Below, piece by piece: positions 1-43,328 of a stretch of DNA of 43,328 nt. Position 1 is the stretch's first letter. Every line of letters starts with the position of its first letter. A program made the translations under genes and the position numbers. Below the pieces are notes generated by a model. That model made no database searches, was not told the DNA's origin, and saw only the letters and a list, made by a program, of their open reading frames with translations. The stretch comes from Auritidibacter ignavus. GTDB taxonomy: Bacteria > Actinomycetota > Actinomycetes > Actinomycetales > Micrococcaceae. The DNA is taken from assembly GCF_003703835.1 (NCBI RefSeq), contig NZ_RDQR01000022.1, positions 1 through 43,328 on the forward strand. Direction: 5' to 3'.

Positions 1-60
1 TCAAGGGAGTCGAGCCGGCAGAACGTCGTGAGATCAGGAGATGATAAAGTAAGCTTGGAC

Positions 61-119
61 ACGTCGAGGTCTTTCGGATGGACTGTGTAAGAACTTCCAT
101 CATCGGAAGACCTCGACGT
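61..119. repeat. Inverted repeat, possible terminator
   Basis: Bases 61-73 (ACGTCGAGGTCTT) are exactly complementary to 107-119, and the pairing can continue imperfectly inward toward 81 and 97, leaving a loop around GACTGTGTAAGAACTT. The stem is strong but has no T-tract on either side. It lies about 50 nt beyond the stop of the small minus-strand ORF at 172-243, so it could end that transcript. It could equally be the edge of an insertion sequence lying outside the window; no transposase code is visible here. Confidence 0.5.
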
Positions 120-171
120 CTATCCGGGCAGCGCCACGCCGTGTCCTGAAATCACTGATCCACACCCTCAA

Positions 172-243
172 TTACGAAGAGCCGCCAATGCCAAGGATGA
201 TGGCAGCCGTGGCTCCAATGAGAACAATGCTTGAGATGTTCAT
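172..243 (-). CDS. Possible 23-residue single-pass membrane peptide
   Basis: The minus strand has an ATG at 243 preceded by AGGAAG with 7 nt spacing, which is a good Shine-Dalgarno site. It encodes 23 residues (start MNISSIVLIG, end GIGGSS) before TAA. Residues 4-19 are almost entirely hydrophobic or small, so it would be one short membrane segment. It lies 58 nt downstream of the FAD oxidoreductase gene on the same strand. Very small hydrophobic subunits are known for some transporters and oxidases, but I cannot assign this one to a family. The support is only the ribosome site, the hydrophobicity and the position. Confidence 0.35.
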   Translation of the reverse strand: MNISSIVLIGATAAIILGIGGSS

Positions 244-301
244 GGGCTAGCTTCCTGAGAAGGGTCTCTGCGCAGAGAACGTGGTGGCAATACCCGAAAT
301 G

Positions 302-1432
302 TCATGACATTTCGGGACGGAACTCAGCCAGCAGGTGATCGGCGTAGGTCGGTTCCGGGGGATGATCTCGTGCGTGCGGTCCGCGAGCGCCCACCTCGGT
401 GGTGGCTACCTCAGCAAACAGCGCCGCCAGTGTCAGCGAGAGTGCTCCGCCGTTGAGGTGGTAGAGCCTGCGGTGCTGGTCGGTATACCCGGCGACCGGA
501 TCGGCCGAAGACTGTGGCACCGTGGTCAGGTGTTCGACCACGGGGCGCTCGCCTAACACCTCGGCGAGATGGCTGGCAATGTCCTCCGGCGTGCTCTGAT
601 CGGCCATGCGTACCCGGATTCGCCCGCTGGTATCGGGGCGGATGGCAGCTCCAGCGGTGAGCACCACATGGTGGAGATCGACGCCGATGGGCTCGGTGAC
701 GGCCAGCACCTCGTGGCCGGTCGCCGGAACATTATCGGAGGCGAGGATTGCCACATCGGCGGTGATTTCCTCGATCTCGCCCCAGCCGCCCGGCTCACTG
801 GGGTGGTCAGCGGGTAGCCGGTACCGCAGCCGCAGGTGGGCCTGCCGATCGGTGGATGACATCGATTCGAGGCGTCCGGCGACGATGGCGACCCCGGCTT
901 CGGTGAGTTGGGAGACCAGTTCGGCGATGAGTCGGTCATCGTCCAGGTAGCCCTCGGAGTCGATGAGCAGAGCGTGGCCCGCCTCGGCACCGCCCGCATT
1001 GAGTCGCACGCTGGGGGCCAGCTGTGCCAGGTCAGCGCGACTCAGGGTGGTGCTGGCTACCTGGTCTGCCGGGCCGGTGGGATGAGACCGGTCGGCAAGC
1101 ACGATGACCCCGGTCAGGTGTAGCCAGGGTTGGAACTCCTCGGGGCTGGGGCCCTGTTGGTCCTCAACCCGTCGCATCAGTGCTGCGTCGTGCACGCGCG
1201 AGTGGGCGGCCAAACCCTGCCGGATCAATTCCTCCAGCGCGGGCCGGGCGATGGTCGTGACCTGGTTGATCACGGCGCCGAGACCGGCAAAGTCCGCACG
1301 CGGACCGGCAGGGCCCACCAGCGAGTCGTCGTGGTCGATCACGACCACCGAATGCCCGGCGTCGGCGAGCGAGACCGCGGTCATCAGCCCCTGAATGCCG
1401 GCGCCCAGAACGACAACGTGTGCAGTGTCCAT
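302..1432 (-). CDS. FAD-dependent oxidoreductase (DAO family)
   Basis: This 376-residue protein opens with a classic dinucleotide-binding fold: the hydrophobic strand AHVVVLG, then GAGIQG (GxGxxG), then a second strand ending in VVVID, whose acidic residue would bind the ADP ribose of FAD. The length and layout fit the D-amino-acid-oxidase / glycine-oxidase superfamily, which oxidises amines or hydroxy acids. The substrate cannot be read from the sequence. There is no signal peptide, so it should be cytosolic. It follows the membrane protein at 1469-2644 by 36 nt on the same strand, suggesting co-transcription. The family call is fairly secure; the reaction is not. Confidence 0.7.
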   Translation of the reverse strand: MDTAHVVVLGAGIQGLMTAVSLADAGHSVVVIDHDDSLVGPAGPRADFAGLGAVINQVTTIARPALEELIRQGLAAHSRVHDAALMRRVEDQQGPSPEEFQPWLHLTGVIVLADRSHPTGPADQVASTTLSRADLAQLAPSVRLNAGGAEAGHALLIDSEGYLDDDRLIAELVSQLTEAGVAIVAGRLESMSSTDRQAHLRLRYRLPADHPSEPGGWGEIEEITADVAILASDNVPATGHEVLAVTEPIGVDLHHVVLTAGAAIRPDTSGRIRVRMADQSTPEDIASHLAEVLGERPVVEHLTTVPQSSADPVAGYTDQHRRLYHLNGGALSLTLAALFAEVATTEVGARGPHARDHPPEPTYADHLLAEFRPEMS

Positions 1433-1468
1433 CGTTGATGTGCTCCTGTAGGTTGTGTTGGTGCCGGG

Positions 1469-2644
1469 TTAGACGTCAGCGGGTGCGGGGGCCGGGGTGG
1501 TAGCCGGTGTGGCCTCGGGGTAGGTCCCGGCTGGCGTGTTGGCCCGCGGACGCGGTTGGTCCGAGGCGTAGCCGTTGGCGTCGTTCAACGCGCGGATCAA
1601 GACCACCAGCCAGGCGAAGAGGATTCCGGCCATGGCCAGTTCCACCCCGGTGAGGTTGTAGTAACCCAGTGGCCACCACAGCACCGCCGCAAAGATCGAC
1701 AACCCGATCATCAGGTAGGAAAACAGGTAGATCACCACCGGCACGCCGGGTAACCAGATCGGGATGGTGGCAAATAACAGGAGGCACACGGCGGCCAGAA
1801 TTTGGGTAAAGAGTGTGTGCAGCGGGTCATTGATATTGATGGGGACCATCGAGATCCCCACCAGACAGGCACCGATGAGCATCAGCCCGCTACGTAGCAT
1901 CCAAATGGAGCCTCCACGTTTGCCCGTGGACCGACGCACGTCGGAGTAGGTGCGCAAGTCTTGAGAGATGAAATTGGCCAGCGTAAATAGCACCAGCCCG
2001 GAGACGGTCAGGGTGGTGTTGAAGGTCCAGAAGGACAGCACCCCGGCCTGGCCGGTGCCGAGTTCGGAGAAGAAGGCGTGCCACCAATACGGGTTTTCGG
2101 CCAGGAGCATGGCGGCGATAATGCCGGAGGCCATGAACACTGCCAGCAGGCTGGAAAGGGAGCGCGTTGAGGCGCGCGCGGCCGAGCTGAGGCCGAAATA
2201 CCCGGCAGTTGCGACCACGATCCCGATCATGGCGGTGGCGGCAATCGCGTCAATTTCGAGTCCCACGAAGGATTGCTGGAATAACCGGAACAGCGCCAGA
2301 CTGGCCAACATCACAATCGCCCCGTGCAGAATGATCAGCCCAACCCAGTCCAACACCAGCCAGAACCAGGCCCGGGATCGCATCCACGCCAGCGCACCAC
2401 GGCGGGGGGCAGAGGCGAGTAACAGGCCAATCAGCGTGGCCAGCGCTGCGGTGATCCCGGCAGAGATACCGGTGACGGTTCCCACGGACGCGAAACCGGA
2501 CAGGGGCGTGAGCTGGTCGGAAAAGAACCACCAGCCCACCATGGCTCCCAGCGCCCCGGCGATGATCGCTACCCAGATACCCCAGGATTCAATGCGAAAT
2601 GAGCCCGAACGGGGTGGGGAGGACGCTGCGGGGGCGGTGGTCAT
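1469..2644 (-). CDS. Polytopic membrane protein of unknown function
   Basis: The protein has 391 residues. It starts MTTAPAASSPPRSGSF and then carries about nine or ten hydrophobic spans, rich in Trp and Gly, between residues 20 and 355. The tail of roughly 40 residues is Pro/Ala/Thr-rich and probably cytoplasmic. I recognise no transporter or enzyme motif. It is the first gene of a likely operon with the FAD oxidoreductase (36-nt gap). Its start lies about 95 bp from the CsoR operator of the divergent copper operon, but nothing in the protein suggests a copper role: there are no Met or His clusters. Confidence 0.6.
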   Translation of the reverse strand: MTTAPAASSPPRSGSFRIESWGIWVAIIAGALGAMVGWWFFSDQLTPLSGFASVGTVTGISAGITAALATLIGLLLASAPRRGALAWMRSRAWFWLVLDWVGLIILHGAIVMLASLALFRLFQQSFVGLEIDAIAATAMIGIVVATAGYFGLSSAARASTRSLSSLLAVFMASGIIAAMLLAENPYWWHAFFSELGTGQAGVLSFWTFNTTLTVSGLVLFTLANFISQDLRTYSDVRRSTGKRGGSIWMLRSGLMLIGACLVGISMVPININDPLHTLFTQILAAVCLLLFATIPIWLPGVPVVIYLFSYLMIGLSIFAAVLWWPLGYYNLTGVELAMAGILFAWLVVLIRALNDANGYASDQPRPRANTPAGTYPEATPATTPAPAPADV

Positions 2645-2740
2645 TACTCCATCATAGATTCACCGCCCGGGCCTGCGTCGACAGCTGGCCCGTCACCGAC
2701 ACCATTCGATTGCCCAGAGAGGTTTAGGCCCTCCCGGGAA

Positions 2741-2759
2741 TATACCCCCTCGGGGTATA
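2741..2759 (+). promoter_or_regulatory. CsoR operator
   Basis: TATACCCCCTCGGGGTATA is a perfect dyad: 8-bp arms TATACCCC and GGGGTATA around CTC. CsoR repressors bind GC-rich pseudo-palindromes with a TACCC/GGGTA core. It sits 41 bp before the csoR start. The likely -10 hexamer TATAGT (2756-2761) overlaps the right arm, so bound CsoR would block the polymerase and Cu(I) would release it. Confidence 0.8.
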
Positions 2760-2800
2760 GTTATGGGTAGTGAACGACCCAGCATCAGGAGAGACTTGCG

Positions 2801-3136
2801 ATGAGCACCACGACACCACCACCAGTTCCGGACACAGCACAGCACCGGCATCAGTATGGCTATACCGATCATCGGCAGAGTTATCAGACCAGGTTGCGTC
2901 GGATCGAAGGGCAGGTGCGTGGCATTGAGCGCATGGTGGCCGATAACGAGTACTGCATTGATGTGCTGACCCAGATTTCTGCTGTCACCAAGGCTCTGCA
3001 TGCGGTGAGTGTGAAACTTCTTGAAGACCATCTGGGCCACTGTGTGGCAGCAGCCGCCGCGTCCGGAGATGAGCAGCAGTTACAGGAGAAGGTCGCCGAA
3101 GCCACCGCAGCAATCGCCCGGCTGACTCGAAGCTAA
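2801..3136 (+). CDS. csoR: Copper-sensing transcriptional repressor CsoR
   Basis: This 111-residue all-helical protein belongs to the CsoR/RcnR (DUF156) family. The three Cu(I) ligands are present at Cys52 (EYCIDVL), His77 and Cys81 (EDHLGHC), which separates it from FrmR- or RcnR-type members. RLRRIEGQVRGIERM, the DNA-contacting first helix, is near residues 31-45. The N-terminal 25 residues are a variable His/Pro-rich extension. The start is supported by AGGAGA 8 nt upstream. It is the first gene of csoR-copZ-copA and should repress its own operon through the dyad at 2741-2759. Confidence 0.92.
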   Translation: MSTTTPPPVPDTAQHRHQYGYTDHRQSYQTRLRRIEGQVRGIERMVADNEYCIDVLTQISAVTKALHAVSVKLLEDHLGHCVAAAAASGDEQQLQEKVAEATAAIARLTRS

Positions 3137-3168
3137 ACACAGTCCACTGACAGGAAGGATTACCCGCC

Positions 3169-3402
3169 ATGACTTCCACCACCACCCTGGATATTTCGGG
3201 AATGACCTGCGAGCATTGCGTGCAGGCAGTCACCCGTGAACTCACCCAACTACCCGGCGTGGAGCAGGTTGCGGTGGACTTGCACCCCGAAGCCACCTCG
3301 ATCGCTACGGTGACTGTAGCCACTGACACCCAAGCGCCGACTCATCACCAGTACGCCGAGGCCATCGACGAAGCCGGCTACACCCTCGTTGACGCACACT
3401 GA
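3169..3402 (+). CDS. copZ: Copper chaperone CopZ (HMA domain)
   Basis: A single heavy-metal-associated domain of 77 residues with the Cu(I) site GMTCEHC at residues 11-17 (the two Cys at 14 and 17). It should carry Cu(I) in the cytosol and hand it to the CopA ATPase and to CsoR. A strong AGGAAGGA ribosome site lies 8-9 nt before the ATG. It lies 32 nt after csoR and 28 nt before the preferred copA start, so the three genes form one transcript. Confidence 0.9.
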   Translation: MTSTTTLDISGMTCEHCVQAVTRELTQLPGVEQVAVDLHPEATSIATVTVATDTQAPTHHQYAEAIDEAGYTLVDAH

Positions 3403-3430
3403 GTTGACACACACTACGAAGGACACTGAG

Positions 3431-5743
3431 ATGACCACCCCGTCCAACGACTCGACCCACCACGGCTCCGCGGACACGCCCCACACCGGCGATGACCGGT
3501 CCGTCACCCTCGATATTTCCGGGATGTCCTGCGCATCCTGTGTCTCCCGGGTGGAACGGAAACTCACCAAACTCCCCGGGGTCTCGGCCACCGTCAACCT
3601 GCCGCTGAATAACGCTCGCGTGCAGGCCCCCGAACAGGTCACCGACCAGCAACTGATTGACGCGGTGGCCTCGGCCGGCTATGACGCCGAAGTGCACCAC
3701 AGCCCACACCACCACAGTGGGCATGAACACCACGCTGAGCACGACCACCACGACGGGCAGGATCAACACTCCGGTGAAGACCATATGAACCACGGCCCAT
3801 CGGCCAGCACGCTGAAACCCCGCTTCATCGTGGCGGCGATCCTGACCGTGCCGTTGTTTATCATCTCGATGTTTTCGTTCGCCCAGTTTCCCCACTGGGG
3901 CTGGGTGGCGCTGGTGCTGTCCACTCCGGTGGTGTTTTATACCGCCTGGCCTTTTCACTCTGCAGCGTTCGCAGCGGCCCGGCACGGCGCGTCGACGATG
4001 GACACGCTGGTGTCGCTGGGCGTGTTGGCGGCCTGGACCTATTCCACCATCGGGCTGGTGATGGACCCGATGATGACCGCGGTCCCCGGCCACCACGACC
4101 ATCAGCTGTATTTTGAGACCGCCGGAGTGGTCACGACCTTCTTGCTGCTTGGCCGCTGGCTAGAAGATCGCGCCAAGCACCGCGCCGGGGACGCGCTGCG
4201 AGAGTTGCTGACGTTAGCGCCCGAAACCGCGGTGGTGGTCCGTGAGGGCACCGAGGTCGAGATTCCGGCCAGCCAACTGCAGATCGGGGACGAGTTTGTG
4301 GTCCGGCCCGGGGATAAAATCGCCACCGACGGCTACGTGGTCTCCGGTCATTCCGCCGTTGATACATCGTTGATCACCGGAGAATCCGTCCCGGTTGAAG
4401 TCGGCCCCGATGATACGGTCACCGGGGCGACCATCAACTCTTCGGGTCGTCTTCTCGTTCGGGTGACCCGCACCGGCGAGGACACCACCCTGTCACACAT
4501 GGGGCAACTAGTCTCCGACGCCCAGTCACAGAAGGCCCCCATTGCCCGGATCGCCGACCGCATCTCGGCGGTCTTCGTCCCGATCGTACTGGTCATCGCC
4601 GCACTCACTTTGATCTTGTGGCTGGTCTTCGGCACCGGGCAGCAGGCCTTCCACGCCGCGGTCACGGTACTCATTATCGCGTGCCCGTGCGCCTTGGGTC
4701 TGGCCACCCCGGTGGCGCTGTTGGCCGGCACCGGCCGTGCCTCCCAGCTGGGCATATTGATCCGCGGCCCGGAAGTCTTAGAAGACACTCGCCAGATCAC
4801 CTCGGTGGTCTTCGACAAGACCGGCACCATCACCCGAGGTTCGATGTCGGTGTCTGAGGCCACCAGCTTGGATGAGCGTTTCTCTTCCGAGGAGATTCTC
4901 CGGTTGGCCGCCGCCGCGGAGGCCGGCTCCGAACACCCCATCGCCCACGCCATCGTCGACGCCGGCCAGCAACTCGGCCACCTACCGAAGGCCACCGAGT
5001 TCTCCGCCACCGCTGGTGGCGGCATCTTCGCCACCGTAGAAGATCATCGCATGGTGCTGGGTCGCACCAGTTTTGTCACCGACCAGGCTGGGATCAGCCT
5101 CTCCCCGGAGGCCGAACGCGCCTTCCATGCTCTGGAGGAAACCGCAGCCACCGCGATCTGGGTCGTCATCGATGAGGCCCCGGCCGGGATCATTGCCGTC
5201 CGCGATCAGATCAAGGACTCCGCCGATGTGGCGATCGCAGACCTAACGGAGATGGACCTGACCCCCATGTTGCTGACCGGGGATAACCGCTCGGTGGCCA
5301 CCTGGGTCGCCAGTCAGGTGGGCATCAACACCGACCACGTCGTCGCCGGAGTTCACCCCGAGGACAAGGTTGCCAAGATCCGCGAACTCCAAGAAGCTGG
5401 CGAGACCGTGGCGATGGTGGGTGATGGCGTTAACGATGCCCCGGCCCTGGCCCAAGCCGATTTGGGCATCGCGATGGCCTCAGGCACCGATGTGGCCCGT
5501 CAGGCCGCACAGATCACCGTGATGGGATCCTCGCTGGGGCAGATCACCCAGGCGATCCAGCTGTCTCGGAAAACGCTCCGGGTGATTAAGTCCAATCTGT
5601 TCTGGGCATTCGCCTATAACGTGCTCGCCCTCCCGGTGGCAGCCTTCGGGCTACTGTCCCCGATGATTGCCGGGGCCGCGATGGCACTGAGCTCGGTGCT
5701 GGTGGTGGCCAATTCACTGCGGCTGACTCGTTTCGCCCGCTAG
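3431..5743 (+). CDS. copA: Cu(I)-exporting P1B-type ATPase CopA
   Basis: A 770-residue membrane pump. Residues 31-37 carry one HMA metal site, GMSCASC. Residues 89-121 form an unusually His-rich linker (about 17 His mixed with Asp/Glu) that probably also binds metal. Eight membrane spans follow in the P1B pattern, with the transmembrane CPC at 418-420. Other motifs are TGES in the actuator domain, DKTGT with the phosphorylated Asp at about 462, SEHP and GDGVNDAP. An upstream in-frame TTG at 3389 would overlap copZ. I chose the ATG at 3431 because GAAGGA lies 7 nt before it. It exports cytosolic Cu(I) and is the effector of this operon. Confidence 0.93.
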   Translation: MTTPSNDSTHHGSADTPHTGDDRSVTLDISGMSCASCVSRVERKLTKLPGVSATVNLPLNNARVQAPEQVTDQQLIDAVASAGYDAEVHHSPHHHSGHEHHAEHDHHDGQDQHSGEDHMNHGPSASTLKPRFIVAAILTVPLFIISMFSFAQFPHWGWVALVLSTPVVFYTAWPFHSAAFAAARHGASTMDTLVSLGVLAAWTYSTIGLVMDPMMTAVPGHHDHQLYFETAGVVTTFLLLGRWLEDRAKHRAGDALRELLTLAPETAVVVREGTEVEIPASQLQIGDEFVVRPGDKIATDGYVVSGHSAVDTSLITGESVPVEVGPDDTVTGATINSSGRLLVRVTRTGEDTTLSHMGQLVSDAQSQKAPIARIADRISAVFVPIVLVIAALTLILWLVFGTGQQAFHAAVTVLIIACPCALGLATPVALLAGTGRASQLGILIRGPEVLEDTRQITSVVFDKTGTITRGSMSVSEATSLDERFSSEEILRLAAAAEAGSEHPIAHAIVDAGQQLGHLPKATEFSATAGGGIFATVEDHRMVLGRTSFVTDQAGISLSPEAERAFHALEETAATAIWVVIDEAPAGIIAVRDQIKDSADVAIADLTEMDLTPMLLTGDNRSVATWVASQVGINTDHVVAGVHPEDKVAKIRELQEAGETVAMVGDGVNDAPALAQADLGIAMASGTDVARQAAQITVMGSSLGQITQAIQLSRKTLRVIKSNLFWAFAYNVLALPVAAFGLLSPMIAGAAMALSSVLVVANSLRLTRFAR

Positions 5744-5772
5744 TGGTCCGGGGTGCCAGCTAGGGTGAACCC

Positions 5773-6717
5773 ATGCAGATCTATGGATTTACCCGCTACG
5801 GTGGCCCCGAGGTCTCCGGCGTGCTCGACGTCGAGGTCCCGGAGGTCACCGAGAACACGGTGCTGATCCGCACTGAGGCCTCGGGACTGAATCCCGGAGA
5901 CCTCAAGGTCCGGTCCGGGGCCCGCACCGGGTCATTTCCCGTCAGATTCCCCATGGCCATGGGGCGGGAAGCCGCCGGGACCGTGGTCAGCCTCGGACCC
6001 GGTCTCACCCCGGAGGTCGCGACTCAGATTCCGGTGGGCACCCGGGTCTTCGGCTCGGCCGCTGCCGGAGTGGGCACCCTGGGCGAGTACACACTCCTGA
6101 CCGCTACCTCCGCAACCCCGATACCTCAGGGATTGAGCGCTGCCCAAGCCTGCTGTATTCCGACCTCTGTGGGCACCGCCTGGGATGGGCTGGCCGAACT
6201 CGAACAAGCCGGGCTCAGTCGTGGCGAGACACTGCTCGTACTGGGGGCCGGCGGAGGTGTGGGCTCGGCGGTGACCGGATTAGCCACCTGGCGCGGCCTC
6301 AGGGTGGTGGGGGTGGCCTCGGAGAGTAAAAAAGAACTGGTCGAGTCCTTGGGCGCCAGCCACGTGCCAACGGGGGCCCTTGAGGCTGTCTCTGATCAAA
6401 AATCCCCCACCATCGCTGCAGTGTTTGACACCGTCGGGGGCCAAACCCTCACCGCAGCGGCTACCTTGCTGGCCGGAGACCACTGCCCACCGCGCATTCG
6501 CTCGGTGGCCGACCCAGCATTGGCCACCACCCTGGGTGGCAGTGGAGTGACCCGACACCGCCGTCGCGAGATCTTTTCCCGCATCGCCACCCAGCTGACC
6601 CAGCACCCGACCTTGCCGGTGGTCTCAGAGATCCTCGACTGGGATCGGGTCGCCGAGGCGGTCGCCACCGTCGAATCCGGGCATGCCATCGGCAATATTG
6701 TGGTGCGCGTGAGCTAG
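5773..6717 (+). CDS. Quinone-oxidoreductase-like MDR enzyme
   Basis: This 314-residue medium-chain dehydrogenase/reductase lacks catalytic zinc ligands. It has the GroES-like N-terminal half (SGLNPGDLKVRSG near residue 36, then GREAAGTVVSLG) and a Rossmann half with LVLGAGGGVGSAVTGLA near 157. This pattern is typical of NADPH quinone reductase / zeta-crystallin relatives, which reduce quinones or enones. No Shine-Dalgarno is obvious. TAGGGT at 5761-5766 followed by 6 nt and the ATG suggests a leaderless message. Its stop overlaps that of the convergent response regulator through a shared CTAG. The substrate is unknown. Confidence 0.75.
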   Translation: MQIYGFTRYGGPEVSGVLDVEVPEVTENTVLIRTEASGLNPGDLKVRSGARTGSFPVRFPMAMGREAAGTVVSLGPGLTPEVATQIPVGTRVFGSAAAGVGTLGEYTLLTATSATPIPQGLSAAQACCIPTSVGTAWDGLAELEQAGLSRGETLLVLGAGGGVGSAVTGLATWRGLRVVGVASESKKELVESLGASHVPTGALEAVSDQKSPTIAAVFDTVGGQTLTAAATLLAGDHCPPRIRSVADPALATTLGGSGVTRHRRREIFSRIATQLTQHPTLPVVSEILDWDRVAEAVATVESGHAIGNIVVRVS

Positions 6718-7343
6718 ACGAGTCGTTGCTCCCGGGCTACCGCAATCGCCTGGGTGCGATTATCGACCCCGAGTTTTTGATAAATATGCACCAGGTGGGT
6801 CTTCACTGTTGCTTGGGAAATAAACAGGCTACGGGCAATATCGCGGTTGCTTTCCCCGGTTGTCAAGGCCTGCAAAATCTGTAGCTCCCGGGCCGAGAGT
6901 TGTGTATCGGCCGGTTGTTGGGCCCGGGAAATCAGCACCTGGGAGACTCTGGAGGAAAAAGCATGATCACCCCGGGCGGCAGCTTGTACTGCCTCGTGTA
7001 ATCGGTCCTCAGCAGCGTCTTTGAGCAAATACCCCACCGCTCCGGCGGAGACTGCCGCCAGAATATCGGCCTGAGAATCATAGGTGGTCAGAATCAGCAC
7101 CGGTGGCGCTGACCCTGTCTGCTGGGCCTCTTCGGCTAATGCCCGGGTGGCCTCGAGTCCGCCCATCCCGCGCATCTGTAAGTCCATAACCACCACGTCG
7201 ACCCCATCCGGTCGGTGGTCTGCCAACGCCGCGGTGCCATCTGCGCCTTCGGCGACCACACTGATGTCTGCAAAGCTTTCCAGAATGGCCCTGAGCCCAG
7301 CACGGACCACCGGGTGGTCATCGATCAGCATCAGCTTAATCAT
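6714..7343 (-). CDS. NarL/LuxR-type response regulator
   Basis: The protein has 209 residues. The receiver domain (1-120) has the acidic pair Asp8/Asp9, the phospho-acceptor Asp54 (VVVMDLQM), Thr86 and Lys108. A LuxR helix-turn-helix occupies about 145-205 (LSARELQILQAL, then NRDIARSLFISQATVKTHLVHIYQKL). It overlaps the kinase gene by 8 nt, so the two are translated together. By position, its probable target is the divergent ABC transporter starting at 8802, possibly through the AACC/GGTT repeats at 8699-8731. No ligand can be inferred. Confidence 0.9.
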   Translation of the reverse strand: MIKLMLIDDHPVVRAGLRAILESFADISVVAEGADGTAALADHRPDGVDVVVMDLQMRGMGGLEATRALAEEAQQTGSAPPVLILTTYDSQADILAAVSAGAVGYLLKDAAEDRLHEAVQAAARGDHAFSSRVSQVLISRAQQPADTQLSARELQILQALTTGESNRDIARSLFISQATVKTHLVHIYQKLGVDNRTQAIAVAREQRLV

Positions 7344-8661
7344 CCTCGCCTCCCAGCGGTATGCGCAGTCCGATCACGGTCCCGGCGCCCGGGGCTGACT
7401 CCACACTGAGCTCTCCTCCGGCCTGAACGGCCCGGGTCTTCATGCCCGAGAGCCCGAAATGGTGCTCGGTGTCCACGGCCTCGGGGTCAAACCCGGTGCC
7501 GTCGTCGAAAACGTCGAGAGTGAGCATCCCGGCGGTGGCTGTCACGGTGATCACCACTGTGGAGGCCGCGGCGTGAGCCAGCGCATTGGTCAGTGCCTGA
7601 TCGGCGATGCGTAGCACCGGGGTGAACCGCTCGGTCTGGATCACTAGCTGTTGGTCCTCCACCGCCGGTTCACCGCGTAGCAGCAGCTCCACCGGCTGGC
7701 GTTGGGCGCGCGCTTCGGCTTGGTGGCGTTGCACCATCGCCCCTAGTTGTCGCATCAGCTGTGACCCGGTGGGCGCCTGGTGGTTGTCGTCGAGCGCCTC
7801 GGTGGCCGTGGCCGGATCCGCCATGGTCTGTACCAGTTTGCGGGCGGTGGCAAGGTTCTTTTCGGCACTGTCGTGCATCAGGTGGAGCTGATCGTGCAAC
7901 CGTGCGGTGTCCTGGTCGGCTACGGCATGTTGGGCGGCCCGGGAGAGGAGCACGAGTGAGGAGAATCCTTGGGCGAGGGTGTCGTGGATTTCTTGGGAGA
8001 CCCGTTGACGTTCCTGCAACTGTCCGGCTTGACGTTCGCTGGTGGCCAGCTCGTGTCGAGTCACGATCAGGTCCTCGACCAGCTTGCGGTATCCCACCGC
8101 CTGATCGTGCAGCACGTGATAGACCCGGTAGGCCACCACCGCCACCACCGTGCCGAGTACCGGTCCGATCACCCCGGCGACCTGCACAGCCCCGGAGGCC
8201 AGGTACTCGGCTCCAATGGTGACCGTTAACAGCACCAGCAGGCATCCGAGAGCAAGCAGTCGACTGATGGGTGTCAGCACGTGAATGCTGACGAAGACCA
8301 AGGGAAACATCACCCAGATGAATTCGGCCGAGATCAAACACAGCATCGTCCAGCCACCGATGACCGCCACGAGCCACACGGGCGCATAACGGGAAGCCAG
8401 CCTGGACGCAGCGAGCCCGACTCGGCGTTCCCAGACGGTGCCGGCCACATAGATGGCAGCAACCATCACAGCCAAGACGACGACCGTGATCTGCATCCCA
8501 GAGCTCAGCGTTTCGCAGAGCACGGCTCGGATCGTGGCGAAGACCAGCAGAAACGCAAACATCACGTGCAACACCACCCGCAACCAGCGCATCACCGACT
8601 CCACCGGAGCCGGATGGCCGGTGGTCAGATGCGCTACGGGCTCGGGTGTCGCAACGGTCAC
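7336..8661 (-). CDS. Sensor histidine kinase (HisKA_3 type)
   Basis: A 441-residue membrane kinase. The N-terminal half (about 28-185) is five or six membrane helices with almost no extracytoplasmic loop, so it probably senses a signal within or at the membrane. A coiled linker leads to the HisKA_3 box RQRVSQEIHDTLAQGF with the phospho-acceptor His226. The HATPase domain has FDDGTGFDP and GLSGMKTRA. The start is GTG at 8661, which is weakly supported; an ATG at 8592 is an alternative. Short-loop sensors paired with a neighbouring ABC transporter often respond to envelope stress or membrane-active antibiotics. That is family knowledge, not something seen here. Confidence 0.88.
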   Translation of the reverse strand: MTVATPEPVAHLTTGHPAPVESVMRWLRVVLHVMFAFLLVFATIRAVLCETLSSGMQITVVVLAVMVAAIYVAGTVWERRVGLAASRLASRYAPVWLVAVIGGWTMLCLISAEFIWVMFPLVFVSIHVLTPISRLLALGCLLVLLTVTIGAEYLASGAVQVAGVIGPVLGTVVAVVAYRVYHVLHDQAVGYRKLVEDLIVTRHELATSERQAGQLQERQRVSQEIHDTLAQGFSSLVLLSRAAQHAVADQDTARLHDQLHLMHDSAEKNLATARKLVQTMADPATATEALDDNHQAPTGSQLMRQLGAMVQRHQAEARAQRQPVELLLRGEPAVEDQQLVIQTERFTPVLRIADQALTNALAHAAASTVVITVTATAGMLTLDVFDDGTGFDPEAVDTEHHFGLSGMKTRAVQAGGELSVESAPGAGTVIGLRIPLGGEDD

Positions 8662-8698
8662 GTATTGTCAGCGTAGTCGGGTTTCTCACCGAGTGCAT

Positions 8699-8731
8699 CA
8701 ACCAAAAGGTTGAGCCAGGTTCCAACCGGTT
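8699..8731. promoter_or_regulatory. Cluster of AACC/GGTT dyads between TCS and ABC operon
   Basis: Three small dyads lie back to back: CAACCAAAAGGTTG (8699-8712), GGTTCCAACC (8718-8727) and AACCGGTT (8724-8731). They sit between the divergent kinase gene and the ABC transporter. Because NarL-type regulators bind short inverted repeats, this is the natural candidate operator for the adjacent response regulator. No binding data are available. Confidence 0.45.
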
Positions 8732-8801
8732 AGCCGATGTGTCTGCTCTTCCTCACGCGAAGACTAGAAGGCATAGCTGGTGAGTCAACGAAAGGAACCC
8801 C

Positions 8802-9905
8802 ATGTTTCTTGCTGTTCGTGAAATATTCCATGCCAAAGGCAGGTTCAGCCTGATCACCGCAGTGATCGCGATGATGACCCTGTTGCTGATTATGCTGACC
8901 GGGCTCACCGCCGGACTCGGCGCCCAGAACACCTCCGCGTTACAGGCCCTGGACGCCGACCGGGTGGTGTTCTCCGCAGAACAAAACCCAGACGGCTCTA
9001 CCGCCGACCCCAGCTTCGCCAATTCCCAGATCACCGCCAGCCAGGCCGAGGACTGGGCCGAGGCCAACGGTGTAGATCACGTCGCCGGTCTGGGTGCTAG
9101 CCAAACCACGATGGAGACCGACTTCACCTCCTCGATCGCTCTGCTGTCTCTGCCGGAGGGAACCGCGATCCCCTCAGGGGAAACCGTTCGGCCCGGCACC
9201 GCTCTGGTGTCCCAGTCGGTGGCGGATGACCATGAGTTGCGCGTCGGCGAGACCATCACGGTCGGCTCTGAACAGGTCGAGGTCGCCGGTATGAGCGAGG
9301 ATGAGTACTACTCACACTCCCCGGTGGTCTGGACCGACACCGACACCTGGGCGGCCGCCACCCACCAGCAAGCCGATGCCGAGACCGTTGTGGGCACCGT
9401 GCTGTTGGTCCAGGGCACCGAGCCCGACGAGGCCGATGGCTCGTGGTCCACCACCGCCGAAAACACCGACACCCTGGCAGTGACCCCCCAGGAATCTTTC
9501 TCTGCACTGCCAGCCCACCAATCCGAACAGGGTTCGCTGGTGAGCATGCAGGGCTTCCTCTACGTGATTTCTGCTCTGGTCATCGTCTCCTTTCTGACCG
9601 TCTGGACCTTGCAACGCACCCGCGAGCTGTCGGTGCTTCGCGCCCTGGGAGCCTCCGGGACCTATCTGTTCAAAGATGCCCTGGGTCAAGCCGGCATCAT
9701 TTTGGCCGTCGGCGTCATCATCGGCACCCTGGCCGGTAGCGGACTCGGCGCACTAGCAGCCGGTGTCCTACCGTTCGAACTCACCTGGCTGACCCTGTTC
9801 GGCCCGATGGTCGGTATCTGGGCGCTGGGCATGATCGGCGGACTGATCGCCACCCGCAAGGTCGCCACCGTCAACCCACTCGAAGCCCTAGGCACCGCAG
9901 CCTAG
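8802..9905 (+). CDS. ABC transporter permease (MacB/FtsX type)
   Basis: A 367-residue permease with a membrane helix near residues 18-40, a long extracytoplasmic domain to about 245, then three helices (252-275, 295-320 and 330-352). The C-terminus VATVNPLEAL is a typical FtsX/MacB ending. Such permeases work as dimers with a separate ATPase and move substrates or mechanical signals across the envelope. GAAAGGA lies 5-6 nt before the ATG. The ATPase gene follows 55 nt later. It is divergent from the two-component system, so it is probably the output of that system. Confidence 0.85.
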   Translation: MFLAVREIFHAKGRFSLITAVIAMMTLLLIMLTGLTAGLGAQNTSALQALDADRVVFSAEQNPDGSTADPSFANSQITASQAEDWAEANGVDHVAGLGASQTTMETDFTSSIALLSLPEGTAIPSGETVRPGTALVSQSVADDHELRVGETITVGSEQVEVAGMSEDEYYSHSPVVWTDTDTWAAATHQQADAETVVGTVLLVQGTEPDEADGSWSTTAENTDTLAVTPQESFSALPAHQSEQGSLVSMQGFLYVISALVIVSFLTVWTLQRTRELSVLRALGASGTYLFKDALGQAGIILAVGVIIGTLAGSGLGALAAGVLPFELTWLTLFGPMVGIWALGMIGGLIATRKVATVNPLEALGTAA

Positions 9906-9960
9906 CCACCAGCCACCGACCCCAACCAGGCTTCTGCCCTCTCTGCACACAGGAGACATC

Positions 9961-10740
9961 ATGACTGCATCGACACTGACGACACCAACTCTGCAACTGA
10001 ACCAGATCACCCAGATCTTCCCCGACGGAGACTCCGACATCACCGCCCTGGACCACGTCGACCTCACCGCCCACCCCGGTGACGTCACCGGACTGCTGGG
10101 AGAATCCGGATCTGGTAAGTCCACGTTACTGTCCATCGCCGCCGGCTTGATCGCCCCCACCAGCGGCGAGGTGATCATCGCCGGCGATGACATCTCCTCC
10201 GCCTCGGCGTCGGAACGGGCCCGGGTACGGCTGAATCACATTGGTTTCATTTTCCAGCAACCGAATTTATTGAGCTCGCTGACCGTGATGGATCAGTTAC
10301 TGATCACCGAGCACCTGCGCGGTGTGCGCGGTCGGGCCCTGCGCGCCCGTCGGTCTCGGGCCGAACAGCTATTGGAACGGGTTGGTCTGCCCGGCTACGG
10401 GTCCCGCAACACCTCCCAGCTCTCCGGCGGTCAGAAACAGCGTGTCAATATCGCCCGGGCACTGATGGGTGAGCCCGACGTGCTCCTGGCCGATGAGCCC
10501 ACCTCGGCCCTAGACCACGAGCTGTCCACCCGGATCATGACGTTGTTGTCGGAGCTGACCCACGAGTTGAATCTCGCCTCGGTGATTATTACCCACGACC
10601 GGTCGATGCTTGCGGTAATGGACCGCACCGTGGTGCTACAGGACGGTGTGCTCCACGAACAGCACGAGGACGACCCCGCCACCCCACAACTCGCGTACGC
10701 CTCACCGGAGGTGTGTTGTGTTTTGCCTCACAGGCGGTAA
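9961..10740 (+). CDS. ABC transporter ATP-binding protein (MacB/LolD type)
   Basis: The protein has 259 residues. Walker A is GESGSGKST near 49-57, the Q-loop is FIFQQPN, the signature is LSGGQKQRVNIARAL, Walker B is VLLADEPTSALD and the H-loop is IITHD. All sites are intact. The domain order and the Q-loop sequence match the LolD/MacB branch that partners FtsX-like permeases, here the gene just upstream. AGGAGA precedes the ATG by 6 nt. The last 25 or so residues are a variable tail. The transported substrate is unknown. Confidence 0.9.
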   Translation: MTASTLTTPTLQLNQITQIFPDGDSDITALDHVDLTAHPGDVTGLLGESGSGKSTLLSIAAGLIAPTSGEVIIAGDDISSASASERARVRLNHIGFIFQQPNLLSSLTVMDQLLITEHLRGVRGRALRARRSRAEQLLERVGLPGYGSRNTSQLSGGQKQRVNIARALMGEPDVLLADEPTSALDHELSTRIMTLLSELTHELNLASVIITHDRSMLAVMDRTVVLQDGVLHEQHEDDPATPQLAYASPEVCCVLPHRR

Positions 10741-10785
10741 TCTAAGGGGCGAACACTTCGTCGGCATCGGAAGGAACCCCAGGCT

Positions 10786-12855
10786 ATGTCATCAACAGCT
10801 GAGACCACACACCCGGTGTTATGGGAGCCTACCGCTGCACACACCGCCCATCATCCGATGACCCGTTTTGCTCGGCGAATCGAAGACAAATATGGGGTGA
10901 CTCTGGCAAACTACGCGGACTTGCACCGGTGGTCGGTGGATCACCTGGCTGACTTCTGGCGCGAAGTCTGGGAGTTTTCCGATGTGATCGCCTCGACCGG
11001 CTCCGAGACGGTTTACGAGGGCGAGGAGATGCAGCACACTCGCTGGTTCCCGGATGCTCGTCTGAACTTCGCCGAAAACATGCTCCGCCATGTTGCCACG
11101 CAACCCGAGGCTGAAGCCATCATCGGTGAACACGAGCTCAGTGGCACCGAAACACTCACCTGGCGACAATTCCACGACCAGGTTGCTGCACTCGCCCACT
11201 ATCTGCGGGCAGTCGGGGTACAACCCGGGGACGCGGTCTCGGCGGTACTGCCGAATCTGCCACAGACCATGGTGGCCATGCTGGCCACGGCCTCGGTGGG
11301 TGCCATCTGGTCAGTGGTCAATACGGACTTCTCCGCCCACGGTGTGGCCGACCGTTTCGCGCAGATTGAGCCGAAGGTGCTGATCACTGCCGAAGGGTTC
11401 GAGTTCAACGGCACCTACCGCGATCTGCGCCCGACCATTCCCGCCCTGCTCGAGGTGCTTCCTACCGTGGAACATCACCTGCTGATTGACCGCTACTGCG
11501 CCGATGAGCACCTCACCACTGCCGGGGTGGAGCTGGGCGACGAGTTACCCGATCTGGGCTCAATCACCTCCACCCGGTACTCCCAGGTCATTGCGGAAAC
11601 CCACGAGGCGGTATACGAGCAAGTACCCTTTGGCCACCCGCTGTGGGTGCTCTATTCGTCCGGCACCACCGGCAAGCCCAAAGGCATCGTTCACTCGCAC
11701 GGCGGAATGACCATCGAGTTCTACAAGCTCGGTGGCATCCACGCCGGGTTGGGGCCCGATGATCGCAGCTATTACGCGGTGGCCACCACCTGGATGGTGT
11801 GGAACCTGTTGCTAGCGATGCTGATGTCCGGGGCAACCATCATCACCTACGACGGCTCCCCCACTGCCGGCGGACCCGCCAAAACCTTCGAGATCCTGGC
11901 CAAACACCGCGTCACGTTCTTCGGCACCGGCGCCGCCCTGCTCTCACTGGCCGAACGTGCCGGGATCTTCCCCAACCGTCAGATGGATCTCTCCAGCATC
12001 AAGACCATGATGGTCACCGGCTCCCCGTTGCCCGACACCACCTGGGAATGGGTGTATCAGGCGATTAATCCCGACCTGCGACTGGGTTCGGACTCAGGTG
12101 GCACCGATATGTGCTCGGCCTTTGTCGGCACTAACCCGTATCGGCCGGTACGTCGCGCTGTGTTGATGGGTGCCTATCTGGGGGTTGATGCCCGCGTCGT
12201 CAATCCCGAAGGCCAGCGCGTCTTTGACGAGGTCGGCGAACTCGTCGTCGCCCAGCCCATGCCGTCCATGCCCATCTACTTCTGGAACGACCCGGATGGC
12301 CAACGCTATCACTCCGCCTATTTCGACGTCTTCGATGGCCTGTGGCGTCACGGGGACTGGGCCACCGAACTCTCCGGGGGCGAAACACTCAGCGCAACCG
12401 GCGAGACTGCTGGCAACGGCTTCATCATTCACGGCCGGTCTGACTCCACCATCAACCGTGGTGGCATCCGGATGGGCTCGGCTGACATCACCCAGGTGGT
12501 CGACGGGGTTGACGGCGTCGCAGCATCCATGGTGATCGGTGCCGAGCTGTCCGGTGGCGACTACTATATGCCACTATTTGTGGTGCCCATCCCGGGCACC
12601 TCTGTGACCGAGGAGCTCAAACAGGATATCGTCACGGCCATTCGCACCCGGATTTCTCCGCGCTATGTCCCGGACGAGATCATCGAAGCCCCGGCAGTAC
12701 CCACCACCAAGACCGGCAAGCTCTTGGAGGTTCCGGTGAAACGACTCTTCCAAGGTGCTTCACCCGATACCGTCAATAAGGCCACCGCCAGCGATGCCGA
12801 CACCCTGGAGTGGTACATCAAGAAAGCTGAGGACTTCGTCGCTCAGCGTCAGTGA
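10786..12855 (+). CDS. Acetoacetyl-CoA synthetase
   Basis: A 689-residue member of the AMP-forming ligase family. The N-terminus has the ACS-type cap with WFPDARLNFAENML, characteristic of acetoacetate-CoA ligases. The P-loop YSSGTTGKPKG is near residues 289-299. SDSGGTDMCSAF is motif A5, and the catalytic Lys lies in TKTGKLLEVPVKRLF near the C-terminus. It activates acetoacetate, or a related 3-oxo acid, with ATP and CoA in the cytosol, feeding ketone-body or branched-chain catabolism. GGAAGGAAC lies about 8 nt upstream. It ends 6 bp from the convergent aldo/keto reductase. Confidence 0.87.
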   Translation: MSSTAETTHPVLWEPTAAHTAHHPMTRFARRIEDKYGVTLANYADLHRWSVDHLADFWREVWEFSDVIASTGSETVYEGEEMQHTRWFPDARLNFAENMLRHVATQPEAEAIIGEHELSGTETLTWRQFHDQVAALAHYLRAVGVQPGDAVSAVLPNLPQTMVAMLATASVGAIWSVVNTDFSAHGVADRFAQIEPKVLITAEGFEFNGTYRDLRPTIPALLEVLPTVEHHLLIDRYCADEHLTTAGVELGDELPDLGSITSTRYSQVIAETHEAVYEQVPFGHPLWVLYSSGTTGKPKGIVHSHGGMTIEFYKLGGIHAGLGPDDRSYYAVATTWMVWNLLLAMLMSGATIITYDGSPTAGGPAKTFEILAKHRVTFFGTGAALLSLAERAGIFPNRQMDLSSIKTMMVTGSPLPDTTWEWVYQAINPDLRLGSDSGGTDMCSAFVGTNPYRPVRRAVLMGAYLGVDARVVNPEGQRVFDEVGELVVAQPMPSMPIYFWNDPDGQRYHSAYFDVFDGLWRHGDWATELSGGETLSATGETAGNGFIIHGRSDSTINRGGIRMGSADITQVVDGVDGVAASMVIGAELSGGDYYMPLFVVPIPGTSVTEELKQDIVTAIRTRISPRYVPDEIIEAPAVPTTKTGKLLEVPVKRLFQGASPDTVNKATASDADTLEWYIKKAEDFVAQRQ

Positions 12856-12861
12856 CGGTGA

Positions 12862-13806
12862 TCAGGCGAAGATCTCGGAGGCCTCAGTCAGCAACCGGAC
12901 TTCTTCGTCGCTGAGTTGTAGCGTGGTGGCTTCCAGCAAGGCCGGGAGTTGTTCGGCCGTGCGGGCTGAGGCAATCGGGGCCGTGACTCCACGGGCCAAC
13001 AGCCACGCCAGCGCTACGGAAGCCGGTTGGACCTGGTGGTGCTGCGCAACCTCGACGAGCTGGTCCACCACACGCAGACCGTCAGCGTTGAAGTACTCGG
13101 AGACGTGGTTCTTTCGTTCGGTCTCTAAGTCAGCCTCGGTGTGATACTTCCCGGTCAAGAACCCTGCTGCCAAACCGAAGTAGGGGAACACCGCGAGATT
13201 ATTCTCTTCGGCCACGGCCCGGTAGGTGTTTTCATAGTCGGCACGACGAACCAGGTTGTAGTGCGGTTGGATCGCCACCGGCAACGCCAAATTCTCCTTT
13301 CGGGCCACACGGAACCACTCCCGCATCCGATCGGGCGAATAATTCGACAGACCGATATAGCGAATGTGCCCGGCGGTGACGAGCTCGTCAAAGGCCTGAG
13401 CTTGATCGGCAATCGGCACCTCAGTGTTGTCGAAGTGCCCGTAGTACAGATCGATGTAGTCAGTCTGGAGACGGCGTAGGGACTCCTTCACCTGCGACTG
13501 AAGATAATCCAAGGTCTGTGGTGCCTGCGGAAAATCGCGGACTTTGGTGGCCACCACCACGCGGTCACGAGGCTGGCGAGCCAGCCAGGATCCAATCACG
13601 GCCTCGGATTCACCTCCCACAGCATTCGGCGCCCAATGGGGGTAGGTGTCGGCGGTGTCTAAAAAGTTACCCCCGGCATCACAGTAGGCGTCCAAGATCC
13701 GGTGGGCGGTGGGTTCATCTGCGGTCCAGCCGAACGTATTAGTCCCCAGGTTCAGTGGAAAAACGTCCAAGTCTGTCTGGGGGATCGTGACACGTTGTTG
13801 CGTCAT
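12862..13806 (-). CDS. Aldo/keto reductase
   Basis: A 314-residue TIM-barrel NADPH-dependent reductase. The catalytic tetrad can be placed at Asp50, Tyr55 (FLDTADTYPHW), Lys88 (VATKVRD) and His124 (YYGHFDN). The C-terminal cofactor region includes PIASARTAEQLPALLEA. This subgroup (AKR11/12-like, related to YajO and IolS) reduces aldehydes or ketones of unknown physiological identity. GAAAGGATGG lies upstream of the ATG. It appears monocistronic. Confidence 0.85.
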   Translation of the reverse strand: MTQQRVTIPQTDLDVFPLNLGTNTFGWTADEPTAHRILDAYCDAGGNFLDTADTYPHWAPNAVGGESEAVIGSWLARQPRDRVVVATKVRDFPQAPQTLDYLQSQVKESLRRLQTDYIDLYYGHFDNTEVPIADQAQAFDELVTAGHIRYIGLSNYSPDRMREWFRVARKENLALPVAIQPHYNLVRRADYENTYRAVAEENNLAVFPYFGLAAGFLTGKYHTEADLETERKNHVSEYFNADGLRVVDQLVEVAQHHQVQPASVALAWLLARGVTAPIASARTAEQLPALLEATTLQLSDEEVRLLTEASEIFA

Positions 13807-13898
13807 CGCCGAGCCATCCTTTCTCTACCGGGGGTACTGCTTTTCTCATCACAACACATCAGCGGGGGTGGATTCCAGGACCTCGTTGACCAGACGGG

Positions 13899-14495
13899 CT
13901 AGTCCAGGCCACGGGCGGTGAGCGCATCCCCAAGATCATCGGCGTGTTTCAAGCTCAGGACCAAAACGGGTACCGCCCACGACCACGGCGCGATGCGCAC
14001 ACCCCGGGCGCGTTGGGCTTCTCTGACCTGGTTTATGACCGCCGAGAGGGTTCCCACCGAGTTGAGCATCAGCCCCAGCGCCAACCCGATCTTCTCCGGA
14101 TTCGCCCCGAACCGGCGCAGGGGCCCGAAGAGTTTTTCGGTCGTGGCCACAATGCCCGAAATCTCGGTGGTGCGGGTCAGCACCTGGGCGAGCAGGATGA
14201 TCGAGATGAGTCGTGCGGTATTGGTGGCAGCGTGGACGGGGTCCAGAAAGATCAGCTGGGTGACCACCAGAAAGACCAGCAGAAAAGAGAGTCGCAACAG
14301 GTCGGTCACCAGCAATCGCAACGGAAGTTGGGCCACCAGATACCCCAGAATCGGCAGGAGCACGAAAACTACGGCCGCCGGATAGGAGGGTGGAATCAGA
14401 AACAACACCAGAGCAGTCAGGGCCAGCACGAGCAGTTTCAGCCCGGCCGGGGCTCGGTGTACCAGCGAGTTTCCTGGGATATAGAGCGAAATCAT
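13899..14495 (-). CDS. bioN: Biotin ECF transporter T component BioN
   Basis: A 198-residue membrane protein with about five spans (residues 20-135 and 170-188). Both short coupling motifs of EcfT proteins are visible as Ala-Arg-Gly at 163-165 (AQRARGVR) and 194-196 (LTARGLD), which contact the ATPase. The ATG at 14495 overlaps the bioM stop as ATGA, showing translational coupling, so longer forms starting upstream are unlikely. With BioM and BioY it forms the biotin uptake complex. Confidence 0.88.
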   Translation of the reverse strand: MISLYIPGNSLVHRAPAGLKLLVLALTALVLFLIPPSYPAAVVFVLLPILGYLVAQLPLRLLVTDLLRLSFLLVFLVVTQLIFLDPVHAATNTARLISIILLAQVLTRTTEISGIVATTEKLFGPLRRFGANPEKIGLALGLMLNSVGTLSAVINQVREAQRARGVRIAPWSWAVPVLVLSLKHADDLGDALTARGLD

Positions 14496-15238
14496 AGTCG
14501 TTCCTGGTCGATCTCGGAATGAATAAAGTCCAGGTAGTTTTCCACCACGGTACGGGGGTGACCGTGTTCGCGCAGACGTCCCTGGTGGATCCACAAGCAG
14601 TCGTCGCAGGCGGTGGCAAAGTCCAGGTCGTGGGTGACCAACACCAGCTGGGTTTCTCTCGGCAGGTGCAATAGTCTGCGTCGGACTAACAAGGCGTGGC
14701 GGGTGTCCAGCATCGAGGTCGGCTCATCGGCGATCACCAGCTGTGGCTCGGTAATCAGTACCGAGCACAGCGCCAAGCGTTGCAGTTGTCCCGACGACAG
14801 GGACAGGCACGGCCGATCGGCCAGCTCGGTGAGGTGATGCGCTTCCATGGCCGCCTGCACGCGGGCGGCCATCTCGTCTTTGGACAGCCCGGAGCCACGC
14901 AATGAGAGCGCGATGTCTTCTTCCACCGTGGGCATGACCACCTGAGCGGCTGCCTGCGGGAAGATCATCCCGATCCTGCCACGCAACCCCGGAGCCATTT
15001 TCGCTTTCCCAGGCCCCTGGGAGACCAGGTGTCCATTCACCGTGGCGGCACCGGAGGTATATCCCAGCAGACCGGCCAGCACGCGGGCCAGGGTGGATTT
15101 ACCCGAACCGTTCTCGCCAATAATGGCGATTCGAGGTGCGTCGAGTTCGGCGGTGATATCGGTCAGAAGTTGTGCTTGGCCGGAGGATTCACCGGGTGCA
15201 TCAACCCTGACGCACAACTGATCGAAGGCAATCGTCAT
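14492..15238 (-). CDS. bioM: Biotin ECF transporter ATPase BioM
   Basis: This 248-residue ABC ATPase has Walker A GENGSGKST near residue 37, an LSSGQLQRLAL signature, Walker B LVIADEPTSMLD and the switch LVTHD. The Q-loop IGMIFPQAAAQV is typical of CbiO/EcfA-type ATPases. The ATG at 15238 is only 15 bp from the divergent bioQ start, so its promoter must lie within or right beside bioQ. It energises biotin import with BioN and BioY. Confidence 0.88.
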   Translation of the reverse strand: MTIAFDQLCVRVDAPGESSGQAQLLTDITAELDAPRIAIIGENGSGKSTLARVLAGLLGYTSGAATVNGHLVSQGPGKAKMAPGLRGRIGMIFPQAAAQVVMPTVEEDIALSLRGSGLSKDEMAARVQAAMEAHHLTELADRPCLSLSSGQLQRLALCSVLITEPQLVIADEPTSMLDTRHALLVRRRLLHLPRETQLVLVTHDLDFATACDDCLWIHQGRLREHGHPRTVVENYLDFIHSEIDQERL

Positions 15239-15241
15239 CGT

Positions 15242-15247
15242 TATGAT
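15242..15247 (+). promoter_or_regulatory. -10 element for a leaderless bioQ message
   Basis: TATGAT is a good -10 hexamer, followed by 6 nt and then the bioQ ATG at 15254. Transcription would begin at the A of the start codon. No Shine-Dalgarno exists in the 15-bp gap, which supports a leaderless message. Confidence 0.5.
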
Positions 15248-15253
15248 ATTCCC

Positions 15254-15904
15254 ATGGTCTCTCGGAAAACATCGGCCCCTATCGTGGTGGATGATCTCAT
15301 CCGGTGCGGACTGGAGATCCTGCGCACCCACGGGCTAGCCGATGTCTCGATGCGCCGGGTGGCCACCACACTGGGGGTGCGGCCCTCGGCATTGTACTGG
15401 CATGTCAAAGATAAACAGTCGTTGCTGGCACTGATGGCCGATGAGATTTTGGCTGGCATGAAGATTCGTAACACCGATTCATTGAGCCACCGCGCCCTGA
15501 CGCTGTACCAGGGATTGCTCGCCACCCGCGATGCCGCAGAACTCGTCAGCTCGGTGATTGCACTGGGAACCGGAGGCAATCGGCTTCGGCGTAGCTTACG
15601 CCAGGCCAGAGAAATGGACCAGGAACCAGACCCGGAGTTGCTGACCGACACGCTGGTGTCACTGATCTTAGGTGCGGCCGTGGTCTCCCAACAGCGATTG
15701 CAGGCCGAACAACTGGGCCTGACCACCGCGGACACGGTGCCGGAGCGGAACCAGGTGCGCAGTGATTTTGCCCAGATGCTCAAGGTGGTTATTCCCTCCT
15801 CGGCCTCAGGCGCGGAAGGCCTTCGGGTAGGCGCGCCACAGCCCCATGGTGATCAGCACGGTCAGCACCACCTTGGTGAGGTCACCGGGCAAGAAGACCA
15901 GTGA
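15254..15904 (+). CDS. bioQ: TetR-family biotin regulator BioQ
   Basis: This 216-residue TetR protein has its helix-turn-helix near residues 25-55 (ADVSMRRVATTLGVRPSALYWHVKDKQSLL) and a helical ligand domain after it. It lies between bioM and bioY, and a perfect TGAAC-N3-GTTCA box stands before bioY. Both match the actinobacterial biotin repressor BioQ, which represses biotin synthesis or uptake genes. The last 33 codons (15806-15904) run antisense through the 3' end of bioY. No earlier stop exists, so the tail appears real. The tail is His/Gly/Gln-rich and unlike the rest of the protein. Confidence 0.75.
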   Translation: MVSRKTSAPIVVDDLIRCGLEILRTHGLADVSMRRVATTLGVRPSALYWHVKDKQSLLALMADEILAGMKIRNTDSLSHRALTLYQGLLATRDAAELVSSVIALGTGGNRLRRSLRQAREMDQEPDPELLTDTLVSLILGAAVVSQQRLQAEQLGLTTADTVPERNQVRSDFAQMLKVVIPSSASGAEGLRVGAPQPHGDQHGQHHLGEVTGQEDQ

Positions 15905-16438
15905 GGTATAGGCGGTCTCCAGCATGCTCAGCCCGGTCATCAGCGCCTGCCCCGGGATACCAAAAGCATAAATCACCAAAATACCGCCGACGATGCTGCC
16001 CAGTGCCACTTTCCACCAGGTAATGCGCAACCCGGTACGCCATGAGCTCGCGCCGTGGACGATCAGGCCGATGACGACAACACCGGCCAACCAGCCGATC
16101 AAGTAACCCACCGTCGGGGTGGCGAACACGCCGATACCACCACGACCACCAGCCAGCAGGGGCAGTCCCAGTGTTACGGCCAGTTCCAGCAGCGCCACCG
16201 CACCGAGTCCGCGCCAGGGTCCCAGCACGGAACCGGCCAGCATCACCCCCAAGGTTTGTAGCGTAATGGGCACACCGCCGGCAATATTGATGCTGCCAAC
16301 GAGCCCGAAGGCTCCGATGAGCGCGGCAAACACCGCTATTTGTGCCAGCGCGCGGGCCGAGACACCGCCTCGAAATCGAGAGGTTCTCGCCTCGTGTTGA
16401 GGTGTGCGCGCATCGTCAGGGGTGGTGGTTTCAGCCAT
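15806..16438 (-). CDS. bioY: Biotin-specific S component BioY
   Basis: A 210-residue membrane protein with six spans. It shows the BioY pattern, with VPITLQTLGVMLAGSVLGP near residues 55-73 and GLPLLAGGRGGIGVFATPTVGYLIGW near 90-115, which form the biotin pocket. The first 24 residues are a polar cytoplasmic lead. The perfect BioQ box is 75 bp upstream. Its 3' end overlaps bioQ tail to tail by 99 bp. It captures biotin and partners BioM/BioN, which are encoded beyond bioQ on the same strand. Confidence 0.92.
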   Translation of the reverse strand: MAETTTPDDARTPQHEARTSRFRGGVSARALAQIAVFAALIGAFGLVGSINIAGGVPITLQTLGVMLAGSVLGPWRGLGAVALLELAVTLGLPLLAGGRGGIGVFATPTVGYLIGWLAGVVVIGLIVHGASSWRTGLRITWWKVALGSIVGGILVIYAFGIPGQALMTGLSMLETAYTSLVFLPGDLTKVVLTVLITMGLWRAYPKAFRA

Positions 16439-16512
16439 GATGTGAATTCTTCCAACGGTCGATGAGGGGTCATCCGCAGGCGGGACACCTGAGGGTTTAA
16501 AACACCGTTCAC

Positions 16513-16525
16513 TGAACAGCGTTCA
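16513..16525. promoter_or_regulatory. BioQ box
   Basis: TGAACAGCGTTCA matches exactly the palindrome TGAAC-N3-GTTCA known for BioQ in corynebacteria and mycobacteria. An overlapping shorter dyad, GTTCACTGAAC, lies at 16507-16517. The site stands 75 bp upstream of bioY and about 150 bp upstream of the divergent SRPBCC gene. Confidence 0.8.
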
Positions 16526-16673
16526 ATACATGGTAGACCCGCAAGCCCCACCTGCGAAAATCCGGGTCAATATTACTGCGGATCGGGCCCGAGATCTGGC
16601 TGTGGATACGGCACCGGATCGGCATTTTCGCGTACAGTATGACACGCAACCATCATCCGAAAGGTGCCCTGTG

Positions 16674-17207
16674 ATGAACGATTCCTCATCCCGTCCGATC
16701 AACCCCGACACCGGGCTGCCACAAACCGCACCCCAGGCTGGATGGCCAACGGCGGTCGACGCTGGCCCGAAGGTCATCTCCTACCGCGTCAACGTCAAGG
16801 CCAGCCCGGAGGAACTCTGGGAGATTCTGGCCGACCCCCACCGCCACCACGAGATCGACGGCTCTGACACGGTCAAGCCCAAAGTCTCCGGACCGCACCG
16901 GCTGACGATCGGCGATACGTTTAAAGTCGCCATGCACAAGTTCGGCATCGACTACACCATGAAGTTGACCACGGTGGCCGCAATCCCGGGAGAGATTGTG
17001 GAATGGAAACACCCCGGTGGCCACACCTGGCGCTGGGAATTTGCCACCGATGCGCACCACCCGGGCTACACCACGGTCACCGAATCCTTCGACTATTCCT
17101 CGGTGCCGTTCTTGGTGGCGATGGCCTACTACTTCTCGAATACCGTGGCATTCAACGCCCAGGGTATCCAGGCATCGTTGACTCGACTGGCAGGACGCTA
17201 TCTCTGA
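16674..17207 (+). CDS. SRPBCC-fold protein
   Basis: A 177-residue protein with a START/polyketide-cyclase-like fold. It starts with a Pro-rich lead of about 35 residues, then VISYRVNVKASPEELWEILADPHRHHEIDGS, the usual first strand and helix, and ends with a long C-terminal helix. Such proteins bind hydrophobic ligands. The start could be ATG 16674 or GTG 16671; GAAAGG lies 6-9 nt before them. The next gene begins 2 nt after its stop, so the two are translated in tandem. The ligand is unknown. Confidence 0.72.
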   Translation: MNDSSSRPINPDTGLPQTAPQAGWPTAVDAGPKVISYRVNVKASPEELWEILADPHRHHEIDGSDTVKPKVSGPHRLTIGDTFKVAMHKFGIDYTMKLTTVAAIPGEIVEWKHPGGHTWRWEFATDAHHPGYTTVTESFDYSSVPFLVAMAYYFSNTVAFNAQGIQASLTRLAGRYL

Positions 17208-17209
17208 TC

Positions 17210-18043
17210 ATGACCACTTCGTATCCCGATCCGCACTCCGACGCCTGGCAACCGGGCGAAACCGAGCCGGGGGCAGAATATCGGCGCGATCCGCACCCGC
17301 AACAAAAGACCGCCGAAGAAGATCTCAACCTCCCCGAGTTCTTGGCCCACCCCACCAAAGTGGATATCTTCCTGCTGATCATGCTGTTCGCCATGGCCGT
17401 GTGGGGCATTGCTCTCATCCCGTTCCGTGCCTGGCTGTTGACCGAGCCGGTGGCCTACACGTTATTGGTGGGTGGCTACACCTCGTCGGTGATTGGTGGC
17501 GCCCACGCCTCAGTCGGTGAAGGGCCCTGGTGGATGTACTGGTTATTCACTCTGGTCGGGGCACTAAAGTTTGTCCCCTTCTACTACTGGATGGGTAAAC
17601 GGTGGGGCATGGATTTCATCGACATGTCGGTGAAGTACACGCCCTGGCTGAAGAAAATGGCCCACCGGGCGATGACGTCCACGAAGGCCAAAGGGATCAC
17701 CGGCGCACTGGTGCCCCTGTGCTATACCCCCGGACCAGTGCCGAGCAATATCATCAACGCGTTGCTGGGGTTATTGCGGGTCTCAGCTGGATTGATGATC
17801 GTACTTAACGCGGTCAGTGTGCTAGCAATCAATGGGCTGTTTATCTGGTTGGGCTACACCTTCGGAGATCAGGTGCTGGCCGTGGTTGAGGTCGTCAACC
17901 GCTATCTGCTGTGGATTACGCTGGCGCTGATTGTGGTGGCGATCTTCCAGGCTCGTCGTACCATGAAACGCAATGCGGCCCTGAACGCCGACACGAACCA
18001 GGACGAACCTGGGAAAGCCAACGCGCAGGACCGCAACGTCTAA
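17210..18043 (+). CDS. VTT/DedA-like membrane protein
   Basis: This 277-residue protein has a polar lead of about 55 residues and then five or six membrane helices. The stretch GITGALVPLCYTPGPVPSNIINALLGLLRVS (near 160-190) resembles the re-entrant loop of VTT/DedA proteins, which are linked to lipid scrambling and small-solute flux. The usual Arg of that loop is not obvious, so the call is tentative. The ATG at 17210 follows the SRPBCC stop by 2 nt. A lipid-binding SRPBCC protein next to a lipid-handling membrane protein would be a sensible pair; that is inference. Confidence 0.5.
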   Translation: MTTSYPDPHSDAWQPGETEPGAEYRRDPHPQQKTAEEDLNLPEFLAHPTKVDIFLLIMLFAMAVWGIALIPFRAWLLTEPVAYTLLVGGYTSSVIGGAHASVGEGPWWMYWLFTLVGALKFVPFYYWMGKRWGMDFIDMSVKYTPWLKKMAHRAMTSTKAKGITGALVPLCYTPGPVPSNIINALLGLLRVSAGLMIVLNAVSVLAINGLFIWLGYTFGDQVLAVVEVVNRYLLWITLALIVVAIFQARRTMKRNAALNADTNQDEPGKANAQDRNV

Positions 18044-18073
18044 GAACCAGATCAGGGCCACATCCCGACCGGG

Positions 18074-19714
18074 TTAGTACGCCTTCCGGCGTTGCTCGAC
18101 GACCAGGTGGATCAGCGCGAAGGTGCCGTCTTCGTCCACAGCTTTCAGCGCACGCTCGAGAGCGGCCGGAATCTCCGCGTTGTGGGTGACCTTGACCCCG
18201 AACCCACCGAAGGCTTCCGCCATGCCAGCGAAATCCGGGTTGAACAGCTGCGTACCGGACACACGTCCCGGGTAATCGCGTTCCTGGTGGGTGCGGATGG
18301 TGCCGTACTCCTGGTTATCCATTACGATCACCAGCGGGGTGGCACCGTACTGGCGGGCGGTGGCCAGTTCCTGCCCGTTCATCAAGAACTCACCGTCACC
18401 GGCAATCGTGATGATCCGACGGTCCGGGTAGTTCAACGAGGCGGCCACACCCGAGGGCACCGAGTAGCCCATCGAGCCGTTACGGGCCGAGATCATCGAG
18501 GCATAGGAGCGGGTCGGGAAGTAACGGTGGGCCCAGTTGGTGTGTTCACCGGCACCAAAGGTAACCATTGGATCCTGGGGTGCAGGAAGTGCCGCAACCA
18601 GATGGGCCATCATTTCATCCATGGTGGCCGGGCCTTCACCGGTGATCTCCGGCAACGCCGCAAACTCTTCCTGTTGGGCCCGCATCTTCGCGGTCCAGGT
18701 CTTCCAGGAGTCCTTGACCTCGAGGTCCATGCGGACCAGGTCGTGGATAAACAGAGCCGGTTTCGCCACGATCTGGTAGGACACCGGGCCAGAACGACCG
18801 CGCAGTGACGGGTCGATAGTGACCAGGAAGTTGGTTTTCTCCCAGTTCTGGCGCACCCGGAAACCGTCGGTAACAGTATCACCGGGCACCGTGCCAACGA
18901 AGACGATCAGGTCGGTTTCTTCCAGCAAATCGTAGGTGGGCTTGGGCCGACCATACCCGATTGGCCCCACATAGCTGGGTGAGTCAAAGGGGATGGTGCC
19001 TTCGGTGCGCCATTCCGCTGCTGCGGCGATGTGGTGGTCTTCCAGCCATCGGGTTAGTTCCTCAGCGGATTCGTGGCTCCAGTCGTTCCCACCGGTGATG
19101 AATAGCGGCTTATCGGAGTTCAACAGCGCAGAGTGCAGTGCCTTCCAGTCGTCCACGGTCATACCGCCACCAGCCACCGGAATCTGTGGGTGCAGCCGGG
19201 CGTCAATCTCGTGGGTGATGACATCTTCGGGCAGACCGACAATCACCGGACCGGGGCGACCCGAGGCGGCTGCGAACATCGCTTCGGCGACGATCTCGGA
19301 GGCGCGCTCAGCATGGTCGAGCACCATGACACGCTTGGCTCCAGAGTCAAACCAGGCATGCGGATCGAATTCCTGGAAGGCTTCCTTATCGCGGTGTTCG
19401 AACGGGATGAGTCCAACAAACAGCACCATCGGGGTCGAGTCCTGCCAGGCGGTGTGCAGTCCCACGTGCGCATTCGAGGCACCGGGACCACGGGTCACCA
19501 TGGCCACACCGGGGGTGGAATTCATCTTGCCCTCGGCTTCGGCCATATAGGCCGCCCCGCCCTCGTGGCGACAGACAATATTGTCAATGGGTGAATCATA
19601 GAGTCCGTCTAGCACGTTCAGGTAGCTCTCCCCTGGAACGCTGTAGACGCGTTTCACGCCGTGAGCGACCAACGTATCAACGATGACGTGGCCGGCAGGC
19701 TTCTTCTGGCTCAT
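18074..19714 (-). CDS. ThDP-dependent enzyme, acetolactate synthase-like
   Basis: The protein has 546 residues. The N-terminal PYR domain carries the catalytic Glu in SVPGESYLNVL (Glu29), followed by a central domain. The C-terminal PP domain has the ThDP/Mg motif GDGEFLMNGQELATA near 437 with the following Asn in VIVMDNQEYG. This is the IlvB / benzoylformate decarboxylase family of 2-oxo acid carboligases and decarboxylases. No ilvN or ilvC lies nearby, so it is probably not the main acetolactate synthase. I chose ATG 19714 over a longer form because GAGGAG lies 4-5 nt upstream. Confidence 0.8.
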   Translation of the reverse strand: MSQKKPAGHVIVDTLVAHGVKRVYSVPGESYLNVLDGLYDSPIDNIVCRHEGGAAYMAEAEGKMNSTPGVAMVTRGPGASNAHVGLHTAWQDSTPMVLFVGLIPFEHRDKEAFQEFDPHAWFDSGAKRVMVLDHAERASEIVAEAMFAAASGRPGPVIVGLPEDVITHEIDARLHPQIPVAGGGMTVDDWKALHSALLNSDKPLFITGGNDWSHESAEELTRWLEDHHIAAAAEWRTEGTIPFDSPSYVGPIGYGRPKPTYDLLEETDLIVFVGTVPGDTVTDGFRVRQNWEKTNFLVTIDPSLRGRSGPVSYQIVAKPALFIHDLVRMDLEVKDSWKTWTAKMRAQQEEFAALPEITGEGPATMDEMMAHLVAALPAPQDPMVTFGAGEHTNWAHRYFPTRSYASMISARNGSMGYSVPSGVAASLNYPDRRIITIAGDGEFLMNGQELATARQYGATPLVIVMDNQEYGTIRTHQERDYPGRVSGTQLFNPDFAGMAEAFGGFGVKVTHNAEIPAALERALKAVDEDGTFALIHLVVEQRRKAY

Positions 19715-19739
19715 CTGGCTCCTCAGCTCCACACAGAAT

Positions 19740-19752
19740 GTGTTTACAACAC
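19740..19752. promoter_or_regulatory. Dyad upstream of the ThDP enzyme
   Basis: GTGTTTACAACAC is a perfect 5-bp-arm dyad (GTGTT-TAC-AACAC) located 25 bp before the enzyme start, where an operator would be expected. The cognate regulator is not evident in the window. Confidence 0.35.
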
Positions 19753-19926
19753 TTTTTCATCATGAACCGCGATCTCATGGTGGTGGACAACGGTTATCTC
19801 TCGCTTGACTATCCAAACTACCATCGACCCGATGTCCGCCCCGTCACATTCCGGGGCAGATTCAGTCCTTTGTGAACATGCCGGGACATTTCTATGATGT
19901 CCACCACGTTCGTTGCACAGAACGCG

Positions 19927-20391
19927 TTAGGAGGAGCGACCCTCACCGTGCTGTGGGTCCTCGCGGTCCGCATCCTCCGCGTGCTGCGGGGTTGAGTCGC
20001 TCGGGTGAGATGCTGGGGAGCGCTGCGCTTCGGCCCGTTCGGCCTCAGCGCGTTTTTTCGCCCGCGCTTTGGCCATGGCTTCACGGTGCATTTGTTCCGA
20101 GGACCGGTTAATGCCGGAGCCTTCGGAAAGGTGTTCGGGGTTGTCTCGTGATGCCAGCTGGAGCAAGGAGACCACCAGCAGGGAGACGATGAAAAACACC
20201 CCGAAAGCGATCAAACCCAGGTCCAGGCGGAGGGGCCTATCGGGGTTGTTCAGGCCACCGGTGGAGGCCAGCGTGACCACGACACCACCGATCAAGCCGA
20301 GGACGGCTGAGAAAATCAGGGGTGCCGCAACGCCGAGGGGTTTGTTCTTCTCGGGGCCGTTCGGAGGTTGCGGGCCGCGCTGAGTAGTCAC
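19927..20391 (-). CDS. Small two-span membrane protein with charged tail
   Basis: A 154-residue protein, unrecognised. Residues 21-43 and 58-80 are hydrophobic and would form a hairpin in the membrane. The region 95-125 is a continuous Arg/Lys/Glu/Ala helix (EQMHREAMAKARAKKRAEAERAEAQR) likely to be cytosolic and possibly coiled. The tail is acidic and Ser-rich. The GTG start at 20391 has AGGAG about 8 nt before it. It lies 176 bp downstream of another membrane protein on the same strand. The 212 bp between its stop and the next gene hold only the dyad at 19740. Confidence 0.6.
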   Translation of the reverse strand: MTTQRGPQPPNGPEKNKPLGVAAPLIFSAVLGLIGGVVVTLASTGGLNNPDRPLRLDLGLIAFGVFFIVSLLVVSLLQLASRDNPEHLSEGSGINRSSEQMHREAMAKARAKKRAEAERAEAQRSPASHPSDSTPQHAEDADREDPQHGEGRSS

Positions 20392-20567
20392 GACTCACGC
20401 TCCTGGGGTGCTCGATGATCACAATACATAATGCCTGCACGCTCCGGATGATCCACGTCGTGGGGCACCAGGGCGCACCTGACTATTCTAATCACGGCAT
20501 GCTGACAGAATCCGCACGTGACCTCTCAGAGTGAACAACAGGGCGCACCACAGACCAGCACTGCAGG

Positions 20568-21212
20568 TCAGGATTCTTTCGGTCTCCACCCACGACGACG
20601 AGCCCGGCGGGTGTCGAGATAGTACCCCACCCCGGGAATACTGCAAAACACCGCGTGAATAAAGGCCGCCGAGCCCACAATACCGAGCAGATTGTGGAAG
20701 TCAGCGCCGACGAAGATCGCGATGACGGTGGCCACCGCCGTGAGCACATCGACGGCTCCGGGGATCAACCAGTCGCGGGCCGGGGGAAATTCTTTGCGGT
20801 ATCCACCACCGGCCACCAGCTGAGCAATGCCGGCAACCAGCAAGGCCAGGCTGAGGATGATCGCGGTGGCCATCACCCCGGCGGAGAACAGTTGGGCCCC
20901 AACTAATGCAACCGGCCCAAGCACCCAGGCGGCCGCAGCCATCGACAAAGGCGAGCGCATGGCCTCCGGCACCGGTTCCTGGCGCAGGAACTCCCACATC
21001 GCCACCCCGGTGAGAAACAGGTAGATGGCGCAGCTGACATTAACCCAGGCAGGGCCGGAGTCCATCAGGTCGGGCGCTTGGTAGATCAGCGAGAAGATCC
21101 CGAAGGCTAAGGCCACCCCGGCACGAATCATATACGGTCGAAAAATCAGGTGGGCGGTGTCGGGGCTGATCTTGGACGGAGGCTGCTGTTGGGTCTGAGT
21201 CACGGGAGACAT
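20568..21212 (-). CDS. Six-span membrane protein, DUF308/HdeD-like
   Basis: A 214-residue protein with about six membrane helices between residues 27 and 200 and a basic C-terminus (RRARRRGWRPKES). The spacing and Gly/Ala-rich helices resemble HdeD/DUF308 proteins, but the match is by eye only. An upstream start at 21284 is possible, yet that extra segment is basic and unlike a coding lead. ATG 21212 begins MSPVTQTQQQPP, a natural cytosolic start. It is divergent from the OsmC gene. Confidence 0.5.
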   Translation of the reverse strand: MSPVTQTQQQPPSKISPDTAHLIFRPYMIRAGVALAFGIFSLIYQAPDLMDSGPAWVNVSCAIYLFLTGVAMWEFLRQEPVPEAMRSPLSMAAAAWVLGPVALVGAQLFSAGVMATAIILSLALLVAGIAQLVAGGGYRKEFPPARDWLIPGAVDVLTAVATVIAIFVGADFHNLLGIVGSAAFIHAVFCSIPGVGYYLDTRRARRRGWRPKES

Positions 21213-21364
21213 TCTAGGCAAGAAAACGTTCTCCGGCAGTTTTCTCCTTCGCGACCGGTATGACAGAATATAAATGTCCATCACGAGCGGCCGAGAGATC
21301 TGGCTCCGTGACGCCGCAGCAATCTATCTCGAGTGCTAATGCCAGAATCGATGGGAGGAAGAAT

Positions 21365-21958
21365 ATGACAACGTTCACCGAACAGCCCCAGGTGGCCGAA
21401 TCTGAATCCAACCGGGTGTCCGGCGTGTTCCACGGTTCCGCTCAAACAACCGTGAGCACCGGTGCGTACCGTTTCCTGGTTGATGAGCCGGAAGCCTCCG
21501 GTGGAAAGAATGCAGCGCCTAACCCGATGGAATACATTCTCGGGGCCACCAACGGGTGTATTTCCGTGGTGATTGAGGCCAAGTCCGGCACACACCAGAT
21601 CCCGATTCAGGGCATTCACACCTACTCCTATGCCTCCCAGGATTTGGGTGGTCTGGTGGCAGGCCGGGATGTCCAACCTCACTTTCACACCTATCATTTG
21701 GCCGTGTTAGTCCAGACCGATGTGCGCGACGCGGACCGGCTACGGGCCTTCGCCCAGGACGTGGAGCACGCTTGCCCGGCAGCCAACCTGTTGCGAGCGG
21801 CCCAAGGGCTACAGCTGACCGTGCACTGGCAGTTCGTCGACCGGCTGGTTGATCACGATGCCGAGGCCGTGGTGAATCAGGCGCTGGGGGTCCCCAACCG
21901 GAATGAGCCGGTGGACGCTGCCGAACCATTTCTGACGCTCACCAACCCCGATGCCTAG
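21365..21958 (+). CDS. OsmC-family peroxide/thiol protein
   Basis: A 197-residue OsmC/Ohr-fold protein with both conserved cysteines: Cys65 (ATNGCISVVI) and Cys137 (VEHACPAANLL). Members reduce organic peroxides or handle thiols. This one is closer to the OsmC/YhfA branch than to Ohr, because it lacks the Ohr hallmark lead. The start at 21365 is preceded by GGAGGAAGA. Its stop overlaps the MATE gene stop through a shared CTAG. Confidence 0.8.
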   Translation: MTTFTEQPQVAESESNRVSGVFHGSAQTTVSTGAYRFLVDEPEASGGKNAAPNPMEYILGATNGCISVVIEAKSGTHQIPIQGIHTYSYASQDLGGLVAGRDVQPHFHTYHLAVLVQTDVRDADRLRAFAQDVEHACPAANLLRAAQGLQLTVHWQFVDRLVDHDAEAVVNQALGVPNRNEPVDAAEPFLTLTNPDA

Positions 21959-23340
21959 GACGAGCGCGACGGACCGACCTCACTGCCCAACACGATCCAG
22001 GCCTCGCCCCGAATCCGCCACCACAGTGTCAGCGCACGAGCGCCCAGATATACCACGGCGAAGCCGACCCAGACCAACACCACCGATACGACCCCGGAGC
22101 CGTCGTCGAGCTGGGCGGCCAGCCAGCCGAGAAACAGAATGAACGGCAGGTAGAGCACCAAGGCAACCACTGAGGCGATCCCGAGGTATTTGGCGTCCCC
22201 GGCCCCCATCAGGATGCCGTCAAGGATGAACACATACCCCGCCAGCGGCTGGGCGATGGCCAACACCATCAGCCCGGCCGCTCCGGCCTGGATCACGACC
22301 GGGTCTTGGCTAAACAGTCGCGGGATCACCGCAGACAGCCCGGCCAACAACAGCCCGGTGATCACCCCGAAGCCCATCGACCAGCGGATCATCGTCCGGG
22401 TCAGCTCCCGAACTTCCCGGCGGTGGCTGGCGCCGAGTTCCTGACCGACCAGTGCCTGGGCGGCGATGGCCAGCGCGTCCAGGGCGAAGGACAGCGTGGA
22501 GAAGATGGTCATCACCATCTGGTGGCTGGCCAGCACTGGGGCGCCCAGTTGTGTGGCGGTCAGTACTGTGACCAAAATCCCGGCACGCAGTGCTGCCGAA
22601 CGCACCAGCAACCACGACCCGATCTGGGCGGTGTCTTTCAGCCCCGCCAGGGTGGGCAACAAGCGACCGCCCTTTCCCCGGTAGCGGGTGGTGAGAATCA
22701 TCAGGTAGATGCAGAACATCGCCCATTGGATCACTGAGGTGCCCAAGGCGGAGCCGATCACGCCGAGTCCGACCACGTAGATCAGCAGGTAGTTGACCGC
22801 AATGTTGATCGCAAAGCCTACACCGGCGACCACCAGCGGGGTTTTGGCGTCGGCCAGTCCCCGCAGGGTGCCCACCGTGGCCAGGATAGCGGTCATGGCC
22901 GGAAGCCCGATCATCGAATACTGCAGATACTCCACCGCGTGAGCCTGGGTCTGCCCGCTAGCCCCCAGCGCGCTCAGCACCCACGGGGCAGTGAGAGCCA
23001 AAGGTATGGCGATCACCACGCCCAGTAGCAACCCCAACCAGATACCGTCACGACCACGTTGCAGGGCCCGGTTGAGCTCACCGGCACCGAGAAAACGGGC
23101 GACAGCCGGGGTGGTGGAATAGGCCAGAAAGACGAGCAAGCCGGTCACGGTCTGCAGCACCGTGGCGGCCAATCCGACCCCGGCCAGCTGACTGGTACCC
23201 AGGTTGCCGATCATGGCGGTATCGACGACTAAAAACAGTGGCTCGGCGATCAGTGCCCCGAGTGAGGGCACGGCCAATGAAAGAATCTGGGCAGATACCG
23301 ACCGCGGCCGGTCTGAACGGCGGGACTCAGCCTCAGGCAC
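21955..23340 (-). CDS. MATE-family multidrug/metabolite exporter
   Basis: A 461-residue protein with twelve membrane spans in two homologous halves. The first contains SLGALIAEPLFLVVDTAMIGNLG, the typical MATE start; the second is reached after about residue 225. Members exchange Na+ or H+ for cationic drugs or metabolites, and this one resembles the DinF branch. GTG 23340 lies 4 nt after the CPBP protease stop. A GTG at 23391 would overlap that gene by 47 nt, so I prefer the shorter form. It is the last gene of the five-gene minus-strand run. Confidence 0.85.
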   Translation of the reverse strand: MPEAESRRSDRPRSVSAQILSLAVPSLGALIAEPLFLVVDTAMIGNLGTSQLAGVGLAATVLQTVTGLLVFLAYSTTPAVARFLGAGELNRALQRGRDGIWLGLLLGVVIAIPLALTAPWVLSALGASGQTQAHAVEYLQYSMIGLPAMTAILATVGTLRGLADAKTPLVVAGVGFAINIAVNYLLIYVVGLGVIGSALGTSVIQWAMFCIYLMILTTRYRGKGGRLLPTLAGLKDTAQIGSWLLVRSAALRAGILVTVLTATQLGAPVLASHQMVMTIFSTLSFALDALAIAAQALVGQELGASHRREVRELTRTMIRWSMGFGVITGLLLAGLSAVIPRLFSQDPVVIQAGAAGLMVLAIAQPLAGYVFILDGILMGAGDAKYLGIASVVALVLYLPFILFLGWLAAQLDDGSGVVSVVLVWVGFAVVYLGARALTLWWRIRGEAWIVLGSEVGPSRSS

Positions 23341-23344
23341 CGCG

Positions 23345-24295
23345 TTAAGCCAGGCCTGCCCACGGTGCGATGGTGAACCACCATGCCGCACCCAACTGCT
23401 CCCGGCCTTGTTCCAACAGCTCTGCCGGGGTGAGGTAGAGCAGACAGACCGCCACCGCGTTATTGAAGGCGTGTTGGACGTAGCTGAAGGCCAGCGAGAA
23501 CTTCATCAGCGTGTAGACCAGCGAGAACGCCAGTCCCATCACCGCGTACGGAATGGTTTCAATGATGTTGAATTGGCCCGCCCCAATGAAATGTAACAGC
23601 GAGAAGGTGATCACCGAGATCGGTACCGAAACCCACACCGTGACCCAGCGGGAGAGCTTACCGATCAGCAGGTGGCGGAAAATGTACTCTTCGACGAGCG
23701 GGCCACAAATTACCACAGTGATAAACATCAGCCAGAACGGGGCCACGGTGGTCATTTCCTCGAGCACCAGCTGGTTCTCCGAGCTGGGGACCTCACCGAT
23801 CAACACGGTCACGACCAGGTTGATGATGATGGTGCCGAACCAGATGGCCGGAATCATCAACAGTTTCAGTGGCCACAGCCGGCGGAAGGACCGGAGCGAG
23901 GACAGTAGCGTCGGGCCGGCGGCGATGAGCACCAACACGGTCATGATCAGGTAGTTGATCAGATTCACCGCGAAACCGATTTCAACCGGGAACACGCCCC
24001 GGGCAAGGTCTTCGACGCTGACCGGATCGGTGCCCACCAGCCACGCCGAGAAGGACACAAACCCTGGAATGAACAGCATCAGCGCTCCGAGTCCGAGCAG
24101 AAACAGCAACACGTAACCCAGCACGGCGAGCAGGTCGCGCCACACAAACGGTCCGGGCCGGCAGTCTGGGATCACCGGATCGCGGGGCTCGCCCAACCGG
24201 GAGGGCGGTGCGGAGCCGGGCCATCCCGACGGGATCGGATACGGGGCGCCGGCGGGCTGGGTCCACCCCGGCGGAAGCTGTTGCTGATCAGTCAT
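23345..24295 (-). CDS. CPBP-family intramembrane metalloprotease (CAAX type)
   Basis: The protein has 316 residues: a Pro-rich cytosolic lead of about 45, then about eight membrane spans. The catalytic motifs are present: VEEYIFRHLL (EExxxR), FSLLHF (FxxxH) and HAFNN (HxxxN). In bacteria such Abi/CPBP enzymes process peptides or support bacteriocin immunity. Its ATG 24295 is 10 nt after the ABC subunit gene, and the MATE gene follows by 4 nt. It is therefore embedded in an export operon, where it might mature or destroy the exported molecule (inference). Confidence 0.85.
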   Translation of the reverse strand: MTDQQQLPPGWTQPAGAPYPIPSGWPGSAPPSRLGEPRDPVIPDCRPGPFVWRDLLAVLGYVLLFLLGLGALMLFIPGFVSFSAWLVGTDPVSVEDLARGVFPVEIGFAVNLINYLIMTVLVLIAAGPTLLSSLRSFRRLWPLKLLMIPAIWFGTIIINLVVTVLIGEVPSSENQLVLEEMTTVAPFWLMFITVVICGPLVEEYIFRHLLIGKLSRWVTVWVSVPISVITFSLLHFIGAGQFNIIETIPYAVMGLAFSLVYTLMKFSLAFSYVQHAFNNAVAVCLLYLTPAELLEQGREQLGAAWWFTIAPWAGLA

Positions 24296-24305
24296 GAGTG
24301 CCAGT

Positions 24306-26174
24306 CTACTGGGGGTACTGGTCACCGGTGTTGTCAGTGTTGTGAGTGGCACCGTTGCTGGCATACTGATCGTGGTACAGCCGGGCGTAGGCGCCGCCAC
24401 GGCGTAGTAGTTGCTCGTGTCTGCCCTGTTCGACAATCCGGCCGTGGTCCATGACCAAAATATGGTCGGCGTGTCGGATGGTGGATAGCCGGTGGGCGAT
24501 CACGAAGGTGGTCCGATCTGCTCGAAGCGTGGCCATGCCCTGCTGGATCAACTCTTCGGTGCGGGTATCGACCGAGCTGGTGGCTTCATCCAGAATCAGC
24601 ACCTTCGGGTCGGCTAAAAACGCTCGGGCAATGGTCAACCGCTGTAACTCGCCGACGGAGAGGTTCTCGGCCTGCAACGAAATCTCCGTGTCATACCCCT
24701 CGGGCAACGTGGTCACGAACTCGTGGACCCGGGTGGCCTTTGCGGCTGCTATCAGCTGCGCTTCGGTGGCCTCGGGCCGGCCGAGTCGCAGGTTCTCGGC
24801 GATGGTCCCGGTGAGCACCACCCCGTCTTGGAGCACCATGCCGATCTTCCGGCGCAGTTTGCCCCGGGAGATCTTCGAAATGTCCTCGCCATCGAGGGTG
24901 ATCCGACCGGCATCCAGCTCGTAGAACCGCATCAGCAGATTCACCAATGTGGTCTTACCGGCCCCGGTGGGACCGACAATGGCGACCATCTCCCCGGGCG
25001 CCACATCCAGGTTGATCTCGCGAATCAGTGGCTCGTCGGTATAGGAAAAGCTCACGTTCTCAAAACGCACCGCACCCCGACCCGAGGTGGCGTCTGGTTC
25101 CGTGTCGTCAATGGCGGGATCGGCTTCGGGCTCGGCATCCAAGAACTCGAAGATCCGCCCGGCCGAGACCACCGCGGAGATCACCATATTCGAGGTGGAG
25201 GCCACCTCGCTGACCGGTTGGGAGAACTGTCGGGAGTACTGGATGAAGGCAGTCACCCCGCCTAAGGTCATCGACCCGCCGGCGACCTTCAGCGCACCCA
25301 GCACCGCCAGGCCCACATAGGCCAGCTGGGTGATCCACTCCATCAGCGGGTAGATCAGCCCTGAATAAAACTCTGCCTGAGCCGAGGCAGCATACAGGCG
25401 CTGATTGTCTTCGCGGAACTGGTCGCGCACCCATTGCGCCCGCCCGAAGGCGACCACCACCGGATAGGAGCTGACGGTTTCTTCCACGCGCGCGTTCACC
25501 TCACCGGTCATCGCCCACTGTTCGGTGAATTTCCGATGTGACCGGGCCCCGACCAGCACCACCACGATCGCTCCGGCAGGCAGGATCCCCAGGGCTACCA
25601 GGGCCAGCTGCCAGTCCAGCGCCAACATCATCACCGCGATCCCGATCAGAGTCATCAGCCCGTTGATCAGCGAGACCATACCACCTTGGATCGCCCCGTG
25701 CAGGTTATCCACATCGTTGGTGGTGCGCGAGAGGAGATCCCCGCGCGCCCGGCCATCCACCCAGGCCAGTGGCACCCGGTTCAGCTGAGCCTCGATCCGC
25801 TGGCGCAACCGGTATACCACCTGCACCGACACGCGGTTGACCACCAGTCCCTGCAGATACTCAAACCCCTGGGCCACCCCATAGAGCGCCAGGGTCAGCA
25901 GCGCGTACCGGTTCAGCTGGCTGAAATTAATGCCCGCTCCGGCGGTGTGCTGGGAATCGACCGCACCGGAAAAAATCACATCCATGGCCGCCCCGAGCAT
26001 CAGCGGGGCCGCAACCGCGGCGGCCACCGAGACCACCGCGAGCACCGGAACCACCAGCATCAGCCGCCAGTGGGGGCCAAAGAGTCCGAGCACCCGCCCG
26101 CTGGTGGCAAAAAATCCCGGGGTGTTCTGTGCTGGCTGCGCTGACTGCTCTGTCTGGGCCGTCTGCTCTGTCAT
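24306..26174 (-). CDS. ABC exporter half, canonical-site subunit
   Basis: A 622-residue protein: six membrane helices (about 35-330) and then an ATPase domain. Walker A is GPTGAGKTT, Walker B is VLILDEATSSVD with the catalytic Glu, and the switch is IAHRLS. The signature reads LSVGE instead of LSGGQ. With the partner upstream it forms a heterodimeric type IV exporter of the TM287/288 class, where only one ATP site is fully active. The start overlaps the partner's stop by 4 nt. The exported compound is unknown. Confidence 0.9.
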   Translation of the reverse strand: MTEQTAQTEQSAQPAQNTPGFFATSGRVLGLFGPHWRLMLVVPVLAVVSVAAAVAAPLMLGAAMDVIFSGAVDSQHTAGAGINFSQLNRYALLTLALYGVAQGFEYLQGLVVNRVSVQVVYRLRQRIEAQLNRVPLAWVDGRARGDLLSRTTNDVDNLHGAIQGGMVSLINGLMTLIGIAVMMLALDWQLALVALGILPAGAIVVVLVGARSHRKFTEQWAMTGEVNARVEETVSSYPVVVAFGRAQWVRDQFREDNQRLYAASAQAEFYSGLIYPLMEWITQLAYVGLAVLGALKVAGGSMTLGGVTAFIQYSRQFSQPVSEVASTSNMVISAVVSAGRIFEFLDAEPEADPAIDDTEPDATSGRGAVRFENVSFSYTDEPLIREINLDVAPGEMVAIVGPTGAGKTTLVNLLMRFYELDAGRITLDGEDISKISRGKLRRKIGMVLQDGVVLTGTIAENLRLGRPEATEAQLIAAAKATRVHEFVTTLPEGYDTEISLQAENLSVGELQRLTIARAFLADPKVLILDEATSSVDTRTEELIQQGMATLRADRTTFVIAHRLSTIRHADHILVMDHGRIVEQGRHEQLLRRGGAYARLYHDQYASNGATHNTDNTGDQYPQ

Positions 26175-27910
26175 GAGGTAACCTGCTGCGAGTCGATAAT
26201 CTGCCGGTAGACCGCATTCGTTTCGCTCAGTTCGGCATGCGTGCCGATCCCGACGATCCGCCCCTGATCGATGACCAGGATCTGATCCGCCTCGGTGATC
26301 GCCGAAACGCGCTGTGCCACCATCACCACACTGGCCCCACTGTCCCGCTGCAGCCGAGCCAGACCGGCACGCACCGCCGCCTCGGTGCTGGCATCCAGCG
26401 CCGAGAGCGCATCATCAAACACGTAGATCTGTCGCCAACCAACCAGCGCGCGAGCGATGCTGAGCCGCTGACGTTGCCCGCCGGACAGATTCGCCCCACC
26501 CTGACTAACCGGATATTCTAGGGCCGCCGCTAGTTCTTGAGGCAGAAAGTCCCAGCACTGGGCGATCTCCAAAGCCTCGCGCAACTGCTCGTCGGTGGCT
26601 TGCGGGGCGGCGAACCGCAGATTCGAGCCCACTGTTCCGGAAAACAAGGTCGCGGTTTGTGGGGCGAGCCCCACCAGATCCGACAGCCTCGCGCGCGGGA
26701 TCTCACGAAGATCCACTCCACCGATCCGCACGGCCCCCGCGGTGGGATCGATCAGCCGGGTCATCAGCTTCACCAGCGTGGTCTTCCCTGACCCGGTGGA
26801 GCCGATGATCGCTGTGGTGGTCCCCGGGGGAATGCGGAAACTGACCTCATCCACGATGGGTGCCTCGGCCCCGGGTAGCTGGACCTGCACGTGATCAAAC
26901 ACCAGCTCCGCCGAGGCCGGCTGTGCCCTGTGTTGGTGCGGGGAGTCCAACTCCGGTTCGGTAGTCAGCACCTCCTGGATGCGCCGGGCTGCCACTGCCG
27001 CCCGCGGGATCATCATGAACACGAACACGCCCATCATCACCGCCATGAGAATCAGCGTCAGATACTGCATCAGCGCAGCAACGCCACCGACCTGCACTTC
27101 CCCGGCCGCCACCCGGTGCCCGCCGAAATACAGCACCGCGACCATCGCTGCCTGCAGGATCATGGCGATCACCGGGCCCATCAGCACCATCCAGCGACCA
27201 ATGCCCAGGCTGATCGCAGTCAGTTTCCGGTTCGCCCGATCAAACCGTCGGGTCTGCTCGGCCTCCCGCACAAAGGCTCGCACCACGCGGATGCCAGCGA
27301 TCTGCTCGCGCAGCACGGTATTCACCCCGTCAATGCTGTCTTGCATGGCCTGGAATAACGGCATCACCCGCGCGAAGAGTAACCAGACGAACAGCAACAG
27401 CACCGGGACTGCCACCCACACCACGGCGGAGAGCACCACATCTTGTTCCATGGCCATCACCAGCCCGCCGACCAGCATAATCGGGGACAATAACACCGTG
27501 GAGGCCACCACCAAGGCCAGCGACTGCACCTGTTCGACATCGTTGGTGGTCCGGGTGAGCAAGGTGCCGGGACCGAACTGTTGGACTTGATGTACCGACA
27601 GGTCGGTGACCTGCTCAAAGAGGTCGGCCCGCAAATCCCGGCCGATCCCCATCGTCGCCCGTGCTGCGAAGAACGTGGCCGCGACCTCACAGACCACCTG
27701 AAGGCCCGCCACCCCGAGCATCACCAACCCGGTGGAACCGATATATCCGGTATCCCCGGTGGCAATTCCGTGATCGATAATGTCAGCATTCAGTCGCGGC
27801 AGTGCCAGTGTCGCCATCGTGGCCATCACCTGCGCGATCACCACAATCAGCAGATGCCACCCGTAGGGTTTGGCGTAGCGACTGAGCAGGCGGAGAAGCA
27901 CTCTCGCCAT
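26171..27910 (-). CDS. ABC exporter half, degenerate-site subunit
   Basis: A 579-residue ABC exporter half. Walker A is GSTGSGKTT and the signature LSGGQRQRLSIARAL is canonical. Walker B reads IYVFDDALSALD, so the catalytic Glu is replaced by Asp, the mark of the degenerate half in heterodimeric exporters. Its Asp-bearing site pairs with the LSVGE signature of the other subunit, so both variants sit in the same composite site. ATG 27910 is preferred over GTG 27931. It lies 27 nt downstream of the thioesterase gene. Confidence 0.9.
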   Translation of the reverse strand: MARVLLRLLSRYAKPYGWHLLIVVIAQVMATMATLALPRLNADIIDHGIATGDTGYIGSTGLVMLGVAGLQVVCEVAATFFAARATMGIGRDLRADLFEQVTDLSVHQVQQFGPGTLLTRTTNDVEQVQSLALVVASTVLLSPIMLVGGLVMAMEQDVVLSAVVWVAVPVLLLFVWLLFARVMPLFQAMQDSIDGVNTVLREQIAGIRVVRAFVREAEQTRRFDRANRKLTAISLGIGRWMVLMGPVIAMILQAAMVAVLYFGGHRVAAGEVQVGGVAALMQYLTLILMAVMMGVFVFMMIPRAAVAARRIQEVLTTEPELDSPHQHRAQPASAELVFDHVQVQLPGAEAPIVDEVSFRIPPGTTTAIIGSTGSGKTTLVKLMTRLIDPTAGAVRIGGVDLREIPRARLSDLVGLAPQTATLFSGTVGSNLRFAAPQATDEQLREALEIAQCWDFLPQELAAALEYPVSQGGANLSGGQRQRLSIARALVGWRQIYVFDDALSALDASTEAAVRAGLARLQRDSGASVVMVAQRVSAITEADQILVIDQGRIVGIGTHAELSETNAVYRQIIDSQQVTS

Positions 27911-27937
27911 TCTACCGGACGGCCAGACCACCCAGCA

Positions 27938-28888
27938 TTACAGGGCCCAGGAATAGGCAATCTCATTGCGCATCCGCACCAGCTCGGTGCAGTGTTGCTC
28001 CAGCTCGGTTTCCAACACCGTGCGCGGATGCCAGGGTCGAATTCGCTTGGCCTTCCCGTCCTCGCCGGGATCCACCAATACCGTGATCCCGTGGGCCACC
28101 GGGATCTGCGTGGGGTCAAACCGGGTCGAAGTCCAGGCCCGCAACATCACGTGCATGGAGTGTGCCGAGGTGTGCACCAGGCGAGCCTCGATCTCCAGTA
28201 AGTCACCGCCGTACACCATATTCTCGAACCGCACGCCCCCGGCAAAAACCGCAACCACATTGTCCTGCACCCAGCGGGCCCCGCACACGTTGGCGGCCTC
28301 ATCCAGCCACCGCAACACCGAGCCACCGCCGACGCGTACGCCGACACCGGCATCCGGTTCGGAGACAATAAACCGCAGACGAATGATCTCGGCGGTAGTC
28401 TCTTCCTGCTCCGGAAAAGCAATGGTCATCAACGACTTTTCGGAGGCCTTCAGCTGATCCGAGCGGGCCTTGGCTTTCACCGCCCGCTCCTGGGCCGCAT
28501 CCGTGGTCGGCTCCCAGGGCTTGACCCGGACCTTCTCACCGTTGTCGTCAATGGCCACATAGACCATGATCACCTCGGTGGCCACCGTCGGTTGCCCCTC
28601 GTCATCCAGAATGGTCGGAAGCACCAACCGAGACTGCACATGTACCGAGGAGGTTCCGGTATACAGCATGCGACACTGCACCGTGATCGGGGTTTCCACC
28701 GGCACCGGATGCGCGAAATGCAAGTTGCCCACATACCCGGCGACCACATTCGTTCCGGTCCACGAGGCCGCGGTGGCATACCCGGCCTTATCCAGCCAGC
28801 TCATCACCGTTCCCGCGGTCACGCTCCCGGTCGGAAAATCGTACGCCTCGGCACGAAACTGCAGAGAAAGTGAACTACGGGAGCGCAT
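27938..28888 (-). CDS. Double-hotdog acyl-CoA thioesterase
   Basis: A 316-residue protein with two hotdog repeats: residues about 8-125 (VTAGTVMSWLDKAGYATAASWTG) and about 175-300 (VGGGSVLRWLDEAANVCGARW), each with the long central helix. This matches cytosolic acyl-CoA hydrolases (ACOT-like). An upstream in-frame start at 28951 would cross the divergent promoter. ATG 28888 has TAAATT 7 nt before it, which suits a leaderless message. It heads the five-gene run thioesterase - ABC - ABC - CPBP - MATE. Confidence 0.8.
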   Translation of the reverse strand: MRSRSSLSLQFRAEAYDFPTGSVTAGTVMSWLDKAGYATAASWTGTNVVAGYVGNLHFAHPVPVETPITVQCRMLYTGTSSVHVQSRLVLPTILDDEGQPTVATEVIMVYVAIDDNGEKVRVKPWEPTTDAAQERAVKAKARSDQLKASEKSLMTIAFPEQEETTAEIIRLRFIVSEPDAGVGVRVGGGSVLRWLDEAANVCGARWVQDNVVAVFAGGVRFENMVYGGDLLEIEARLVHTSAHSMHVMLRAWTSTRFDPTQIPVAHGITVLVDPGEDGKAKRIRPWHPRTVLETELEQHCTELVRMRNEIAYSWAL

Positions 28889-28895
28889 GCCTCTC

Positions 28896-28923
28896 AATTT
28901 ATCACTGTGGCATCGACCATAAT
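28896..28923. promoter_or_regulatory. Divergent leaderless promoters
   Basis: The 42-bp gap between the thioesterase and HEAT genes holds two -10-like hexamers facing apart: TAAATT on the minus strand (28896-28901) and CATAAT on the plus strand (28918-28923). Each is 7 nt from its ATG, the spacing expected when transcription starts at the start codon. Confidence 0.4.
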
Positions 28924-28930
28924 AGAGACC

Positions 28931-29494
28931 ATGAGCAACACAGCACCGCATTCACTGTCCCCCACCACCGTGTCCCGCATTCACGACGCTGCTGAAACCC
29001 TCGGAACCAACCCGTTGCTGGACTGGGTCTGCCGCCTGCTGGATGGTCGCGCCCGGCACGGAGCAGACGGCGATCCGGATATCGCCGTGCTGGGCGGAAT
29101 GGAGGCCGTCGAGGACTGGATGGGCCGTGTCTGGGCCGCCCAAACGCTACTAGAACTCTGGCACCACACCGCCACCACATCCGTGATCACCGCGCTCAAC
29201 GATCCCGCCTGGCAGGTCCGCGTCATCGCCGTTGAGGTCGCCGGTTACCGTGACCTCAACGAGGCCACCGACACCTTGCTCGACCTGCTCGACGACCCCA
29301 CCCCGCAGGTCCGCTCGCAGGCCGCCACCGCGTTGGGCGAGATCATCTCCGCCGAGAACGAATCCGCCCTGAAAGCCCTCAACAGCGCGGTCACCAGCAC
29401 CGATTCGGTCATGGCTGACGCCGCCGAGTCTGCGCTGAACCGCGTGGCCGAACGCTTTGACCGCAGCGACCTGCGTCCCAGCCCGCGGTACTAG
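28931..29494 (+). CDS. HEAT-repeat protein
   Basis: A 187-residue, all-helical protein. From about residue 70 it carries HEAT/PBS-lyase-like repeats (ALNDPAWQVRVIAVEVAGYR, then LLDDPTPQVRSQAATALGE, then AVTSTDSVMADAAESAL), each with the conserved Asp-x-x-x-x-Val-Arg turn. Such repeats serve protein-protein binding, with no catalytic residues. ATG 28931 is likely leaderless. A short hairpin, GCCGATTA / TAAGTCGGC, overlaps the stop (29494-29517) and may end transcription. Confidence 0.75.
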   Translation: MSNTAPHSLSPTTVSRIHDAAETLGTNPLLDWVCRLLDGRARHGADGDPDIAVLGGMEAVEDWMGRVWAAQTLLELWHHTATTSVITALNDPAWQVRVIAVEVAGYRDLNEATDTLLDLLDDPTPQVRSQAATALGEIISAENESALKALNSAVTSTDSVMADAAESALNRVAERFDRSDLRPSPRY

Positions 29495-29680
29495 CCGATT
29501 ACAAGAGATAAGTCGGCCCTGACGATCAGCACCTCGAAATACCCCGCTCGTGTCGCGCGCTCATCAACGCGTACCCATTAATACGTACGGGACATCCTTC
29601 GGTAACTCACCCGTCACGATCAGGCTACCTCTCACACCTATGGTCAGTGCGTCGAATATCACTCTGACCTGGGAGAAAAG

Positions 29681-32600
29681 GTGTCACACTCTCTTCACTC
29701 AACTACCGCGCACGAGCGTGGCCGGTCGACGCGGTTCCGTCGTTTCGGTCGCTTCGCGACGATCGCCACACTCGCTTTCGGCCTCACTCTGTCACAGACC
29801 CCGGCATTCGCCACCCCTGCATTTCCCCACTCACAACGAACCACTGAGCAGGCATCCAAACAGCCCGTTGGTGAAACGCTCGAGACAGGCGGGCTCAACC
29901 TCACCGGTAGCGGCTCGACTCTGCATCAAGCAAACACTGAAACGATTGCCCCGGGCCTCAACCACACCTCGTTCACGCGCGAACAAAAGACCGGCTTCCA
30001 AACGGGTCATGTATTGAACGTGGACTTGACCGACGCTTCACTCTCACTCGATGTCGTCGATGGCGGTTCTGTGTCCGGCGTTTCGAGCGTATCCAATCAG
30101 ATCGAGAACGAAGACAACGTCGTCGCTGCCGTCAACGGTGATTATTTTGATATGAACAACACCGGAGCCCCCATAGGCACAAATGTGTCTGCTTCAGAAG
30201 GGATCCGTTCCATCGCAAATGGCTCATCACAGGCGCTGTCTGTGCATGAAGGAACAGCGAGCATTGGAGCACTGACCAGTGCCGCCACGGCCACCATCGA
30301 AGGCAGAACCTACGACGTGCCGTCGGTGAACTCGCCAACCGAAGACCGCGACGGCATTGCGTACTACACCGCTGCCTGGGGCACAACACCGATTTCTCAA
30401 GCTCTGTCTGCCAACAAACGGACCGCCGTCAAAGTCATCGACGGGGCTGTTACCGAGATTCTCGAAGCCAGCGCTCTAGATTCAGACACCAATCTTTCCG
30501 AGGGCGAGGGCGTGCTCGTCTTTTCCGGTTCAAGCTCGGATCACGTCCCGACTGTTGGTACCAACGTTGAAATCTCGGTAGCGCTGGACCGCGATGTTGA
30601 CCTGGCGGTTTCTGGCCAACAGGTGCTCGTCCGTGACGGTCGCGCCACCGGCGCAGAACAGGCAACTGCCGCCCGGACAGCTGTCGGGATCTCTCAAGAC
30701 GGGACACAGCTATTTGTCGTTTCAATCGAGGGTCGGCAAGATGACGCGGTCGGTATGCGGCTCAGCGAACTTTCGGAGTTGATGGTAGATCTCGGTGCCT
30801 ACCAGGCTCTCAACCTTGATGGTGGTGGATCCACCACTTTGCACACCCGCAATCCAGGCGACGCATCAGCATCACCGACCAACCGTCCTTCCGACGGTAA
30901 GGAGCGCGACGTCGCCAACGCCCTCGTCTTCCGTTCAACTGCTCAGGCACCGGCGGAAACCGCCGGCGTCACCGTCAACCCCGCAAGCGACTCGGAACGA
31001 ACCGACCGCGTATTCACCGGACTTGGCCGGACTGTCATCGGTACCGCAACGAACTCCAGTGGTGATCCACTCCCCGCTGACGTCGCAATCTCTCCTGGTG
31101 ATGGCCTCGAGCTACTCGGCACCCCGACACAGAACGACCGAGGACAAACAGTGGCCCGAGTTACTGGAACGAAGCACGGCCTCGCAACCGTTCGCGGTGA
31201 AAGCAACGGCGGAGAAGGAGAGCTACCTGTACGCGTTCTCGGAGAGCTCGAGCATCTCGAGCTAAGTCATCAGAGAGTAGCGTTAGAAAATGCGGATGCT
31301 TCCGCTTCGGTGCGTGTACTCGGAATTGACGGCGACGGTTTCCGTGCACCCATCGAAACCGAGGATATCGAGGTTTCCAGCAACGACACCATCGAGGTGA
31401 CACCCAGTGGCGTGGACACTTTCACCGTGTCCCCGAACGCCGGTAGTGGAAGTGGCACCATCCACTTTAAAGTCGGCGAGAAGCGCATCGATCTCCCAGT
31501 GACCATTGGCTTCGAAGACGTCACTATTTCTGATTTCTCAGATGCTGACAGCTGGGAGTTCAGCCAGGCCCGCGCCTCTGGATCGGTCTCCCCTAGCGAG
31601 GGTGAAAATGGTGAAAATGCTCTTGAAATCTCCTACGACTTCACGGGGTCGACTGCAACTCGGGGCGCTTATGCTGCTCCGCCTCACCCGATTCAAGTGG
31701 ATGGACAGCCCCGTTCAATTACCCTGAGCATCTACGGTGACGGCAATGGCGCATGGCCCCGTATTCAGTATTTAAACGGAGCAGGCACACGATCGAATCT
31801 TGATGGTGGAAATATCACCTGGCACGGGTGGCGAGATGTCACGTTCCCCGTTCCCGACGGGATCGAGTATCCCATCACGATCGAAATGGTGCGACTCATG
31901 GAAACGCGCCCTAACGCTTCCTATTCGGGCAGCGTGAAAATTGCGAACCTGGGCGCCGTGGTAGCCCCCGACACTGATGCGGGCGAAAAGACAGAAATTC
32001 ACGATTCCGTTGTCGATACCGCTCGTCTGTATGAAGAACGACCGCAACAGATCGCAGTGATGAGCGATGCTCAGTTCGTCGCTCGTTCACCTCAGAGTCA
32101 AAATGTCCAAGGAGCGCGACGGGCACTGCAAGAGATCAAAGCCGCATCTCCTGATGCAATATTCATCGTTGGCGACTTTGTCGATGAGGCCTCGCCGGAA
32201 GATTTTGAACTCGCTAAGCGGATCCTTGATGAAGAAATTGGTGATGAAATTCCGGTGACCTATGCGCCCGGAAACCACGAAATCATGGGCGGGGAGATCG
32301 ACAACTTTGTGGAAGCATTCGGCGACACAAGGACTTCTCAAAATCTACAGGGGACACAGTTCCTGACCCTCAACACCGCTCAGGGCGGGCTCCGGTCCTC
32401 CGATCGAGACCAACTTCCTTGGCTTGAAGATCGGCTGGAAGCAGCAGCCACAGATGAAGGCACGACCAGTGTCGTTTTGATGTGGCACCACCCAATGAAT
32501 GATCCGCTACCAACCAAGCTCAGCCAGATGGGAAATCGCGTTGAAGCACGAGAGGTCCAAGACCGTCTGTCCCGCTTCCGGACCGAAACAGGCAAATCCG

Positions 32601-33526
32601 TCGCGGTTATCAACGGACATGTTGGAGTATTCCATGCGTCAACCGCCGACGGCGTGCCCGCAATTATCAACGGCAACAGTGGCAAAGGTCCCTCCGGCAC
32701 ACCCGAGACCGGAGGATTCGTCGGTTGGAGCATGCTCACAATAGATCCTTCTCAGGGCATCGTCGGTAAGTCCCCAGAGCCTGAAGTCGCACGTAATGCC
32801 TGGCTACAAGTGCAGATGCATCCTTTTGTCGATTCGATCACGCTCGGTGCAACTACCGAGCTCCCGTCAACCATGACGGTCGGTGACCAGGTATCCGTTG
32901 ACGCTAGTTTCACCCAGGACGGCAAGCACATGCCGTTTGTCTGGCCGATGAGCGCCAAATGGGGTGGCGACCACGTAGAAGTCAACAATGGTGGATCAGA
33001 AGGGAATGCCGCGGTGATCCGAGTCAATCCTGCCACTGGTCAACTCGTAGCCACCCAACCGGGTACCGCAACGCTCACCTTCACGATTAATGGCGAGACC
33101 GCTTCACACACAGTCGAGGTCGTTGCCGCCCCAGCACAAGATCCCGAGGAGGAGCCGGAACCTAATCCAGACGCTACCCCTGAGCCACAACCGGTTCCGG
33201 AGCCTACCTCCGAAACAAGCACCGCCCCGCAACCAGGACCAGATACAGAACCAACCCCTGAACCCACCACGGGAACCACCACCCCCGAACAACAACCAAC
33301 CCAGGAACCCACCGCGGGAACCACCACCCCCGAACAAGATATTGCTGGAGATCCGGGAGCTGGAACAGAACAAGTTCAAGAAGATTCTCCAGGTCGCGCT
33401 GAGTCAGAGAAAACTGGCACTCTCGCGAGCACAGGAGCCAACTTACTCCTTGTCCTCGGGGCAGGAATACTGCTTCTCGCAGGGGGATCTCTAGCCGCAC
33501 TGTCGGCAACACGTCGCAGACACTAG
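29681..33526 (+). CDS. Wall-anchored phosphodiester glycosidase / metallophosphoesterase fusion
   Basis: A 1281-residue secreted protein. GTG 29681 follows GGGAG by 5 nt. Residues 1-45 form a signal peptide (basic RFRRFGR, hydrophobic core, cleavage near AFATPA). The NAGPA-type phosphodiester glycosidase domain spans about 110-415, with AAVNGDYF at 149-156, ARTAVGISQDG, and NLDGGGSTT near 376-384. A beta-rich region and a carbohydrate-binding-like segment follow to about 770. A calcineurin-type metallophosphoesterase spans about 788-1060 (SDAQF, GDFVDE near 828, GNHE near 863, WHHP near 934, NGHVGVFH near 978). A Big-like domain, a Pro/Glu/Thr linker and a sorting signal (LASTG near 1248, hydrophobic helix, RRRH) end it. 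It probably removes phospho-sugar decorations outside the cell. Confidence 0.82.
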   Translation: MSHSLHSTTAHERGRSTRFRRFGRFATIATLAFGLTLSQTPAFATPAFPHSQRTTEQASKQPVGETLETGGLNLTGSGSTLHQANTETIAPGLNHTSFTREQKTGFQTGHVLNVDLTDASLSLDVVDGGSVSGVSSVSNQIENEDNVVAAVNGDYFDMNNTGAPIGTNVSASEGIRSIANGSSQALSVHEGTASIGALTSAATATIEGRTYDVPSVNSPTEDRDGIAYYTAAWGTTPISQALSANKRTAVKVIDGAVTEILEASALDSDTNLSEGEGVLVFSGSSSDHVPTVGTNVEISVALDRDVDLAVSGQQVLVRDGRATGAEQATAARTAVGISQDGTQLFVVSIEGRQDDAVGMRLSELSELMVDLGAYQALNLDGGGSTTLHTRNPGDASASPTNRPSDGKERDVANALVFRSTAQAPAETAGVTVNPASDSERTDRVFTGLGRTVIGTATNSSGDPLPADVAISPGDGLELLGTPTQNDRGQTVARVTGTKHGLATVRGESNGGEGELPVRVLGELEHLELSHQRVALENADASASVRVLGIDGDGFRAPIETEDIEVSSNDTIEVTPSGVDTFTVSPNAGSGSGTIHFKVGEKRIDLPVTIGFEDVTISDFSDADSWEFSQARASGSVSPSEGENGENALEISYDFTGSTATRGAYAAPPHPIQVDGQPRSITLSIYGDGNGAWPRIQYLNGAGTRSNLDGGNITWHGWRDVTFPVPDGIEYPITIEMVRLMETRPNASYSGSVKIANLGAVVAPDTDAGEKTEIHDSVVDTARLYEERPQQIAVMSDAQFVARSPQSQNVQGARRALQEIKAASPDAIFIVGDFVDEASPEDFELAKRILDEEIGDEIPVTYAPGNHEIMGGEIDNFVEAFGDTRTSQNLQGTQFLTLNTAQGGLRSSDRDQLPWLEDRLEAAATDEGTTSVVLMWHHPMNDPLPTKLSQMGNRVEAREVQDRLSRFRTETGKSVAVINGHVGVFHASTADGVPAIINGNSGKGPSGTPETGGFVGWSMLTIDPSQGIVGKSPEPEVARNAWLQVQMHPFVDSITLGATTELPSTMTVGDQVSVDASFTQDGKHMPFVWPMSAKWGGDHVEVNNGGSEGNAAVIRVNPATGQLVATQPGTATLTFTINGETASHTVEVVAAPAQDPEEEPEPNPDATPEPQPVPEPTSETSTAPQPGPDTEPTPEPTTGTTTPEQQPTQEPTAGTTTPEQDIAGDPGAGTEQVQEDSPGRAESEKTGTLASTGANLLLVLGAGILLLAGGSLAALSATRRRH
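33260..33337 (+). repeat. 45-bp-period repeat in the wall linker
   Basis: Bases 33260-33292 and 33305-33337 are 33-bp copies differing at one base, 45 bp apart. They encode two copies of EPTTGTTTPEQ / EPTAGTTTPEQ in the wall-spanning linker. Such repeats often change copy number between strains. Confidence 0.7.
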
Positions 33527-33545
33527 GGACCTAGCCTACGAAATT

Positions 33546-33592
33546 GCCACCCCGGCGCATGCTTCAGCCCTCTGACAATGCGCGGGGGTGGC
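33546..33592 (+). terminator. Rho-independent-like terminator
   Basis: Arms 33546-33560 (GCCACCCCGGCGCAT) and 33578-33592 pair over 15 bp with one mismatch around a 17-nt loop, followed by TCTCTT. It stands 20 bp after the stop of the 1281-residue gene and should end that transcript. Confidence 0.75.
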
Positions 33593-33715
33593 TCTCTTCG
33601 ACAGCTATTCCGCAAATCTGATAGGCGGGTAGAAACATGGCCCTTGAGATTCTGGCACCCCCAACGCTTCCCTCAACCATTCGTCCCCCTTGCGCACGCC
33701 CACGCACCGGTGTAA

Positions 33716-33731
33716 TGTGAAGTGCATCACA
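33716..33731. promoter_or_regulatory. CRP/GlxR-type binding site, orphan
   Basis: TGTGAAGTGCATCACA has perfect TGTGA and TCACA half-sites with 6-bp spacing, the consensus for cAMP receptor proteins including actinobacterial GlxR. Both flanking genes end toward it, so it controls neither by the usual geometry. Confidence 0.6.
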
Positions 33732-33808
33732 ATTAAGCGCGGGTTTACTGCCAATAGTCCTCAAGCACCCGCTGGTGATGGCTCAGGTTTTGTGTGTTGA
33801 CCGAGCCA

Positions 33809-33921
33809 GGAGGGCACTGCGGAATCCAGCGCGATCACCACAGAAGTCTCAGCGAGCCGATCTTCCACGGTGACGAGCAACACCTCGGCCCTGAGACAGT
33901 GATCGCACCGCAGAGCCCTCC
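33809..33921. ncRNA. Long imperfect hairpin, possible structured RNA or metQ terminator
   Basis: Four nested pairings are seen: 33809-33822 with 33908-33921 (14 bp, one mismatch), 33831-33838 with 33899-33906 (8 bp), 33846-33852 with 33891-33897 (7 bp) and 33856-33860 with 33885-33889. The apical loop is about 24 nt. It begins 32 bp beyond the metQ stop, so it could terminate that operon. Its length and side bulges also suit a small RNA read from the plus strand under the upstream CRP site. Lacking a T-tract, it is not a typical terminator. Confidence 0.4.
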
Positions 33922-33952
33922 ATTTCTCTGTTCAGCCCGCGTCCGCCGAGCC

Positions 33953-34870
33953 TTACAGCTTGCCCGACGTGAACTCCTCCCACTTCTGAGCCGAATCACC
34001 TACGGTGATCGTATCCTCAGGCGCGACCACTCCCCCTCCGAGATAATCCTCATACCACTGCTGGACTTCCTCAGACTGGTACGCCTCCTGTAAGACCTGA
34101 GCCGCCTCGGTATCGCGGAATTCCGGCTTGGCAGCCACGACAACAGTGAAGGGGACCTCAACCTCAGGATTATCCTCGAGAATCAGAGCCGTCTCCTCCA
34201 CGTCATATCCGGCTTCGGCAATCAATCTGACGAACCCGAAGCCCGCGTCAACATCGGGCAAGGACTGCCCCAAGGACTGCTGATCGATTTCGACGAACTC
34301 GAGATCCTTCGGGTTAGCGGTGATGTCCTGTTGAGATAGCGCCGTCACGTCTTTGGACTCATCCACCTCGATCAAGCCTCCCTCGGCCAACAGCTTGAGA
34401 GCACGACCGTTATTGGAGGTATCGACGGGAATGGCAACGGTCGCCCCCTCCGGAAGCTCGTCCAAGGTCTCGTACTTCTCCGAGAAAATACCGGAGGGAG
34501 CGTAATTGACCGAGAAGAGTGGCTCAACATCGGTTCCGTTGTCTTGATTAAACTGTCGCAAATAGGCCTGATGCTGGAAGAAGTTGACGTCGTACTCGCC
34601 TTGGCTCACCGCCTCATTCGGCAACACGATGTCGGTGACATAGGTGGTCTCAAGTGTCCACCCCTCTTCCTCAAGCTGATCTTTCACGATCTCAGTGGGC
34701 TCTTGGAAGGGCGCCGATTCGGTGACGATCATCGAAATGGTCTGTTCCTCATCAACAGTGCTTTGCTGATTAGCTAACCCGCAGGAGGTCAAGGACAGCC
34801 CGGCCAGCAGGCTGGCGCCGAGAGCGCCCCACCGCCGCGAGGGTGCAGTGGTGAGCATGGTGATTGTCAT
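33953..34870 (-). CDS. metQ: Methionine-binding lipoprotein MetQ
   Basis: A 305-residue NlpA/MetQ-family substrate-binding protein. The signal peptide has a lipobox, LTSC, with Cys30 as the lipidated residue. The mature part has the family pattern FFQHQAYLRQFN, the aromatic methionine site region, and VAIPVDTSNNGRALKLL. It should sit on the outer face of the membrane, deliver methionine to MetI/MetN, and be the last gene of metNIQ. AAAGGAAA lies about 7 nt before the ATG. Confidence 0.9.
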   Translation of the reverse strand: MTITMLTTAPSRRWGALGASLLAGLSLTSCGLANQQSTVDEEQTISMIVTESAPFQEPTEIVKDQLEEEGWTLETTYVTDIVLPNEAVSQGEYDVNFFQHQAYLRQFNQDNGTDVEPLFSVNYAPSGIFSEKYETLDELPEGATVAIPVDTSNNGRALKLLAEGGLIEVDESKDVTALSQQDITANPKDLEFVEIDQQSLGQSLPDVDAGFGFVRLIAEAGYDVEETALILEDNPEVEVPFTVVVAAKPEFRDTEAAQVLQEAYQSEEVQQWYEDYLGGGVVAPEDTITVGDSAQKWEEFTSGKL

Positions 34871-34924
34871 GGTGAGTTTCCTTTCACAGCAAGATTTCTG
34901 AAGGGCCTGATGACCACTGGCGAG

Positions 34925-35590
34925 CTAGGCCAAGCGTTTATCGGTGATGCGCACCAGGCGGTTACCCAGGATTTGCACCGCGCTGACCAGCAACAGCATC
35001 AGCACGATGGCAACCAGCATGACTTCGGTTTCATACCGGTAATAGCCGTAGCGGATCGCGAAGTCCCCGATCCCGCCACCTCCGACCAGGCCGACCATGG
35101 CCGAATACGAAATAAAGGAGACAGTGGTGATCGTGATGGAGCCGATCAGCGCCGGCCGGGCGTCTACCAGCATGACCTGCCGGATGATCTGACCACGGGT
35201 CGCCCCCATCGCGCGGGCTGCCTCGATCGGCCCGGAGCCGAGTTGATTGATGTTCTGTTCGACCAGTCGAGCGAAGTACGGGATGGCATTGACCGTCAGC
35301 GGAACGATAGCCGCCGCTGTGCCGACCGTGGTCCCCACCAGCAAACGGGTGAAGGGAATGATCGCGATCAGCAGGATCAAGAACGGGAATGACCGCACCG
35401 CATTCACCAAAGCCGATATCACCTTATGCAAGTGCGGTGAGGGCGAAATCCCGTCGGGCGCGTGGTTGACCAACCAAATTCCCAACGGAGTTCCGAGCAA
35501 CACCGCAATCGGGATCGCGACCCCGATCATAACGAAGGTCTGCAACAGTGCTGTGGTGAGTTCGGGAAGGAGCTCGAGGATGCGTTCCAT
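34925..35590 (-). CDS. metI: Methionine ABC transporter permease MetI
   Basis: A 221-residue permease with five membrane spans. The coupling loop EAARAMGATRGQIIRQVMLVDARPAL (EAA-x3-G) near residues 134-160 is typical of MetI. ATG 35590 follows the metN stop by 1 nt, showing coupling; a GTG at 35599 is a second choice. metQ follows 54 nt later. Confidence 0.9.
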   Translation of the reverse strand: MERILELLPELTTALLQTFVMIGVAIPIAVLLGTPLGIWLVNHAPDGISPSPHLHKVISALVNAVRSFPFLILLIAIIPFTRLLVGTTVGTAAAIVPLTVNAIPYFARLVEQNINQLGSGPIEAARAMGATRGQIIRQVMLVDARPALIGSITITTVSFISYSAMVGLVGGGGIGDFAIRYGYYRYETEVMLVAIVLMLLLVSAVQILGNRLVRITDKRLA

Positions 35591-35591
35591 C

Positions 35592-36422
35592 TCACTCACC
35601 CACCTTCTGCAGTGCCAACTCCGCGGCCTCTTCCACCACGACAGGAACATCCGGGGGCGTACTCCGTCCCTTCTGTACCGAGATCCCTTCAGAAAGCAGG
35701 TAACGCCCGATCGCGGTCTGAGGCTGGAAGGTTGCGGCCCGCAGGTCATCGGTGGTGAATTGCTCCACGATCGAGCCATGCTCCATGACCGTCACGTCAT
35801 CGGCCAGGGCTTTAATCACTTCCATTTCGTGGGTCACCAGCACAATGGTGATCCCCAGTTGAGCGTTAATATCAGCCAGATATTGCAAGACCGTGGCAGT
35901 AGTGAACGGATCCAATGCCGAGGTTGGCTCATCGCACAACAACACATTCGGCTGGGTGGCTAGCGCCCGCGCAATCGCAACACGCTGTTTTTGGCCACCA
36001 GATAGCTGCGCCGGATAGGCCCTAGCCTTCTCCGCAAGATCCACCAAGTCGAGCGCTTCCAGCGCCCGCCGGCGACGCTCACGTCGGTCTTTCACCCCGG
36101 AAAACGTCAAAGACTGCTCGACATTGGCCAGCGCTGTGTGATTATTGACCAGGTTGAACCCCTGGAAGATCATCCCGATCTGATGGCGACGCTGACGCAG
36201 TTGCTCAGCGTTGAGCTGTGTCAGCTCCTCGCCATCGACCCACACCTGCCCGGCCGTGGGCCGTTCGAGCAGATTGATATTGCGCAACAGTGTGGATTTA
36301 CCGGCCCCCGAAAAACCGATAATGCCATGGATCGAGCCCCGACGTATCTCAAGGCTGACGTTATCGACTGCGGTAATCTCACCACCTTTGAACGTTGTGG
36401 TGACGTGACGCAGAGAAATCAT
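35592..36422 (-). CDS. metN: Methionine ABC transporter ATPase MetN, short form
   Basis: A 276-residue ATPase with Walker A GFSGAGKST near residue 35, the Q-loop MIFQGFN, the signature LSGGQKQRVAIARAL, Walker B VLLCDEPTSALD and the switch LVTHEM. E. coli MetN is about 340 residues and ends in a NIL domain that binds methionine and shuts the pump. Here only about 50 residues follow the ATPase core, so that domain is missing or vestigial. ATG 36422 is preceded by GGAGG 6 nt away, next to a SAM-type riboswitch. Confidence 0.9.
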   Translation of the reverse strand: MISLRHVTTTFKGGEITAVDNVSLEIRRGSIHGIIGFSGAGKSTLLRNINLLERPTAGQVWVDGEELTQLNAEQLRQRRHQIGMIFQGFNLVNNHTALANVEQSLTFSGVKDRRERRRRALEALDLVDLAEKARAYPAQLSGGQKQRVAIARALATQPNVLLCDEPTSALDPFTTATVLQYLADINAQLGITIVLVTHEMEVIKALADDVTVMEHGSIVEQFTTDDLRAATFQPQTAIGRYLLSEGISVQKGRSTPPDVPVVVEEAAELALQKVGE

Positions 36423-36766
36423 AGGAATCCTCCATCGTAGCTGGCATTGGCACCTTTGCCTCATATGGCGGGTTGCCTCGACGTCTTCGAGCCAGGTCTC
36501 TCGGTCGATCTGGATGGTTACCGGGCTAGTCTGACACACCACAATGAGGCTGTCATGACCGCTGTCACATACACGACTTCAGAGATCGACGAGCCCGTTC
36601 AACCTCAATACAGACCCAGAGATGACTCCGTAAGACGCCACACTGCACGCTATCCACAGTCACAATCGGCGGTCTTATCGTGTCCTCAGGAATCGATACT
36701 ATGTTCTACATAACGAATGACAGAGCATATTATCAAACAACTGATCGATGATGGGAGGTGTGCACG
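36423..36766. other. 344-bp divergent region between metN and the HNH gene
   Basis: It holds the SAM-type aptamer (minus strand, 36432-36517) and its upstream promoter, which I cannot place, plus the HNH promoter region. TATTAT at 36728-36733 is a possible -10 for the HNH gene. The A/T content is higher than in most of the window. No additional gene is seen. Confidence 0.5.
36432..36517 (-). promoter_or_regulatory. Compact SAM-I-clan riboswitch (S box) of metNIQ
   Basis: Read on the minus strand, P1 is CCATC (36517-36513) with GATGG (36436-36432). P2 is CGAC/GTCG, then a kink-turn GAAGA and inner GAG/CTC. The P2 loop TGGC can pair with GCCA in GGTGCCAATGCCAGC (36454-36440), the known pseudoknot. 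GGCAACC (36477-36471) opens P3 (ACC/GGT and GCC/GGC). These are the hallmarks of the SAM-I clan. No P4 hairpin is visible between P3 and P1. The 3' arm of P1 shares two bases with the Shine-Dalgarno GGAGG (36433-36429) and no terminator follows. SAM binding should therefore reduce translation of metN. Confidence 0.75.
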
Positions 36767-38548
36767 ATGACGGTCACTGACGCACCGCGCGCCCGCCACC
36801 CATTGTCATTTTTGGATCTCGATGGCGTGGCCGGGGCCTCCATGGGAGATAAGGCCGCCGCTGCTCTGGTCTTGCTCAAATCGCTGGGGCAGGACCTGGC
36901 CGCATCGGACGCTTACGAGAAATTCGCTCGCTACACTCCCGAAACCGCGAGCGCAGACTGGAACTCGTCGCTCGCCTCCGCCCCGCAACAACATGACTCC
37001 ACGCGGTTAGTGGAACCTGACAACTACTGGGACTCGTTGCCGGAAATAAACCATGTGGCAGAAGCCTTGCAGACTGCGTTGGCCGGGGCCCAGACGCTGT
37101 TGAGCGGTCATACCCAACGCGCCACGGCGTCCAGTGCCGATCAGCAGGATCTTTTGGGCGTTCCCGAGGGCGCTCGTGGTTACCGGGATGGCCGGAAGTA
37201 CTTTACCGAGTCTGTCGGGATCGGAACTCGAGAAGCCAAACAACGCCAGCAACGCTCCGAATTCATCTCCGGCGGTCCACCACCGATCAGTGGCGGCCCC
37301 GAGATCCCACCGGAGTTTCCCGCAGCGACGAAGGCCTTCAGCATTGGGTCGATCAGCACAGAACACTTGGACCGGCTCATTCGCCTGGTCAATGATGTCA
37401 AGAAGTATGCCCGGAACACACATACTCCACCTGGTTTGATCGATCGACTGCTTGATGAGGTCGTGCCCCTGCTGGTCGAGCGCGCCGAGGAACTCAGCGT
37501 CAACGAGTTCAACACGCTCTGCAAGGAATGGCTACCCAAGATCTGCCACCACATTGATCAAGACGGCCCGGCACCCGAGGAGGTCGTCGACCCACAGCGG
37601 GGCCGGGAAGATTTTTGGGTCCGACCGCGTGAAGATGGTGGCCTTGATTTCGGTGGTACGGTGTACGGGTTGTCTGCCGAACTCCTCTCGACCATCGACC
37701 ATGCTGCGAACAACTACGCTGCCCTGAAAAACAACGCCACCAACGAGGCTCAGGCGCAGACGCCACGCAATCCGCTGATCAAAGCAATCATGGCAAACTT
37801 CCCAGAGCTGAAACCCCACGATGTGATCAGTGTTGACGAGAACGGCACTGAGCAGGTGTACGCAGAGCACGATCTGCTCGACCGGAGAAGTCGCAATCAG
37901 CGTACGCTGAATGCACTGTTCGCGGTCCTCACCGCGGGACTCGGAGCAGGCCGTCAGAAGAACGCGCTCCCCTCCACCCGCGGTCAAGATACGAAGATGA
38001 TCGTGACCATGGACTACGAAACCTTCAGCCATCAACTCTCCCGACGCTTCCAGCTCGATGAGGATCTCAGAAGGTCCACACTTCGAGATTGGTTGGTTGA
38101 TGACCCCACCACTCGCGGACACAGATTCCGATCCGAAGGTCAATATTCTGCAACGATTCATCCCTCACGACTCAGAGCGATGGCCTGCCACGCCGGAATC
38201 ATCCCGCAACTCATGGATGGCGATCACGAGGTCCTAGACATGGGACGGCAGCGACGCGATTTTTCCGCCGCTCAACACCGCTGCCTGGTGGCTCGAGACC
38301 GCGGGTGTGCCACACCGGGGTGCACTATGCCTCCAGCCTGGTGCCACGTCCACCACATCACAGAGTGGGAACACGGTGGCGAAACGGACATCGATAACGC
38401 GGTACTACTCTGTAGCGCCCACCATACCGATGTGCACACCGGTAAGTGGAGTATTGTCAGAGTCGACCGCGAGGGAGTGTGGTTCTCACCGGCTCCGTGG
38501 CTGAACCCTGATCCCACTCCCCGTCGAAACGTCAGGGCACACAGTTAA
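36767..38548 (+). CDS. DUF222 / HNH endonuclease-like protein
   Basis: A 593-residue protein. The long N-terminal and central region is of the DUF222 (13E12-repeat) type. The C-terminal HNH domain reads CATPGCTMPPAWCHVHHITEWEHGGETDIDNAVLLCSAHHTDVH, with the paired Cys, the His-His and the final His-His needed for metal and catalysis. These proteins occur in many copies in actinobacterial genomes and their role is unsettled. ATG 36767 has GGGAGG 8 nt upstream. Its stop overlaps the convergent aldolase stop through TTAA. Confidence 0.85.
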   Translation: MTVTDAPRARHPLSFLDLDGVAGASMGDKAAAALVLLKSLGQDLAASDAYEKFARYTPETASADWNSSLASAPQQHDSTRLVEPDNYWDSLPEINHVAEALQTALAGAQTLLSGHTQRATASSADQQDLLGVPEGARGYRDGRKYFTESVGIGTREAKQRQQRSEFISGGPPPISGGPEIPPEFPAATKAFSIGSISTEHLDRLIRLVNDVKKYARNTHTPPGLIDRLLDEVVPLLVERAEELSVNEFNTLCKEWLPKICHHIDQDGPAPEEVVDPQRGREDFWVRPREDGGLDFGGTVYGLSAELLSTIDHAANNYAALKNNATNEAQAQTPRNPLIKAIMANFPELKPHDVISVDENGTEQVYAEHDLLDRRSRNQRTLNALFAVLTAGLGAGRQKNALPSTRGQDTKMIVTMDYETFSHQLSRRFQLDEDLRRSTLRDWLVDDPTTRGHRFRSEGQYSATIHPSRLRAMACHAGIIPQLMDGDHEVLDMGRQRRDFSAAQHRCLVARDRGCATPGCTMPPAWCHVHHITEWEHGGETDIDNAVLLCSAHHTDVHTGKWSIVRVDREGVWFSPAPWLNPDPTPRRNVRAHS

Positions 38549-39423
38549 GATTTCAAAACTTTACTTACACTTTTTTCTAGCTCTTGATCAGCCTGTACGC
38601 CTGGTTCGAGAATCTCTGTGCTTATCGGTAGTCCCTTGGTTTTTACCGCTACTTTTATGGCCGAAATGAAAAGATCAGCTGTGTCATAAAGTCGCATCAA
38701 ACTTGTTATACGAGTAGCACACTCGACCACGGTCTGGCAGTGTTTTGCTTGGTAAGCCCGGTGTAGCCTGACGAACAGCTCGGGTTCAACATTGGTCAAC
38801 CCAGAAAGTATCCCGGCACCACCACTGACTCTGTTGGTCAAATAGTACTCATCAAAACCCGATAGCACTGAAAAGTCATCCCGGGCTTTCGACACAGCTT
38901 GAATAACTTCCCTGGTATGCGAAGCAGAATCCACCGTATCTTTGATCCCCACAATATTTTGATATTTGCTCGCGAGACGGGTTACAAGCTCCGGGCCGAG
39001 GTCCGAACCAGTCCGGGCCGGAAAGTTATAGAGCATAACCGGCATGTGGACAGATTCAGCGACGGTAGCGAAAAACTTCTCAGCCGAGCATTCCGAAGGG
39101 CCGAAGTAGTACGGTGAAACCACAACTACTGCATCTGCACCATGTTCGCGCGAGAAATTCGATAATTCGATTACGTCTTCTTGGCGAGTAGCTCCGGTCC
39201 CCACTAACAGTTGGATCCTCGAATCAAGATGCTCAGCCAGAATAGCCACGGCTTCTTTCTTTTGCTCCAAGGTGAACCCGTAGAACTCACCAATAGAACC
39301 AAAGAGCAACACGCCGTCTATCCCAGCCTCAACTAGATGATCGAGGTGTCGTTTCCAGTTGTCAAAATCGAAGGAACCGTTTTGCAGCGGGGTAATTGAC
39401 GGCGTATAGACTCCGTTAAACAT
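38545..39423 (-). CDS. DapA-family aldolase, probable 2-keto-3-deoxy-L-fuconate aldolase
   Basis: A 292-residue TIM-barrel class I aldolase. The Schiff-base Lys161 (GIKDTVDS) and Tyr132 (LYNFPARTG) are present. The substrate loop reads FGSIGEF instead of the GTTGE of true dihydrodipicolinate synthases, arguing for another 2-keto acid. Its place at the end of a fucose operon suggests cleavage of 2-keto-3-deoxy-L-fuconate to pyruvate and L-lactaldehyde, as in the non-phosphorylating pathway. Its ATG shares one base with the lactonase stop. Confidence 0.82.
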   Translation of the reverse strand: MFNGVYTPSITPLQNGSFDFDNWKRHLDHLVEAGIDGVLLFGSIGEFYGFTLEQKKEAVAILAEHLDSRIQLLVGTGATRQEDVIELSNFSREHGADAVVVVSPYYFGPSECSAEKFFATVAESVHMPVMLYNFPARTGSDLGPELVTRLASKYQNIVGIKDTVDSASHTREVIQAVSKARDDFSVLSGFDEYYLTNRVSGGAGILSGLTNVEPELFVRLHRAYQAKHCQTVVECATRITSLMRLYDTADLFISAIKVAVKTKGLPISTEILEPGVQADQELEKSVSKVLKS

Positions 39424-40166
39424 TATCGCTCCTGACCAATTTGATAAGCGCGAAGCGCGTTGAAGGCGAAGACATCCTCGTCATCTTTAAAGACTGATCG
39501 GACAAAGCAGAAGTGCTCATCGAAGTCAGCTCGCACCGGGAAATTTGATGCGTAAAGCACTTTGAACTTCCCGAACGTTTCGGCAACATAGTCCACTACT
39601 TCCTTCTGCACCGGGTCATCGCCGGAGATCTTGACATAGCAGCTAGGCAACTGGGCCAAATCCCGCAACGCAGCTCGTGATTCAGGGGTCAAATCGGTGA
39701 CATTGCCCAGGTGATCCAAAACGAGCTGTGCTTCAGGAACCTTAGCCAGGGCTCGGGCTATATCCGTGATGTCTTCGCCTCTGCATGTGACATCAAAGGG
39801 CAGAGGCAGAGAGCGCAGACCTTCTATAAAACTCTGTTCCATCACTCTTCCAGAAGGAGCAGTGTGAAGCGGCTCTCGAATGCCGGTAGCGTGGACAGGC
39901 ACCCTCATCCACGGGCTTAGTTGAGATCGCAAAACCCGTCCGAGGATTTGTGGTCTCTGACGTTCGTAGACCAACTGATCTTCCTGTTCTGGATCATCTT
40001 GATCAATTTCAACGTAGACCCCACCGAGAAACTCGACGTCATCATACTTGTCATATTCAGCCCGAAGATCCTCGAACCGGTACGTTCGGTTCAGTCTGTC
40101 GCTCAGCCACGGGATCGACTGAACATTCGGATCCCACTGGTGAAAATGGGCGTCAATGACCTTCAT
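39423..40166 (-). CDS. Amidohydrolase, probable L-fucono-1,5-lactonase
   Basis: This 247-residue member of the COG3618 amidohydrolase group starts with the metal-binding DAHFHQWDP (HxH at residues 6-8). It carries LDHLGN near residue 152 and YASNFPV near residue 207. The latter replaces the more usual FGSDWPV, so the final Asp ligand of the family is not in its normal context. It is somewhat shorter than the usual 270-290 residues. By family and operon it should open L-fuconolactone to L-fuconate. The start overlaps the FucU stop by 4 nt. Confidence 0.78.
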   Translation of the reverse strand: MKVIDAHFHQWDPNVQSIPWLSDRLNRTYRFEDLRAEYDKYDDVEFLGGVYVEIDQDDPEQEDQLVYERQRPQILGRVLRSQLSPWMRVPVHATGIREPLHTAPSGRVMEQSFIEGLRSLPLPFDVTCRGEDITDIARALAKVPEAQLVLDHLGNVTDLTPESRAALRDLAQLPSCYVKISGDDPVQKEVVDYVAETFGKFKVLYASNFPVRADFDEHFCFVRSVFKDDEDVFAFNALRAYQIGQER

Positions 40167-40576
40167 ACAACCACCCCTTTGGTCAAGATCAAATTGGCAT
40201 ACTGCGCGACTTCGCCCGTAGCCACCACTGCATAAGCCTGCTGAGCCTGCTCATAGAAGTCGAAGCGGTTCAAAAACCCAATATTCTCCTCGTTTAGGAG
40301 CTCGATATAATCGTTCCAGATAGGCGTTTCTACCCGATCTCCAGCCACGACTTCCATAAGCGTAACGGGTTTCTCAATGTAGGTATCTAACGGGATCAGC
40401 TCAAGAACTGCCTTGACTAGCCGTAAAGTCCCGTGGCCATCAGCACGCACAATCCGCTGCCCGATGGAAGTCGCGGGAAAGTGCGCGTCCGCAAGCACAA
40501 TTGTGTCCCCGTGGCCCATTTCAGCAAGGACCTTAAGAAGTTCCGGCGAAATGACCGAGTCAATTCCCTTGAGCAT
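40163..40576 (-). CDS. fucU: L-fucose mutarotase FucU (RbsD/FucU family)
   Basis: A 137-residue protein. The family motifs MGHGDTIVLADAHFPA (residues 20-35, with the catalytic His22) and a C-terminal Tyr/Asn segment are present. It interconverts the alpha and beta anomers of L-fucose after import. It overlaps the lactonase by 4 nt and lies 4 nt after the fucP stop, so it is tightly packed in the operon. Confidence 0.85.
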   Translation of the reverse strand: MLKGIDSVISPELLKVLAEMGHGDTIVLADAHFPATSIGQRIVRADGHGTLRLVKAVLELIPLDTYIEKPVTLMEVVAGDRVETPIWNDYIELLNEENIGFLNRFDFYEQAQQAYAVVATGEVAQYANLILTKGVVV

Positions 40577-40580
40577 TGTC

Positions 40581-41837
40581 CTAACTCACTTTCTGGTGGT
40601 AGCCGATTCGAGAACCGGAAATGCCGTACCAAACCAGGTAGGCAAAGCCAATCAGAGACACAAATAGCGAAGCTTCCAAACCGAAAGCGTCTTGGACGAA
40701 ACCCAACAGGAGCGGGATAACTGCTCCACCGCCAATAGTCATCGTGAGTATCGCTGCACCGTTCTTCGCCGCGGCTCCATCAATGCCACGCAGTGCCAAC
40801 GCGTAAATAGTTGGGAAGCCAATCGACATAAAGAAGTAAAGCACCATAAACGCGATCACTGAGATGGGCCCGAGTCCAAGTGCCGCTAAGAACATCATCG
40901 CAAAACCAGCACTGAAATAGATGGCAAGAACTTTTCCAGATTCAACGTATTTGAAAACTGGCGCCGTGGCGAAGCGCCCCAACGCGAAGAGCACAGTCAG
41001 AACTGCCAAAAGGGTAGAAGCCACTCCGGCGTTGATCCCGTCCCACTGCTGCTGAGCAAAGGTCGAAAACACTGAAAATCCAAGAGTTTGCAACCCCACG
41101 TAAACGAACAAGGCAACTACACCAAAGGTGAAGTAGGGCCTAAAGAACACCGCTCCAAACCTCGCCGAATTAGCCATCCCCACATCATCGCCTGCGGGTG
41201 TGGGGAGTTTGGCGAAGACGAATACCAGCAACACGGCAAGCACAACAATACCGATGACCGTATAGATCAGTGCGGTCTGCCCCATAAAAGTATCCCGGGC
41301 TTCCTGGAAGCCGGGGTCGCCGGCGGTTACCGTCTCACCCAGGATCAGGCCAAGCAACAAGGGGCCAATGACCTGACCAATACCGTTAAACCCCTGGGCG
41401 ATGTTCATCCGCGTCGACGCAGTACTTTCACCCCCAATCTTGGTCATATACGGGTTGCAGTTAGCTTCCAGCGCAGCGGCCCCCAGAGCAATAACGAACA
41501 TCGCTATAAGAAATATCCAGTAGGACAATGTAGAAGTCGCAGGGATAGTCAGCGCCGCACCGAGAACAAAAAATACGAGCCCGACAATCATGCCACCCTT
41601 ATACCCATGCCGTTTCGCCACCATTGTTGCTGGGATCGCCATCACGAAATATGCCCCGAAATAAGCGACCTGCAAGAGCGAAGACTCCGCACCGGAAAGT
41701 TGAAGATAGGTGGCAAACGGGTCACGGATGCCATTGACGAGGTTCATGGTCAAACCCCAGATAAAGAAGAGGGCAGTAACCAAGATAATGGCCGTGCGGA
41801 CGGCCGAGGTTTTTCGTCCGGTATTTTCCGCAGACAT
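40581..41837 (-). CDS. fucP: L-fucose:H+ symporter FucP (MFS, FHS family)
   Basis: A 418-residue twelve-span major-facilitator protein. The first span FFIWGLTMNLVNGIRDPF and the fourth-span ALEANCNPYM match the fucose/glucose-galactose symporter group. The acidic residue of span four (in ALEAN) corresponds to E. coli Glu135. At the place of E. coli Asp46, this protein appears to have Asn35, with an Asp four residues on (Asp39). It imports L-fucose with protons. It is followed within 4 nt by fucU. Confidence 0.82.
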   Translation of the reverse strand: MSAENTGRKTSAVRTAIILVTALFFIWGLTMNLVNGIRDPFATYLQLSGAESSLLQVAYFGAYFVMAIPATMVAKRHGYKGGMIVGLVFFVLGAALTIPATSTLSYWIFLIAMFVIALGAAALEANCNPYMTKIGGESTASTRMNIAQGFNGIGQVIGPLLLGLILGETVTAGDPGFQEARDTFMGQTALIYTVIGIVVLAVLLVFVFAKLPTPAGDDVGMANSARFGAVFFRPYFTFGVVALFVYVGLQTLGFSVFSTFAQQQWDGINAGVASTLLAVLTVLFALGRFATAPVFKYVESGKVLAIYFSAGFAMMFLAALGLGPISVIAFMVLYFFMSIGFPTIYALALRGIDGAAAKNGAAILTMTIGGGAVIPLLLGFVQDAFGLEASLFVSLIGFAYLVWYGISGSRIGYHQKVS

Positions 41838-41845
41838 GATGGCTC

Positions 41846-42634
41846 CTAATTCAGCGCGCGGTCGAGATGAACGTACCCACCGTCAACGTAAATCTGCTGA
41901 CCTGTGGTGTGGCTGGACAGTGGTGAGAGCAAGAAAACACCCATATCAGCGATTTCTTTCGGAGTCGTCATCCGCTTTTCCAAGGGGATGTTTTCGGTGA
42001 TCTCCTCAAGTCGCGCTTGTTGTTCGGCTTCTGCCCCGAAAGTTTTAATCCAATTGGCATACATCGGGGTCCAGGCTTCTGCAACCACAATCGCATTAGC
42101 ACGTACCGAGTCCTTCGCAAGGGCGGCCGCCCACTCGCGTGTCAGACCAAGGATCGCACCTTTCGCGGCCGCATAGGCGGACGTCTTTCCCTGACCCGTT
42201 ACCGCGGTTTTGGACGTGATATTTAGAATGGACCCCTTAGATTCGCGCAAGTAATTCACCGAGGCATGCACGGTTTCGTAGTAATGGGTGAGATTGCCGT
42301 GCAGAGACTTCTCGAATTCTTCCCAAGTGGTGCTATCTAGATCCAGGTTGTCATTTGTCCCAGCGTTATTGACCACTCCGGCCAGGACACCGTACTTCCG
42401 GTAGACTTCATCAACGATCGGTGCAATTTGCTCCGTATTGTTTAGGTCAACCGTGTAATATTCATAGGTAGCGCCTAGATCACTCATTGAAGCGGTAAAA
42501 TCCTCATCGGCTTCCGAACGGTTCAAGACGACGGGTATAGCACCTTCACGTGCCAGAGATTCAGTGATGGCCCGTCCAATGCCATGTTTACCACCGGTAA
42601 CAATTATGGGTTTTTCTGCTAGTTTCAGATCCAC
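41846..42634 (-). CDS. SDR dehydrogenase, probable L-fucose dehydrogenase
   Basis: A 262-residue short-chain dehydrogenase. The cofactor loop is TGGKHGIG near residue 14 and NNAG is near 90. The catalytic Ser lies in LNITSKTAV and Tyr-x3-Lys in SAYAAAKG. In the non-phosphorylating pathway the first oxidation (L-fucose to the lactone) is done by an SDR. An alternative is 2-keto-3-deoxy-L-fuconate dehydrogenase, which seems less likely because an aldolase is present. It lies 11 nt after the dehydratase remnant and 8 nt before fucP. Confidence 0.78.
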   Translation of the reverse strand: MDLKLAEKPIIVTGGKHGIGRAITESLAREGAIPVVLNRSEADEDFTASMSDLGATYEYYTVDLNNTEQIAPIVDEVYRKYGVLAGVVNNAGTNDNLDLDSTTWEEFEKSLHGNLTHYYETVHASVNYLRESKGSILNITSKTAVTGQGKTSAYAAAKGAILGLTREWAAALAKDSVRANAIVVAEAWTPMYANWIKTFGAEAEQQARLEEITENIPLEKRMTTPKEIADMGVFLLSPLSSHTTGQQIYVDGGYVHLDRALN

Positions 42635-42645
42635 GATAGGTCTCC

Positions 42646-43110
42646 TTATTGCTGGTTTAGAAGTCGCTGCGACGCGGCGTCAAAGGTATATGCCGTGATT
42701 GATTCAGGCTTCATTTCGCTCGACGCGCCTGGAGTTCTGGGAGCCACATAATGGCCCTGACGAATTTCGGTGGGAGTCACAAAATGCTCGTGTAGGTTAT
42801 CGACATATTCGATGAATCGGTTTTCTTTAGTCGCCGAAACGGCGATATAGTCAAACATTGACATGTGAGCCACCAACTCGCATAGCCCTACACCGCCAGC
42901 ATGGGGGCAAACGCGAACTCCGTACTTAGCGGCCAATAGCAAGATCGCTATGTTCTCATTCGGTCCGGCTACCCGAGTGGCATCCATCTGATAAACGTCT
43001 AGAGCACCCGAAGTAATGAACTGCTTGGCGATGATCCGGTTCTGCATTTGTTCACCGGTCGCGACTGGGATAGGGGTAATGGCCTCACGTATCGCACGAG
43101 AGGTTGTCAA
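42646..43110 (-). pseudogene. L-fuconate dehydratase, 3' part, interrupted by an IS element
   Basis: About 150 residues of the C-terminal barrel of an enolase-superfamily dehydratase. SRAIREAITPIPVATGEQMQNR, then ILLLAAKYGVRVCPHAGGVGLCELVAHMSMFDYIAVS match L-fuconate dehydratase closely, including the His of CPHAGG. The family length is about 430-440 residues, so roughly 280 N-terminal residues, including the catalytic Lys and most metal ligands, are missing. Homology stops near 43102, where IS256-type terminal sequence begins. TTG 43110 is not a real start but lies in the IS end. Confidence 0.85.
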
Positions 43111-43328
43111 TTCTGTTGTGTACGGGGGTCGGGTTTACAGGTATGGGTTCATTCGGTCGGGGTAGGCTGCCGCGAGTTGGGCTAGGGCCTGTTTCCAGTT
43201 CGTGGTGACTTGTCCTTCGACGAGTCTGCCGGCGGCTTTGCGCTGGCTGGCGGGTTTGCCGCGTTCCTTGGCTCGTTGGCGTGCGCGTTTGTCCTCGATC
43301 GTGCAGATCGCTAGCCACAAGAGTTTCA
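43102..43328 (-). mobile_element. IS256-family insertion sequence, partial
   Basis: The left part of the element is visible from about 43102 (terminal GGTTGTCAATTCTGTTGTG) to the window edge. It contains the 3' end of a transposase on the minus strand. Where the fuconate dehydratase reading frame stops matching, this sequence starts. The other end, and thus the target duplication, lies outside. Confidence 0.75.
43135..43328 (-). CDS. IS256-family (mutator-type) transposase, C-terminal fragment
   Basis: The last 60-odd codons of a transposase that continues beyond the window. KLLWLAICTIEDKRARQRAKERG, then RLVEGQVTTNWKQALAQLA and the terminal YPDRMNPYL are a familiar ending of actinobacterial IS256-family transposases. 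The catalytic DDE residues lie outside the visible part. Transcription of the gene runs toward the fucose operon, so readthrough could reach the genes downstream. Confidence 0.8.
   Translation of the reverse strand, partial: KLLWLAICTIEDKRARQRAKERGKPASQRKAAGRLVEGQVTTNWKQALAQLAAAYPDRMNPYL

Follow-up and report, generated by a model that had tools for sequence, protein, structure and literature searches.

A predicted SAM-I-type riboswitch without helix P4 at the metN ribosome-binding site of Auritidibacter ignavus, with similar elements in other actinobacteria

Introduction

The P4 helix counts as a hallmark of SAM-I riboswitches. It stacks on P1 (PMC9580860) and has been described as the helix that carries the receptor for the P2 loop (PMC4316175). 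SAM-I is distinguished from SAM-IV by, among other things, the P4 hairpin of its core, its kink-turn, and the lack of an additional pseudoknot (PMC7270179). In the leader of a metN-like gene of Auritidibacter ignavus, an original prediction made from the DNA letters had placed all core parts of a SAM-I-type aptamer in only 86 nt, with P4 not seen and with P1 taking two bases of the Shine-Dalgarno (SD) sequence. This raises the questions of whether the helix is really missing, to which class such an RNA belongs, and how it could act on the gene behind it. The window analyzed here is the whole 43,328-nt stretch of contig NZ_RDQR01000022.1; positions refer to it.

Results

Anatomy of the metN leader aptamer

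The predicted core was found complete on the minus strand at 36517–36432, so that 36432–36517 is the exact span from the 5' strand of P1 to its 3' strand. P1, kink-turned P2, P3, and the L2–J3/4 pseudoknot of a SAM-I aptamer are all present, and their pairs were checked by script. P1 consists of CCAUC (36513–36517, minus) and GAUGG (36432–36436, minus), P2a of UCGAC (36504–36508) and GUCGA (36478–36482), and P2b of GAG (36498–36500) and CUC (36489–36491), all on the same strand. Between P2a and P2b lies an internal loop of 3 + 6 nt, CGA at 36501–36503 and GAAGAC at 36483–36488 (minus), which contains the GA/GA of a kink-turn (a reading from the letters). The loop L2 has 6 nt (A-C-CUGG), of which CUGG (36492–36495, minus) pairs with CCAG of J3/4 (36441–36444, minus); this is the same register as the TGGC/GCCA originally proposed. 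The 5' strand of P3, GGCAACC (36477–36471, minus), carries SAM-pocket nucleotides and faces GGUGCC (36449–36454, minus) within the P3 3' side GGTGCCAA (36454–36447, minus). An upper P3 hairpin, GCC/GGC, occupies 36458–36469 (minus).

The P4 hairpin is absent. The strand from P3 to P1 has 12 nt, AAU-G-CCAG-CUAC, and holds the pseudoknot strand and a 4-nt linker, CUAC (36437–36440, minus), at the usual place of P4. In the Rfam alignment, the elided P4 part comprises 18 consensus positions as against 2 nt here. A P4 hidden elsewhere was ruled out, since the entire P3-to-P1 strand is only these 12 nt. The last C of the linker, C36437, can pair with G36445 at the place of the canonical U64–A85 pair.

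Class assignment

The Rfam SAM model RF00162 matched the locus at 36429–36520 (minus strand) with 61.6 bits by cmscan, over a gathering score of 44.4 and with an E-value of 4.9e-12 in the search of the window. Our own covariance model R1, built from 52 P4-less sequences (alignment A1), scored 88.2 bits at the metN element, a non-independent score because the sequence of this element is one of the 52 seeds. The SAM-I/IV model RF01725 reached 21.9 bits at the locus, under its cut-off of 41.1, and the SAM-IV model RF00634 (cut-off 38 bits) gave nothing there up to E 10, its six genome matches lying elsewhere. In this covariance-model comparison, which had been proposed along with the original prediction, only RF00162 passed its cut-off.

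The RF00162 score, the P2 kink-turn, the L2–J3/4 pseudoknot, and the SAM-contact nucleotides in P1, J1/2, and P3 agree with SAM-I, and the P4 hairpin of the core does not; of the three features separating SAM-I from SAM-IV (PMC7270179), the element has the two others. Because of the missing P4, we term it a variant with the SAM-I scaffold and not a canonical SAM-I; judged from its sequence, it is a SAM-I-scaffold aptamer minus P4.

That it is instead a SAM-IV or SAM-I/IV riboswitch is very unlikely. SAM-IV is likewise without P4 (PMC6890682), the P3-to-P1 strand appears by eye to be short in both RNAs, and the A. ignavus genome holds four SAM-IV RNAs over cut-off. Against this stand the scores of RF01725 and RF00634, the presence of the SAM-I kink-turn, and the P2 internal loop, which SAM-I/IV does not have (PMC2864571). 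Moreover, no P5 hairpin or PK-2 of the SAM-IV type was found 3' of P1, where the 9 nt to the ATG leave no space for them. Of the four SAM-IV loci of the genome, two scored 18.5 and 10.5 bits with R1, and two remained without a match up to E 1.

The metN locus and its orthologues

The aptamer precedes an ORF at 35592–36422 (minus strand, start ATG 36422–36420) encoding a metN-like methionine ABC transporter ATPase, for which TIGR02314 ABC_MetN is the best family (E 7e-82, 275.2 bits, curated cut-off 499.7), with a match to PF00005. The neighboring ORFs encode a metI-like permease with an uncertain 5' end (34925–35779, minus; NF008049 MetI, E 4.6e-57, 193.2 bits, cut-off 212) and a metQ-like lipoprotein (33953–34870, minus; PF03180, 197.1 bits; TIGR00363, 123.9 bits, cut-off 228.85). 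For the metN, metI, and metQ homologues these are the best families, each under NCBIfam's curated full-protein cut-off. As a target, metN is in keeping with a SAM/methionine signal.

A MetN search in 100 genomes of the bacterial family yielded 17 orthologues with 66–100% identity, including the one from A. ignavus, while paralogues had at most 56%. An R1 match was found upstream of all 17 orthologues (three of these elements are R1 seeds) and at none of the 13 paralogue loci. P1 adjoins the start codon in 11 of the 17; in the other six (L277, L278, L279, L280, L283, and L284), a spacer of approximately 90–110 nt lies between the element and the start. Since the element ends that far before the gene, another output must act in these six leaders; their expression platform appears to differ, while the aptamer has stayed.

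In four loci (L270, L271, L273, and L274), two P4-less elements were observed upstream of metN on opposite strands, approximately 120 nt apart, so a divergent gene may also be SAM-controlled.

Covariation and the SAM pocket

Alignment A1 comprised 52 of 71 non-redundant candidates; the 19 omitted were mostly forms with a long P3, along with L101, L144, and L161, which have an extra base in L2. Its members were chosen by a pattern that fixed the pseudoknot and the linker and are hence invariant there, and for this reason a second alignment, A4, was built from 89 matches (86 distinct rows, 19 of them also A1/R1 seeds). The 82 sources of A4 were pre-selected as P4-less by reading, so A4 informs on the pairings and not on the frequency of P4 loss.

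In A4, 96.7% of the cells of the pairs were paired, compared with 32.8–47.7% after the partners were slid, and changes on both sides occurred in 19 of 29 pairs. When the R1 seeds were removed (67 of the 86 rows left), 96.8% of the cells were paired, with two-sided changes in 18 of the 29. Such changes were found in three of five pairs of P1, all five of P2a, one pair of P2b (middle pair A-U in 72 and G-C in 14 of the 86 rows), and one lower and five upper pairs of P3. In the pseudoknot, 98.0% of the cells were paired and three of four pairs changed on both sides. A relative, L304, has by eye a GUGG/CCAC pseudoknot and a GUG/CAC P2b. At the pair that replaces U64–A85, 78 rows had G-C, three had U-A, and one had G-U, while one row was unpaired and three had a gap; this is a compensatory pattern. 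L2 had 6 nt together with a 4-nt linker in 77 rows; the other nine had a 5-nt L2 and a linker of 2–4 nt, a few of which may be off by one, as the aligning model ignores the pseudoknot. Conservation of the pairings in relatives, the second of the proposed checks, is thus seen both in the metN orthologues and in A4.

The kink-turn was nearly invariant as well: on its 5' side, 84 of the 86 rows had the G and all 86 the A, and on its 3' side, 85 had the G and all 86 the A. The list of SAM-contact positions was taken from PMC6890682, and its mapping onto the A4 columns is our own. Positions 7, 11, 12, 45, 46, 58, 59, and 87 were kept in 86 of 86 rows and the other six in 80–85; within P3, SAM-I positions 44–47 of the 5' strand and 57–59 of the 3' strand were each kept in 84–86 rows. 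U88, which we take to be a contact position, is included in these counts.

The single sequence is not unusual in its folding (z −0.14), and 88 of 200 shuffles are at least as stable. A chance motif was nevertheless rejected on the RF00162 score, which was set independently by Rfam, the conservation at the metN orthologues as opposed to the paralogue loci, and the covariation. A SAM-I remnant, decayed or without function, from which drift removed P4 would be in line with one helix missing and a single sequence of no unusual stability, but it has next to no probability in our estimate: the pocket is near-invariant, P1, P2, P3, and the pseudoknot carry compensatory changes, and the element is kept in all metN orthologues and at seven places of the A. 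ignavus genome.

Further elements in the A. ignavus genome

Six RF00162 matches and seven R1 matches were found in the genome. All seven R1 elements lie at the start of an ORF, with the first start codon (ORF of at least 90 residues) at −8 to +14 nt from the end of the match. One of them is a second P4-less SAM element of the window (21275–21357, plus strand; RF00162 49.0 bits, R1 73.2 bits), which has a very short P3 and a P1 that overlaps a GGGAGG SD; it is followed by an OsmC-like ORF (21365–21958, plus; PF02566, 42.4 bits). Besides the latter, the targets other than metN encode an ABC ATPase, a luciferase-like monooxygenase, two acyl-CoA-dehydrogenase-like proteins, and an AMP-binding enzyme. 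The acyl-CoA-dehydrogenase-like, AMP-binding, and OsmC-like targets are no obvious methionine genes and were counted against our best explanation, a SAM-sensing switch. Some of the target families include organosulfur enzymes.

The seventh element (L247, 1501–1593; C18:101196–101288) precedes an acyl-CoA-dehydrogenase-like ORF and was matched by R1 (46.9 bits) and not by RF00162. Its L2 and pseudoknot strands are deviant, and it may be decaying. Beside the seven P4-less SAM-I elements, the genome contains the four SAM-IV riboswitches over cut-off (contigs C32, C1, and C9; L037–L040).

Distribution of elements without P4

The survey of P4 status covered Actinomycetota. Within the bacterial family, RF00162 matches were present in 122 of 149 genomes. 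P4 was absent in all 56 family elements read among the matches listed, the seven of A. ignavus and 49 others; the latter were the 29 best-scoring loci and 20 more (L248–L267), mostly the longest listed, which were picked to favor finding P4. A parser judged 53 of the 56, and L003, L255, and L247 were judged by alignment. Three further loci that the parser misread or left empty (L229, L217, and L224) were settled by alignment A4, and eight in which it found nothing (L046, L060, L061, L068, L071, L206, L207, and L208) were excluded from all counts. One 'family' element with a 16-nt strand, in L020, is by its sequence not a SAM element.

In the phylum at large, both forms occur. Among its best 30 RF00162 loci, all 25 that the parser could read have at least 23 nt between P3 and P1. 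In a wider parse, this distance was 10–13 nt in P4-less elements and at least 16 nt in the rest. By eye, the two forms coexist within single families of the phylum, namely f9 (L196 vs. L300 and L301) and f42 (L193, L194, L198, and L205 vs. L072 and L302), where L192–L211 were selected partly as short matches. They even coexist within single genomes, one P4-less and one P4-bearing element each, by eye, in G661 (L221/L298), G588 (L229/L299), and G637 (L218/L306). The Streptomyces-like genomes examined retain P4 (L202–L204 and L209–L211). Repeated loss of P4 would be the simple reading of this comparison by eye; lateral transfer between lineages may be an alternative.

A pattern scan of named genomes returned at least 119 stretches, 90 of which had an R1 match (44 of 60 and 46 of 59), including 31 that had supplied R1 seeds. 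An earlier motif test, in which 93 of 158 pattern matches were judged real, was superseded by this model test. Among the matches listed, 60 of the 80 titled stretches matched R1, and all 60 were from actinobacteria, including Arthrobacter, Kocuria, Micrococcus, Nesterenkonia, Yaniella, Cellulomonas, Actinomyces, Kineococcus, Rhodococcus, Nocardia, Lentzea, and Amycolatopsis. The other 20 (Pseudomonas, Thalassospira, Planctomycetales, etc., and three actinobacteria) had no support from the model and look like chance pattern matches. The missing P4 is thus not a peculiarity of the metN leader and is systematic across many actinobacterial SAM-I RNAs. When RF00162 was run on 20 P4-less elements, 18 were over the cut-off, L220 was just under it (41.1 bits), and the L247 element was not matched.

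A different feature was observed in 11 loci (L088, L095, L109, L122, L126, L139, L142, L153, L180, L185, and L212), where the P4-less element is directly followed by similar small ORFs of 24–28 residues. These are Arg-rich and mostly contain Cys, e.g., MGTTRMLTRRRVVDQCRRTASACRRHLV in L095; the titled members belong to Lentzea, Amycolatopsis, Actinokineospora, and Haloechinothrix. Related small ORFs are present in L144 and L161. The small ORF resembles one for a leader peptide controlled by a SAM switch.

P1 and the ribosome-binding site

The SD of metN, GGAGG, lies at 36429–36433 (minus strand), and the ATG follows 6 nt on. The strand GAUGG of P1 ends in the first two G of this SD, as had been predicted, and 9 nt separate the end of P1 from the ATG. 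An intrinsic terminator would not fit into these 9 nt, so the element is most naturally read as acting on translation. SAM-I riboswitches that place the ribosome-binding site in the 3' side of P1 are established (PMC2258182).

We compared start codons (ORF of at least 40 codons) located 2–30 nt after P1 with those in a control window 60 nt further on. P4-less elements of the family had such a start codon in 50 of 71 cases vs. 28 of 71 in the control, and other P4-less elements in 72 of 116 vs. 39 of 116, with a peak of the spacing at 9–10 nt. No excess was found for P4-bearing elements (26 of 65 vs. 32 of 65). The 'other' P4-less and the P4-bearing sets were gathered with loose expressions and may include false members.

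Release of the SD was not seen in folding. In ViennaRNA ensembles of the metN leader, the SD was mostly paired in every state, including the one with P1 free, as it joins the first codons in a hairpin (about −7 kcal/mol). In 33 leaders in which a GGAG overlaps P1, the median probability of the SD being unpaired was 0.26 when P1 was free, against 0.33 when it was formed; at a margin of 0.1, opening of P1 raised the accessibility of the SD in three leaders and lowered it in 15. These folds leave out the pseudoknot, the kink-turn, and the ligand. Steric blocking by the aptamer, folded next to the SD, would work without pairing of the SD. The predicted action on translation is thus backed by the overlap and the short distance to the start, and the part of it that calls for exposure of the SD on P1 opening did not come out of the folding.

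An aptamer acting instead on transcription, through termination, Rho, or RNA stability, would accord with this lack of SD release and with the spacers in six of the 17 metN orthologues; Rho and RNA decay are compatible with the sequence. We regard this reading as improbable for metN itself, however, as the 9 nt before the ATG are too short for an intrinsic terminator, the single terminator-like site found lies upstream of the aptamer, and the start-codon spacing of 9–10 nt recurs among P4-less elements. A promoter scan restricted to the sigma-70 consensus revealed no convincing promoter for the metN leader.

Discussion

The metN element is very probably a SAM-sensing, P4-less SAM-I riboswitch that closes P1 on the SD of metN and works as a translational OFF switch. 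The sequences show the parts of the aptamer, their conservation, and the overlap with the SD; that the RNA binds SAM, turns metN off, and does so at translation is what we infer. On the SAM-I scaffold without P4, the 4-nt linker, whose last C would pair with the G before the pseudoknot strand, would close the three-way junction. At high SAM, the pocket would close and P1 would be held shut; as P1 ends inside the SD, ribosome loading would be blocked, and the methionine importer metNIQ would go down. At low SAM, P1 would open and translation could start.

With SAM-I (S-box, RF00162), the P4-less elements have in common P1, the kink-turned P2, P3, the L2–J3/4 pseudoknot, and the SAM-contact nucleotides. 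They differ in lacking P4 and hence the coaxial P1/P4 stack (PMC9580860), in the 6-nt L2 with a 4-nt linker and the G-C in place of U64–A85 that most rows of A4 show, and in often standing right at the start codon. In SAM-I, the U64–A85 pair is part of an (A85-U64)-A24 triple (PMC9580860). With SAM-IV (RF00634), they have in common the core, the pseudoknot PK-1, and the lack of P4; SAM-IV has P5 and PK-2 in place of P4 and a turn unlike the SAM-I kink-turn (PMC6890682). With SAM-I/IV (RF01725), the SAM-binding core is common; a SAM-I/IV sequence, 4L81 (PMC5393176), appears in our reading to have a hairpin in the segment that links P3 to P1. A functional parallel is the SAM-I riboswitch of Xanthomonas campestris, also a SAM-I aptamer that acts mainly on translation and on methionine genes, whereas it has a P4 hairpin and a separate anti-SD in its expression platform (PMC7270179), and in the metN element P1 itself overlaps the SD.

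The RNA class is not new, since the existing Rfam SAM model finds most P4-less elements. In the open-access literature, we found no account of a SAM-I lacking P4, and the form with the missing helix seems to be undescribed as far as searched. The suggestion of a new compact variant therefore holds for the missing helix and not for the class, as Rfam already scores the element as SAM. We tentatively consider, at somewhat less than even confidence, that the recurrent loss of P4 marks a distinct three-way-junction subclass of actinobacterial SAM-I, in which the P1/P4 stack is replaced by the longer L2, the short linker, and a G-C pair instead of the A24-U64-A85 triple, with P1 set directly on the ribosome site. 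If this is true, the combination of a SAM-I kink-turn with a SAM-IV-like P4-free core would be a natural intermediate between clan members that are told apart by P4.

The natural P4-less set suggests that the pocket and the pseudoknot can work without P4, and it blurs the line to SAM-IV that is based on this helix. It also offers minimal SAM-I aptamers, mostly of less than 100 nt, and indicates that weak Rfam SAM matches in actinobacteria can be real.
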